Below, one piece after another: positions 1 to 64,000 of a stretch of 64,000 nt of DNA; positions within the stretch are counted from its first letter, which is position 1; each line of letters begins with the position of its first letter. Under the pieces are notes generated by a model. It was not told the origin of the DNA, ran no database searches, and worked only from the letters and a program-made list of their open reading frames with translations. A program made the position numbers and the translations under genes. Source of the stretch: Meghimatium bilineatum (Eukaryota; Mollusca; Gastropoda; Stylommatophora; Philomycidae); contig CM067311.1 in NCBI GenBank assembly GCA_034231615.1, positions 13,332,310 through 13,396,309 on the forward strand. The letters are read 5' to 3'.

Positions 1-372
1 TTTTTAAAAAAACAAACTTTACAACGGTATGTCAACACAGATATCATATTAGAGTTGAACAATTGTAGTTAAAAATAGAGTGCACACCATAAGCTTTCCA
101 ATGTACACGATGATGTAAAAGCATGGAAAGAAAGAGATTGACCTTGAATACATTAAAACTGTTTTGTGAAATAAAAAAAGTCAGATAAATTGGCCACATA
201 AATAGACATGATATTTTGATGAAAGTCATACTGGAAAGTACAGTTGAAGGATAATGGGAATGAGAAATGCTGCTGTTTGTCCATCATAAGCAATGGTGAC
301 CATTTGTTAATCCAGTATATGTTAAGTAGATGTGGCCTATTTGTTTCTGAACTAATCTCATACATTATTTAA

Positions 373-565
373 TGAAACAAACTTTCACTAAAGACGCATG
401 CAATGCAGCATCTATCGATCTGCATGTAACGCACTGAGAGGCCCCACTTCCCCATTCCTGGAATACTCTTTGGGGGAGGAGCTCTCAGTGCATTACACGA
501 AGATTGAAATCGAATTGGCGCTAGCAGACGCTTCACGTTTTTTATCTTCATGTCACAGAAGCTCA
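373..565. repeat. Dispersed hairpin repeat, copy 1
   Basis: It contains an internal inverted pair (GCACTGAGAG and CTCTCAGTGC) about 50 bases apart. It matches 58228-58400 in order and spacing, from ACTTTCxCTxAAGxCGCAT to the GAAGCT segment. Confidence 0.6.
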
Positions 566-689
566 GTGAAATAAAACCTATTATTTAAAAAATTGACTAT
601 TCTATTATCACATGATGAGGCCACATTTGCCTAACATTGTACCATTAATCCACTTCTTGTAATCCAATTAGAGATAAGTCAATGTCCTT

Positions 690-830
690 GTCCATCAGAA
701 GAACATTTATGAATGAATTAAAATCAACAGGCATTAATGCACAAGACCTGCAATCCTGGCAACTGACCGACAGGGCATGGAGAACTATGACCTCTGCCCT
801 ATGTGCCAAACTTGGCAAAAGAGGAACTGT
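690..830 (+). mobile_element. LINE 3'-end fragment
   Basis: A translation such as LKSTGINAQDLQSWQLTDRA followed by WRTMTSALCAKLG matches the spacing of the C-terminal tail of RTE/CR1-type LINE polyproteins (xxLGIxxxxWExxAxDRxxWR). It is truncated and there is no RT in cis. Confidence 0.5.
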
Positions 831-867
831 CTGACTGACTTGTCCATTAGTTCTTAAATGGCTGATA

Positions 868-1135
868 AGTCATATAATGACCCCAAAATGCCTTGGACAA
901 GTTGGAGATGGGATTATCACTTGTCTTTCTATCCAGTGTGTCCACTGTTGAGCAGCTGTACTTCATCTTTATTCACAAGATGCTGGGCTTTTTTTTTATA
1001 GCAAAGCACCATCTAACTTTGTTTCCAGTGGCATCTTCTCATGTCATGGTTTATGCCAAGTGCTTTAAGTCAGATCTCTATTGAGTCTTTGTATCGCTTC
1101 TTTTGTTCATCTTGAGAGTATGCCCTTCTGCACTC
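868..1135 (-). mobile_element. LINE 3'-end fragment
   Basis: The minus strand reads QKKRYKDSIRSDLKALGIN, then a Trp/Arg-rich segment, typical of LINE tails (RYKDxLKxxLKxLGI). It contains stops and frameshifts and lies head-to-tail with other LINE fragments. Confidence 0.5.
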
Positions 1136-1149
1136 ACCATAGATGAGTA

Positions 1150-1250
1150 TTTGTGGATGACAGTGATCTGGCAGAGGCAGTACATGATCTACAGAACAAA
1201 TTTGCAATGGCATCCAGGGCTGTAGGTATGTTTTCAATAAGGGGGAAGGG
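1150..1250 (+). mobile_element. Reverse-transcriptase fragment with VDD motif
   Basis: One frame reads VFVDDSDLAEAVHDLQ, matching the catalytic YxDD box of LINE reverse transcriptases and the helix after it. Only about 30 codons remain. Confidence 0.45.
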
Positions 1251-1989
1251 GGAGGTTTACTTAAAAAAAGGTAATTTTTAATGAGATGTGATGGTGCTTT
1301 TTTTTGGGGGGGGGATATTAAGGAAGGGTGGAGGTTTTGGTTTGTTACCTAGCAATGTTATATTCTGTTTTCCTAAAAAGGGGTGTATTTTAAACCCCCC
1401 CCCCCATCTATGGATAATGGTCTTGATTGCATCAGAATAGTGTCAATGAAAGACAGCAATGTAAGTTAATGAACAACATAAAGAGATAAACTTGCCTTTA
1501 TATGTATTTGTAAGTATTTTCTCTGTTTAACTTGATCCATAACTACAGGAACTTTGAGACAGAAGAAACTCAGAGATCAGACAAGATGATGGAAAATGTT
1601 ACTAACTTCTTCCACTCAGATTACCTCAGACTACTTGGGCTGCTAAAGTTAGTTTCTTCTTATATTGTATCATTTGATAATGCACAGAGATATTTCATCA
1701 ACTTAGATAACCTCCATCTTAACTCCTTGACAACCATACTTGTCAAGCTAATCTTCATATTCATCATAGCTACACATATCAGTATCAGACTACTAGGCAT
1801 ATCAGTATCATAGCTACTTTCACAATTGTGATCACAACTGTGGTAATGTTAATATTTTTACCATTATTAACTGTGTCATCATCACTGTCATGTGCTGCAT
1901 ATACTGGTTATAATATTTATTTTCCTGCACAATTTCCATAATTTTTAAAAATATTAACCCCAATTCATTTCAACTTGTCATCCCATATA

Positions 1990-2070
1990 TATATATATAG
2001 ATATATAGATATATAGATATATAGATATATAGATAGATATATAGATATATAGATATATAGATATATAGGA
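1990..2070. repeat. ATAGAT/ATATAG microsatellite
   Basis: Run of ATATAG and ATAG units. Confidence 0.9.
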
Positions 2071-2904
2071 TACATATCCTCTCTCAAAAATTAAATACTT
2101 AATAATAAAATTGCTATTTATACTGTCATAATTACAGTTTTTTCACTATCAATTGTGTATGTTTAATCATCCAGTTGTTTTTGCCTTTATTGACATTTTT
2201 TGGTAGCAATTTCAAAATAATATTGCAGACATGTTTCCATTGTGTTTTGTGCATGGCATCCTGATTATCTGTGCACCTTTTGGCTGGTTGCCTCCGTCTT
2301 CAGCACTCTACTTACTTGGGCCGGACTATGGTCCTGCTTCAGTGGGACTGCCCGATCAGTCTTAGTTTCCAGCCCTTGATGGCTGAACTAAGCCCCATCA
2401 CCACTACACGGTGCTGGCCTCGATGCGGTCATATTGTAATATTCATACAATCTGTTTTCTATGTGTCTGTCAGAAGGTAACTGATGGAATTTGAGAATTA
2501 TCGTTTTATTTGTTTGTCATATATTCACTATGTACCTTGATTCAACCTGCTTAAGAAATCTGCCAATATATGTTTTAAAATTGGTAATATCCTATTCAAG
2601 ATATTGAGACCTATCCAAACAAGTATTTTTTTACTGTAGTGATTTTCTTGGCAGTATTTACATCCATTAGTTTGTCATTGATAAAGCATGGTTGAGAGGT
2701 TATATGAGACCCAGAGCTCGATCTCCGGTATGGATTGTTTTTTTTGTAGGATTATAAATTAAGAAACTCACGCTGAACATGATGTGGCAACAGCAAGGGC
2801 CTGCAACCTTTATCACACAAGCCACTCAAATCTTGTCTGAAATTTCCTAATTGGAAAAATAAGGTATTGGCAGTTTGTCATTGTTTTCTGCACTGGAGGA
2901 TACA

Positions 2905-3130
2905 CTGCGCATCTGCTGTTTCGTCCACCGTTGTGACTTTTAGGGGGGTTAAAAGATTAGAATTAGTTTATAGATATTTTTAAGAGGGGGGAGAAGGGTT
3001 AGAATCAGTGTTTAGAATTAGTAAATAATTCTCTAAGAATTCTTGTCTAAGGTGTGAATCGATATGATTGGTTTTTCAAGGGAAATCCGTAACGTTATAT
3101 AGCCCAATGGTGGACGAAGCAGCATTTTTA
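2905..3130. mobile_element. MITE-like element with imperfect terminal inverted repeats
   Basis: CTGCTGTTTCGTCCACCGTT at 2909 is inverted as GGTGGACGAAGCAGCA near 3108. The interior is AT-rich and non-coding. It lies about 170 bases upstream of the first visible EF-hand exon. No clear target duplication was found. Confidence 0.45.
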
Positions 3131-3295
3131 CCGGATACACAGCTGCCTGTGGCAAAAATTAAACCTAGTAGGATCACATTGTTCAATATCTTGCATTGAA
3201 AACACAATATTTTTAGTTGTTTAGTGTCCAGTCATTGCATTCAGTTATTCAGTAGTTATCTGCTAATATTTCTTCAATGTTTCCTGTTTTTACAG

Positions 3296-3481
3296 ACAAA
3301 GAGACAAGAATAAAACCGGCTTTATACCTGCTCATGAACTACGCACTGTTGTGAATTCAGTGTTGAAAATCAATATGTCTGACAAACAGTTTGATGAAAT
3401 GATTCAACAACTTAACGAAAAGTCGAACAATGGAAAACCACAGATCAATTATGGTTCATTCTTAGATTTATTCAAAACAGA
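3296..3481 (+). CDS. EF-hand gene, first visible exon
   Basis: The acceptor is a pyrimidine-rich tract ending TTTTTACAG and the donor is GTGAGT. The exon starts with one base completing a codon and ends with two bases of the next. It holds a canonical EF loop with Asp1, Asn3, Thr5, Gly6, Ile8 and Glu12, followed by a second helix-loop region ending in a YGSFLDLFKT-type helix. Confidence 0.85.
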
Positions 3482-6400
3482 GTGAGTTTTCAGTAAATAA
3501 AAAAAAACATTATCATTTTTAGTTTACGGAAGTCAAATTCAACAAGGGTGACAGTGGTGACAGCCCTGGTTTTAAGTAATAAAATCAGCAATTTTCAAGT
3601 GTGTCACAATCAACATTATTTTAAGTGATGGTGGTGCAGGAGCCAGAGCTTGTCCAGGGCTACTAAATACATATATTTCAAAGCTGTTGGTTTATATGTA
3701 TAATTATGAGAAATACAAATGACACACTCTTTAACTTTTTCATGACATAATTATTTCTGGGGTGTGGACGTAATTAATTTTTAGACTAAATTTTTGGAGC
3801 ACAACATGATTTAGGTACAAGCTTCCTGAAGACAAAGTATTAGCTATGGAAGGTCATATAAGGTATCAAAGGAAAGATAATTGAATGTGGAATCCATACA
3901 CCATATATAAATATAGAAATTGTAACAATAAAATACAAAAATTACACCACAAACAGGGATGTTAGATGAGCAGAAACATTTTGACACTCACTTTTTTCTA
4001 CGCACCTTCAATTTTACTTGTCTTAAAATGCTGCTATCCAATCTTACTAAAGTAGAAGCATAGATTGTCCATTCCCTGATCATAATTAATTTATTTGAAA
4101 TAAATCTATCAACTGCCTAGTGTTTTATGCTATTTTTATGTTTCATATCAAATTTCAGACTGAACAAAATATTGTGAAAATTTATGAAATTTTCCCAAGT
4201 ATTGAATTTCCAAAGTTGAACTTTATTCTACTCAATATTATGGTTAGGCATAACTCTGTTTTTTGTATAATAAATACTTTCAAATTCAATCTGTATAACA
4301 GTGCTACCACTTCAGGAAATTTCCAAAAAGGGGTCAGAAATTTGTTATAATTTTTAATCAATTTGAAGGTTAAAATTTGTTTGTTTTTTGTTAAAAAATG
4401 TCTGTATGGCTTTCTCACACATCTCATATCACACACTCACAAACAAAACGTACACCTATATATGCAGAATTCAATTCGTTATTAATATTCTTTACAAATA
4501 TTATTTAAATATCTCTAACAACAAAAAAGTTATCACATTTTCAAAACAGCAACCAACTATTACACAACATTTTCAAAAAATAATCCAGCTGCAGAAGAGA
4601 ATATTACATAATTGTAATCTAGCATGCTTAAGGTTAAAATAAATATGTCACATACGTCTAATAACACAGTACCATGAGGGTTTCATTTCGTTAGCCAGAT
4701 TCTAAAGTTTAAACAGCTAAATAACTTAATACTAATTGATTTACAATCGAAGCAAAGAAAATTTAGATAGCATATCTGCAAGAAAAGAATGAATAATCAT
4801 GGCTACATCCGCAATGGATGTCTATCTGCAATGATATATCATCTTTACTGGTAGAAAGAGTTTAATGAAAATGTCACAATGATTTAAAAATGCTTTAAAA
4901 AATATTTAAAGTTTATTATATAGGCAAAGCAAACATTCTTAATGTGTAAATATTGTGTTAATTGAACTTATATATTCATTACAGAATAAAATTTGCAGGG
5001 ATTAAAAACACTTTTTTAAATATAGACCCCTACATTATTTTACTTTAAAAAAAATCTTTATATTATTGTACATATTTTGAAATTTGTCTATTCAAAGTTG
5101 TTTAAATAAATCTTTATCCTGATAGTCCTGGACAGTGGAACAAACGTAAAGATGGTCTCTTTGTTGGTCAGAAATACCAGCTGAAGGAAATAACTCCAGC
5201 AGTTCCTGTTGTGCGTTTGTTTGAGAAATCAAAGACTTGGATGGTTCTCGCATCTGAAAAAGATACTAAAACAATTAATAGAGTGGCAGAGGTGAGTGTA
5301 CATCGCATTAGAATACACTTCATTTTCATGATGACAAGAAGGTGATATCTGAACATCTTTGAATACTCATTGCTTCACTGAAGATTATTTAATAACTTTA
5401 TCTCCTGAGAGCTGATAAAATACCACTTAATACCAGTTGCCCTGAGTTATTCTAATTTTATTAAAATCTCAAGAGTGGTATATCTATTATTTTTCCAGAG
5501 AATAACAGAATTTTCTGTTATTTACGGGAAAATGTGTCCACACTCACATGACATGTTTTACAAAATAAACTACGAGCTCGTTAACCTTTAGGACGCATGC
5601 TGCAAAATTAGTCACTGACATTTCCCCTAATTTGGTTAGCGAGCGGAAAGTATAGTTGCCACCATAGACTACCGTTGCTAGGCACACTTCATTAAATTAA
5701 AATCCCCAATTTTTTATATTTTTTCACAAGATCTGTTAAATCTGGCATTTTATTAAATTTACTACTTTTCCCAGCAGTTTTAGTGGCAACCATGTGCCTA
5801 AAATCATGTAAATATCGATATTTTTGCAATATATTGACAATTTCTTACAAAACCATCGCCATGACAGTGAATTTAGTTTTATAGACTGTTATTTTATAGA
5901 ATTATCATTAAAATAATTATGGATTGGGATTCAAATGATTATTTATGGAGAGATAAGTTATTTCCTCATTAGAAAATCAGTTACACCACGCTGCTTTATC
6001 TAAATTGATATTAAAACATCAACCAAGTTCAAACGATACATTTACAGACTATATCTAGGTTTATAGAAGGATTTTAAGACATACCTGTAGATTTAATCCT
6101 TGTAATCCATGAAATTATAATGATTATCCATTGAATGGCACACGATTTAGGTCTATGCAAAAGTGTTTCAACTCCAGAAAATTTACAAATAATGTAATAA
6201 ACTTCATACAAACATATTATCATTCTAAAGATCAAAATTTGCTGGGGTTTTGTGGAAAATCGTCTTTAAGACTGTCCTACATGTCTCATATCACACACAA
6301 ACAAAACCTACACCAATATATACAGAATTAAATTCTTTATTTATATGTGCAAAAAGTATTTAAATATCTCTAACAACAAAAAAGTTATCATGATTTCAAA

Positions 6401-9400
6401 ACAGCATTCAACTATTACATAACATTTCCAAAACTTAATTCAGCGGCAGGAGAGAAATTACGTAATTGTAAATACAGAGTGCTAAAGGTTAAAAACATGT
6501 AGCCTATTTATATTATGGAACTGAGTAAGGGTACATGTGCTTTTGTCAGAAAGACTATGGCTGTCAAGAGTTACCTGCTCACAGTTAAAGGTATTATATC
6601 ATCATCATTAAGAGTAGAATGGAAGAAGGGAGAGATTTTAGTTTAATTGGTGGAGCACAAGAAGACAGCCCGAAATATCAATCTGGAAATGAAAGTTATG
6701 TCTAAATGTTTAATTAATTCCATCTGAAACTACTCATATGAGTTTAAAACTGATGTCTTTGGACGAACAAACTAGTATAAGTTCCTTCCTTTTTTTAAAT
6801 GTAATCATTTTTGGTATTTATATGAACATAATGATGGTTTCGATTGAAAGTGTAATATATCCACATTACTTCTGTCATGATTTTGATGTGTTATGATATC
6901 AATTTTGTCAGTTATTTATAAGTTTTGAACATGTGTGGAATGTGACTTCATTTTCTCTTATATTTTCTATATATATTTTGAGTGCACTTATGTTTTGTGA
7001 TAGTATAACAATTTTACCGGTACTTACTTTGGTCTTATTAATTATTGAAATCCAACCTGATAATTACTGGCAATATAACTAAGCCCTTGGTGTTGCAGAT
7101 TTTTGCCATTTTGTAAGAAAAATGTCACAAAAATGTTGGTTGAAGTTGCAGATACTAACAATGATATCGCAAGATCACCAGTATGAGCCCATAGACTGCT
7201 GAAATTTGCTACCAAAAAATCCAACCAACAAAAGAAAGAACAAGAAATTGTTGCCACAATAAATGTAGCAAACAAGTGACTTCACAATATTTTCACAATT
7301 TCTAATTTGAAGTTTTTCAGATGTATGAAAATATATAGGCCTATGGCATAATGTGTTTCTTTGTTAGCATTTACTCTTGGAATCTTGCTGGATCTCTCTT
7401 GTAGCACAACAATGGTCCTCCTAGATTTCCAGCAGGATATAGTTCTGAGAAGAGAGATGTGTTGTTTCATTTTATTTGTGCCAAATTTCATCAAACCAGC
7501 AGATATTTGTTATAGAAAAGCTAAAGAAGGAGGATATGATTTCTAGCAAAAGATATTGTCCCAAAGCATCATGGACTATGTTACTGAAAGACACAGGGTG
7601 AGTTGCAGAAAATGTCAACACATTCAAATCATATTAAGTTTTTACAAAATTATGCAGAATATGTAACATGATGATGATTACGATCAAGATATGATTGTTA
7701 TATCTGCTATTATTTTTCTATTGAATTTAGATAAGGAAAGAGCTCAATAAACTTTTCACAGACCGTTTTCATGCATTTGATAAGGTATGTAACTTAATTT
7801 TCATGCATTTGATAAGGTATGTAACTTAATTTTCATGCATTTGATAAGGTATGTAACTTAATTTACTGGTACTATTTTAAGTTTTGACCTGGTAAAATAA
7901 GTTTTATTAAGATTACTATTGTTTTATTTGCAAAACTTTTAGCACGTGTTAGGTTTACAGATTAATTCTACACATTTCCTATAGAGCAGTGGTTCTCAAC
8001 CTTCCTAATGCCAAGACCCTTTAATACAGTTCTTTATGTTGTGGTGACCCCCTACTATAAAATAATTTTTGTTGCTTCTTCACAATAGGCCTATGTGTTT
8101 TCCAATAATCTTGGGCTACCCCTGTGAAAGGATCATTCGACCTCCAAAAGGGTCGTGATCCACAAGTTGAGAACCACTGTTATAGAGCATAAGACGAATG
8201 TGTATGTAGGAAATAAAATAATGATGCTTGCAGGTCCACAATAATAACAATCTAAAATAGTAAATTGATAAGAACTAGCATGGTTTTTTTTACTTATAAG
8301 CTGACATGATTCCTTATCAAAAACAATCTTGCAGGGAACAATTAATTAAAGGGAGAAACAAGCAATGGAAGACAATTAAAATCATGGATAGACAACATTA
8401 AAGAATGGGCCAGTCATTATTATTTATCCACATCAGCATCACTTACCAACTTTCATCATTATTTCTTCACCCAAAGATTGAGATAGAAATCAAAAGACTG
8501 ATAATATCTACAATTTTTATACCAACACTGTGCTACCAATGTCAAACACTGTCTTTAACAGTCTTACAGCAGAGGAAAATCATTACATGTGAAATGAAGT
8601 GTCTGAGAAAATCTGTAATGTTTACTAAACTAGATAAAATAAAAAATGAAGAAATTAGGAAAAGAGATGGGATAATATTATGTATTGAACGTATTGAAAG
8701 AAAGTAAAATGGTTCGGTCACCTTATGAGAATGAACCCAAACACATACCAATAAGAGTGTATAACAAAAGAATATCTAAACATAAAGCCAAAGGATGACC
8801 AACCAAGAAAATGATGAATAGAAAACATCAAGATAACCTTGAACAAACATGGACTTAATGCAGCCAAGGCAAAAGATGGAACAGCCTTGGAACAACAACT
8901 GAAGCTCCCACCCCTACGCTTAATGACAAGTATGGATACTATCAGTCATCATTCATCTGGTGACAGACAATAGACAATCAGCATTACTGAAGATAGTAAT
9001 TATTGTAGGACTTCATGTATATAGGCCTATGCATATAACTTAACTATAATCTAGTCTATTATCTAGGCCCTATATCTATTTCTCCTACTGAAGGTGGATG
9101 TGTCAGGCCATTGGCTCAAATAAAATGGCGACAACGCATTTCCATTCTCTGGACTACATCCTGCTGGAAATCTAGTAGGACAATGGTCCTGCTACAGGAG
9201 AGATCCAGTGGGTGTTTGAGAATGAACGCTGAAGAAGAAGAAGATATCTATTTTTCATAGCTACATTTACTTGGAATTTCATCTCTTTCATCATCAGAAT
9301 TTTCAAGACATGGATAGGAAGAGAACTGGATACATGGGAAAATGGCAGTTTGGAGCTCTTATTAAGCTGTGAGTTTGATGCTCTCTAAAAATGTAGGCTA

Positions 9401-12400
9401 TTTTCTAATTTTGTAAAATTTTGAGTTTCACCTAGATCAGATTTGAGTAACCTCTGGTCTAAGATCCAGAACCAACTCTGCAAGCAATGTTGACAGGATA
9501 CCTATGAAGATTAAAAGTTTCAATATAGTCCTATTCTGAATGGAAAAGGATAATGTAGTTTTGGTAATCATTATTAAACAATACAAGGTAGTACTGCAGT
9601 GAAACAGAACAGCATGCATGTCACTGCTAAAGTAAATAATAACACACACATATTGACATTTTGAGCAATTTATGTTGACCACATTTATGAAGAAGACAAC
9701 ATAAGACAAGACCAGTAAGAAATACCACTGTCCATATTCACATTTTGTATCATGTCTAGCTATTAACTCATAGTGGACTAAATGACAACCTATTTGTTGT
9801 TTACCCTATGTGCTGTTTTTTTTCTCTGGTCCACTAATAAATATGTAATCATAGACTGTGTCATTTGATACTCATTTTGTGTTATACTGTGTTCTTTATA
9901 AAGACCTTTATTTGGTTAAAACATTAATATTTGTATATTATTATGTACTTTACCAGTGATTAGCAAAACTTCATTACTCTTTTCCATGTTTCACTTAATT
10001 GATTATAGTTTTGCAGCAGCTATTACATATTATATATATTAATGATTCTTATTCTTCTGTCATTTCTTTGAGAGGTGCATAGATCATAAAAAACTTCTTA
10101 AATAACTTATACTGGGCATTTCTTTTCAATGTCACCCTTCTTCCATTATTTATTCTGTAGCTCTTCTCATATTTCTTAACCTGATAGTTTTCTTGTTCCT
10201 TGAGGATTTCATAACAGTGAAATACTAGTCATGATGTTTCATAGTGTGCTCATATCTATCACTACTTATTTCTTAAGATTTGCAAATTTTAAGCCATGCC
10301 GTCATATGGACTGAATGACAACTATGATAATGTATTATTGTCAATGGTAACTACATATCTATTCGCTAAACCCTTAGTTGCCTTTCAGAATCAGGGGTAT
10401 AAGAGTTTTTTTGGAGATGATCCTCATGTGTGCTGAGTATAATGTGGAATTTGTCACCTCTTTTATTTCCATGATCCATCATTTTTGTGGTCAGCCTCTA
10501 GGTCTGCCTTCACTATATCTGTGTAGCATAGCTTGCTGTGGTAGGCTGTCTGATGGTAGTCTGCTAATGTGTGCAAACCATTTAATCTGTTGTCTCTTAA
10601 TATATTCCAAGATTGGGGTGGTTCTGGTTTTTTGTGGAATGTTCTCATTCCTCACTCTGTTTCTTAGCAATATTCCTAGGATTCTGCGTAACCATCCATT
10701 TCAACTGTCACTATATATAACGATATAACTAACAAATAGTAAAATCAATGTCAATGAAAAATAACAAAAAACATAGGAACAAGAACTTTTTCTACATTAC
10801 AGTCCAATAAGGACCTTTATCAAGAAACAAAAACAAACTAGAAATAAACATATAAAGCTATCAATGCAAAGAGATGATCTCACTTCATCTCATTATATTA
10901 GAAAATAAAAAAAGGTGCAATCATGTCCATTTATAAGCAACAGTGGTGCTCGCCTGAACTTTACACACCATTGATAGATATAAATATAAATCATGAATGT
11001 AAGAGGAATGCCAAAAGAGAAAGAATCATGAGTGTCAAACCCGACCAAGTGAATGTTTCACATCAATGATACCAATTATACACTCAAACATTTATAAACA
11101 TGCCAAATAGTTTGCTTATGTAAGAGCACACAAAGACATATATGGAGATGGGGGCCACCAACAAAGAACATCAAAAATTTGGGGGGATTGGGAGGGGGTC
11201 AGTAGTTGATAAGGGAAATTGATTCTTGGTTTAACAAAAATTGATGAAAAATATGGACTGTATGGTCAAAATTGGCCAACATAAATACCACAAAATGTTT
11301 ATAAAAATATATGTGATTGGATGTCTCCATACAAAATAGTGAAACATACCTTTTACTTACATACATAAAAACCCTTCGAGTAGGATACTACTTCTTAAAG
11401 CTTTGTATGACACTGAGAGTTGGGAGTCTTCTGTGTATAAAAAAAAAAGCTCTGGAAAAACATAGCATAGGAAACAAGAGCTTCCTGGGATCAAAACAAA
11501 CAAATTCTTAAGACATATTTTGCTTGAGTGTTCACTTTTCTCCCCCACAGATATGTGTTTTTAATATGGTAAAATTGCTGCATGCATTGGATTCTACATA
11601 GACTTCTGAAAATACTTATAAAATATGATCTTTTAATATTTTTTTGGTCATCCACATCTCCAACCCAAAAAATGATTTCACATTGAAAATAAAGATCCTT
11701 AACTTAATATTCACTGTTGCCACTTTTGAATGTCATGTTTCAATATGCTAAATACTCCTACTTTGTTAAAAAAATAATTTTTCAGCCTTCATCAGTGCTT
11801 CTTACTTTGTATCATAATTTGTAAAAATTCCATATGCAATTCTCCAATGCAATTAACTTTGTATATTTCCATACCGTACACATTCACATTCACAATTTTT
11901 GTCAACCATATCCACAATGTGAATGGAAGTAGAGGTAGCTACTGCTACCCTCAATGGCTCTCTGAAACTATATTTATTAAGGCAGTTATTGTGTCAAACT
12001 GTCAGTCTATCTTTGAAAGATGCAAAATGGATGTATGTTTTGCGTTCACTCCATTGTAATCAGAACTGATATTCTCGTGTGATTTCTGCCGGGAGCGTAG
12101 TTACGTTGTGCCACCATTATCAAAAAGGATGATAACAATATAAGTGGCTGGCATCTATAAATACTTTTGATCTCCATGGCATACAGATATATGTAATAAT
12201 TAGAGAACAGACAGATTGGCATCCAATAGGCTGGGAATTGACAATGGATTATGGGAGGGGGGCATTAGCTGCATATAGATAAAGGTAATAATGAAACATT
12301 GAAGCTGAGATTAAGATAATTTGATATTGAATATGGAATCAATACAACTGCAGCCAGAATAGAGCAGAATATTTGCAGCCAGAATAGAGCTTGTTAGTGA

Positions 12401-15400
12401 TCTACTAGCTCATAGTCAAGGACACAACTCTGAATTTCAAAGATGGATGTAAAATGGTTATTACCACTTGTGATGGACAAAGAAAATAAGTGCTCAAGAT
12501 CACTTTTTTACACTTGCATGGCTTGAGCACGTCCTATGAGAACATGAAGGTGCTCACAAGAACCAGATTGAGAATGCCTGTTCTAGATTATCAAACAGAT
12601 ACAGAATCAACTTGATGCCATTTTTATTATTTACTGTTATTTCCCTCAATAATTCCAATTATTTACATTTTTATTATTTACTGCTATTTCCCTCAATAAT
12701 TCCAATTATTTACATTTTTATTATTTACTGTTATTTCCCTCAATAATTCCAATTATTTACATTTTTATTATTTACTGCTATTTCCCTCAATAATTCCAAT
12801 TATTTACATTTTTATTATTTACTGCTATTTCCCTCAATAATTCCAATTATTTACATTTTTATTATTTACTGCTATTTCCCTCAATAATTCCAATTATTTA
12901 CATTTTTATTATTTACTGCTATTTCCCTCAATAATTCCAATTATTTACATTTTTATTATTTACTGCTATTTCCCTCAATAATTCCAATCCAGGCTCTGAG
13001 TAAAATAAAATAATTTTTTACAAAAATCACTGTGCTTTATTTCTTTTTATATTTGTCAACTTCGTTTGTTTCATCTGTGATGAAAACATTTATGTGTTTA
13101 AAGAATGCAATCCAAAATTTAATGCAATTTTCATGTCTTATCATTAAAAGGTCAATTATAAAATATTCATTATTTTGTATGTTACAATTTTACTTTTATG
13201 TTTCTAGAAAATTTTATTTTTATGGTTTCTAGAAAATTTTATTTTTATGGTTTCTAGATGTGGAATCACCTTAAGCATTAATGACCTTGATCACTTGTGG
13301 TCAAGTTTAGATGTCGCAGCAGACAATACACTCAGTTATGCAACACTGGTAAAGGCTTTCTGTTCAGGACAGAAACATTCCACAGCAGGTAATTAATGCA
13401 CCCTGTTATGTCTTTCAAAGCAAGTAGTACTTTGCTAGAACTGGGTATCAATATACAATGTAATAGTGTATGTATGTAATTAGAGAGGTTCAAATACTGT
13501 TTCACAAATGGGCACAGTAAGTATGATAGTTTGAGAAAACAATGGTTCTCACACATAGCAGTGGATTAACATGTTTCATTATGAACCCCACCCTGACATT
13601 TTTCAGCAATCTATATGTTCATGTTAATGTTCACTTGCAACTTTCCAGTCCATGTGATGTAGTCTTATTTATTTTAGTTCTCTCTAAAACATAAGAACTG
13701 GCTGCTACTGTCACTCCTACAATATTTGTACTGAACCGTCTTCTTAAATTGTGCAGACAAAGTCTCAGTTAATCTGTTATCTCCTATTGTTCTTGACACT
13801 GTATTTTTTTGCCTTTATATTTGTCTCTTTCCCTGTTTGTTTTAATCGAGTTATATTGTGAAGTCTCTTTGTGAAGGTGTTTCCTAATTAGATGCTCTTT
13901 CAGTTATCGAATAAGCTCTTATGATCTTAAATTTCAGTCATAAGCAAATGGAAAAACTGGAGGGAATGCAGAACAAGGTAATGCACATCATACTTGGATG
14001 CACTAACAGCACATCGTTCATAGTCATGGACAACCTCCTTGATTTTCCAACCATGAAAGATAGAACAAGGGTCTACCGAGCATGTGCTTTTATTTGAGTT
14101 AGTGCAAATAACATATTATGTCCACTTGTTGACATAGATCCTGGTGCAGAATTGGAGAAAGTGCCATCAGAAGTATGAAATGCCTTTTCAGTACACATCA
14201 GACTCGACAGTGTGTGTCAGCCATAGAACCGTTTGGTTATGGAATTAGATGTTCAGGCTTTGATTGATGAGAATCCACCTGAGAGAGACAGTAATTTATA
14301 CAGATGGTTCTATTGTTCAGAATGTGCGCAGCTCATGACACAGGTTGGAAAGAGAATTGTGAGTTAAGACAACAGTGCATTTGCTATGACTACAAGTAGC
14401 ATGACCACAGAGATCATGGCGGTAACCAGGGCATTGTCGAGGTTAGTCTCAGACCTCTGAGAAATGTGTATGGTTTCTTTAAAAAAACTCAATGAGTATG
14501 CTCAAAAAGATTGAGAATGACTGGATACAAAGACATTGGTTGAAGTCTGTGAAGCAGTTTAATCTGACAAGAATGAATTTCATGTTTGTGTCTGGACACG
14601 CCGGTGTCTGAGGAAATGAACGCACAGACAAGCTTGCTGGCATGGTAATCATGGGATACGGACAAGTAATGTACTGAGCTGATGTTCTGAATGCTCTTAG
14701 AGAGATAGAATGAGTGACTGTTTAACAAATACTTATGAATCTGCAACCCTGAGCAGACTACAGGAACACTAAGTCAAGAGAGGCATGACTAAACAAGAGC
14801 ATTATACTGATAGCCAGAGGAGACTGGTAAACCAACGCAGAGTAGCTGTGGTAAGTCACTACACACTGAGGGATATCTTGAGGAGGAGATCCAAACACTT
14901 ATGGACTGAGAAATAACAGTAGGCTTGATATGCAGTGAGGATGATCTTTTGGCTAACTTCCTAACGATAAATTTTCAATCTTTGATCCTCATCTCCACCA
15001 GGTCTGGTATGTTCTCTTCCATAGATCATCTTTATATATATCTTTATATATTTTATATATATACTTTATATTATATTCTTTATATATATATATATATATA
15101 TATAGTATTTAAGGGCAAAAATGATGAGAAGAATTTAATAATTATAGTTATTGTTTTGTGATTAACTCTTTAGTTCTGATAAGCCTCTAAAACTGCTACT
15201 TATACTTATTCACTGTGCCAGTAAGAGGATAAAAACTATTTTTATAGAGACTTCTTAGATGCAAAGGGTTTTGCATTGTTCCTGTGTGATTCTAAGGGCT
15301 AGCAAACAACCAAGATCCAAACAGATATACACGGATCATGTGGTGTGTCTGGCTGACACTTTTAGTGATCATGTTCAGGCCTGTGGAGGCTATTTTTGGA

Positions 15401-18400
15401 ATGAGATTTGTTAAAATGAAACAACCAATATCTCTGACATTTTTCAGCTGACACAGCCAGTGGACTGTCACCACGCAGTGACGTAAGGCACTGGCTTGGT
15501 CAGCTGTAATGCTGGGCTATTGGAAGGGTTCCAATAATGATGCCCCAATATGAGTAGATGCCGCCACAGTACAGTAGCGCCTAGAGTAAGCATTGAAGAA
15601 ACAAAATGCTCTAGAGGGCAGAGTAGAGTAATGGAAAAGCTAAGGTGGCAACACAATGCCTCAAATGTCCAGCACAAACTGGGTGAAGTGTTGTTCATAG
15701 GGGAGAACACACAATAGCCCAAACGAAATATCCAATAGCAAAATGTCTCAACACAACAACCACTTAAAGTAGGAGCCATACTTCAGGTATTGGATACTCC
15801 AACTTATAGCAGGTACTCTGGGGTATGAAAGAAAGTTATGAACACACTCCCCATTGTACAAGCAAAAAGTGTTAAACAAATGTTGAGGAGCCCATTCTGC
15901 TCAAATTTGTTGACCATAGAAATGTTGAAACTTGGACTCTCGATGTTGTGGGCATGTAACTGGGAAGAAAGTTCTTCTCTTTGAGAATGAAGCAACCAAA
16001 TTCTATCTAAACTGTTGCCATTGTCCAACATGGCCTGTACAGAGAGAATTTGGTTCAGTACCCAAGGGCACAGTAGACAATGAAGCTGTCTTTCTTATAT
16101 GAGATGTGTCCATCGGCGGTGAAGCTACTCGTCCGAGATAAGCATAATCCACCTACTTCTTTAGAGGATAAACACAATGGTTAAGAGTCAAAGCACAGAC
16201 CATACTTTGTGATGGATCAGAAGGTCATCATTGGATGATGATGACATGAGTGCATGACTGGTCCAATTTAGACTGGACATTTTTGGCGACACTGCAGACA
16301 AAAGGTACCTTCTCTAAGAGGACCAAACAACGTAACTCTATTTCAACTGTCTTATTTTTCATTGTGGCTTATACAGAACAAACTAGTACCTAGGCACACT
16401 ATGGACAAAGAAGGTGTCTTTCTACATGGGAGTGACTCACTGGTTGTGAAGCACCTAGTCCAAAGATAGATGCACAATGCACCTAGGCAAAATACCAGCT
16501 TGTCTCATGACATAGACCCCACTGAGTAGCAAGCTTCTCTAATAACCAAAAGCAAGTCTCCTGGGTATGAAAGAAAGCTGAGAAATCACACTGCTGTACA
16601 TATGAAATAAGAGAAAATCACATTCATACCCATTGACCATCCAGTTCCTGGTTTCCAAAAAGAAAAGTGATTGCAGACGGCGTTCCCACACTGGGGACTT
16701 AGTTCACAGGAAAAATGAACTAGAATGAGATAGTTCACGGACTGCGCGTATGAGAAAAAACATAACAGCTCATAATTTTACATGTGGTCCTGTGCTTCCT
16801 TGTATGTACTGTGGAAGATTCTTTGTGATTCAGATTGATCTTATGTGTCTCATCAATCATCACCATGGATTGTGGATTATGTTCCTTAAAGCACAACAAT
16901 AATACAATAGTGTGGAAAGATGGAAAAGTGCCAGCAACATATAATGCATCCTTTTTTTACATTTTCTGTAAGGGTTAAAAAAATTCTTATTCTTCTTCAT
17001 TCTCAAATTCCTGCTAAATTACAAGAGATATAAATATATATAGTCCAGAAAAATAAATGCACTGTGGTCATGGTTTTCAGCTTGCCTGCAATATCTGTGA
17101 CTTTCATCCCAACAAATCTGATTTTGACTTTGTGATCTTTTGTACTTATTTTCATCTCAATAAATTGACATGTATAAATGAGAACTAAGAGCTAAAGTAC
17201 ATTTGTAAAACAACAATAACAAGAGATTGAAAAACAAATTGAAAAATATTTCATGTAATTTTACATTTCTTATGTTCAGAAAAGCCATCAGCTCCTAAAG
17301 AAGCACAGAAATCGGCTGATGTGGAGAGACAGAAGACTTCACCATCTGTAGCAGTTATAGAAAATCCAACAGTTATTACTGGCAGTGCAAAGGACAGACG
17401 ACTAACAGAACTGTTAAAGAAAGTTGAATATGATGTATGTGTCTTATTGAAAAGTTTTATCAAGAAGTATAAGTGCAGAAATGTGTTACCATTAATAAAC
17501 ATCGCATAAATATGTTGCAATAAATATAAATGATAGAACAACAGATAAAGTGAAAGTACAACCAAAGATAATAATTGACAATTTCAAACTAGAGGATATA
17601 ACAAATTTCCAGTATTTGGGCACAAACATAAATAGTGCTGGAGACTGCGAAATAGCGCAGGAGACTGCGCTGTCGAAATCAAGAGAAGAATTGTAATGAC
17701 GACACTGAAACTTGCACAAATGAAAAATCTTTGTCAAGGTACCAGCAGCAAAGCCAAACTATGTATGATCAGAGCATGCACATTTCCAGTGGCAATATAT
17801 GGTTGCGAGGCATGGACATTAAATAAAACAACAGCAAAGAGAATTGCTGCTTTAGAAATGCAATGCTACATAATTATTTTAATGTGTTACCATTAATGGT
17901 AGTGGTAGTTAATGAATTTGCCTCTCTTTTGGAGAGGCTTGCCCCTTTCAACCAGCGGACAACAAAGTCCAATTAGGTTATATCAGGACACACTACCATA
18001 AAATATTAGAGGTAACAAAGACCCCAAAGTATTAATTTATTTAAATTGTTACTATTAATTTTTTTTTAAATCACATAAATATGTTGCAATAAATATAAAT
18101 GATAGAACCATGATGATTTAAACTTTTAAGTCATCTTTGTTTCATATCATTTATTTATATTTATTACACTTTCTACTTATGCATTCAATTTTTATTAGTA
18201 TCATCACATTTCCATTTTTAAAGATAAAGGTAAGCTGTTATGAGCCAACATCATAAAACACAGTGGTACTGTACAAGTAGACGCCACCATGTAGTTGAGT
18301 TATTTCCCTTGTCTATGTTTGTAAATTTCATGTTCATCGTTTAATAATTTAAATATTACTAAAAATATTTCAAAAAGAGTAGTAAACCAACATAGAACCG

Positions 18401-21400
18401 GAACCATCAGCCGTATACCCTGAGAAATTTACTGAAGCGGAGATCGGAGCACATATGGACGTGTCCGGTGTGCGCAGATGATAATCAACATATCTGATAC
18501 CTAATACCTAAATATTAATTTATTTTAAGGTTTGAATTAGGGTTAGGACAGTTGTGTTTTACATAACTAACCCTAACCCAAACCCTAAATAAATAAATAT
18601 TCCAAATATTAAATGATGAACATGATATATACAAAAAAATACAAGGGAAATAATTAAACATGTGGTGGTGTCTACTTGTATTGTACCCACACAGTTTTCC
18701 ACTAAGTTCTAAGCTCCCTAGTAGGAAGTTGATCAGAAACCATTTGCCTATAGCATCATCTTCACACTTTCTAAGTAATGATGGTGCCTTTCTTTGATAT
18801 TCCCAAATCATGAACCCTGGTACCTTACTTCCATGTGGCTGGGTGATCCATGGGAGTAATTTTATTTTAATGCATGAATAACAAGTGTGAATAACAAGTG
18901 TGAATAACAAGTGTGAATAACAAGTGTGAATAACAAGTGAACTCGAAACCTGTGTCTGTTGGTTAATGAGAAAGTGACTTTACACTACTGTGGCTCTTAT
19001 TACCATACTTATCCTAATTAATAATCACGTTCTATTTGTGTTACTGTAGCCCTCCCTGTTTGTCGGATATTCTCTGGCATCTTGGTTTATTAACAAAATT
19101 TGCTATGAAAAATATTTCCAGCGTTATATAGAACTTCTGAACTTCTTCCTCTTCTGCAATTAACTGTTAAATATCCAGTCCAATATTGGTCATGTGTAGA
19201 GCAGTTTGTTTTGGGTCTTCTTGAGATCCCCACAACTAGTTTTGCAGGAAGCACCTGTGGACCAATTTTTCATTCTGTGAACAGTAAAACTCTGGCAATC
19301 CTGTAGTATGTGTTTTGGTGTCTGTGTTACTGCTCCGCATATGCAGACACCAGACGCACTATGATTCAGTGTGTGCTTTTAGGTGGCAGTATTCTGTTCT
19401 CAGTCAAAATATTGTGATTTGTTAATTTCTGTTGGTTGGTTGCTGATCCAGCAGTCCATGGGCTCATGCCCTTTGACGTAATGCCATTAGATGGCATTAT
19501 ATTGCTGGGAAGTATGTGGATTTTCGGCCCACCCCGGGACAGAGCCAGAGAATAACTATCACACCTCCAGGAAGGTAGGTTTCAACCTATGCACTGCGCC
19601 TAGCCACTGTAGACAAGATAGGGTTCACTGTGCCCATTCCCCGCCACCAATTGACTACTGGTTATGCCGAACTTCTCTATATCTCCAGGCATGCAACCAA
19701 ATGTTCAAATCAAAAGGATTGTCACGTCCCGAGTCACTGTGCCTCTATGATGGGCCTCAGCCATAGGAAAAACAGTGATGTCAGTATCCTCCTCCTCAGT
19801 GCTGCACAGTACATCTCTGACTCCCTCCCAACCACAGAGGGTGGATACATATATATTCAGGCAAACATGAAAAACATTTCAACAACAAAACAAAATCATA
19901 ACTGTATAGATGACATGCCATGAAGCTTCTCTAAGAAGATAACCTCAATATAACGGCATGTCATCCACTAAGGTTTTCTGTTGCATGGATGGTATGTCTA
20001 GTGGGCCATTGGTGAGACCCACAGACGCAACCACATGCGTAATTAATTTATGTTCAATTTGTTAATGTTGTCTTGCTATAGTTTCCATTTAGTTCTCCAC
20101 TGAAGTTGCATGGATTGTTCTAGCAGAGACTTTACTTCCTTTATGTCTTGAAGTATGCGGGTCTGAGAGAGGTTGCCTTCTGTTTTGCCAATTCGTTTGC
20201 CTTTTCATTATCAGGGAAGCCATAGTGAACTAGTGTTCATGGTAATACTAATGTAGTTGTTCTAGATAATTCAACATTGTGTCTGATGTTATGAATTCAC
20301 TTTGTTATCAATGCCATGGGAACTGACAGTAGTCCAGCAGAGAAAACTTACAACATGTGAGATGAAATGCTTGAGAAAAGCCGCAAGAGCAGCCAAACTA
20401 GATAAAATGAGTAATGATGAAATCAGGAGAAGAATCATTATAAGATTATAAACAGAATACATCGAGAAACAACAAATAAAATGGTTTGGACACCTTATGA
20501 GAAATAATCATAACCAACAAGAACATTTAACATTAGAAGATCCTGACACAAGACCAGAGGAAGACCAAGAAAAAGATGGATAGATAACATCAAGACAACC
20601 CTGAACAACTACGAATTCAACGCAGCCAAGGCAACACATCTAGCATTGAACAGACAATTAAAGCTCCCAGTCACCATCCCTATGCTTAACGGCAAGTGTG
20701 GATGTTCTGACCATCATCCACTTGGGGATAGACAATAGTTATGAATGAGATTGTCGTGTTTGGTATTTTGGGTGGCTCTCGGTTGTTAAGTATTTGAACA
20801 GCCGCAAGTATGACAGTTGCCTCTGTCCTGACATTTGTGCTTTATATTCCTGTGACAAGAGATTGTTCGTATATGGTGTTGCCTGGAAATATGATATATT
20901 ATCCATTTTTGTGGCTTTTGTTGCTGATCCATATGTGTACAGATATTTCTGAGATATTGGGCTTTTATACAGAACCACATCTGTCTCATGGAAGTAAATC
21001 ATGGATAATTAATTTGATATCTTTGAGCTTCATGCATATCTCTGCAATACATATCTGCTGTAGTAGTTTGTCCTTTCTTCTTGATTCTTTATTAGAAACT
21101 GGCCTTACTTTTGGCATTCCCAAAAGTGTTCCGCCCTCTGTTCCAGCAGCCATTCGAATCGATGGTGTTTCGAGTATAATGCTGCCTAAACAGTCGTCGA
21201 CATCAGGGTACAACTCTGGCCCTCAAGACAGGTTTCTTTGTTCCGCCCACCCACGCCGTGCCTGTAACTAGTTCAAGCACAACATCAGCCTGTCGGAACA
21301 ACATGGTAACTGTTATCGAAGGTTACGACTACAGGATTGTATAGATGACGTGCCATGAAGTTTCTATAAGAAGATAACCTCAATATAAAGGCATGTCATC

Positions 21401-24400
21401 TACTAAGGTTTTCTGTTGCATAGTTGGTTTGTCTAGTGAGCCATTGGTGAGACCCACAGATGCAACTGCATGCGCAAAGTTTGTCCCTACTATATCTGAG
21501 GACTGTGACAACACATATTATGTTTTTTAAATTAATTTTCTTGTTTCTTTTACTATTATGTTTTATCAGAAACTTTTATCTAATATACTATGTATTTCAG
21601 CTCTTCAAGCAAGATAATAGACACTGATTCTGAAAATGACATTCAATTCTGCCCATTGTGATGTATAGTATATCACAGGTTTACAAATAAATAAAATATT
21701 GCACATAGACTAAATGTAACCACACTCTTAATTTTGCTGCTTAGAAAGAGTACATAAAAATATGAATTTAGTTCACATATACAAAAAGTTAATAACTGTA
21801 TAACTTCTTTCATATTTTTCAATTCAGGTTATGAAAAGGTGGGATATTCTTTATTCTATATTTCTGAACTTGGATCGTGATGGCTACTCTTCCATTTCAG
21901 TTCAAGATATGAGGGTATGTGTTTTTTGTGTGCGTGCTGCAAAATAAAATTGCAGATATGAAAACAATTTAGAAAATGAAAGAGGTAATTATATGAAATA
22001 ATTTGCAATACACATCTAAATGAAGCAATAATATTTCTGGAAATATAGTGAGAAAAGTTTTACAAATTATTTGAAATAGTAGAACTTGTAAAATATTATT
22101 TCTAGAAAATAATAAAATGTAACATGGTTGGTTGGTTGCTGATCCAGCGGTCCATGGGCTCATGCCCATTGTTACTCGAGTTCTTTAATTGTTACTGTGA
22201 TGAAATTTCCATATTCATTTTATTGGAATTATTTCATTATATAATTGGTGCTTACAGGATATATGTTACAAACTGAAGTTACCTTTGACTTCTGTTGAGA
22301 GAGAGGATCTTTGCAACTTCTTTGATATTCATAGAAATGGCTGGTTCAACTATTTGTCCTTCCTTAATGCAGTGAAGAAGTTGTCACCAGGCTCAGAGGT
22401 CAACCCATGTGTTTTCAATATTCACACTAAGCGACTTCATAAAATAGTAAGTATATCTCTGAGAGTTGTGTTGCCATTTCGACATTCATATTTTTAACCT
22501 ATTAGCTGCCATGCATGCGTTTACTCGTTATTTGATCTTACTATCTTACTCTTGAATACAAGTTAAGTCATTGTTTTTTTTAATCCACTCATTGCTAAAG
22601 ATTATTACACTCTGAATTCGTCAAGCGTCACTACAGATCAAACATCCCATTCTTGTGGTATATATTTTGTGGTGTCAATAAAAGCTAGTACGTACTGTGC
22701 TCTTATTTTTGTAGCACAAGAAAGGGATTCAGAACAGGGGGAAAGTCATTGAGGAAAGAATTAGAACTCCTGGTATCAGTTACTGAGAACAATGTAGCAG
22801 CTATTTCAATGTAACACATTCCACATTGTTGGTCATTTCATTGTTTACCAAACCTGATCAGTCATCTTGTCTTACCTACAAGGTTGAATTCATTTTACTT
22901 TTATCACTACTGATTGCCCTTCTTGTTATGCTTTTTATTTCAGACATCATATCAGCATATCAGAACAATATAGTAACAGTTTTCTGAAGTTACAATTATG
23001 GGAAACTTGATAAAAAAAAATAGGAATCACAAGCACATCACATAAATGTATGGCATATCAGAACAATGAACAATAGAGAATAAACAACTTGAACAATGAA
23101 CTCAATGAACTGCTTTTTGCTGACTATCATATTCTTCTTCTTATGATGATGATGTTCCTCCTTCGCAAGCGAAGATGAGCATGGCATGAAAAAAACATTA
23201 AATGCGATGGGAAAAAAAATATATATATAATAATTAAAATTGGTAATTAACTAATTTGGTTTGTGAGTTCGTAGATGCCCGATGAGTCCGATTCGTGCAC
23301 GGAAAGTTCTACGGCGATCATCACTCAGTCAGGTTGGGACTCAAGATTCCATGATATAGGCTGCTGTCTGTTTTAGAGTTTCCACTGTGTCATACAGTTT
23401 CTCTTCAATGCTGATTGGGGTGGGCCATATCTTGTTTCTCAGGTCTGCATACTGGGGACATTCTTGTAAGATATGTTCTGCTGTCATATTCGCAAGGCTG
23501 CAATGGCAAAGCCCAGTTGTTCCTATTGTGAATTAGGTGTACAGGTGATGTCACATTTTAAAAGCATCATATATGATGATTAGGAAAAACTGCAAACTCA
23601 CATTAACTCACTATCAAGAATATGCAATAAATACAACATGCAGATTAACATACAAAAGACAGAAACTATGCAAATAACGAGATCAACAGATCATTTAAAA
23701 ACCCAAATAGAGAACACAAGAATAAAAAAGGAAGTATCTTTACAGAAGACGGACGACTTCATGAAGAAGAAGGATGACTAGAAACAAAATGCAAATGCTG
23801 TGTCATACCTTTGCTATTGCACCCAAAAATCAACACAGAAGTAAATAAATGAAAGATTAAGAACATCTTTATATAAACATTATGCTACCAATACCAGACT
23901 TGGCAACTCACATCTACACATAAGAAAGTGATAAAAACTTGCGAAATTAAATGTCTAAGGAAGGCTATTGGGGTCATCAGACTCGGCAAAATGTGCAGTG
24001 AGAACATCAGAAAGGTAATAGGTATCACATCATGCATCAAATATATAGAGAAACAATGGACATTTATGAGAATGAATGATCAACTTCCCATAAGTGCTTA
24101 TAACAAGATGGAATTAGGATACTGAGAAGGGCAGACCTAGGAAAAGGTGGATAGACAACATCAAGACCATCCTGAATAAACATGACTACACCTCAATCAG
24201 AGCAACACACCTGGCTATGAACCGCAAACTACATCTTCACAAACCCCCACACTCAACAGCAAGTGTGGAAGCTACAATACCACCTGGGAATAGATAATAT
24301 CAGAAGAATATATTAACAGTTTTCTTAGGTGAATGAGGTTACAACTATGGGAAACTTAAAAAATAAACTGGAATCACAAACACATCAAATAAATGTATGG

Positions 24401-27400
24401 CATATCATGCTGTCATCTTAAATACGAAGTTGCAAGTCAGACCATCAATAAAGAAATCCATCTCAAGGGTTACAGAGTTACTGTTCCAAAGATAATGTCC
24501 ATATTGTCGGCAACAGACTCAGAACATTATCACATCAGGAAATGTGGTCATAATAGTATAAATACCAAGAGGAGGGGAAAGAGAAAATACAGAAGAAAAG
24601 CAGACATCAACCTACCAATAAAATAAGCTGTTGAAATTGTCTTTGTGTTAAGCAAAGTGATCCAGTGTTGGGACATCTGTTATATCAAGCAAGGCATTCT
24701 CGAGCTGAGCGTCCTTGTCCCAATAGTGCCTGAGCCCATCAGGTACTGAACCCTTTCTCTCTTCAAGTGTATTTCCGGTGTAGGAAAACCTGACAGTAGA
24801 GTTGGGCCAGGGCTAAATCGTTGTCCCTTTTGTGCCTGAGCGCATCGAGTACGGAACCCTTTCTCTTCGCGAGCATATTTCCGGTTTAGGAAGGCTCGAC
24901 ATTAGAGTTGGATTAGGTCTTCTTGCTTTACCAAACGCCAATGAATGGGTCTGGGTCTCTGCCTGTAAGGAACACAAGTAACTAGAAGCTCGTCTCGAGC
25001 TGACGGAGCTTGTAGTTCCCCTTTCCTAGGAACTTTTCATTTTCTATTTGCAGTTCGCGCTGCCCTCTAGCGCTGTTCTGCTCTTTCATTGTTTCATTGT
25101 ACTCGGTATGAAATCTATTTGTCTCTCGCCATGCATCTACCTTTACGTGCATTTTACATTGGCCGCCCCTCCAATGTTCGGACTGGACTGACTAGCGTCA
25201 CTGTATGTCGACAGTGTCGCTATATGTGGTGCTGCTGGTGGTGTTGGAGATATTGTCTGTCTTTTGTGCAGTCAAATCTCTTTCCATCTGCTACCTCCAC
25301 ATTCTCGGACACGATCCCCAAATGATTTGGCCAGAATCAGCACGAGCTGCTGGATTTCTGTTTCCAGGGTGCACCATGTGGAGGTACATTTGGGATCTTG
25401 GTTATCTGCTAACCCTGGGTCTGCCTAGAGCAATGCGTTCCCTTTGCACCCCATCTGTTATATGACTGATATTATGTTAGTACAGGGGGCACAAGCCGGG
25501 CAATTTAAATTATGTGTCTTTGTGTGCTATGTTAATCCTGTAAGTCCAACAGATCGCAGTAAAGCTATCATTGTTAGACACTGCATACCACACAGACAGC
25601 TCAACCTAACAGTGTGGGATAGGGAAAATACAGACCTGCAGAGAGTGCTATCTTATGATAACAGTTCCTGGCTGGTGGTAGAACATCATCAACATTTACG
25701 TTGGTAACTGCTCACACAGCAAGACTGATGACTGATAGTTCCTCAGTGAACTTGGCAACCTTCTGAAGAATTGCTATTAGTGTGTGATGATGTACCTCAT
25801 TTGCAAGTGACGATGAGAGTAGCATTGAAAAATATCAAAGTAGGTTTGTTTGTGAATTCTCAGATGGCTACTAGTTTGAGTTCAATGCACACAACATCCC
25901 CTGGTGAAACCAAAATAATAACCAACAGGGACAGGCACTAAGTCAAACACTTATTTACTCGCTTCATTCTTCTTAACTGTGAGAAAGTAGACTGACCATC
26001 AAGGCACAGATTAAGATTGCAACATTTACCTCACACTAGGTGTTATATCATGGAATCCTACCAGATACTGATGATGTGAAAGTATCTCTAACCTACCGGT
26101 ATAATAAATGAAAGAACCATCTGATAAAAGTAGAGGACAAACAGTTATTTCTCAAGTGATGCAACTACCATAGTTCTATAAAAATTGTAAAACTAAATTA
26201 CTTTGTGTTCTCTATTTCTATCTAATAATATATTTCCACATATTTTTTTATATGTTATGAGAAGAAGAAAGATGAAAACAGCATGACCAACAGGCAAGCT
26301 AAAGAGCAAGAAGAAAGATGAAAACAGCATGACCAACAGGCAAGTTAAAGAGCAAGAAGAAAGATGAAAACAGCATGACCAACAGGCAAGCTAAAGAGCA
26401 AGAAGAAAGATGAAAACAGCATGAACAACAGGCAAGTTAAAGAGCAAGAGGGGTAGGGAAAGATCAACAGAGAAGATGCTAGATAACCTGGCATTGTGCA
26501 TGGGAGAACATCTGTATCAGAAATTATTGACAGCAAAAACAAAAGGCAGTGGAAAGATATAATAACCAACACCACTTGGAATAGAGACATAACAGCATAG
26601 AAAGATTAATAGCTGAAGGTAGAGTTAATGGCAACAGGGGAAGAGAGCTCCCAAGACAACGATGGTGCAGTGATATATCAGATTGCTTAAACAAGTCTCT
26701 AGCTACGGCAGGTCAAATCACCCAGAATTGCGGAGTGTTCAGAGAATCCATAAGGAAGACCATGTTATGGAAAGAATGTCACATGACTAGGCATGGACTA
26801 TAAGAAAAAAGAATAATATAGTGGAGCCACATCCAATAACATGTTATATTGGATAATTATTTATACTTAATGACTGTTACATCATTTTTTTTAATTTAGG
26901 CTGGTCCAACATCCATGGCAGTCACAGTATATGATTTCTTAGCAGAGCTGAAAGGAACAGTAAGTACTGCAAACACTTTAGCTGTTATTTAAACAATACA
27001 TTACCCGCTGAAGACGGATATTTCGGGCCATTGGCGCAAATAAAACAGAGACACAATGCATTTCCATTCTCTGGACTACATCCTGCTGGAAATCTAGTAG
27101 GACCATGGTCATGCTACAAGGGAGATCCAGCAGGAGTTTGAGGATGAACGCTGAATAAGAAACAAAACATTACAATAGTCTTCGGTGTCATTTATATAAA
27201 GAGGGCATCTCATACAGATTAACATGTAATATGCAATAGCATTTTAGCAGTATGTAGTCCAGAAAATGGAAATGCGTTTCACTATTTTATTTGCACCAAT
27301 GGCCCAGCACATCCATCTTCAGCAGGATCTACAGTAATTGAAACAATAAAGCTTTAAAATTCATCCTTTTCTGAATAATAATCTGTGAAAAAACAGCAAA

Positions 27401-29415
27401 AAATGGTGGCACCAAAGCTAAACCTATGCAGTTCAGTTTCCAAACATGTAATCTTGAATAAATTCATTCATTCATTAGGTGCCATGCTGGCTGGTGTAGG
27501 CGGTCATGTCTCTCCACAACTCTCTGTCTCCAGTATTATGCATCACAATCATTGTTGTTTGTCATGCCAGGTTGTTAAACTGTCTAATTTTGAGGAAAAC
27601 TAAGGAACAATAACTCTATCACACACTTACTATAAGTGCATGATAGGAAATAAACATGGATGATTGTTGTCCATGACTAAAAATGGCTACCTCGATGTAG
27701 GCATTTATCAACGTCGGATGTCTATCACTAGATGACATTTGTTGACTACGGGTTGCTACAGGTTAACTCTTAGCATACATGGTTTAAAATTACCATTTTA
27801 TGAGCAAATATGACAGAAAGAGCAAAAAGAGATTATGAGTAGACATATTGTACAATTAATTTAAAATCTACACCTATCTATTGGGCGTGTGGTATACTAG
27901 GAGTCAATGCCTCCTTATGGTGAGACACTCCACTTTCAACCACAGATATGGGCCTATTGGTTATAACAAAGACACTTAACTGTTCAAAAATATTTCAGGT
28001 CAAAGTTCAGGTTATCATTTTTCAAAACCTGCCAGAAAGTATTATTCATTTGATTGTTAATTTAATGTGTACCTATTATAGTAAGATACACTTCTGTCAA
28101 CTGTGAACACATATCAAATTTTGGTAATATCAGAGGTGTGACCAATAAGAAATAATGGAGGTCATAGAAACCACAAACTCCAAAGAATAACTTTAAAATA
28201 ACTTAATCTGATGAAAATGAGTTTAAAATTGCTGTAGATAATAAGTACATGGATGTGAAGCATGGACAGTAAACAAAAATGTCCAAGATAAGCTGGAGGC
28301 AACTGAGATATGGTTTTAAAAAGTTATGAAAATTCCATGGACAGCCAAGAAAACTAATGTAGAAGTTCTTAGAGATGCTGGAATAAAATGACAAATTATA
28401 GTGAAAATTAGAAGCAGGCAGTCAAGATTTTTAGAACATGTGATGAGAAAAACAAAACTTGAACAATTAGTAATCACTGGAAAGATCAAGGGGAGAAGAG
28501 ACAGGAAGACAGAGAGAAATTTCTGGATGGGTTGTCACTGTTGTCACTGTAACACAAAAAGAAGTCACCAACTGAACTTAACAACATAAGAGACAGAGAA
28601 TTGTGGAGAAGCATGATTGCCTACACCACTCGGCATGGCACTTGATTGATTGAGATAATAGTAATCGAGTGCTTACTATTAAATATACCAATCGTACTTA
28701 CGTATTACACAGGTTAATAATCGCTTCAATCAGACACGACAGACTATATCTAAAACTAGTGGGAAATGATGTGCACACAAGAAAACATACAAATTACAAT
28801 ATACAAATCATATTCAATGTTTCAACCAAAAGGTCTTTATCAAGATACACGCAAAACATCAAAAGACGACGAATGGAAAAATTATCACAACAAACAAACG
28901 TATCCAACGGACATATGGAAATGAGATGGCGGAATTGAGACCTTTTGGTTGAAACGTTGAATATGATTTGTATATTGTAATTTGTATGTTCTCTTGTGTG
29001 CGCATCATTTCCCACTAGTTTTAGATATAGTCTGTCGTGTCTGATTGAAGCGATTATTAACCTGTGTAATACGTAAGTATGATTGTTGTTACGTTTCACG
29101 CAGTTACCTTATATTGATTGTCGTATTAAATATACCAAGCATTTACATAAATATGCCTTAATTTATATAAGTAACCTAATTCATCTGCTTTCACTGCAGC
29201 TTTTAAAGAAATTCAAAACTCTGAGAGGATCCTTCAAATTCTTTGACCATAACCACAATGGCTTCATTGAGGAGGGTGAACTGAGAAAGTCACTAACTTC
29301 CCTTGGCTATGCACTGTCCAATCAAGATTTTCTGGATGTTTTACAATTGTTTGACAGAAGCCAAGGCCAGAGGTTATCTTTTGATGATTTTAAGGCTACT
29401 TTGTTAACAGTGTAA
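3296..29415 (+). CDS. Multi-EF-hand protein, EFCAB6-like, C-terminal ten exons (5' end not seen)
   Basis: Ten exons join in consistent phase: 3296-3481, 5126-5291, 7731-7784, 9298-9368, 13258-13388, 17280-17434, 21828-21914, 22258-22446, 26900-26959 and 29200-29415 (TAA). All introns have GT/AG ends, mostly GTGAGT, GTAAGT or GTATGT donors. They encode about 437 residues with seven EF-hand-like loops. Two are canonical (DKNKTGFIPAHE in the first exon, DHNHNGFIEEGE in the last); five lack key ligands. The first exon begins one base into the final position of a codon and at an EF loop, so the incoming helix and the N-terminus lie upstream, probably outside the window. Large proteins with many decayed EF-hands in pairs resemble EFCAB6, a protein of about 1500 residues linked to testis and cilia in vertebrates. 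That name is an inference from architecture; another multi-EF-hand family is possible. An ATTAAA at 29481 may serve as the polyA signal. Confidence 0.85.
3731..4637. mobile_element. TTAA-flanked element, copy 1
   Basis: Its right-hand ~250 bases match 6262-6492 closely, including the run ATTTAAATATCTCTAACAAC and the final AAGGTTAA. The left edge is set only by a TTAA at 3731. It lies in the first visible intron of the EF-hand gene. Confidence 0.45.
5126..5291 (+). CDS. EF-hand gene, exon 2 in window
   Basis: Acceptor GATAG and donor GTGAGT. The first base completes the split Asp codon from the previous exon, and the remaining 55 codons are open. It encodes a non-EF linker rich in Lys and aromatic residues (GQWNKRKDGLFVGQKY). 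Confidence 0.8.
5581..6492. mobile_element. TTAA-flanked, piggyBac-like non-autonomous element, copy 2
   Basis: It begins TTAACCTTTAGGAC and ends GTGCTAAAGGTTAA, so the termini are CCTTTAG inverted repeats inside a TTAA duplication, the piggyBac signature. It is 912 bases long with no usable ORF. It lies in the intron after exon 2 of the EF-hand gene. Confidence 0.55.
6785..7075. repeat. Dispersed AT-rich repeat, copy 1
   Basis: Aligns with 31325-31605 over about 280 bases (shared GGTATTTATAT.AA.ATAATGATG, then AATCCAACCTG-type end). No coding capacity was seen; the element type is unknown. Confidence 0.5.
7358..7520 (-). mobile_element. SINE family 1, diverged copy
   Basis: Shares the core CCTCCTAGATTTCCAGCAGG and CTTGCTGGATCTCTCTTGTA with copies at 9095, 27003 and 43593. 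Reverse orientation relative to those ending in AAG repeats. Confidence 0.6.
7731..7784 (+). CDS. EF-hand gene, exon 3 in window (18-codon microexon)
   Basis: This 54-base exon, phase 0 at both ends, lies between acceptor TTGAATTTAG and donor GTATGT and encodes IRKELNKLFTDRFHAFDK, the entering helix of the next EF-hand. The last 17 exon bases and the donor are part of a 32-bp tandem triplication. Confidence 0.8.
7768..7863 (+). repeat. 32-bp triplication covering exon 3 end and donor
   Basis: The unit TTTTCATGCATTTGATAAGG plus TATGTAACTTAA occurs three times in tandem without mismatch. It copies the exon 3 end and its GTATGT donor, giving candidate donors at 7785, 7817 and 7849. Confidence 0.97.
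7987..8179. mobile_element. SPIN-like hAT MITE
   Basis: The 193-bp element has terminal inverted repeats starting CAGTGGTTCTCAAC and an 8-bp flanking duplication (CTATAGAG left, TTATAGAG right, one mismatch), as expected for hAT. The internal order, including TTTAATACAGTT, TGTTGTGGTGACCCC, TGTGTTTTCC and GACCTCCAAAAGGGTCGTGA, matches my memory of the SPIN non-autonomous consensus, with an internal deletion. It is non-coding and would have been moved by a hAT transposase in trans. It lies in an intron of the EF-hand gene. Confidence 0.88.
8340..8975 (+). mobile_element. RTE-type LINE 3' region
   Basis: Frames read SWIDNIKEWA, IFIPTLCYQCQTLSLT, EMKCLRKS and IKNEEIRKRDGI, and near the end QQLKLPPLR and SSGDRQ. 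The order (YGxExW-like, MxCLRR, xIRxRxGI, GHxxRM) is the standard C-terminal tail of RTE-like LINE polyproteins. It is frameshifted and dead. Confidence 0.65.
9095..9243 (+). mobile_element. SINE family 1 copy with AAG tail
   Basis: Runs from CTGAAGGTGGATGTGTCAGG to GAACGCTGAAGAAGAAGAAG. It contains the shared block CTGGACTACATCCTGCTGGA. The tail is a short AAG repeat. It sits ~55 bases upstream of EF-hand exon 4. Confidence 0.75.
9298..9368 (+). CDS. EF-hand gene, exon 4 in window
   Basis: The acceptor is CATCATCAG and the donor GTGAGT. It encodes an EF loop, MDRKRTGYMGKWQF, with Lys at loop position 3 and Gln at position 12, so calcium binding is doubtful. It ends with two bases of a Leu codon that the next exon completes. 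Confidence 0.82.
10390..10700 (-). mobile_element. LINE 3'-end fragment
   Basis: The minus strand reads RQQxxWFAHISRLPSDSLPQ-like sequence and then GRPxGRPQK, the RxxKWxGHxxR...RGRPxxR signature of LINE tails, with stops and frameshifts. Confidence 0.5.
10707..10960. mobile_element. Penelope-like/foldback family fragment
   Basis: Contains the family motif (reverse strand CTTGATAAAGGTCC with TTATTGGAC) also found near 28840, 30885, 38310 and 54040. The boundaries were not resolved. Confidence 0.4.
11000..12600. other. Intronic stretch without recognised features
   Basis: AT-rich intron DNA between EF-hand exons 4 and 5. Short ORFs here have no recognisable motifs. A possible hAT end (TGAGAATGCCTG) near 12570 is too weak to call. 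Confidence 0.5.
12619..12987. repeat. 47-bp minisatellite, ~7.9 copies
   Basis: The unit CATTTTTATTATTTACTGCT followed by ATTTCCCTCAATAATTCC and AATTATTTA is repeated with only a TGTTA/TGCTA variant. It lies about 270 bases upstream of EF-hand exon 5. Confidence 0.97.
13200..13257 (+). repeat. 25-bp tandem repeat carrying three splice-acceptor copies
   Basis: TTTCTAGAAAATTTTATTTT plus TATGG occurs twice and a third TTTCTAG follows, giving acceptor-like AG ends at 13207, 13232 and 13257. The last keeps phase with exon 4. Confidence 0.93.
13258..13388 (+). CDS. EF-hand gene, exon 5 in window
   Basis: The acceptor TTTCTAG is the last of three identical tandem acceptors; the donor is GTAATT. 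It encodes CGITLSINDLDHLWSSLDV and onward: the exit helix and a decayed second EF loop (DVAADNTLSYAT). It ends one base into a codon. Confidence 0.82.
13925..14930 (+). mobile_element. LINE (RNase H-bearing, family A), post-RT to 3' end
   Basis: Frames read LEGMQNKVMHIILGCTNSTS (post-RT helix), VIYTDGSIVQ (RNase H first Asp), TTEIMAVTRALS (catalytic Glu region), SMLKKIENDW and SGHAGV.GNERTDKLAG. This is the RNase H domain of an I-like LINE, broken by frameshifts and stops. It is followed by the tail LRDILRRRSKHLWT. It lies in the intron after exon 5 of the EF-hand gene. Confidence 0.75.
15030..15105. repeat. TA-rich microsatellite
   Basis: ATAT/TTTATATAT run in intronic DNA. Confidence 0.85.
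15290..16900. repeat. Unrecognised repetitive segment
   Basis: It is more GC-rich than its surroundings and has internal direct similarity: 16057-16152 resembles 16389-16490 (GGCACA.TA...CAA.GAAG.TGTCTTTCT), and GGGTATGAAAGAAAG occurs near 15820 and 16562. No long ORF or known domain. It may be an unknown transposon or a decayed low-copy satellite. Confidence 0.4.
17280..17434 (+). CDS. EF-hand gene, exon 6 in window (linker)
   Basis: Acceptor TATGTTCAG and donor GTATGT. The phase matches the preceding exon (a Glu codon is split). It encodes a low-complexity linker rich in Lys, Ala, Ser and Pro, ending in a charged helix (DRRLTELLKKVEYD). Confidence 0.78.
17510..17880 (+). mobile_element. 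RTE-type LINE fragment
   Basis: Frames read FKLEDITNFQYLGTNINSAG (the post-RT YLG block), then AVYGCEAWT-like GCEAWTLNKTTAKRIAALEM. Typical of LINE RT C-terminal thumb and tail, starting ~75 bases after EF-hand exon 6. Confidence 0.7.
18263..18690. mobile_element. Foldback element with ~96-bp arms around a LINE tail
   Basis: 18263-18358 is inverted at 18594-18690 (shared GTACAAGTAGACxCCACCA, TTATTTCCCTTGT, ATGTTCATC). Inside is a smaller hairpin made of TTAGGGTTAGG / CCTAACCCAAACCCTAA and, at 18390-18490, a family A LINE tail (RSEHIWTCPVC). Confidence 0.8.
18876..18940. repeat. 13-bp minisatellite, 5 copies
   Basis: GAATAACAAGTGT repeated without mismatch until the last unit. Confidence 0.95.
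19075..19400 (-). mobile_element. LINE (family C) 3' end
   Basis: The minus strand reads CGAVTQTPKHILQDCQ-like sequence: the CxxCG...HxLxxC zinc motif at the C-terminus of RNase H LINEs. It is probably continuous with 20045-20300, separated by later insertions. Confidence 0.55.
19895..20041. repeat. Dispersed hairpin repeat, copy 1 of 2
   Basis: GATGACATGCC at 19909 pairs with GGCATGTCATC at 19955. The following block CCATTGGTGAGACCCACAGA is shared with 21330-21477. Confidence 0.75.
20045..20300 (-). mobile_element. LINE (family C) RNase H C-terminal piece
   Basis: The minus strand reads GFPDNEKANELAK, the final RNase H motif (GxxGNExAD.LA), then EGNLSQTRILQDIKE and WRTKWKL, as in family C tails. 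Confidence 0.55.
20330..20740 (+). mobile_element. RTE-type LINE 3' end
   Basis: Frames read TTCEMKCLRKAARAAKLDKM, then QQIKWFGHLMRN and finally ALNRQLKLP and HPLGDRQ, the tail of the same LINE group as 8340-8975 and 23580-24310. Confidence 0.7.
20740..21300 (-). other. Unrecognised, possibly transposon-derived segment
   Basis: The minus strand has overlapping open stretches (75 and 87 codons) without recognisable motifs, bounded by a LINE tail on one side and the hairpin repeat on the other. Probably the decayed body of a mobile element. Confidence 0.3.
21330..21477. repeat. Dispersed hairpin repeat, copy 2 of 2
   Basis: Near-identical to 19895-20041: hairpin ends at 21344 and 21390, then the same GAGACCCACAGATGCAAC tail. 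It is in the same intron and orientation as copy 1. Confidence 0.75.
21828..21914 (+). CDS. EF-hand gene, exon 7 in window
   Basis: Acceptor CAATTCAG and donor GTATGT, 29 codons, phase 0 at both ends. The loop DRDGYSSISVQD follows a hydrophobic helix (WDILYSIFLNL). Position 6 is Ser rather than Gly and position 12 is Asp. Confidence 0.83.
22258..22446 (+). CDS. EF-hand gene, exon 8 in window
   Basis: Acceptor GTGCTTACAG and donor GTAAGT, 63 open codons, phase 0. It holds an EF-like loop (DIHRNGWFNYLS) lacking the acidic residue at position 12. A Pro/Ser-containing tail follows. Confidence 0.83.
23130..23560 (-). mobile_element. LINE (family C) 3' end
   Basis: The minus strand reads GLCHCSLANMTAEHILQECP then YADLRNKIWPTPISIEEKL, homologous to the end of the 44277-44888 ORF. 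The 3' non-coding part (CTCCTTCGCAAGCGAAGATG region) resembles 25780-25915. Confidence 0.72.
23580..24310 (+). mobile_element. RTE-type LINE 3' region
   Basis: Frames include NMQINIQKTETMQITR (the motif following YADD in RTs), CEIKCLRKAIGVIRLGKMCS, ENIRKVIGITSCIKYIEKQW and, near the end, HLGIDN. Several frameshifts are present. Confidence 0.7.
24640..25740. other. GC-richer unrecognised segment with a tandem pair
   Basis: A ~120-base block is repeated at about 24710-24815 and 24826-24915 (TGCCTGAGC.CATC..GTAC.GAACCCTTTCTCT, then TATTTCCGG). Base composition differs from the surrounding AT-rich intron. Short overlapping ORFs show no motif I recognise. It may be an imported mobile element of unknown class. 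Confidence 0.4.
25780..25915 (-). mobile_element. LINE (family C) 3' non-coding fragment
   Basis: Aligns with 23145-23330 (GATGATGT.CCTC.TTTGCAAG, then TTTGTTTGTGAATTCTCAGATGGC). Only the 3' part remains. Confidence 0.45.
26264..26447. repeat. 46-bp minisatellite, 4 copies
   Basis: GAAGAAAGATGAAAACAGCA with TGACCAACAGGCAAGCTAAAG and AGCAA, four near-perfect units about 450 bases before EF-hand exon 9. Confidence 0.95.
26450..26815 (+). mobile_element. LINE 3'-end fragment
   Basis: Frames read GRTSVSEIIDSKNKRQWKDI and then LIAEGRVNGNRGRELPRQRW followed by CSDISDCLNKSLA, the RGRxRxRWxxDI tail signature. It ends ~85 bases before EF-hand exon 9. Confidence 0.6.
26900..26959 (+). CDS. EF-hand gene, exon 9 in window (20 codons)
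   Basis: Acceptor TTTTTTTAATTTAG and donor GTAAGT, phase 0. It encodes AGPTSMAVTVYDFLAELKGT. The short length makes it less certain alone, but both splice sites and the phase fit its neighbours. Confidence 0.7.
27003..27155 (+). mobile_element. SINE family 1 copy
   Basis: CTGAAGACGGATATTTCGGG through CTGGACTACATCCTGCTGGA to GAACGCTGAATAAG. It starts 43 bases after EF-hand exon 9 and is close to the copy at 9095. Confidence 0.75.
27243..27335 (-). mobile_element. SINE family 1 partial copy, inverted
   Basis: Matches the first half of 27003-27155 in reverse orientation (CCATTTTCTGGACTACATAC-type to CTGAAGATGGATGTG). The two form an inverted pair 90 bases apart. Confidence 0.65.
27440..27545 (-). 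mobile_element. LINE 3'-end scrap
   Basis: GCCATGCTGGCTGGTGTAGG and TCATGTCTCTCCACA match 54950-54985, the last codons and end of an RTE-type LINE. Confidence 0.45.
28205..28655 (+). mobile_element. RTE-type LINE 3' end
   Basis: Frames read AWTVNKNVQDKLEATEIWF, KVMKIPWTAKKTNVEVLRDA, SRQSRFLEHVMRKTKLEQLV and TGKIKGRRDRKTER. The same family as 37610-39855 and 54950-55380. Confidence 0.78.
28691..29123. mobile_element. Foldback insertion with perfect 14-bp target duplication
   Basis: Arms 28691-28836 and 28938-29082 are inverted copies; a ~40-base single-copy tail (29083-29123) follows the right arm. TATTAAATATACCA flanks both sides (28677-28690, 29124-29137). The insertion is in the last intron of the EF-hand gene, ending ~60 bases before the terminal exon. 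Its arms carry the motif CTTGATAAAGACC...GGTTGAAAC. A Penelope-like origin is inferred. Confidence 0.85.
29200..29415 (+). CDS. EF-hand gene, terminal exon
   Basis: Acceptor TTTCACTGCAG, 71 codons and a TAA stop. It holds a canonical EF loop (DHNHNGFIEEGE), then a degenerate one (DRSQGQRLSFDD), with clear flanking helices. It is the best-conserved part of the gene in this window. Confidence 0.9.
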   Translation, partial: LLKKFKTLRGSFKFFDHNHNGFIEEGELRKSLTSLGYALSNQDFLDVLQLFDRSQGQRLSFDDFKATLLTV

Positions 29416-29804
29416 TTTTAGTGATCAGAAAATCAATAATCTTTATTCACTTGATATCAGGATATTGTACTATAAGCTATATTAAAAAACATGATTAGAT
29501 CTGTACAGAATATTAATTAATATCGATTTATATAAAAGTTGTGGAATGATGTGTTGACATTCTCAGTAGTATTCATGGAATTTATTGAAGATGATTGATG
29601 TGAAGTCTGAATACTGTCTCAATGATTTTTTGATTTTTTTTGTTTCACTCATATTTATTCAATTATTATGTATTTGCTATTACGTTTGTAATTTTAAATA
29701 TTATATGACAATTTTTCTGACTGTTCTATAATGTAAGTAAAAGTTAAAGTTAACACATAGCATTTATTAATGCCGTAAGGGGTTAGAGATGTTAGCAATT
29801 TCAC

Positions 29805-30000
29805 ATTTCAGTAGCTCTGCTATATGAGGGCAGTGACCATCTCCTCTCTCTCGCAGTCTTTACTTCCCAGATTAATCCGGTATCCAATTAAGGTTGGGTC
29901 GACTCGCAAGCCTTTGCGATCTCACAAACATTTCCAGGGAATTAACTCAGGACCACTCATATGTGAAGCCAGTACACTAACCACCAGTGCATGATCACTT
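29805..30000 (-). mobile_element. tRNA-like SINE fragment
   Basis: The minus strand has GTGGTTAGTGTACTGG (box A-like) and, 30 bases later, TGAGTTAATTCCC (degenerate box B), then a tRNA-unrelated body with GCGAGAGAGAGGAG. It resembles a pol III-derived SINE head. It lies 390 bases downstream of the EF-hand stop codon. Confidence 0.5.
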
Positions 30001-30004
30001 GGCA

Positions 30005-30320
30005 TCATGAATGATTGGGCACAGGGTGATGGGGCAATAGATCGAGCTGATGTTTTGAACTCCATAAGAGATATAGCACGCTAGAATGAGACTAGTGTGG
30101 ATGATGATTCCTTTTCATTATCCAGGATTAAAGATTGGTGTTTGAAATGCGGTGTTGCTAAAAGTGAACATTTTGGAGGTCGCAGAAGAATGATGGTCAA
30201 CCAACGAGGACGGTACTGTCAGCAGAAGTGTAATGGCGAATACACTCCGAGAGAGATTGGAACAACTATGGACGTGTACAGTTTGCAGTGATGATGATCC
30301 GATGACTAGCTAACTAACTA
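30005..30320 (+). mobile_element. LINE (family A) 3' tail
   Basis: Frames read GDGAIDRADVLNSIRDIA, DDDSFSLSRIKDWCLKCGVA and EHFGGRRRMMVNQRG, homologous to the minus-strand copy at 36600-36955. Confidence 0.75.
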
Positions 30321-30499
30321 TAACTTCTCCTTCCAACAAACTTCAAAATTATAAACATTCATCATTACTTTCTCCTTGAATCAGAATTCAAAAGGGGAGC
30401 TAGCTGTATTTAATAATAGCTCAAAACTAATGGTGAAAATAAGAATTTTCAGCAGTAGGACTATAAGATTTTTCAATGATGCAAGGTTAATATTGAAAT

Positions 30500-31260
30500 A
30501 TTTTACATATATTTGTGTTCAGATTGTTTCTATGAGTACACTTAGAATTATTCAGTATGGATCTATAGGCCTATGGCAGGAGTTGATAATGAAGTTTGCT
30601 GAAGAGAGTTACTTTAATTTTTGTGCCTGGATATGTTGGTGTTAGGGGAAATTGATGAGCAGGCAGATTTGCCAGTGTAGACCTAGTGACAAGTGGTAGT
30701 TAATTGGACAATGCAGTTGAAGGATGTAGCAATGCAAAATAAGTTAAACAGGTTATCTAACTATGGATAAATATTGATGAAAAGGTATATAAAAAAACAT
30801 GCAATAAAACAAAATAGGACAATTTTCGACATATCGTTCCAAATGGAACCTATTTCGAAAAAAAAAAATTTCTGTAAAAAGGTCCCATTTGGACCAATAC
30901 GTCGAAAATTGTCCTATTTTGTTTTATTGCATGTTTTTTATATACCTTTTCATTTATATTTATCCATAGTTAGATAACCTGTTTAACTTATTTTGCATTA
31001 CTATTTGTTCCCTTGGTTACTGCGGTACCCTCCACGTTGTCAGACACCCTCCGACAATTTTGGTTATTTATATTTGAAGGATGTAGGGCGTTTGTCTTCT
31101 TCCATGTCTATAGCCAGAATACAAGCTCTGGGAGTGACACATGGAGTTACAAGAAACGAGCAGCATATTAGAACCACAATAAGTGTTAACAACCAACACA
31201 GAACAAGACCAGTCAGATATCACATGCTGAAGAACATACTTAACTCATTCGCTACATATT
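30500..31260 (+). mobile_element. LINE (family A-like) RNase H remnant, split by a foldback insertion
   Basis: Left part: STLRIIQYGS and PGYVGVRGN-like (late RNase H motifs). Right part, from 31074: LKDVGRLSSSMSIARIQALG and VTRNEQHIRTT, aligning with the family A tail (LRDIGR...SFSMARL). The two parts are separated by 30730-31073. Confidence 0.7.
30730..31073. mobile_element. Foldback insertion with perfect 13-bp target duplication
   Basis: TTGAAGGATGTAG flanks both sides (30717-30729 and 31074-31086). Arms ~30730-30861 and ~30879-31002 are inverted copies around a poly-A-rich centre. A ~70-base tail (CTATTTGTTCCC...CCGACAATTTTGG) follows the right arm. The reverse complement of that tail starts the 38131-39567 insertion, tying the two copies together. 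Confidence 0.88.
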
Positions 31261-31324
31261 GTCTTTTATTCAGTCCAAGTGAACCATAATTTTATACAAA
31301 AAATCAATAAAACAACTCTCACAA

Positions 31325-31605
31325 TTTTATATTTTTCTTTTTTTTACAATTTTTAGTATTTATATCAAAATAATGATGATTCCAATCAAAATTGTAATAT
31401 GTCAGCATTACTTCTAGCATTATTTGGATCTGTTAATTTTTTAAGTTATTGTTAATATTTAGTTGTGTCTGTTGTCATTTTTCCTGATATTTTTTCTTTA
31501 TATTTTTTCCACACTTATTTTGGTGTGCAAGTATAGCTATTTTATTTCATTTGACCACATTAATCGTTTAAATTCAACCTGTCCATTACTGGAAACATAC
31601 CCAAG
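31325..31605. repeat. Dispersed AT-rich repeat, copy 2
   Basis: Diverged copy of 6785-7075, in intergenic DNA. Confidence 0.5.
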
Positions 31606-31609
31606 TCTC

Positions 31610-32250
31610 ATTTTGAAGATTTTAATTTTTTTAAATGATCCTCTGTTGTTAGAACAGCATTTTGCCAGAGAAATGTCAAAGTTATAGATCTACCATGAGT
31701 TTTAGTGTCGCTATTTTGTTAATAATAAATATAATTGAAGCATTTTGCCTAGATATTTTTGTGTTTGTAATTGAATTATCTACAAAACTCTGATACAGTT
31801 TGAGTGGAAATTATTGATTCGGGAGTTTGGTCACATTTGATGTCAGAAAATTGTTTTATTTTTATACATTGTATTTTATTTTTTTAAATAATTTTTCAAT
31901 ATTAAAATTCAGATACTTCAAAATAAACGTATGATAACCACATTCTCTGTCCATTTCTGTTTAGAAAATATATATTATATTATAATTTAAATATATTTAG
32001 AAGTACTATTTCCTGTTCCCATGATGGATGTGCGGCCAAAATAAAATTATTCTGTCAGAATCCTTACAAAAAAACTGTCTATAATGAGAGTTAATAGGAC
32101 ATCAAAGCACCTATAGACATTTCAGAAGTGTCATTATGTCATTTGACAACTAACTACAAGTAATATCTATTACAAGTTGGCTTGCTGATGAACTCATCAT
32201 AGCACTTCTTCAAGCTTAAGGTGTTTATCTTCATAACAGTGTCATTTATA
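31610..32250. other. AT-rich intergenic DNA, nothing recognised
   Basis: No coding motif, tandem repeat or element end is visible. Confidence 0.5.
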
Positions 32251-32254
32251 ACAT

Positions 32255-32535
32255 GAATTTAATGATTTCACGTGAATGCTTGTACTGGCAACTTTTCGTG
32301 ATGCATTCTCATAATGTGGCCAAACCACTTGATCTGTTCTCTCTCTATGTAATCTGTACAAGATATTATACCTATTCTTTCCCTGATATATTCATTTCGC
32401 AATCTATCAAGCCTGGTGACCCCGGCAGCTTTCCTCAAGCATTTCATCTCACTATCTTTCTGTAATGTGAAGATTAGAGTGCACAATGAAAAGCCAAACT
32501 GGCTTGCTCCATGAAATATGTTTGCGTACAAATAC
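32255..32535 (-). mobile_element. RTE-type LINE 3' fragment
   Basis: The minus strand reads EMKCLRKAAGVTRLDRLRNE, YIRERIGIISC and EREQIKWFGHIMRMH over 80 open codons. It is the least decayed copy of this tail in the window. Confidence 0.8.
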
Positions 32536-32539
32536 TTTT

Positions 32540-34610
32540 ATCGGCTCGCAAAATCGGTCACAAAGGTTTCATCACTGGTTATTTCTGGAAATCGAAACAA
32601 ATATTATTATATATCTTCAACGATTTCATATCAAGATCACAGAAGAACTGGTTTATGAGAATCATCTGCTGCTTAATATAATGAGAAAATTTACTTAAGT
32701 GTTACAATGGTCGCAATTCAATCCTCATGTTGCGCACCAAGAGAAATTAGTTTCTCAAGTTTGTTGTATGTTTGTTTGTTTTCATGTTCTTGATCATAAT
32801 CTCATGCTGAATTTCACACACAACAAATGATGATGTTATAGCAAAATATGTGGTAGTGGAATCTGAAATAAAGATTATATGGAAAGTCTGAAAACAATGA
32901 GGTGTGTCAACAAGTCAGTTTTCGTCCCACAACAAAATGGGGGTTGAACTAGGACCATTGTACTACTAAAGTATTTGAATGCTATATACATTTGTTATAG
33001 ACCTATACAATAATGAAAAGTGTATATGGTATGCAGTTTAGTTTGATAATCACTGAGCAAGGACTTTATCAATGTTGTATAACAAAAATAAAAGAAGCTC
33101 CTTCAAAATTTGTATCTAATGCCAGATTTTTAAGCTATTCCATAATTTGAAAAATATCTCAAAATCATCTCAGCACAAAGACTCATAAAACCAAGCGATG
33201 ACCCATTGAAAAATAATTGTTTCAAGTGCTTATAAATTTATTTCTCAAATACATCATCCAGTGCAAATGATGATGATAGAAACTTTATTACTAACTGTTT
33301 GATGTTCAGTCTAAAATAAAAGGCTGTTTAGATAATTATATATTACGTCCTGATATAACATAGAACAACTGGGCTTGGGTTGAAAGGGACATGGAATTGA
33401 AATTTCAAGTTATATTTTAATTATACAAAAAAATGAGACAAGTTTTAAGTGGTATTTTTTAGATTATATAGTACAAACGTGCCATTGCCCGAAAACCAAG
33501 TGTCATTCAGTCCTATGTCGGCTTACAGCAAAAGCAGAGAAATAGCAATAGAAATATAGTACACTTTTTATTTCACTTTAAATATAGTTCCCACTTTTAG
33601 TTTAAAAAAAGTACAGTTTTCCCTTTTCTATGCCATTTAGGCACATTGGTGAGTACAGTGTTAGGCACATGTTATTCATGACATGCGGATACTAATGGAT
33701 GATACTACTATTATTGTGGTACTTAACATAATGGGGTATGAGTATTTTTTACCATTCCCATGAATAATGCCACAATTGCTGTTATATTTAATCCTGATAT
33801 TTACATCATCCTGGTTTTCAGAACCACAACTGACAATCAACCATTTTTTAAGTGTAAGAAGAGATGAGGGTCATTTGTTGTCATCAGAGATGTAAGGGAG
33901 TGGTCCAAATAGTAATTCAGAAATTCCAAAGCAAACACACACACACATATGTATTTTTGTTCCTCTGTGAGCAACTTTGAAATTTTCAAAACCCCAATTA
34001 TTTCACCCTTCACTGATTATTCCCACTCACTACTCATTTCTAGATATCCATCATAGAAATGTACACATACAAATGACATTTTATAATAAAACTTTTTTTT
34101 CATTAAAAAGCTAATTACAGACAATTTCAGTCAGCTAGGCTTTCAATTACCCTATACATATTGAATGCCCAATAGCAATTGACAGAACCATATATCACAA
34201 AATGGTATATGTGCGTTGCCAATGGATTGATGAATCAAGCGTGCATGTACTAAAAACTACTCTCATCAATTTGCTACAATTATATGCAAACAAAACAACC
34301 CTAGCAGGTGTGTCCTCACTAAGCTTCAACAAATGCATGTGTAGGACGACCAAGATACCAGGTTTAAAACCAACTGCAGGCAATTTTGCATTAGATCACA
34401 TAACAATGGCAACCTACTGAACATATTTATATTGCCTAGAAAATCACTACAACCAAAAAATAATGAGCTAATCGCTATGTCCTGAATATGCTACCATTTT
34501 CTAACTACAGACACAAAAATACACATATATTTCCCATAAACAGGGCTATAATTATAATTTCAAACATTTATAAATCTCTTAACTGTATAGTTTTAATTTA
34601 AGACAATTAC
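32540..34610. other. Intergenic DNA, nothing recognised
   Basis: AT-rich, without recognisable protein motifs; includes a short CA run at 33939. The 62- and 72-codon opposed ORFs at 34195-34420 lack motifs. Confidence 0.5.
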
Positions 34611-34613
34611 AGT

Positions 34614-34802
34614 TATCTTGTCAGATCTATATCTTGACTAGAGATGAAATTCTTACTTCACAAGCATAATTTTTCATATCTTGTCAGATCTAAATCTTGA
34701 CAGAAGAGGAAATTCTCACTTCACAAGCATAATTTTTCATATCTTGTCAGATCTAAATCTTGACCGAAGAGGAAATTCTTACTTCACAAGCATAATTTTT
34801 CA
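34614..34802. repeat. 63-bp tandem repeat, 3 copies
   Basis: The unit begins TATCTTGTCAGATCTAAATC and ends CACAAGCATAATTTTTCA; a few substitutions separate the copies. Confidence 0.95.
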
Positions 34803-35579
34803 TATATACTGTTAAAACGTTAGACATAATTATCACACATGCAGTTCTGTCTTCAGACACACACACACACCCCCCTCATGTTACAAGTATTGAAAAAAAG
34901 CAACAATAGTAACACAGTGACACATGTCATGATACACAGCTAATGAGAGTTGGACATGTGCTTGACCACACATCTTGCAAAAGACTGAAATGACCAACAA
35001 ATACTATGATAAAGCTGGATGTGTTAGATTTTAAAACTCTGACTGAAAGGCACTGATATCATAGCCAAGCTGTAAACTATGAGACAATTCATTCAATTCT
35101 CCAGACTACATCTTGCTAACAGGCAGAAATTTAATCCCACTTAGGACACCTTGTTTATAAGTGGTTCTCTTTCAGTAATCCCTGGGAATTATCGCTTGAA
35201 GCTATAGTGTTACATGCTACGAGTTGTACTCTCGGCAAGCAGCGCGCCGATTCATTGAGAGGGACAGTATATATGGGGTAATTTGAGTACAATGACATCA
35301 ATCCTCTATGCTTTTTGAGCCCTTTTTTTAGCCAGGAGTGAGAGTGAGCACTGAAGTATCGAAAACATATGTTTCCCACACAAATGATATTCACTTCAGA
35401 CATAACTATAGTTCTCATTTCATAAAAGTACAAGGTTCTAGTTTCACAGACATATAGTCCACACATCTCAAGAATAAGACTTGAATTTATTTCATACTTA
35501 AAAACTATATGCTTCTAATAATTAATAACAACAGAAGAATATCTTATGTAAGACGCAGCTTTTCACCCATTGTAAAATC

Positions 35580-35647
35580 TTTAGACACCATGCATACCTT
35601 TAGACACCATGCATACTTTTAGACACCATGCATACCTTTAGACACCT
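35580..35647. repeat. 19-bp tandem repeat, ~3.5 copies
   Basis: TTTAGACACCATGCATACC in tandem, ending in TTTAGACACC. Confidence 0.93.
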
Positions 35648-35924
35648 CAAGTAACACTGCCAACATTGTGTAAAACTACAGCTAATGTTGCACTTGAACT
35701 GTGACCTAAGTTCATGCAAGATGGGGATATTAGTTCCTCTGCCAAGAAAAACAGCGTATTTATCTAATACTTTTCATAGAAACCATTTTTCAAATCAAAT
35801 AATGATTGTTCCTTTTGTGCTACATGAGGTTTGGATTCTCTATGTGTTGCGGTTCGATGCTGCAATTTTATTTCTTGAATTGACTTGCAGCCCATTGTTT
35901 CCCTTTCTTTAAATATGGTGTTTT

Positions 35925-36060
35925 AGGATAGTTTTAGGTCTTCCTCGTTTTCTTCTCCCATACGGTGTCCACACTTTACTTTTGCTTGTCGGCTCAATCT
36001 ATTTTCATCTAGTCTTAGGATGTGTCCCAGGTAGTCCCACCTACATTTTCTTATAACATT
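35925..36060 (-). mobile_element. LINE 3'-end fragment
   Basis: The minus strand reads RWDYLGHILRLDENRLSRQA and then RKRGRPKT-like sequence, the GHxxRM...RGRPK signature. Confidence 0.55.
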
Positions 36061-36599
36061 TGATAAATAATGATAAGCCATGTAATTATCATCAGAATTT
36101 GCTACAAGTATAAACTCTTGATCTCAGTAAGAATTTTCCTACCCTGCCATAATGTATTTAGAAGTCACTATAAAGTTGGCGGTTTTAGCGGCTTAGGCCT
36201 ATAAGCTGAAATGGTCTACCTAATTGACTATTTTAGCAACTTGTCTGAAATAAGGAGTTTAATTGCAAGTCCGGTCAGAAAAATTGAACCATGTGCCATT
36301 TTGTGTTATCTCTCAATAACAACAACAATAACAACAACAGATCATCATAATATTGTGCATATAAATGTTTTATGCTGCCAGGGGTTATTGTTATCACAAA
36401 AAACATCAGTATTTTGCTAAAACATAATAAAATAGAACTGAAGTGCAATAAAAGAATTAATCTACAAATATGTTATAAATGATGAAATTATAAATATGAC
36501 ATTTATTTATTATAGATTGCACACTGAAAGGAATCGTCAATTGCAATTCTGCCACACAGAGAAAAATGGATTCTGAATTATGGGAACTGGAAACATTCA

Positions 36600-36955
36600 T
36601 GTTATTAATCTTTAATCAGTTGATGTGCAATTTTGCTGGGAATGATGTAGACATAATTAGTCATTTGATCACCACCACTGCAAAATGGACATGTCCATAG
36701 TTGCTCTAATCTCTCCTTGAGTGTATCCGCCACTACACTTCTGCTGACAGTACTGGTCCTCTGCTGGCTGACCATCATTCTTCTGTGCCCTCCAAAATGT
36801 TCACTTCTAACAACACTACATTTCAATCCCTGATCTTTAATCCTGGCCATTGAAAAGGAATCATCATCCACATTAGTCTTACTCTTGTGTGCTATATCTC
36901 TTAAGGAGTTCAAAATGTCAGCGCGATCCATTGCGCCATCTCCGTGCCACAATCA
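36600..36955 (-). mobile_element. LINE (family A) 3' tail
   Basis: 115 open codons: GDGAMDRADILNSLRDIA, DDDSFSMARIKDQGLKCSVV, EHFGGHRRMMVSQQR and ERLEQLWTCPFCSGG. It is the best-preserved copy of this C-terminal region, in opposite orientation to 30005-30320. Confidence 0.8.
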
Positions 36956-38130
36956 CGCATGACACCTGTAGACATACATTCAGGTGAATGTACATCATGA
37001 TAGAAAATCCACCTTCCAAATTTGGTAGGGTCATACGGAAAGGAAATTAAGAATATAGGACAATATCCAGTATGAGGTTATTCATGCAGTCATGAAATAG
37101 AACTTCCAATGACTAAATTTACAATGGGGACTATCAGTTTATACTCTTAATTAGTCTAAAGTGGAATACTTCTGTACTTGGTCCGGACCGACAAAATATG
37201 TATGTAATAACAGAAATTGGCTATATACAGCATATACAATATAGAATAAATATAATTGGGGATCTTGAAAAGTGTTGTTAATAGGGAATTTGTTATAAAA
37301 GGATGCACTATGGAGCCTCAAGTTGATCTTCTTTCATGAACATGCAGTAATGAAAAAAGTATAGGTTTCATATAGATTAGGGGGAAGGTTTGTAGTGAAG
37401 TTGGATAATGGAGGTAATACTGCATATACTGTGTGATCACTTTTTGTGGGTGATATTTATAAATTACGTCAACACACTGGAAAGGATATCTGAATACGTT
37501 TGACAGAAGTTTGACAAGAGGGAGAGAGGAAACCGTGAAAAATTGACGTCAAAAATTAAGCTAAAGATTTTTAAATACTTTAAAACCAGGAATATGCCAG
37601 GAATAATAGTGAGGATGTAATATAAATAACTTGAGATATGCTAACAACACAGTACTGATCACAGGAAGCAAACAAGAACTACAAGCTCTGTTGGATAAAG
37701 TAGTGAAAGAAAGTGAGACCACAGGTCTCAGTTTAAACAAGAAGAAAGAAATAATGGTTCTCGAAGAGACATACATCACCAAAATGCAACATTATGATTA
37801 ATAACACAAAATTAACACAAGTTGAAAAGGTGAAATATCTTGACACCATGTTAATATCAGAAGGTAGATGCTCAAGTGAGATAAAGAGCCGAATAGCACA
37901 AGCCAAATCAGCATTCCAAATAATGAGAACCATTTTTTGCAATGGAAAACTATCAAAGCACACCTGAATTCGAGTGCTGAGATGTTATATCAAACCAAAT
38001 CCTTTTTATGGATGTGAAGCATGCATATAAACAAAAGAATTCAAAATTAATTGGAGGCTACAGAGATGTGGTTTCTGAGAAGAATAATGAAAATACTATG
38101 GACAGCTAAGAAAACTAATGCAGGTGTTCT

Positions 38131-39567
38131 AAATATAAATAAACCAAATATCGGAGGATGTCCGACAAAAAGGAAGTGCCGCAGTAACTAGACAAATAGA
38201 GGTAAATGCAAATAAGGAAAATAGGTTACTAGAAAACTATCAATAGAAAATAATAAAATATAGAAAATAACAATAAAACAAAGAACAAATACAATTGTCA
38301 ACATGTCGGTCCAATTGGGACCTTTATCAAGACAACAAAAACAGGAACACAAAACCATAACGAACATAAACAAAATGGATTTCTCCCACCAGGAAATCAC
38401 CACCCAGCAACAACAGATCCAGTGCAACACAATTTCAACAAGTGCATATCGATGTGTTCAATAAGTCCAAATTATGAAATACTCAAAGATGAAAGATGCA
38501 AAACTAAAGAAAGGGGAACACCAAATAGCATGCCAAGAATGGGGGGGGGGGCCAAGTGGGCAACAGGAGACAAAAGGGGAAAGGACATAGAAAGACAGTG
38601 CCCGTAGGTGCGGAGGGGGGGGGCACATATAAACATAGGGAACACAGAAATGTGCAAAGAAGAATAGTATTGGACAGCACAGGATAGACAACAAAAATAT
38701 ACACACATCCAAACACAATCACAAAAACAAAACCTGCGCACATTCTATCCGACAATCACAGATAACTATAAATATAAGCAGATATACATACAAACATCCA
38801 GACATATACAAAAGTATATACCGATATCACAGCACACATTGGAACACAGACATGCACATAGGTACCTGCACACACAACAACATATATATATATATATATA
38901 CACACACACAAATGTGGATATATAAATATATACACATGCATGAGCATAACAATATATATACAAATATACATACAAATACAACTATACTAGGAACACACAC
39001 AAGTATATATCTAACATGATAAATAAATATAAGAAAGATACCCACACAACATGCACAAGCATGTAAATGTATCCAAACACGAACAATGGCTCAAACAAGA
39101 ACAAATGTGCATAATAACACAAAATAAGTATCAACATAATATATACACATGCATTCACATAAACATTTTCTCACATGAATAAATATAACCTGAACATTCG
39201 CACACATAGAAATATATACATGTATTTTTATACCCATTCGTTCACATGAAGATATTCACATGTATTACTCTAACGCAAGAATATGCACACATGCAAATGC
39301 GAGACCCAAAGCAACTGTATGGATACACAAGACCATGTAAAATAATATGCATATTCAAATTCATACATATGTGTGTGTGGGTACCAATCTGTAATTTTTT
39401 TTAATTTTTTATAAAAATGATATGATTACACAAAATTAGGGTATATTAATAAAATTGACAAATCGGAATATGATATAAACAGAAGCAATAAAGACAAATA
39501 CACTGAAATCTAACAAAAACAAAACTGATGAGTGTGCACATAAAGAAACAATTTCAAGGTCAATGTC
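38131..39567. mobile_element. 1.4-kb insertion in a LINE, foldback/Penelope-like family
   Basis: Flanked by AATGCAGGTGTTCT (38117-38130) and AATGCAGATGTTCT (39568-39581), a 14-bp duplication with one mismatch. The left end is the reverse complement of the 30730-31073 tail. The family motif (reverse strand CTTGATAAAGGTCC, CAATTGGACCGAC) lies at ~38307-38335. The rest is A-rich, with TA and CA microsatellites at 38880-38910 and no recognisable RT. Confidence 0.8.
38880..38912. repeat. TA/CA microsatellite
   Basis: Uninterrupted (TA)n followed by (CA)n. The neighbouring Cys/Tyr/Ile-rich ORFs are artefacts of it. Confidence 0.9.
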
Positions 39568-39883
39568 AATGCAGATGTTCTCATTGATGCTGGTGTAAAA
39601 AGATCAAAAATTACAACATTTAGGGGCAGACAGTCAAGGTTTCTAGGGCATATGCTGAGAAGAACACAGCTTCAACACTTAATCACCACTGGAAAGATCA
39701 AGGGGAGAAGAAAGGGGACGAAAAAGAGAGAAGTTGCTAGATGGACTAGTATTGAGGCACAGTAGAAGTTCACTTACTGAGCTTATTGACAACACAAGAG
39801 ACAGAGAGTCATGGAGAAACATGATCACCTATGCCATTCGGCATGGCACTTGATTGATTGAGATGAATAATGTAACAACTGTG

Positions 39884-39990
39884 TGGCAACCAGTCTGGAC
39901 TTCTAATTCCGGGAGCAAAGAACAGAGCCTTCCCTCCAAGCATATCATAGGTTGCTAAGGAAAGTTGGAGGATAGGCCGACAACCAAAAA
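39884..39990 (+). mobile_element. SINE family 2, 5' fragment
   Basis: GGGAGCAAAGAACAGAGCC, GCATATCATAGGTTGCTAAGG and AGTTGGAGGATAGGCCGACA match the first third of the SINE copies at 57121 and 59073, with substitutions. Confidence 0.5.
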
Positions 39991-40139
39991 TTATTTTGTC
40001 ACTGCCTGTCTTGTCTCAATTTCATACTTCTTTCTTACTTATTCACCCAATTCCTTATTGGTTAGCACAGGAGTGTCTTAAGCAAGAGGAGTAAATCCCT
40101 ACATAAAATCCTCACTGCCTAGCAGATTTGCACCTCAGG

Positions 40140-40400
40140 CCAAGGGAGTAAAATTTGTTCATTTTTCAAGAGCACAGATGAATGGAAAGACCAAGAGAAA
40201 AGAGTGCTAGATAGCTTGGCATTGTATCAAAAATAAACATTGGCATCGGAAATGATTGACAGTACACAAGATTGTAAACATGCATGATAACCAACAATAT
40301 ATGGCATGGAGTATAAGAAGAAAACAGGACACTGAAATGGCTGAATAAACAGCCTTCACAGAAAATGCTAGCGTTCATATCATTTTTTAAAACTTGCTGG
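40140..40400 (+). mobile_element. LINE 3'-end fragment
   Basis: Aligns with 26440-26590 (GCTAGATA.C.TGGCATTGT, then GAAAT.ATTGACAG). Frames read LDSLALYQK and NNIWHGV. Confidence 0.5.
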
Positions 40401-40599
40401 GGGAGACTGTGCACATATAGGTGTGCCAAGAATTAAATACTATTCAATAACAGTAACATTATATTTATGTATAATAACGCAGTGTGTCTCTGTTTCGGAC
40501 AAGCAGACCTGCATTGGCCAAAGACATCTTCGTATCATCTTCTTTGTCTTCCTTTTCTCTTTCCTGGCAGTCTGCCCTCCAGAATCATTCTTTTAATAC

Positions 40600-41240
40600 T
40601 GTGATGTCTCTTAAGTATCCAAAATACTGTAGCTTCCATTATATTTCCTTATATATCTTAAATATTGTATTGAAATCACATCTTTTACTATGATTACTGG
40701 TTCTGTGTAGGGGACACCTGGCGCTGGTTGATACATTACTAATGTCTTTGCGGTGTTGATTGTGAGACTGAATGCATCACAGGCCAAAGAAAAGAGGTCC
40801 ATGCTGTGCTGCATGTCTTTCAGTCTGGTAGCATTTAGTGCGAAATCGTCTGTGAACAAGAGGTCGTGAACAATATCCATCTTAGTTTTGGTCTTCAATC
40901 TACTAAGATTGAATAGCCCTCCATCAGCTCGAGAGCAAAAGCAAAATCCTGCACTGTTATTTTGGAAGGTATGATTTAACATGGCAGAGAACACCATGCT
41001 GAAGAATGTCGGAGTCAGGACTCAACCGTGTTTGACACCATTAGTTACTGGAAATGGATCTGAGTGTGCGCCGTCATCTTGCACACAAGCTGTTATACCA
41101 TCATGGAACTGGCGAACCATGTTGATGAATTTTTCGCCATGATCTTCCATAGTCCTTCACGATTTACAGTGTCGAATGCCTTAGTTGAGTCGATAATGTT
41201 GTGTAGAGACCAATGTAGTTGTCTGGCAGTGAATAACGAA
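40600..41240 (-). mobile_element. LINE reverse transcriptase remnant (family B)
   Basis: The minus strand reads ARQLHWSLHNIIDSTKAFDT then VNREGLWKIMAK (RT fingers), VFSAMLNHTFQ, LLFTDDFALNATRLKDMQHS (catalytic TDD box) and TINTAKTLVMYQPAPG. Frameshifts separate the blocks. The wording is typical of RTE/BovB- or CR1-like RTs; the clade is not resolved. Confidence 0.8.
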
Positions 41241-41289
41241 TAGCACAGTGATGGAATAATAATATTCACATTAGACACATTACCAGCAG

Positions 41290-42480
41290 TCTCCTGAAAA
41301 TGGGCATCAACATTGACAGGGAGCAGACTATAAAATATCTAGGCATCACTTTTGATAGAAGTCTATCATTCGCGAAACATGTGGACAATATCATTCAGAA
41401 ATCTGGGAAGGGCATCTGCAGAGATACTGAAGCAAACCCTTTTCAGATGCAGGCAGTGGTATTATCTGTGTTGGCCTATGGTTTAGGTTTATTGACGCTG
41501 TCGCAAACATAGGTGGATAGATTGGAGAGAGTTCAAAATGAGGCCATGAGATCTGTCCTAGGATGCCCAAGAGATACACCTATCGTGGCCATGAGGTTTC
41601 TCCTAGACCTACCTAGCATCAAATCAAGACATAAAATAGCCCTGGTTAAAGAATACTTCAGTCGCCAGTAATGATCATCACGTCTTACACCAATCTCTAG
41701 ACAGCACAAAAGAAAAGCGAATCAAGAGAGGAAGGTCCTGGATGGCAGAAGCAGAAGATACTCTACTCAGAGTTTGTGAGCTGGAGGAAGTAGGAAGAGG
41801 CTGTGAATGGGTGACATTTGGCAATGAGAGAAAATTATTGACAACAGTGGTGACACAGATGGGAAGAGAGTGCTGCGACTGGGCTGCCAACAGAACAGAG
41901 GAAATGATCCAAGAAGAACTCATACTACAGCCACATGATACAATTATAATTTACACATACGGCTCAATTATGCAAGAAACAAACAGGTGTGGTTGGGGTT
42001 TTGTGGCCTACCAAAATGGCAAGAAATTAGCTGAGAAGTCAGCTGCATACCCCACTACAACATCGAGTATGAGAATGGAAATAGAAGCGGTGACAGCAGC
42101 TCTCTCTTGGCTGGCTACGCAACCACCAACAGACTCAGTTATTCTATTGGACTCTCAAAGTATGCTGCGCAAGATAGAAAAGTGTATGATCAGAAATGAA
42201 TGTGTCCCTCTTCTTGACAATGCGCAGAGCATTACATGGATTTATTGTCCTGGTCACGCTGGGGTCAAGGGAAACGAAAGAGGGAGATTATCTACATTAC
42301 CATCATGATAATGTTTTGGACGTTTAGAGAAAAAGGAAGACCCAAAATTACCCTAAAAAGCACCATACTTTGAAGAAGGAGAAATAATAGGCTGCAAAAC
42401 CATATAAGAACTAAAAGTACAGGCAGCAGACTGCAAGGCATGGAGAATAAAAACTGTGCCTCCTGTGACACGAAAGAAAC
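41290..42480 (+). mobile_element. LINE (family A) post-RT and RNase H region
   Basis: Frames read QTIKYLGITFDRSLSFAKHV, RVQNEAMRSVLGCPRDTPIV and then a 188-codon ORF with an RNase H fold (WGFVAYQNGKKLAEKSAAYP, SSMRMEIEAVTAALSWLATQ, YCPGHAGVKGNER). The first catalytic Asp motif is YTYGS instead of YTDGS and the last Asp is lost, so RNase H would be inactive. It lies head-to-head with the family B RT. Confidence 0.85.
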
Positions 42481-42524
42481 TAACCAACTAACAAACCTAT
42501 ACCAGAATTTGAGTTTTCAGTCAT

Positions 42525-42765
42525 CTCCGCACACACCAGAGAGATGCAACAACACAAGCCTGAAACTTATCTCTACACACACCAGAGAGATGTGACAACA
42601 CAAGCCTGAAACTTATCTCTACACACACCAGAGAGATGCAACAACACAAACCTGAAACTTATCTCTACACACACCAGAGAGATACAACAACACAAGCCTG
42701 AAACTGTTATCATCTACGCACACACCAGAGAGATGTGACAACACAAATCTGAAACTATTGTCATC
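42525..42765. repeat. ~46-bp tandem repeat, 5 copies
   Basis: The unit ACACACCAGAGAGATGCAAC with AACACAAGCCTGAAACTTAT and CTCTAC, with substitutions and one expanded copy. It directly follows the family A LINE. Confidence 0.92.
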
Positions 42766-42832
42766 ATTGCCTGTGATTGACAGCTATTATTCCTAAAGAT
42801 AGAGTTATTTAGATCTATTATCATCTACATCA

Positions 42833-43195
42833 TCATCATCAAGTGCTGTCTCCGCAATGAAGGTTGGCTGTAACAGACCAACATCCTCAGTCTCTTGTTT
42901 TGGTGATGCACTCTGCCAGATTGTAACCTGTCCATATTATTACCTACACCTGCCAACATAGAACTTGATGATGATTGTAGCTATAAAGTTTTTTTGAGAT
43001 CAACAAGTTATATGTGTACGGAAGTATAGTTGATGTTTCAGGACTGTTTATCATCTGCTATTAAATATTGTTTTGATGAACTAGAATTCATCATCAAGTA
43101 CAGTCTGCACAACAAAATTTGGCTGCAACAGATCTTCAGTATCCCCTATCTCTTGCCTTGGTGATGCACTCTGTCAGACTGTAATCTGTCCATCT
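42833..43195. repeat. Direct repeat pair of ~112 bases
   Basis: 42833-42945 and 43086-43195 share GTTTGGCTG-, CAACAGA-, TTGGTGATGCACTCTG and TGTAA.CTGTCCAT blocks. Both translate on the minus strand without stops (QSASPRQEIGD / QSASPKQETED), suggesting coding ancestry of unknown kind. Confidence 0.6.
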
Positions 43196-43592
43196 CCTGA
43201 TGTTTCTCTCCCATTTGTATAAGAATTCTTTATCATCACAATCACTAATGGTTTCACTGAAAACCCCATAAAACCAAAGTCTATAAAACCCAATTCACGT
43301 TGTTTGTGGCGATTTGGACAATGGTTCGGAATTTTAAAATGGCTTATCACTTATTCTTTTCTCATGCTAATAAAAAAGTGGAAAAGGAAATCTAATCAAT
43401 TAGCTAGCTAGGATACATAGATTCCAGTCACATGAACATTAAATGTCATGTTGTTCCCATCGCTAAATCGATGCATAGTATCGGGTGCAAAACTGCGCAA
43501 ACAGTTTGTAAACAAATATAAAACCATTGGCAGTCTTGTACCCATTGCGTGCTAAATATTACCAAGGTTTTTGTTTTATGAATTTTATATCT

Positions 43593-43745
43593 TCTTCTTC
43601 AGCATTCATTCTCAAATCAAGCTCTGAATCTCTCTTGTAGCAGGACCATGATCCATTCTAGATTTCCAGCAGGATGTAGTTAAGTAGTTCAGAGAATTGA
43701 ACTGTGTTGTGTCGCCATTTTATTTGCTCCAAATACCCCACACAT
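43593..43745 (-). mobile_element. SINE family 1 copy, inverted
   Basis: CTTCTTCTTCAGCATTCATTC through CTTGTAGCAGGACCATGATC and TTTCCAGCAGGATGTAG to GTCGCCATTTTATTTGCTCC. The tail faces left. Confidence 0.72.
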
Positions 43746-44276
43746 TCGTCACCGGGAGGGGGGGGGATTTTATATCAAGTCCATATTCTTTACTTGATTT
43801 ATTGATTTTATCTATTAGGCTTTCTAGCTCCTGTTCTAGAATTACTAAATTCTAGGCACTGCTGAAATGAACTCTGCTGACCTACAAAGTGTAGCATTCC
43901 ATATCATATATAGCCATCCCTCCTCTATATTCAGCATATTCAAAACCTCACTATTTGTTTGTACTGTTTATAGCGAATTTCTGTTATTACAAACATATTT
44001 TGTCGGTCTGGATCAAGTTGTTATAACGGGATTTCACTGTGGAATTTTACTATTATACCGTTTCTACAACTTCATCATTCACAATAACATTGAAACTTAT
44101 ATATACTACAATCAACCAATTATTTATTAGTGATTTATTAGTTACAAATTTATCAGTGATAACCAATAGACAGTTACTTTTCTGATAAATATATGTATGC
44201 CCAGTTTCCTGCAGTAATCATGTGTATTTAATGAAAGAAAACATCTTCTTCTTCTTCATCGTTCTTCAGTCAGATA

Positions 44277-44888
44277 TCAGGTTACAGCACCAATAGCTTC
44301 AATGAATTGTGTGATTCGCTTCAGGTCATCCATGGAACCCCTCAAGTCTGGAAGCAGTGCCGTCTCAGTAGGCCATATTTTCTCCCTCTCTTCTTGGTAG
44401 AGTTGACAGGCATGAAGAATGTGTTCTGCAGTCTCTGGGCTCAGTCCACAGTTGCACAGGTCTGTCTCACCAATCTTCAGCTTTCGGAACATGTGACTTC
44501 TCAGTCTGTTGTGACCAGTTCGTAGTCTGAAAATGATGGTTTGTTTCTTGTGTGACATTTGGTGGTAGGGGTCATTTGGTTCTGCAGTTGGGTGCATTTG
44601 CTTCCACTTTTTCTTATATTCTGCTTTTAACATGGTCTTACTTTCATAGTATGTATTATCATTTTCTATTTGTTCCAGTGATCCCCCTTTCCTTGCCAGG
44701 AGATCAGCTTTTTCATTTCCAGGTATGCCACAGTGACCTGGGATCCACTGCAGTACTGTTTCTTTGGTGGTACTGCTGAGATGTAGTAAGCAGGCTGTAA
44801 GTTCATTCATGCTCGTGTTCTTTGGATCTTTCAATGCCTGCAATACTGATTTTGCATCCGTTAGAAATACTCCATGTAAAGAAAACAT
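44277..44888 (-). mobile_element. LINE (family C) RNase H and zinc tail, 203 open codons
   Basis: LTDAKSVLQAL (catalytic Asp), WIPGHCGIPGNEKADLLARK (His and final Asp), RLRTGHNRLRSHMFRKLKIG and CNCGLSPETAEHILHACQLY (Cys/His zinc motif). The ORF ends with a TAA-terminated EAIGAVT. It is intact over this portion, so it may be the youngest LINE remnant here; the RT lies beyond 44888 but was not recognised. Confidence 0.85.
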
Positions 44889-45717
44889 TAAGTGTAATAT
44901 TCACATCACACAAGGCCAGAGTTGATTAAATGATTGCTAAATGGCAGCAGAATTGAATGTTTGAAATTACATACAATAGTACAGTAACAGTTGAAGTATC
45001 TTATACAATTTTAGACATTCTGAATTTAACCCTCTCATGGCCAGCTCAGCATCTATTAATTCATTCCCAGCCAGATTGTAAATATCAGATGTCGACATAG
45101 CAATTGAAATTATTTTTTCTTGACTGTTTACGTGTGAATAGACATGATAAAGTTTGCCCGTATATGACTAGCTGTAATGGCAGTTCAAATAACAGTCTTC
45201 TGATTCTAATATCAGAAGATCATATGTAACATCTGTGGTTTTCGAGCTCTGAATTGTTTATCATGGCTGAATGGACCTACTTATGATGATGATGAGGTTG
45301 ATAGAAATTTTTAATGGAATTTTAGAGAACGAGAATGAATTAGATATTTATGATGAATTATTTCAGGACTTGGGAGTTGAAAGTCGTGACGATCTGTAGT
45401 GTAGACCTAATTAATGATATGAAACCCACTCTCTGCCCCACCCTAGACCTAGTAATGTTAGCATATAGTCAAACAGGTGAGCTATGGCATTAGAAATCAA
45501 GACATGCAAATGATATTGATCCAGATTACTCTGCTTTTAATTAGGCATATCTTCCTCTATTTCTATGTGAGTCATTCTTTGAGGTGCTGTGCAGAACAAA
45601 CCAATGTGTATACTGGTATCAAAATTTTAGAAAAACAAGATCCTTCTTGGAAAACTGTTTCGCCTAATAATAAAATGTAATACTGCTAGTAAAACTGTAA
45701 AAAAATAGTAATCTCAT

Positions 45718-46017
45718 GGAAAACAGGTAATGACATTTTACTGAACGATGACTAACACTATATCATAATAGTGAAACTCATAATAGTAATAGCGAAAAGT
45801 CGATTATATCCTTTGTTCTGTTATTTGTATGATTATATCCTGTGTTCTGTTGTGTGTATGATTATATCCTGTGTTCTGTTATTTGTATGATTATATCCTG
45901 TGTTCTGTTGTGTGTATGATTATATCCTGTGTTTTGTTGTGTGTATTATTTCACGTAAGCATCTGACAATGATAGTGTGTTAGTCGTCGTTCAGTAAAAC
46001 TTCATTACCTGGTTCCC
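45718..46017. mobile_element. Foldback element around a 29-bp minisatellite
   Basis: 45718-45767 is inverted at 45969-46017 (CAGGTAATGA, TTTTACTGAACGA, GACTAACAC). Between the arms are five copies of GATTATATCCTGTGTTCTGT plus TATTTGTAT (45802-45946). Confidence 0.85.
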
Positions 46018-46467
46018 ACACATTTTCACCTAATAATATCAATGTGTTTCTTTTATGTGAACTAGGTCTATATGTTTGGGGTTCACCAGTGTTCCTCCTA
46101 CATAATGGTTTAGTCTACTGATGAAATGTTAAATGTGATAACAGTGTCAAGTGTAATATCCAGAAATATATTTGAGAGTATACAATGATAATTCCAAATT
46201 CATACTACAAAGACAACATGGGCATGGCATAATTTCTAAGGTTCGACCCCTGATCTTATTCTAACCAAGCCCAGAATGTTAATGAAGCATGAACAAGATA
46301 TTAGCATTGATGAAGCTATGATAGCTTTCACACGCAGACTCCAATTAAAATAGTAGACCCATATGAAAAACAAAACCCAGGGAATACAAATTTTGTGTTC
46401 TGTGGATCCTCATCTCTATAACTTTAAGGTGCGTACTGGATAATCAGTCAAACTAGATGGACTAGGA

Positions 46468-46652
46468 CAGGGGTTGGCAATCTATGCCACTCGTGCCATA
46501 CTAGGCACGCCAAGCAATTTCAAATGGCACGCAGACTTTTCACATGTGATGAATCTGGACTCTTCACATTCTTCTTGATATGTGATGTTGGCACTCTGAA
46601 TAATTTGAAACCTTAAGTTGGCACACAGTTAGCAAAAGTTTGCCGACCCCTG
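46468..46652. mobile_element. hAT MITE (Charlie-like ends)
   Basis: 185 bp, beginning CAGGGGTTGGCAA and ending TTTGCCGACCCCTG. The 8-bp flanks are GACTAGGA and GATTAGGA (one mismatch). It has an internal GGCACGC-type palindrome near the left end. Inserted into the piggyBac remnant. Confidence 0.87.
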
Positions 46653-47299
46653 GATTAGGATATCATGTTGTCATGCTGTGTGAGGGAGACTGTTTTGCAG
46701 CTTTTTATTTGAACATTTATCAGCAAACAAACTGACACAAGTAAATGAAGCTGACAAAAAAACTGATGCTCATTTTGCTTCCTCTCTCTTGTTTTGTGAT
46801 AAGTAAACTTTTCTTACATGATTACATCAAGTCTTACATGACGTAAACATGTCTGTCATTCGCAAATACATGTTCACAGATCAGTACCTCTTCCATTTAT
46901 CTGTGAATTGGACTTTGAATCATATAAATTGATTGCAAAATGTATTTTTTAATTCATTTTCTTGCATAATCACTTACATTTTTCAGAGTTATTTCCCTTG
47001 CCATTGTAATTACGCCAATTTTTTCTTGATCGGCAGGGACTGAAGGGGTTAATATTTCCTCATTTATTCACTGTTTAAAATATCATTATACATGAAAGCA
47101 GCCAATAGTTTAATTATTTTTTTTTTACATATTCCACCTATGAATAGTCAACCCCTCTTCAAGTTAAACGAGTTTAGCCAGTTCTGACAAGTTAGGGATG
47201 TGATATTAATTAAATGGCACTTATTAGATTTCTATAAACAAAGAAAGCTGCTATTTATGAAAAACTACTCACAAAAATCAATTCATTCGCATGTGTTGT

Positions 47300-47565
47300 C
47301 GAGGTCTAAAAGAATGGCAAAGAATAGTAGTACTGTTGCCTGCCAAGCATGTCATAAAAGGTGACTAAGTAAGTTTTGGAGATGAAGTTAACTGTCCTAT
47401 GCTATAGAGGGTCAAAGTGACCCATTCTTTGCTTAAGTCAGATGTGTGGGTCAAAAGGCTGTAATTGCAGCTATGCTGTAAACCATGACTCATCCGTTCT
47501 TTGGCCTACAGTCTGCTAATGTGCAGGAGTTTGAGAGTGAATGCAGAAGTTCACTGCAAATTTGC
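47300..47565 (+). mobile_element. SINE family 2 copy in the 3' flank of the zinc-finger gene
   Basis: GGCAAAGAATAGTAGTACTG, AAAGGTGACTAAGTAAG, GGGTCAAAGTGACCCATTC and CTGCTAATGTGCAGGAGTTT match 57121 and 59073 with many substitutions. Its tail end lies ~30 bases past the stop codon, so it is antisense within the likely 3' UTR. Confidence 0.65.
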
Positions 47566-47593
47566 ACCTAAAAAATGCAACACCAAGATCATT

Positions 47594-50370
47594 CTATTTG
47601 ACGGGTATATTTTTAGATGCTAAATCTGCTGTCCTTGAAATGGCATGATCTAAGTTCAATGTTTTCCCCTTGCCTTTATTACTTATAGTCTCTGGGCTTA
47701 TACTCACAACTAGACGTCTAGGTGAGCTGCTACAATCTTCACTAGTTGCACTATCATCTGTGTCTACATCCCATTTTTCAACCTTAATGGGCAAGGTGTA
47801 TTTGACAGCCACATTTTGTTCTGTGTTATTTGAATCGACAGGTTCTGTTTTTATATAATCAGACCTAGGAGAGGAATGCATGGAACTGTCAACTGTAATT
47901 CTTTTATTTGGTACTTTGGAATTTCGACTTCTGTTGCTAACAACATCACTATGGCCAATATCATACATTTTTGTAACTGGCTGAAGAATTATAGTGACTG
48001 GTGTAGAAGTAGTATAGTTACTAACAACAGATGAAAAGGTTGATACTTGAGGGGAAGAATTTCTGGAAGTTACGTTGTTTAAGGCTGATACTTCTGCAAG
48101 TTTGCTATTGGTGAGGTTTAGAGCACATTGAGTTTTAGATGTGTTCTGGGAGTTATTTACTGCAGTTTGTCCCGATTTTGAGGACATGACAAGTTTTGGA
48201 CTTGCTAACGGAGTTTTAGATGTATCAGGAAGGCTTGTGCTGGTGGGTTCTGTGACTGAAACTAATGTGTAAGGCTTAGAAAGGAAATTTGCCATTATAT
48301 GGGATGGTACAAGTTCTCGAACCATCTGTGTACGCTCCTTGACTAAACCTCCAGAACCAGTCCACTTGTACCCACATTGAATCTCATCAGACGGCTGTAC
48401 AATTAAACCATCCTCTGATTTTACAACTTTCTCTTGTTTGACTACACTTGAGGCTGAAGTAAATGCTTGTACTTGTGGGGATCTTTTCCCTTCTCTATCA
48501 GTTTTGTAGTTTAATGCACTGGCTGACAAATGAGCTTGGAGATCAGAATCTATTTGTTTGTTACTCACAACAGCACATCCAAGATGAGATTTTTTATGTC
48601 CTAGAAATTCAGCAACTGTTCTCATCCTCACTAAATCTTCATGACTGCTCTTACCTGTACTGATCTGTGCTAACTTCTGGGGCAAGTCAGAGGAGGCAGT
48701 CACATTAGGTGATTTCTGTACAAATAATGGAATGTTAGCAGTTGTCTGAAATTTAGGTTTAGATAAGTCAATAGCTCCATGGTCAATGTTGGAATTCATC
48801 TCAATTTTATTTGGTCTTCCTAATGAAGCTGATATTGACTGTTTATTACCCAACGTTGCAAGATTCCTTAGTGAATAGGGTGTAGCAGAGTTTGACTGTG
48901 GTTGGTCTTGCTTCTGAGAGGGTGAAGAATGTGCTGACATTGCTTCTTGCATAGCTCTTGTAAGCATTAATGGATCCAACTTATGATCGGCACTGCTGTT
49001 CACACTTGTACCTGGTTCTTTTCCTCGAACTCCATTAATCAGAAATTCGTTTTCTAAAGCATTGTTGAATAACTGCAGAGGATTATTTTTAGAATCACAA
49101 GTTTTTAAAACTGCTGCTCTTGTCTTGACTTTAGGACATAAAGTGTTAGGAATGGAACAAGAAATATAATCTGAATTATGGCTGTTTGTTGGCGTCTCTT
49201 TCATTGCTGTTTCTATACTGACTGTTGAAAGGAGATTAAGGTTTCCCAGCTGAAAATTGTTCTCAGATGCTGTTGAACGTTTAGAGACTGCAGTAGCATT
49301 ACACATATTTTCATATGTCCCATTGCAACTGTGATCTTTTTTGGCTGTAACTATTGTACTTTTTCTGGGTTTTTTCTCTGGACCACTTGCTTCTATCAGT
49401 TCTGACTCAATTGGTGGTGATTGAGATTTTGAAGATACAATGGCTGCCTCATTATGTTTTTCTATGACTATGTGGGAGGATGAAGAAATAGTGTAACTTC
49501 CAGCAATAGCTGCAGCCTCTAATAATGTCTGCATAGGAGAGAGATCACTTAAAGTTCTTTTGACACCATATCTTTTTTCTGCCTTATGTTCTGTTTGTTT
49601 CTTATGAAGTAACTTATATCTTTTTTCTGCCTCATTTTCTGTTTGTTCCTTTTGAAATAATGATCTTTTTTCTGCCTCATTTTCTGTTTGTTCCTTTTGA
49701 AATAATGATCTTTTTTCTGCCTCATTTTCTGTTTGTTCTTTTTGAAATAATGATCTTTTTTCTGCCTCATTTTCTGTTTGTTCCTTTTGAAATAATGATC
49801 TTTTTTCTGCCTCATTTTCTGTCTGCTCCTTATGAAATAATTTTCTTTCTGCCTCATTTTCTGAATGTTCCTTATAAATGAATGAATTTTTTTCTACCCC
49901 ATGTTCCATTTGTTCATTATGAAATAACTTTGAACTTTTATGTCCAACCAATTTTTTATTTTCACTTATGTCAGTTTTGCAATCGACTGCATTATGTCCT
50001 TGATGTTGTACAAATGTATCTCTACTATGTGATGAAATGATGTTATCAAAATATTTCAGCAATAATCTTAATGATGTTTCAGATAAACGAACAGGTTTCT
50101 TTCTATGTAGGACTGATGACAACATTGTTCTGCGGACTAACATTTTGGGTAAATTTGAAGAGCCGGTGTGATTTCTCAGTAGATTCTGTTTTCTAATTTG
50201 TTTGTACCCAGAGCCTGTAAGTGCTTCATGTCTCTGAAAGTGGTTCATGAGATTTGCTTCTGTTGAAAATTTCTTCTTACAATGATGACATATATTTCTG
50301 TTTCTCTGTTTGACTTTTGTTATCTTATTAGTCAGTTTTCTGGTTACTTCTTTATTAAGAGTCTTTCCAT
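47594..50370 (-). CDS. Zinc-finger gene, exon 4 (finger, repeats, C-terminus)
   Basis: The acceptor is AATTTATCTTTCAG. The first two bases complete an Asp codon and 924 codons follow. The C2H2 finger (CHHCKKKFSTEANLMNHFQRH with a Lys/Arg-rich lead-in) lies at 50290-50228. The 45-bp tandem repeat occupies about 49931-49566. SUMO-type motifs cluster in the last third. A candidate AATAAA polyA signal (minus strand) lies at 47068-47063. Confidence 0.9.
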
Positions 50371-53300
50371 CTGAAAGATAAATTATAGAAATTTAGTAAT
50401 TCTAAAACAGAAACTAGAAAGTCTAAAAGATCAAATCAGCAGCTAAAGGGTTAAATGCACAGTTTTACTCAGATTTATTGAATAGGTTTAGAATTTAAAT
50501 TTAAAGAATATTAAGTATATACAAAACAAGAATATGGTTAAATGAGCTATACAAACTAACAATGAAGTAAAAGGTTGCTATGTATATAACAGAACGTGAT
50601 TTGGAATTATTGCACAATTAGTTGAACAAGTAGGCACCTAACTAGAATTTAGGGGAACCAGTAGATGATGATGAAGAGAATTAGCAAGAAATTTGCATGA
50701 AAACAGTAGAGGAAAAGATTAGAGGATGAAATGTTTGAAATTACTAGAATAGACGAGTAACATAGTCAGAAGCTATCCGTTGGGGAGCAATTAACAAAGG
50801 AAATAAACCAAACAATTAACAAAGGAAATAAACCAAACAATTAACAAAGGAAATAAACCAAACAATTAAAGGAAATAAACCAAAAAATTAATGAGAGCGA
50901 GGAAGAGAGAAGACACAGAGAGGCAGAACCAAATGGAAAATGTATAGTGGAAAATGTGTTCCTCTTAGAGATTACACTTACAGAGCAATTGTGGGAGGAG
51001 ATAAGATAGAATTTAAGGTCTTCTAAAGAAATGATTTGCATTTGTCTTCTCTATCATGCAAGTTCTCATACCAACATTGTGTTATCAATGTCAGACATGG
51101 ACACTAACAAAAGAACAAGAAAGAAAGCTTACTATGTGTGAGGTGAGATGTCTAAGAACAGCAGCAAAGAACAAGAAGAGATCATGTGAGGAAATAAGAT
51201 ATTACAAGAACTGTTGGAACAACATATGTGGTCAAATATATTCAAAAACAGAAACTGAAATGGTTCAACCACTGAATGAGAATGAACCTGTATGGCAAAA
51301 TTGTTCTCTGTTGCCTCTCCAGCAGGCCATATGGCCCCGTTGAGAACTCCATCTTCAGTTAGTCAATTAGTAGTGTATTAACCTTTTAGATAAGTATCCT
51401 TTTTCTTCAGAAGACTTCTACTTTGAATACTCACTGGTACAGATATTTTCTTGCCTAACTATGTTGCAAAGAAGCTAGGGAAACTGTCTATTACTTCTGG
51501 CTGATGTAAGATGGGGTTTCGAAGCAAGGCATTGATCGACCTGTGTGAAATGATAGCTCTGGCAAGATGAATGTGAAGTGGTGACTAGAAATTCAACAAT
51601 AGTTGCAATTTTTATTTCCTATACAGGATGTGATTCAGTCATATTATATTATTATATATTTTGTACATTATAACATAAAACTGCAGTTTGATACACAAAG
51701 GTGAAATAATTATGTAAATAACATTCTATGTGAAAATGTGTCAAACCTTTAGCTTCTGTGTTAAGTTCTGTGAAACCCAATTTCTTTCTTGACCTCTCTT
51801 GCAGTAGTTTTCTCAAAAAAGAAATTTTCTCTTGTATTTTTGTATTCACTGATGTATTGTTGTCTTCAACACATGCACTTTGACCTGAAATAGCATGATT
51901 GCCTTTCAGGAAATCTGTTGTTTGAGTATTTCCATTCAAATCCATTGTGGATGCTCCTGTGTTAACCGTCATATTCATAAAATGAATATTCAAATAGTCT
52001 TGTCCATTAGGAACTGATGTAACTGATCTATTATTCAAGTTTTCAGGAGAAAAGAGTCTGCTGGCCGACAATGAAGGAGATGTGTTATTAATTTCTTGTG
52101 TGTTGACTGTATTATCAATGGAAGTACATATAATTGTATTTTTCTGATCAAGTTGTGGAGAATCAATAAGTGTAGGCGTTGATGTCTTTCCTGTTCCATT
52201 TGGAGCAATCATAGGAAGAGACTGAATCCACTTAGCAGCCTGTAAACATCGTGGACACAAAGCACATAATGAAGATTTGGTATCCTCTTGAACAACTTGG
52301 GCTTGATAATAAACAGGACATCGTGATGACTGGTATCGCTTGAAGGGAACTTTATGAAGTACCACAAACTTTCCACAAGCCTGCATTGAGTAAAACAACA
52401 TCGATTAAGAACTATCCATAGTATTGATTTTAAATATATTAAGAACTGTCCATAGTATTGATTTTAAATTTATTAAGAACTGTTTATAGTATTGATTTTA
52501 AATGTATCAAGAACTTTCTATAGTATTGATTTTAAATGTATTAAGAACTGTATATAATATTGATTTTTTTAAACTTATCTGTAATAAATTTGCTTTGTTG
52601 AGAAAAAGTGTCTATCAGAAAATAAAAATCATCATAGAAAATATAACAATGATTAAAAACAATGTCTTCTATTGAAGCAATCTTCTTTTGCATCCACTTT
52701 TCAGATGTCAACATTGATGACCATTATGAAAGACTCTTTATATTGTGTCAATACAAATGCATATAAGCCAACAATATATCATCTTTTGCAGTGTTCGTTC
52801 TCAAACGCCTGCAGATTAGCAGGATGTAGTCAGAAGAAGGCAAAAGGATGTGTATTGTGGTTTACAGATTTAATGTAATATCTTTGCCTTTTTAAAATCA
52901 AACTTCAAAATGTCTTCTGGGTCACTTTGACTGTACAAGTCAACTCCACTCCAAAACCTGCAACTTGCCTCTTACAACATGCCTCTTACAACTTGCCTCT
53001 TACAACGTGTACAGAAGATACACAGTATTGCTATTCTTTGCTCTCCTTCCGGGCCCTGGCAACACACATTCTCAACACTTTTTTTCCAGACAGTAAAAAC
53101 GGGATATATCTATTGTCTTTTCTCTACTTTTGCTGTTAGGCAATGAGGATTGCTATTTCTTGATATGCTGAAATATTGTGACATCTCACCACTGCTGGTC
53201 AGTATGGATGCATTGTCATTAAGTGGCAAAACCATTTCAATCTCTTTTTCATTTTAACCACAGTTCAACAGTTCTTGTAATTTTTTCATTCCTCACATGT

Positions 53301-56300
53301 CTCCTTGTTTTATTTCCTGTTTTTTCTTAGACATTTCATTTTACACGTATTAAGCTTTTTCTCATTCTTTAGTTAGTGTCCATGTCTGACATTGATAATA
53401 AAATGGCTTGAAGCTGAAATTTATGATTTGTCTTCCGGTTTCCACCAGGATAAATGTGTTTTTCAAGTATTTTTATGTATTTATCTTTATGTTGATTGTA
53501 TTGGACTCTCTGCCTATAGACAGCACTTTCTGTTGTTGTTTTTTTTATTCATCTTCTTCATGTGATTGATGCAGCTTTCATTGAGTAGGTTTATGTAATC
53601 TTGCACCTCTTTCCTTGAACTGTGGAGTGGGCACTAATAGTCAGCAAAGAGTAGTTCAGTTAAGTCATTTAGCTGGTAAGTGTCTGATGGTATTTCAAAT
53701 GTTTTGGTAATATTATCTATATAAATAATAATGGTGATAAGACACACCTCTGTCTAACTCCTGATGTTACTGAAAACTTGTTACTTTTTAAGTTCTGCAC
53801 TTGTTCTAATTGCACTTTCACTATCTTTGCATATACCTCTTTCACAGTATAAATATGATCCTTCTATTTCATAATTTTCGAGAATACTGGAGAGTAGTTC
53901 TCAGTTCAATCTGAAGCTTTCTATCTATCTATAAATAGTACTTAGTAAAACAGAAGATTTTTTGTAGTTTTATGATCACCAACAAGCTATCGAACTATGA
54001 GATATATAGACGCAATCAAACAAATAACAAAATACAAGATATTGTCAACCATTAGGTCTTCAAGAATATACAAAACAAACAGTGAACAAACAATTAAAAT
54101 AAGTAAAAACAATTGCCACTTATCACAGAAACACTAGAACTCAGATGGTAAACAATATGTCTAAGTTATGTACACAGGTGCGATTGTCACCTTGGACATC
54201 ATATTGTTGACTGTCTGAGTTCTAGTGTCTCTGTGACAAATGCCATTATTTAAACTTATTTTAATTGTTTGTTCAGTTTGTTCTGTATATTTTTAAGAAG
54301 ACCTAATGGTTGAAATGCGGAAGATGTCTTGTATTTTGTTATGTATATGATTTTCTCTATATACCACAAAATCCTATTGTTGGTGAATGTAAAACTACAA
54401 AAATTTGTGGTCTACGTAAGTACTATTTATATACAGTTTTATAGCAGTCGATATTGTGCTAGTAGATACCAACACGTAGTAAACGGAACAAACGTTAGAG
54501 GAACGAAGTTTACCCATAACTAGTGCACAAATGGACATAAAAACATTATATAATCAGAAATAATGCAACAAGTTTTATTGAGACAAGTAATCTTGCATAA
54601 GAACGACAGTAGTGTGAAATGTGGTGTCTGTGGTTTTTATCCTTGATGTCGACATTAATTGTGCATAACTTTCAAGACAGTTTAGAGATGTGACACTGCA
54701 TTTATTGTTTATTCATTCCATGCTACCCCAAACTCCTTCAATGTGCAGAGCACCGTTATTTTCATTGCACTTCCGTAACGCGTAGTGTTCTACCCCCCAC
54801 AGTGTGTAGCACACAAAAGGAATGTAGACTACAGATATTATCAACAGATAGTACTTTTTCTGCTTTGTTTATAAAACTGAATAGTGTGTTGGAGTCTACG
54901 AGGACTGAACCCAGCAGTCTTGCCTATTCATTGATTCATTGATTGGTACCATGCCTTCCGGTGTAGGTAATCATGTCTCTCCACAGTTCTGTTTGTTATA
55001 CATTTAAATATAGTATCTGAAAATTCTGCATCATGCCAGGCTTTAAAACCATCCAACATTTTCTCACGTTGTCTTCATCTGCCTCTCTTACCCTCAATCT
55101 TTCCAGTTGTTATGATGTTCTCCAGCCCACCTCTTCTCATGACATGACCCAGGAACTGTGATTGTCGTTTTCTAATACAGTTAATAAATTGAGTTGACCA
55201 GCTGTAGAATTATAGCATTACTCTTTTTAGCTGTCCATGATATTTTCAACATTCTTCTATAAAACGACATCTCTGTGGCCTCCAGATGTTTTCTTACAAT
55301 ATTGTCAATTGTCCATGCTTCACTACCATATAACAGTATGGGATCTATGTAAAATTTTATTATTATTGTAGTATTACTATATAAAAGCTAAGTTAATTTG
55401 AAGGTTTGCATTCTAACTATGACAAGGGACTGAAAACTTTATCACATCTGAAGTTTCCTGGACATAAGAAAATGCCAGAAATAGAGTAATGATTGATAAG
55501 TTGAAATGCTTAGAAGTCTAAAATGTTTATACTATATATGCTGTGCTACAAAAACCTCAAATATATGTAAAATCGCATATTTTACTGTTAAAATAATGAA
55601 TAAACAACATTTAATGAGATGATGCTTTAAGTACTGATTCTCATAAATCAAGAATTTCATACCTTTCCAGTCAAGAATTTCTCAGGAAGTCCAGGACAAA
55701 AGAGGTATCCATTACCTGCAATCATTCCAAACAAAGCCAAAAGAGAAGTTCTCTCAATATAACCACTTTCAGGATTGACAATGGACACCCGCTGCACTGG
55801 TTTGAATGGAATAGATAACAAGCATTTGCCCTGTGGATCGAGTACCAATGTAATAGGATCAATTGGAGGTCCAAAGATCCCTAGTATTCCTTCTCTATAT
55901 ACCACTACCATCTCCACATCATTTCGAGTTCTCGTAACCTATAGAAAAAAAATATATATTTCAATACTATTTTGAACACATACACACAGACTACATTACT
56001 GAAAAAAACTTAACAGTTGCCATGTTGGCTTTCTTTTGTCAAATTAAAGGCACCAGTAAAAGAACTTGAGTGAGCATCCTTACTACTTGTTATTAATTAA
56101 CTGAACGTACAATATAGCATCACCGACATAAGTTCAGTCACATTCAAAAGATTGGGAAGGTAGCATATGGTAATATCTTCCCTGGCTGGCTGCTGACAAG
56201 TTTTTTTCATGTATCTTCTTAGTACTTGAAATAAGTGTGATTTGATGTGTCCTCAAGTTCAATGATTTCTTTTAATTTGACATGTCATGTCATTATAATG

Positions 56301-58697
56301 CATAGTATATTATTTCATAGCCTGTTGTAATAGGTAGTTGAACAAGCAAACTAGCAAACTGGCAAACTTTCCATTGAACAATTTCTTATCAATTTAATTC
56401 AATTCTGCATATCTTCTTCTTCTTCTGCATTCATTCTCAAACTCCTGCAGATTAGCAGGATGTAGTCCAGAGAACGGAATGCGTTGTCATCGTTTACAGC
56501 ATTGCTGCGATATCTGCGCCTTTCAGCCTGACACATCCGACTTCAGCATGGCTTGGGTCACTGACCCTATATGGGATGGGACAGCCAACTCCATCCCATA
56601 ACCTCCTTAGTCGCCTATTACGACATGCATGGAAGGTAAACAGTGTTGCTATTCTTTGCTCCCCTTTCGGGGAATCCCGTGTAAACTAAACGGTGGTTAA
56701 TGTTAAAAATCCCTTATGAAATTCACAAGTGAAGGTATCACAGCACTTTGTCAAAATATCCTGGTTACAGTTTGATATATTGCAGATCATAATGACATTA
56801 TGACCTTAAAGTTATCAAGCCTACTTTACATTCAACTTACCTCAATCAGGAAGTAAGCTTACATGATAACAGAATGAAATACTAATTTTATCCGAAGTTG
56901 TGCTATTTTCAATTCAGGAAGATCCAAATCATATTTTATGTCAGTTACAAGAACTCAATCTGAGAAAACACTGTTATCAACTTATAAAAAAGAAATGATA
57001 AACTTAAGAGGAAGTGGCATTTCAGCTAACACATGACACAGGAATTTCAAATATCAGGTACACAGGTGCTGAGAACTATATTAAGTAGATGTTATTGTGC
57101 AGATCTTCTGTGCAAGAAGCTCACCACCCGTGTATTGTCAGGGCCTGAGAGGGAAGCAAAGTATAGCAACACTGTTTATATTCCATGCATAGTGTAAGAG
57201 GCAACTAAGGAGGTTATGGGGTGGAGTTGGCTGTCCCATTCCATATATGGTCAAAGTGACTCAAAGCCATGCTGAAGTCTGAGGATGAAAGACGCAGATA
57301 TTGGAGCAATGCTGTAAATCATGACAACACAATCCATTCTCCAGACTAAATCCTGTTCATCTACAGGAGTTTTTGAGCAAATGCAGAAGAAGCTCAGACT
57401 TTTATATTTTGCATCATAGTAAAATGTCAAAAACTAATGTGGTTTGAGCATGTAAGCAGTCATGACTGCCTATCAAAAATTATCTTAAAATGATTACTAG
57501 AAGGTTAATGAAGTAGAGGAAAACATAGAAAATCACTGACAACATTATAGACAAAATTAAATAACTGACAGGTCATGAGTTTTCTACTCACATCGTATTG
57601 CTGAAGACAAACCATTGAAAGATTATGTGTTGATACATCCACTGCACACTGCAACACTTCTACAACCCTGAACCACTGCAACACTCCTACAACCCTGAAC
57701 CACTGCAACATTTCTACAACCCTGAACATTATGTATTTTGTGGATAATAATAAATTCTGGATGTACATTTTCATTAAATCTTAGATTCCTCTTTACTTGG
57801 TTCCATTCAGTTCTATCCAGAAACCTGGATTATGTATATTCTGTTCTCTCTCCTGTGGATAGAAAATCAGCCATGAGAGAGGCTGCTATTTGAGGGATGT
57901 GTAGTCCATTTGTAATTTTTAAGCCAGCCTGCTTTCTGACTGTCTGCAAAGATGCACAGGCCATCATCAAGTCTGCTGGAATGAGCAATCATCAGTCTAT
58001 GAAACTCTTTGTCCATTAATTCAATCACAAGGACTCAATAACACATCTGGTATCTTTTCTCTGATGTCCTCTTTTTCTCTTAAACACCATGTCATCATGC
58101 TGAAGATTCAGTAATGTACTCGTAACCAAAATTCTTAAGCTCTATAGTATTATTGTGGTTCATTACGGGAAACAGTCGCCACATTCTAACGGAACAAATC
58201 ATATATTACTTAAAAAAATGAACTTTCGCTTAAGGCGCATAAACCGCCTCATCCATCACTCTGAATGCAATGCACTGAGAGCACTACTCATCTGAGATGA
58301 CCCTGGGGGTGGGGACTCTCAGTGCAATGTGTGCAGATCGATTCATTGGCAGCAGAAGTTGCGTCTTTTTAATCTCGAAATCACGGAAGCTGTATTAAAT
58401 TACGCACAATATTAACAAGTTGGAATGTGGACATGTCATATGGTCACTAATTCCCGTAATGAACTATTATTTTTTTCCCACTTTTTTAAGTGTCCTACAT
58501 TACTTTATAATTAAATTAACACCATATTATAACTAACAACAAAATAGGGGTAAAAGTAACTTTACCCTATAAGTCAAGTTCCGAAACTCAGACATTGTTC
58601 GTAATACATAGAGGCATTGCTCAAGAATGGAACTCTTAACCAAATCAGTCTGTACTGTTGCATCTAAAATGGTAGCCTTTTCAAGATTAATTTCCAT
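47594..58697 (-). CDS. Uncharacterised C2H2 zinc-finger protein, 1272 residues, four exons
   Basis: Exons on the minus strand, 5' to 3': 58697-58566, 55938-55663, 52380-51747 and 50370-47594 (TAG). Splice phases 0, 0 and 1 agree and all introns are GT/AG, giving one open frame of 1273 codons from ATG to stop. Residues 1-136 form a compact, hydrophobic, unrecognised domain. Residues ~137-185 contain a Cys cluster (CALCPRC). A single C2H2 finger (Cys375, Cys378, His391, His395) follows, then a long Ser/Thr/Asn-rich disordered tail. The tail carries eight ~15-residue repeats (EQTENEAEK core) and four psi-K-x-E type motifs (VKQE, VKSE, IKTE, IKVE) typical of SUMO acceptor sites. A nuclear, DNA- or chromatin-associated role is an inference; I do not recognise the family. 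ATG choice: first in-frame Met in the first exon, with GCGCC just upstream. Confidence 0.85.
49566..49931 (-). repeat. In-frame 45-bp coding minisatellite
   Basis: About eight units of 15 codons (core RSLFQKEQTENEAEK). The four central units are nearly identical in DNA and the outer ones diverged. The units are charged and Glu/Lys-rich, predicted helical or coiled. Length variation in multiples of 15 residues is likely between alleles. Confidence 0.92.
50785..50885. repeat. 25-bp tandem repeat, ~4 copies
   Basis: AACAAAGGAAATAAACCAAA plus CAATT, tandem, in intron 3 of the zinc-finger gene. Confidence 0.92.
51056..51345 (+). mobile_element. RTE-type LINE 3' fragment
   Basis: Opens VLIPTLCYQCQTWTLTKEQE and then MCEVRCLRTAAKNKKRSCEE, as in the copies at 8340 and 53150. 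In intron 3 of the zinc-finger gene, antisense to it. Confidence 0.72.
51747..52380 (-). CDS. Zinc-finger gene, exon 3
   Basis: Acceptor ACTCAATGCAG and donor GTTTGA; 211 codons plus one base. It begins ACGKFVVLHKVPFKRYQSSR and contains CALCPRC, a possible zinc-binding cluster with the upstream Cys. The remainder is Ser/Thr/Asn-rich. The open frame continues past the donor for 95 bases without homology, so the donor is set by phase agreement with exon 4. Confidence 0.85.
52403..52570. repeat. 34-bp tandem repeat beside a splice acceptor
   Basis: Five units of ATTAAGAACTGTCCATAGTA with TTGATTTTAAATAT, ending about 22 bases from the acceptor of zinc-finger exon 3. Confidence 0.9.
52795..53140 (-). 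mobile_element. SINE family 2 copy, inverted, with internal expansion
   Basis: GTTCGTTCTCAAACGCCTGC, AGATTAGCAGGATGTAGTC, GGGTCACTTTGACTG and TTGCTATTCTTTGCTCTCC follow family order in reverse. CTTGCCTCTTACAAC is triplicated inside. Confidence 0.65.
53150..53925 (-). mobile_element. RTE-type LINE remnant
   Basis: The minus strand reads YYQCQTWTLTKE, KMKCLRKNRK and RLKWFCHLMTMHP, preceded upstream by RT-derived text (TELLFADY). Heavily frameshifted. In intron 2 of the zinc-finger gene. Confidence 0.65.
53929..54433. mobile_element. Long foldback element, ~235-bp arms
   Basis: 53929-54161 is inverted at 54195-54433 with indels; the loop is ~33 bases. Shared blocks include ACCAACAA, ACAAAATACAAGA, ACCATTAGGTCTTC, AACAAACAATTAAAATAAGT and ACTAGAACTCAGA. 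It carries the ACCTAATGGTTGA version of the foldback-family motif. Target duplication not resolved. Confidence 0.85.
54950..55380 (-). mobile_element. RTE-type LINE 3' end
   Basis: The minus strand reads YGSEAWTIDNIVRKHLEATE, MSFYRRMLKISWTAKKSNA and then a GHVMRRGGLENIITTGKIEG-like block. Same family as 28205-28655. Confidence 0.75.
55663..55938 (-). CDS. Zinc-finger gene, exon 2
   Basis: 92 codons, phase 0 at both ends, with acceptor TTTTTTTCTATAG and donor GTATGA. It encodes a folded-looking segment rich in Gly, Pro, Ile and Leu (GILGIFGPPIDPITLVLDP). No known domain was recognised. Confidence 0.85.
56412..56690 (-). mobile_element. SINE family 2 copy, nearly complete
   Basis: From the CTTCTTCTTCTTCTG tail complement, CAGATTAGCAGGATGTAGTC, GCATGGCTTGGGTCACTGAC and CCTCCTTAGTCGCCTATTAC to CTTTGCTCCCCTTTCGGG. 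It is the least diverged copy and the best reference for the family. In intron 1 of the zinc-finger gene. Confidence 0.82.
57121..57391 (+). mobile_element. SINE family 2 copy
   Basis: Mirrors 56412-56690: TGTCAGGGCCTGAGAGGGAAG, GGCAACTAAGGAGGTTATGG, GGTCAAAGTGACTCAAAGCC and GCAGAAGAAG at the end. The two lie tail-outward about 430 bases apart. Confidence 0.82.
57640..57728. repeat. 27-bp tandem repeat, ~3 copies
   Basis: GCAACACTTCTACAACCCTG plus AACCACT, near-perfect, in intron 1 of the zinc-finger gene. Confidence 0.92.
58228..58400. repeat. Dispersed hairpin repeat, copy 2
   Basis: Diverged copy of 373-565 lying in intron 1 of the zinc-finger gene, about 300 bases past its start codon. 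It has the same GCACTGAGAG/CTCTCAGTGC stem with a G-rich middle. Confidence 0.6.
58566..58697 (-). CDS. Zinc-finger gene, exon 1 (start codon)
   Basis: It encodes MEINLEKATILDATVQTDLV and onward, 44 codons, ending before donor GTAAAG. The downstream splice junction preserves frame with exon 2. The transcription start was not determined; an untranslated leader exon cannot be excluded. Confidence 0.72.
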
Positions 58698-59072
58698 GGC
58701 GCAAGCTTAACAGAGTCACGTCCAAATTTTCCAATAAGAATGATTCTTCACGTTTTATTAGGTGTAAAATAAATTAAGATTTTAAAGTTGCTTTATGCAG
58801 AAACAAGAATTAACAGTTTACATGATGAATCTGAAACAAAATATAAATTCATTAATAGAGAAATATTCATTTCTGACCATTTTATTACTGAACATTTTTA
58901 GTACATTATTGCATTATCACTTCAATAAATTTAATTTAGTCTTAGTCATCGATGAAGCATAAATCTGGACACAAAAATTTACATAAATGATGTTAGATGA
59001 GAATTATGACATGAGAACACCATGAGAATTCAATGACACCAACATGAGAATTAATGAATATCATTCAAATTA

Positions 59073-59346
59073 ACGCCTGTGCATTGCCAAGACCCAAAAG
59101 GGGAGCAAAGAATAGCAAAACTTTACTTTCCATGCATGTTGTAAGAGGCGACTAAGGAGGATATGGGGTGGAATGGCTGTCCCATTCCATATAGGGTCAA
59201 AGTGACTTAAAGCCATGCTGAAGGCAGATGTGTCAGGCCAAAAGGTGTAGATATCACAGTATTGCTGTAAACCATGACAATGCATTACGTTTTTGGACTA
59301 CATCCTGCTAATCTGCAGGAGCTTGAGAAAAAACACAGAAAAAGAA
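59073..59346 (+). mobile_element. SINE family 2 copy upstream of the zinc-finger gene
   Basis: CCTGTGCATTGCCAAGACCC, GAGGCGACTAAGGAGGATAT, GGTCAAAGTGACTTAAAGCC, CTACATCCTGCTAATCTGCA, ending in AAGAAGAAT. It is ~380 bases upstream of the start codon of the minus-strand gene. Confidence 0.82.
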
Positions 59347-59417
59347 GAATCAAATTAAGACCATGTGCAAAAATGTTTTGATTTCATTAGAGATATTGTC
59401 AAGAATGAGATTTAAAC

Positions 59418-59450
59418 TAGACCAGTGTTTCCTAATCTTTTTTGGTTTGC
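59418..59450. mobile_element. Possible hAT terminal fragment
   Basis: CAGTGTTTCCTAATCTTTTTT resembles common hAT ends, but no partner end or duplication was seen. Confidence 0.25.
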
Positions 59451-59554
59451 ATTTCCGAGAGTTCTTCTTTCAATTATTTCAATTTTTTACATATGTATGT
59501 CACAATATTTATTTATATACTCTGTATGTCCCATAGAAGGGTTGGTTCTAAACA

Positions 59555-59800
59555 ATATTATAATAAGAAAACTGAGATTTTATGGCCACATAAAGAAACA
59601 CAACAGCATGGAAAAAATAGTAATGGAAGGCATGGTTGTGGTAACAGGGGTAAGGGCCATCCAAGATGATGAATAAGAGAAATCTCAGATTCTCTAAATA
59701 TGCCCGTGACTATTGCAGGTCAACTCGCCTAGAATCGTGAAGAGTTTAGAACATCCATAATGGCTACGACCTGGAAAAAAGGTCCACTGAGTAGCCATAA
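59555..59800 (+). mobile_element. LINE 3'-end fragment
   Basis: Frames read LRFYGHIKKHNSMEKIVMEG and then GNRGKGHPR-like sequence with ARDYCRSTR, the GHIxRxxSxEKxxxEG tail type. Confidence 0.6.
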
Positions 59801-59949
59801 GCAATGCAAAATAAATATTCATCTTTTAGTCTTTAACAACATTATTAAATTCTTTGTTTCTTTTTTTTTCGTTTCTATGTTTTTGTAGGTTTCACTGCTT
59901 TAAAATAATGGTTGGTTTTCGACCTGTGACAACAGGTTGCTTGATATGC

Positions 59950-60115
59950 AGTAGTAAATAAAGACATGGACAGACAACATCAAGGAATGGACAGGACAAA
60001 ATTTTTCCTCACTCATCCACAATGTTGAATATAGAAATTGCTGGAGGACTCTGTGTACTGAAACATCCAATGTGGTACTTCTGTGACCCTGATGGGTTAC
60101 AGGTTTATAGATAGA
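59950..60115 (+). mobile_element. LINE 3'-end fragment
   Basis: One frame reads RTWTDNIKEWTGQNFSSLIH and CWRTLCTETSNVVLL, the WxDNIKEWTG...WR tail common in animal LINEs. Confidence 0.6.
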
Positions 60116-60129
60116 TGCAGTAATGTTGT

Positions 60130-60620
60130 GTTGTCACAGAATTTCTACAACTCCTTCAAGTTTATGGCCGGTAAAGGGAACATGCTCAAAGTTGCTTAGC
60201 TGCCACTTGCTGGATATCTATGTATTTTCTTTTCTCTATTTTTGCTATTGGGCATCGCAGAATTTAGTGATGATCAGTTTTCGTATTATGGCATATTTGG
60301 TTGTTTTACATGCAGTAATAATTGTGATGTCTAGGAAGTCCGTAACTCCTTCAATCTACCTTGTTCTTGGTCTTCCACTGCCTCTTGGTGTATTGATTCT
60401 CATATTGTATGCTTTTGCTGCTTGTCAATACGAGTTCATTTTCATTTTAAGTGGCCAAACCATTTCAGGCTTTGTTTTTCAATATATTTCACCACAAACG
60501 TACCAACAGTTATTGTAATCTCTTTATTCATAACATTGTCTCTTCTTGCTGTGTTTGCCACATTTCATGACACACATTAATGTCCATATATTGCTGGTTG
60601 CAATATATGATACATCAAGG
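60130..60620 (-). mobile_element. LINE 3' region
   Basis: The minus strand reads KPEMVWPLKMKMNSY, RINTPRGSGRPRT and IEGVTDFLDI, with an upstream RDYNNCWYVCGEIY block. The overlapping plus ORF of 131 codons is its complement. Confidence 0.65.
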
Positions 60621-61370
60621 CTGCAACTGAAGGAACTTGACTTCAGGCATATCACAAGGACTGGGACAATGCGAGGCAGAATAAACAATGATTGCAATTA
60701 TTGTTAATCAATAACGACAAATGTAACTCTCATGTTACACATTTTATAGGAGATTAAAATTGTGTTTATTGCATGGTTAAGTGCAGTGAAGTACATATCA
60801 TGAGGTGGAAACGGTGTTAGGTTGGTATTTGCCTGTGACCTCCGACAAGCTAAGTGTGATGAGTGTACCCCGCATCATTAAAGTGACAGAAAGTATTTGT
60901 CTTCGTGGCATAATTCCGACCATATCATTCCTAACGTGTTATTTGTCACTGCAAAATATAACATAGGCCTACAGCCCTAACATTCACAATAATAATCATA
61001 TGCCTCAGTGGTGTGACTATAAACCAACACATTTATTTCCTTAGTTAAACCCCCAAAAAATGTTTAACTATAAATGAAAAGATAAAACAAAATATAGGCC
61101 AAAAGTAAATAGGGGTCTAAGAGCATTTTGGTTCTTTCCTAGAATTCGGGTCCCAAAAGTCACACTTTTCAATATACCGACTTCGTGTTTTTAATAATTT
61201 ATATTCTGATTTCTAATTTTTAATACTTCATTTGCAGCTACATGTTGCCAATACAGTAGTTTTCCTGCCCAACTGAGCCAGGTTTAGACCCAAAAATGTT
61301 TTTGTTTTTAATGCCTGATTGATGCACCGACTACTCAGTTGTGCTCAACTTTTCTCCACTTTTGCTGTGA
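60620..61370. other. Intergenic DNA, nothing recognised
   Basis: AT-rich sequence without recognisable motifs. Confidence 0.5.
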
Positions 61371-61640
61371 GACATCACAGTATTGAATGACGATCAAATT
61401 TTGGGCTATGGCATGTTTCATCACTTGATTTTCTGTGTCATGTCAGAATCTTGGTAACTCCTTCAATCTACCTTCATCTGTATCTTGCTGTTTACATTTT
61501 CATTTTGTATGTTCTTGCCGCTGGCCAATAAGGGTTCATTCTCATTAGGTGGCTGAACCATTTCAGTCTGTTTGTCAATATATTTTACCACTGACGTTGT
61601 TCGGACAGTTCTTGTAATCTCATTTTCTTCCCTTTTAAAA
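61370..61640 (-). mobile_element. LINE 3' fragment
   Basis: Parallel to 60200-60560: GGTAACTCCTTCAATCTACC, AGGGTTCATTCTCATTAGGT and GGCTGAACCATTTCAGTCTG on the plus strand are the complement of a KWFSHLMRMNPY-type tail. Confidence 0.6.
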
Positions 61641-62650
61641 ATAACAAAATATGTACTCCCAGCCTAACTTCTAACACATTATATATATATATATATATAA
61701 CTACTGACAGTGGAATGCAAGTAGATTATGTGTTATATATTGTTATATGATTAAGTATAATATATATATTACAACGAATGGTCCTGTGTCTGAACAACTA
61801 TTTTCCTGAAGCATCCACTGTCTGCTACAACCATTCTGTACAAGTTCTCTCCCCTTATCTTGACATTTCGCTAGACATATTTTGTAAACATCACCTGTGT
61901 CCGTTACAATGTCCTTAAATTAATGGGATCCGCATTCTAGGAAAGTTCTGCATTTATTTTTTCAGAAAGAAAAACTGTTAGTGTTAGAGGGGCCTAATTA
62001 GATTGTAGGCCTAGTTGTTCAATAGAAATAAAGACAATTACAATATCCAAACTAGGACTACACACTTTACACTAGATTTTTTTATAAGAAACTAGCATCA
62101 TAACATATAGGACATTCCCATAAGTGATCCACTCTTCATTCCAGTGTATGTAGACTCAAAGTCAAAGCAGGTGTTGATTACGTGATATTTGGTTCTTTTC
62201 AAAAGAGTACATTTTCTGGCTCAATCCTAGTTTGATTCTCCACTGTGACCTTTGTTCTACTTTCGAGGTATGTCCTGACCTTTGCAGCGTGATTAGTAGA
62301 ATTTGTATTTAAAATTAAGCTATATACATTGAAAAGGCATATTAATTTCATATTAGTATTTGCATTAGGGATGGGGGTACTTGTTAGGATCAGTTATAAA
62401 TGAAAAAATAAATTAGTTATCAAAATTATAAGTGTGCTTGCTGTCATTTGTGTTGGGAGATGTGACGTCACGCCATCCATTAGTTTCAACAATTTCATTG
62501 GTGTTACACAGAAATCCATGACAATAGTGTGCTATTTATAGCACAACGGTGACTTAAACTAGGATTTAACCCATGTTCTTCTCTCACCTCTAATGTCTAA
62601 TCAATTTTAACTCTGTCATTCTTTGTATGTGTACGTTTTCAGTCTTATTG
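61640..62650. other. Intergenic DNA, nothing recognised
   Basis: Contains an AT run at 61680-61700. No coding or element signature. Confidence 0.5.
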
Positions 62651-62654
62651 TCAA

Positions 62655-63010
62655 CATCTTCATTTTTCATGGAATTTCAGACTGCTGTAATTAAAGTCAG
62701 CTTTATCTCTTCGCAGTACTGTGCCATCAATTGCAGCATTGTCTGCCAATGAGTCAACTCTTTTGTTTCTTCTGACTCCAATATGGCTTGGGCAGAGTAT
62801 ATCCATGTAGGCCCTAATGCTCTGTACAATTGTGTTGTTTAATAACACAACCCATTCCTTTCTCAGCATATACTTTTCTATCTTGCGCACAGCATGCTTT
62901 GAGAGTATGTGAGTATTACCGAGTTATCAGCCATCATACTCATAGTGCTGCTATAACCTCTATCTCCATCCTCATGCTCGATATAGTGGAGAGAGTATGC
63001 TGTTATGATC
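62655..63010 (-). mobile_element. LINE (family A) RNase H remnant
   Basis: The minus strand reads SSMRMEIEV-like (Glu block), AVRKIEKYMLRKEWVVLLNN, then CPSHIGVRRNKRVDSLADNA, matching 42060-42290 with substitutions. PSHIGV replaces the expected PGHAGV, and NK replaces NE. Confidence 0.75.
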
Positions 63011-63014
63011 TCTC

Positions 63015-64000
63015 AACCAACTACAACAAGCCGTGTGACAGTAATAGTCCCAATTTACTTTTTTAACTTGTTTTATTTTTTAATTAATTTACTATGACCT
63101 AAGTCATATCCTATGTCTAGGCCTAACAAATAATTAACAAATCATAGTGTAGCCTTCTTTTGACTTAATAACTTAGTAAATCGAATCACACAACTGTTGA
63201 CAACTCCTAGAATCAACATTACTTTTCCTTTCTGTTTGGAAAATGAACACGAATCAGAATATTCAATATTGGTAGCCCTCTATGCTCTAAGTATCAATAA
63301 TTAGTTTTTCATGAATTCCGTGAAATCTCGAACTGATACTGCCAAGAACAATGTCAATAGTAACAGTGACGCCCATACATACACGTTTGATCAATTTCTG
63401 AAAACCCATTTTCTGCGAAAACGACCTAGAGATGATCACACGAAAACCAAAAACACTTGCCAACACGAACATTCCATGGACACGTCACATACATGGGCTA
63501 GGCCTACTTGTTATTGGTGGTTTGGTCGCCAAGGCAGTTATGTTTGTGCGAACACGAATCGAACCCGTCCTATCCAGGTTCTGACCCAGTATTTCTCTTT
63601 TGATTATTATCCCGCCCCATCCATCTTCTAACTAACGGAAGAAATTCAGTGACCTACAAACGGATGTTATGTTCTCTACTGAATATGATTGGTTGAATAA
63701 ATGCCTGTTTTTATGTCATTGGTTGCGCTGTTTGCCAGGCGGAAATCTTTCAAATAGGTCAAAGTGCAGTCACATGACATAGACAGAACAATCATAATGC
63801 ATCAAACGACATGGTTTGAACCAGGTCCGCTCAGAATGCACCTACTCGCCTCACAACTTCAGTCAACACGTTTTCTATGCAAGACGACAAGGGATGCAGT
63901 GTTGCGAGTTATAGCTCAAGTTGAAAGGCGAGTGGGTACCATCTGAGGGAATCTTGTTCAAAATCTGCATTATGATTTTTCTTATATCACGCGACTGCAC
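63015..64000. other. Right-hand end, unassigned
   Basis: 63300-63950 is less AT-rich and has a 106-codon plus ORF (63311-63631) and a 60-codon ORF (63764-63946). Neither shows a motif, signal peptide or clear splice context. It could be the 5' region of a gene to the right, but nothing proves it. Confidence 0.35.

Follow-up and report, generated by a model that had tools for sequence, protein, structure and literature searches.

A SPIN-type non-autonomous hAT element in a predicted intron of a land slug, very probably of horizontal origin

The genome of Meghimatium bilineatum contains, in the 64-kb stretch of contig CM067311.1 which we have analysed as a whole (the window), a short element with inverted ends and a flanking duplication. 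Its sequence recalls SPIN, a group of transposons known from tetrapods. The question is whether this element really belongs to SPIN and, if so, how such a sequence has reached a land gastropod. The features of the locus are collected in Table 1.

Table 1. Features of the locus, in positions of the window
Feature	Position	Strand	Remarks
Predicted exon, EF-hand gene	3296..3481	+	
Predicted intron containing the element	3482..13257	+	donor GTGAGT at 3482; acceptor TTTCTAG ending at 13257; frame continues across
Left target-site duplication	7979..7986	.	CTATAGAG
Non-autonomous SPIN-type hAT element (MITE)	7987..8179	+	193 bp
Left terminal inverted repeat	7987..8000	+	14 bp, CAGTGGTTCTCAAC, exact
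6-bp insertion with respect to the family consensus	8086..8091	+	at the junction where longer copies hold a central block
Right terminal inverted repeat	8166..8179	-	CAGTGGTTCTCAAC in opposite orientation, exact
Right target-site duplication	8180..8187	.	TTATAGAG, 7/8 identical to CTATAGAG
Predicted next exon, same EF-hand gene	13258..13389	+	

A sequence-only reading of the window had described here an element of 193 bp with inverted ends and an 8-bp duplication matching at seven positions. We find the same: the terminal repeats are exact over 14 bp and the flanks CTATAGAG and TTATAGAG differ at a single base. The chance of such flanks being identical at seven or more of eight positions is about 4 in 10,000 (our arithmetic, with even base use). 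A search of the window for CAGTGGTTCTCAAC with up to two mismatches gave three matches; the mean for shuffled sequences was 0.54, and three matches were also obtained in 3 of 100 shuffles. Taken alone this number of matches is weak evidence for inverted ends; the repeats are credible because two exact copies in opposite orientation are accompanied by a flanking duplication. No second copy of the element was found within the 64-kb window.

The same reading placed the element in a probable mollusc intron, which is borne out as a prediction by the splice signals, the continuity of the frame, the score of the EF-hand peptide and a neighbouring gene of gastropod type. The peptide joined from the two exons in Table 1 scores 26.8 bits with Pfam EF-hand_11 (cut-off 21.7) and 29.1 bits with EF-hand_7, just under its cut-off of 30; scanned separately, both exons are under the Pfam EF-hand cut-offs. 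An additional EF-hand stretch is found at about 29212-29394 (EF-hand_7, 44.9 bits). The EF-hand gene would therefore hold the element in a predicted intron of 9.8 kb, in which small unseen exons may also be present. The neighbouring gene is of C2H2 type and has its exons on the minus strand, between 58697 and 47597. The best of the nine relatives found is that of Arion vulgaris, in which the matched stretches are 47 to 81% identical; Bradybaena comes second, and Lymnaea, Physella and Bulinus are lower, with three other proteins in between. The host thus appears to be a stylommatophoran-like gastropod.

The window has other repetitive sequences. In the predicted intron of the element there is a 47-bp array at 12619-12988, with 7.9 copies which are 99% alike, and a 25-bp tandem repeat at 13186-13258, which ends within one base of the predicted splice acceptor; because this repeat reaches the acceptor, the sequence TTTCTAG is found three times in tandem. 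The C2H2-type gene has eight 45-bp units in its coding sequence (49570-49927, minus strand), which give a 15-residue repeat; by eye, its Arion relative has about one such unit. RNase H fragments (Pfam RNase_H), presumably from non-LTR retroelements, are present at 41640-42308 (+) and 44277-44900 (-).

The whole genome of the slug (1,612,235,226 bases in 32 contigs) was then searched. The 31 chromosomes reported for Deroceras and Achatina (PMC12506671) are compatible with a stylommatophoran host but are no proof of it. The 193-bp element gave 901 first-look candidates, the best 40 of which were scored. The whole of its length belongs to a repeat family of the host genome, so that the hAT MITE proposed from the sequence is a real element. 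To count copies in the genome had also been suggested in that reading: a 32-base piece of the family consensus is found at 500 sites with no more than three mismatches, 242 on one strand and 258 on the other, and the reversed pattern, used as a control, at none. The 100 sites listed are spread over 24 of the 32 contigs.

The 30 best-matching copies gave a family consensus of 187 bp. Their K2P distances from it are between 0.062 and 0.137, with a mean of 0.101 (0.079 outside CpG), values which are biased since these copies were picked by their likeness to the one in the window. A second set was formed by 40 sites picked by the 32-mer, 27 of them exact and 13 with one mismatch; the exact sites are 31 in total, and the four outside this set were among loci already sampled. 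Full-length short copies occupy 27 of the 40 sites, with a mean K2P of 0.124 (0.059 to 0.170) when the positions used for picking are omitted. Two sites in this set, L058 and L059, are not independent because they lie in one duplicated stretch, about 144 kb apart on the same contig. The two versions of this stretch agree at 99.2% in the first 1.4 kb and at about 94-96% from there to about 5.6 of 6.75 kb. A peculiarity of L046 is that an inverted piece of its inner end sequence (consensus positions 16-38, opposite strand) stands in place of the left end.

The copy in the window is degraded. It has 23 substitutions in 187 positions with respect to the consensus, and its K2P of 0.137 is the joint highest among the 30 copies. 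The motif with its 6-bp insertion is found in only 2 of 75 loci, the window copy (L001) and L002. Probably this copy does nothing now. Its place within a predicted intron could suggest that it was co-opted as a regulatory element of the surrounding EF-hand gene, but it has diverged as the rest of the family has, which suggests an absence of constraint, and we give this idea a negligible probability. The family as a whole also appears to have stopped its activity: the copies differ by 6 to 17% from the consensus, and the sample contained no intact gene.

The ends of the family indicate to which group of transposons it belongs. The inverted repeat of the consensus has 16 bp, 15 of them matching. 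At the boundaries which we have used, the target duplications are alike at six or more of the eight positions in 17 of the 30 best-matching copies and below this level in the other 13; in the 27 full-length short copies of the 40-site set the corresponding numbers are 11 and 16. The left duplication has a consensus of approximately nTnTAGAn in the 30 copies. On this side T stands at position 4 in 28 of them and A at position 5 in 27; on the right the numbers are 20 and 21. In PMC11008031 the hAT superfamily is defined by target-site duplications of 8 bp together with short terminal inverted repeats, and both are found here. For TcBuster the duplication consensus is given as nnnTAnnn in PMC3499496, which assigns SPIN to the Buster family. 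The slug family shares with this group an 8-bp duplication with a central TA; it differs in that no transposase was recovered, so that it is placed by its duplication and not by its protein. We recognised no hAT transposase by eye in the open reading frame lists of eight loci, nor with Pfam in eight reading frames from three of these loci, which gave only RVT_1 and RNase_H, both from inserted retroelements. The translated element gave no candidate among proteins.

The comparison with SPIN itself is based on two sources, neither of which is a deposited SPIN entry. One is an assumed consensus of 225 bp, which we take to be that of the vertebrate SPIN type. The other is a group of short rodent fragments, unlabelled as SPIN in print, which we assume to belong to the murine SPIN/URR1 type. 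Between the slug consensus and this assumed SPIN-type consensus, 186 of 187 positions are identical; in addition, the slug form has a single gap of 38 bp.

The rodent fragments have about 20 to 35 bases, come from four loci described in papers unrelated to SPIN, and were compared by local alignment. The mouse Ate1 primers R1 and R2 (PMC2767504, also PMC2837401) match the slug consensus at 18/19 and 18/20 positions. The rat Avpr1b primers 8-F and 7-R (PMC4676835) match at 18/19 and at 20/22 with a 3-base gap. A 20-base primer for mouse Il1b (PMC10570371) gives a single short match of 16/16. The 35-base site Pqbp1 +3836, from the binding-site list of a mouse study (PMC3713010), matches at 17/17. 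For each of these six fragments, none of 2000 Markov-shuffled versions of the consensus reaches the score. However R1, 8-F, Il1b and +3836, four of the seven fragments which we have used, had been found by searching 14- or 15-base strings of the element across millions of papers; their match is therefore mostly a result of selection, which the shuffles ignore. The independent part is formed by R2, 7-R and a second site in the Pqbp1 list, +3965, which were taken as neighbours of a selected fragment in the same paper. When the fragments are compared with the window copy, 6 of 500 background windows reach the score of R2, 78 of 500 that of +3965 and none of 500 those of the other five. Ten other primers of these lists, taken as controls, behave approximately as background with the window copy; 26 of 500 background windows equal or exceed the best of them. 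R2, 8-F and Il1b score higher with the consensus than with the window copy, and R1, 7-R and +3836 score the same with both. The fragment +3965 matches neither the short consensus nor the window copy, as is expected if the site falls in the deleted block; in the assumed SPIN-type consensus it finds 27 identical positions and 2 mismatched. Since this fragment was unselected, its fit supports the assumed consensus.

Matches to rodent sequence are found in the interior of the slug consensus at 29-45, 51-69, 113-132 and 125-140, of which 113-132 is unselected. Thus terminal and inner end sequences are common to the family and to fragments from four rodent loci, whose SPIN identity is assumed and four of whose seven members were selected by strings. 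The blocks which the sequence-only reading had recognised as SPIN are in this way supported, both by the interior matches and by the assumed consensus (186/187 with the 38-bp gap). A different hAT family, for example of MER5A/Charlie type, would have only the CAGTGGTTCTCAA ends in common with SPIN; the same reading had named this outcome as the one which would contradict it. Similar ends are indeed common among many hAT families, and short end strings recur in other printed sequences; the printed sequences obtained in the search for SPIN were only primers, guide sequences and lists of binding sites. The four interior stretches and the assumed consensus leave a very low probability for such a family, as the likeness to the rodent fragments extends into the interior. 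The end motif is also present in a sequence in PMC11247941. A match to Dscaml1 (PMC8028178) corresponds to a cDNA primer and was set aside as a chance match prior to alignment.

The absence of the central block might have been peculiar to the window copy. This was rejected, as the full-length short copies at 27 of the 40 sites lack it too. At seven of the 40 sites (L035, L043, L047, L066, L068, L071 and L072, by BLAST or by eye) the sequence runs into a longer interior, although in L043 by about 17 bases only. The remainder of the set is truncated or bears other insertions; the apparent length of L063 is due to a reverse-transcriptase element inside it (Pfam RVT_1, under the cut-off). One of the long copies is L051, with about 1.63 kb and an exact target duplication CTCTATGG. 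Over 226 bases compared with the longer assumed form it has 208 identical positions, 17 mismatched and 2 gaps. The fragment Pqbp1 +3965 is found in L052 with 26 identical positions, 3 mismatched and 3 gaps, and in L051 with 19 identical and 4 mismatched; L053 has no match. Because some longer copies retain the missing block, we consider that the short form is derived by internal deletion, as judged from these alignments. The deletion derivative suggested by the earlier reading was right in kind. The long copies examined are taken as non-autonomous, since no hAT transposase was recognised in them.

L066 (3.7 kb), L075 (1.6 kb) and L051 have a common interior with an 18-bp minisatellite. The number of its units varies by copy: with a strict pattern we have counted 28 in L066, 6 in L075 and 6 in L051. 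The longer form is also dispersed, as judged from the best 40 scored of 118 candidates obtained with the interior of L051. This dispersal bears on a trivial explanation of rodent-like sequence in a mollusc assembly, namely that the assembly is contaminated by vertebrate DNA. Both forms are spread through the genome; the 32-mer has 500 sites, of which the 100 listed occupy 24 of 32 contigs; the copies vary and carry target duplications, and the window copy lies in the same 64 kb as a gastropod-type gene. Contamination is hardly credible.

We conclude with high confidence that the window element is an old, degraded non-autonomous SPIN element of the Buster group of hAT transposons, placed in a predicted stylommatophoran intron, and that its founder was horizontally transferred. 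The family very probably arrived by crossing between species. Transfer is preferred to descent because non-coding slug DNA is nearly identical to rodent DNA, and because the copies are about 10% away from their own consensus, yet this consensus is almost the assumed vertebrate form and close to the rodent fragments. Molluscs and mammals separated more than 500 million years ago. SPIN-type elements might have descended vertically from their common ancestor with their similarity kept, for which we found no support in the present analysis. The element is non-coding, its copies have mean K2P distances of 0.101 and 0.124 from their own consensus in the two sets, and a sequence without constraint could not have remained nearly identical to a rodent repeat for such a time. 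Vertical descent is thus extremely improbable.

Horizontal transfer would be the first step of a history which we propose from the general biology of hAT elements. After the founder reached the gastropod lineage, by a route and at a time which can only be surmised, the transposase of an autonomous SPIN relative would have recognised an internally deleted copy by binding to its inverted termini and inner ends. It would have excised this copy and inserted it at 8-bp targets centred on TA. Several hundred copies, or more, may have been produced in a burst, in which the short form came to outnumber the long form. As a guess, a divergence of 8 to 12% would correspond to roughly 20 to 60 million years, if 2 to 4 changes per billion sites and year are assumed for neutral sequence. 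The SPIN transfers of Rhodnius and vertebrates are placed within the past 50 million years in PMC11614815. Land gastropods may have received SPIN separately, after their split from Lymnaea and Biomphalaria, so that several lineages were struck and a long form with an expandable minisatellite was left. The closeness of the consensus to the vertebrate form, with copies only about 8 to 12% diverged, suggests such an entry, and a timing which resembles the vertebrate wave favours it; we would give it an even chance.

SPIN is reportedly present in another pulmonate, Lymnaea stagnalis, with which the likeness is by host alone. Better described are the non-autonomous SPIN (SPACE INVADERS) elements of tetrapods and Rhodnius (PMC11614815). 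The slug family resembles them in its ends, its inner ends and the central block of its long copies, as judged by the assumed consensus and the rodent fragments, and also in its 8-bp TA-centred duplications. It differs by its land gastropod host and by its main short form of 187 bp, without the 38-bp block of the assumed 225-bp consensus. In Biomphalaria glabrata a hAT element with significant identity to SPIN is present in about 1,000 copies, and no intact transposases were detected in its assembly, according to PMC5440852. It is likewise a pulmonate snail, but of fresh water and not of land; the likeness is drawn from this description. Outside animals, the element gave no match in viral contigs (two patterns), in contigs of prokaryote genomes (one pattern) or in plasmids, and in phages only two 24-base chance matches (E 0.6).

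M. bilineatum is therefore one more host of an invader which was already known, since a SPIN-like hAT had been reported from Biomphalaria (PMC5440852). In the part of the literature covered by our search we have recognised no report of SPIN in land snails or slugs, and the word SPIN is absent from the main text of the Deroceras laeve genome paper. Within that same partial search, what is added here is the land gastropod host, the copy count, the deletion series and the long form which bears a minisatellite. The passage of transposons between phyla, of which SPIN is a textbook example, is thus extended to a land gastropod. The route through trematode parasites as donors, which has been discussed for freshwater snails, would then also need to account for a terrestrial host. 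The several hundred copies which can be aligned make it possible to date the entry of the family and to compare it between snails and slugs.
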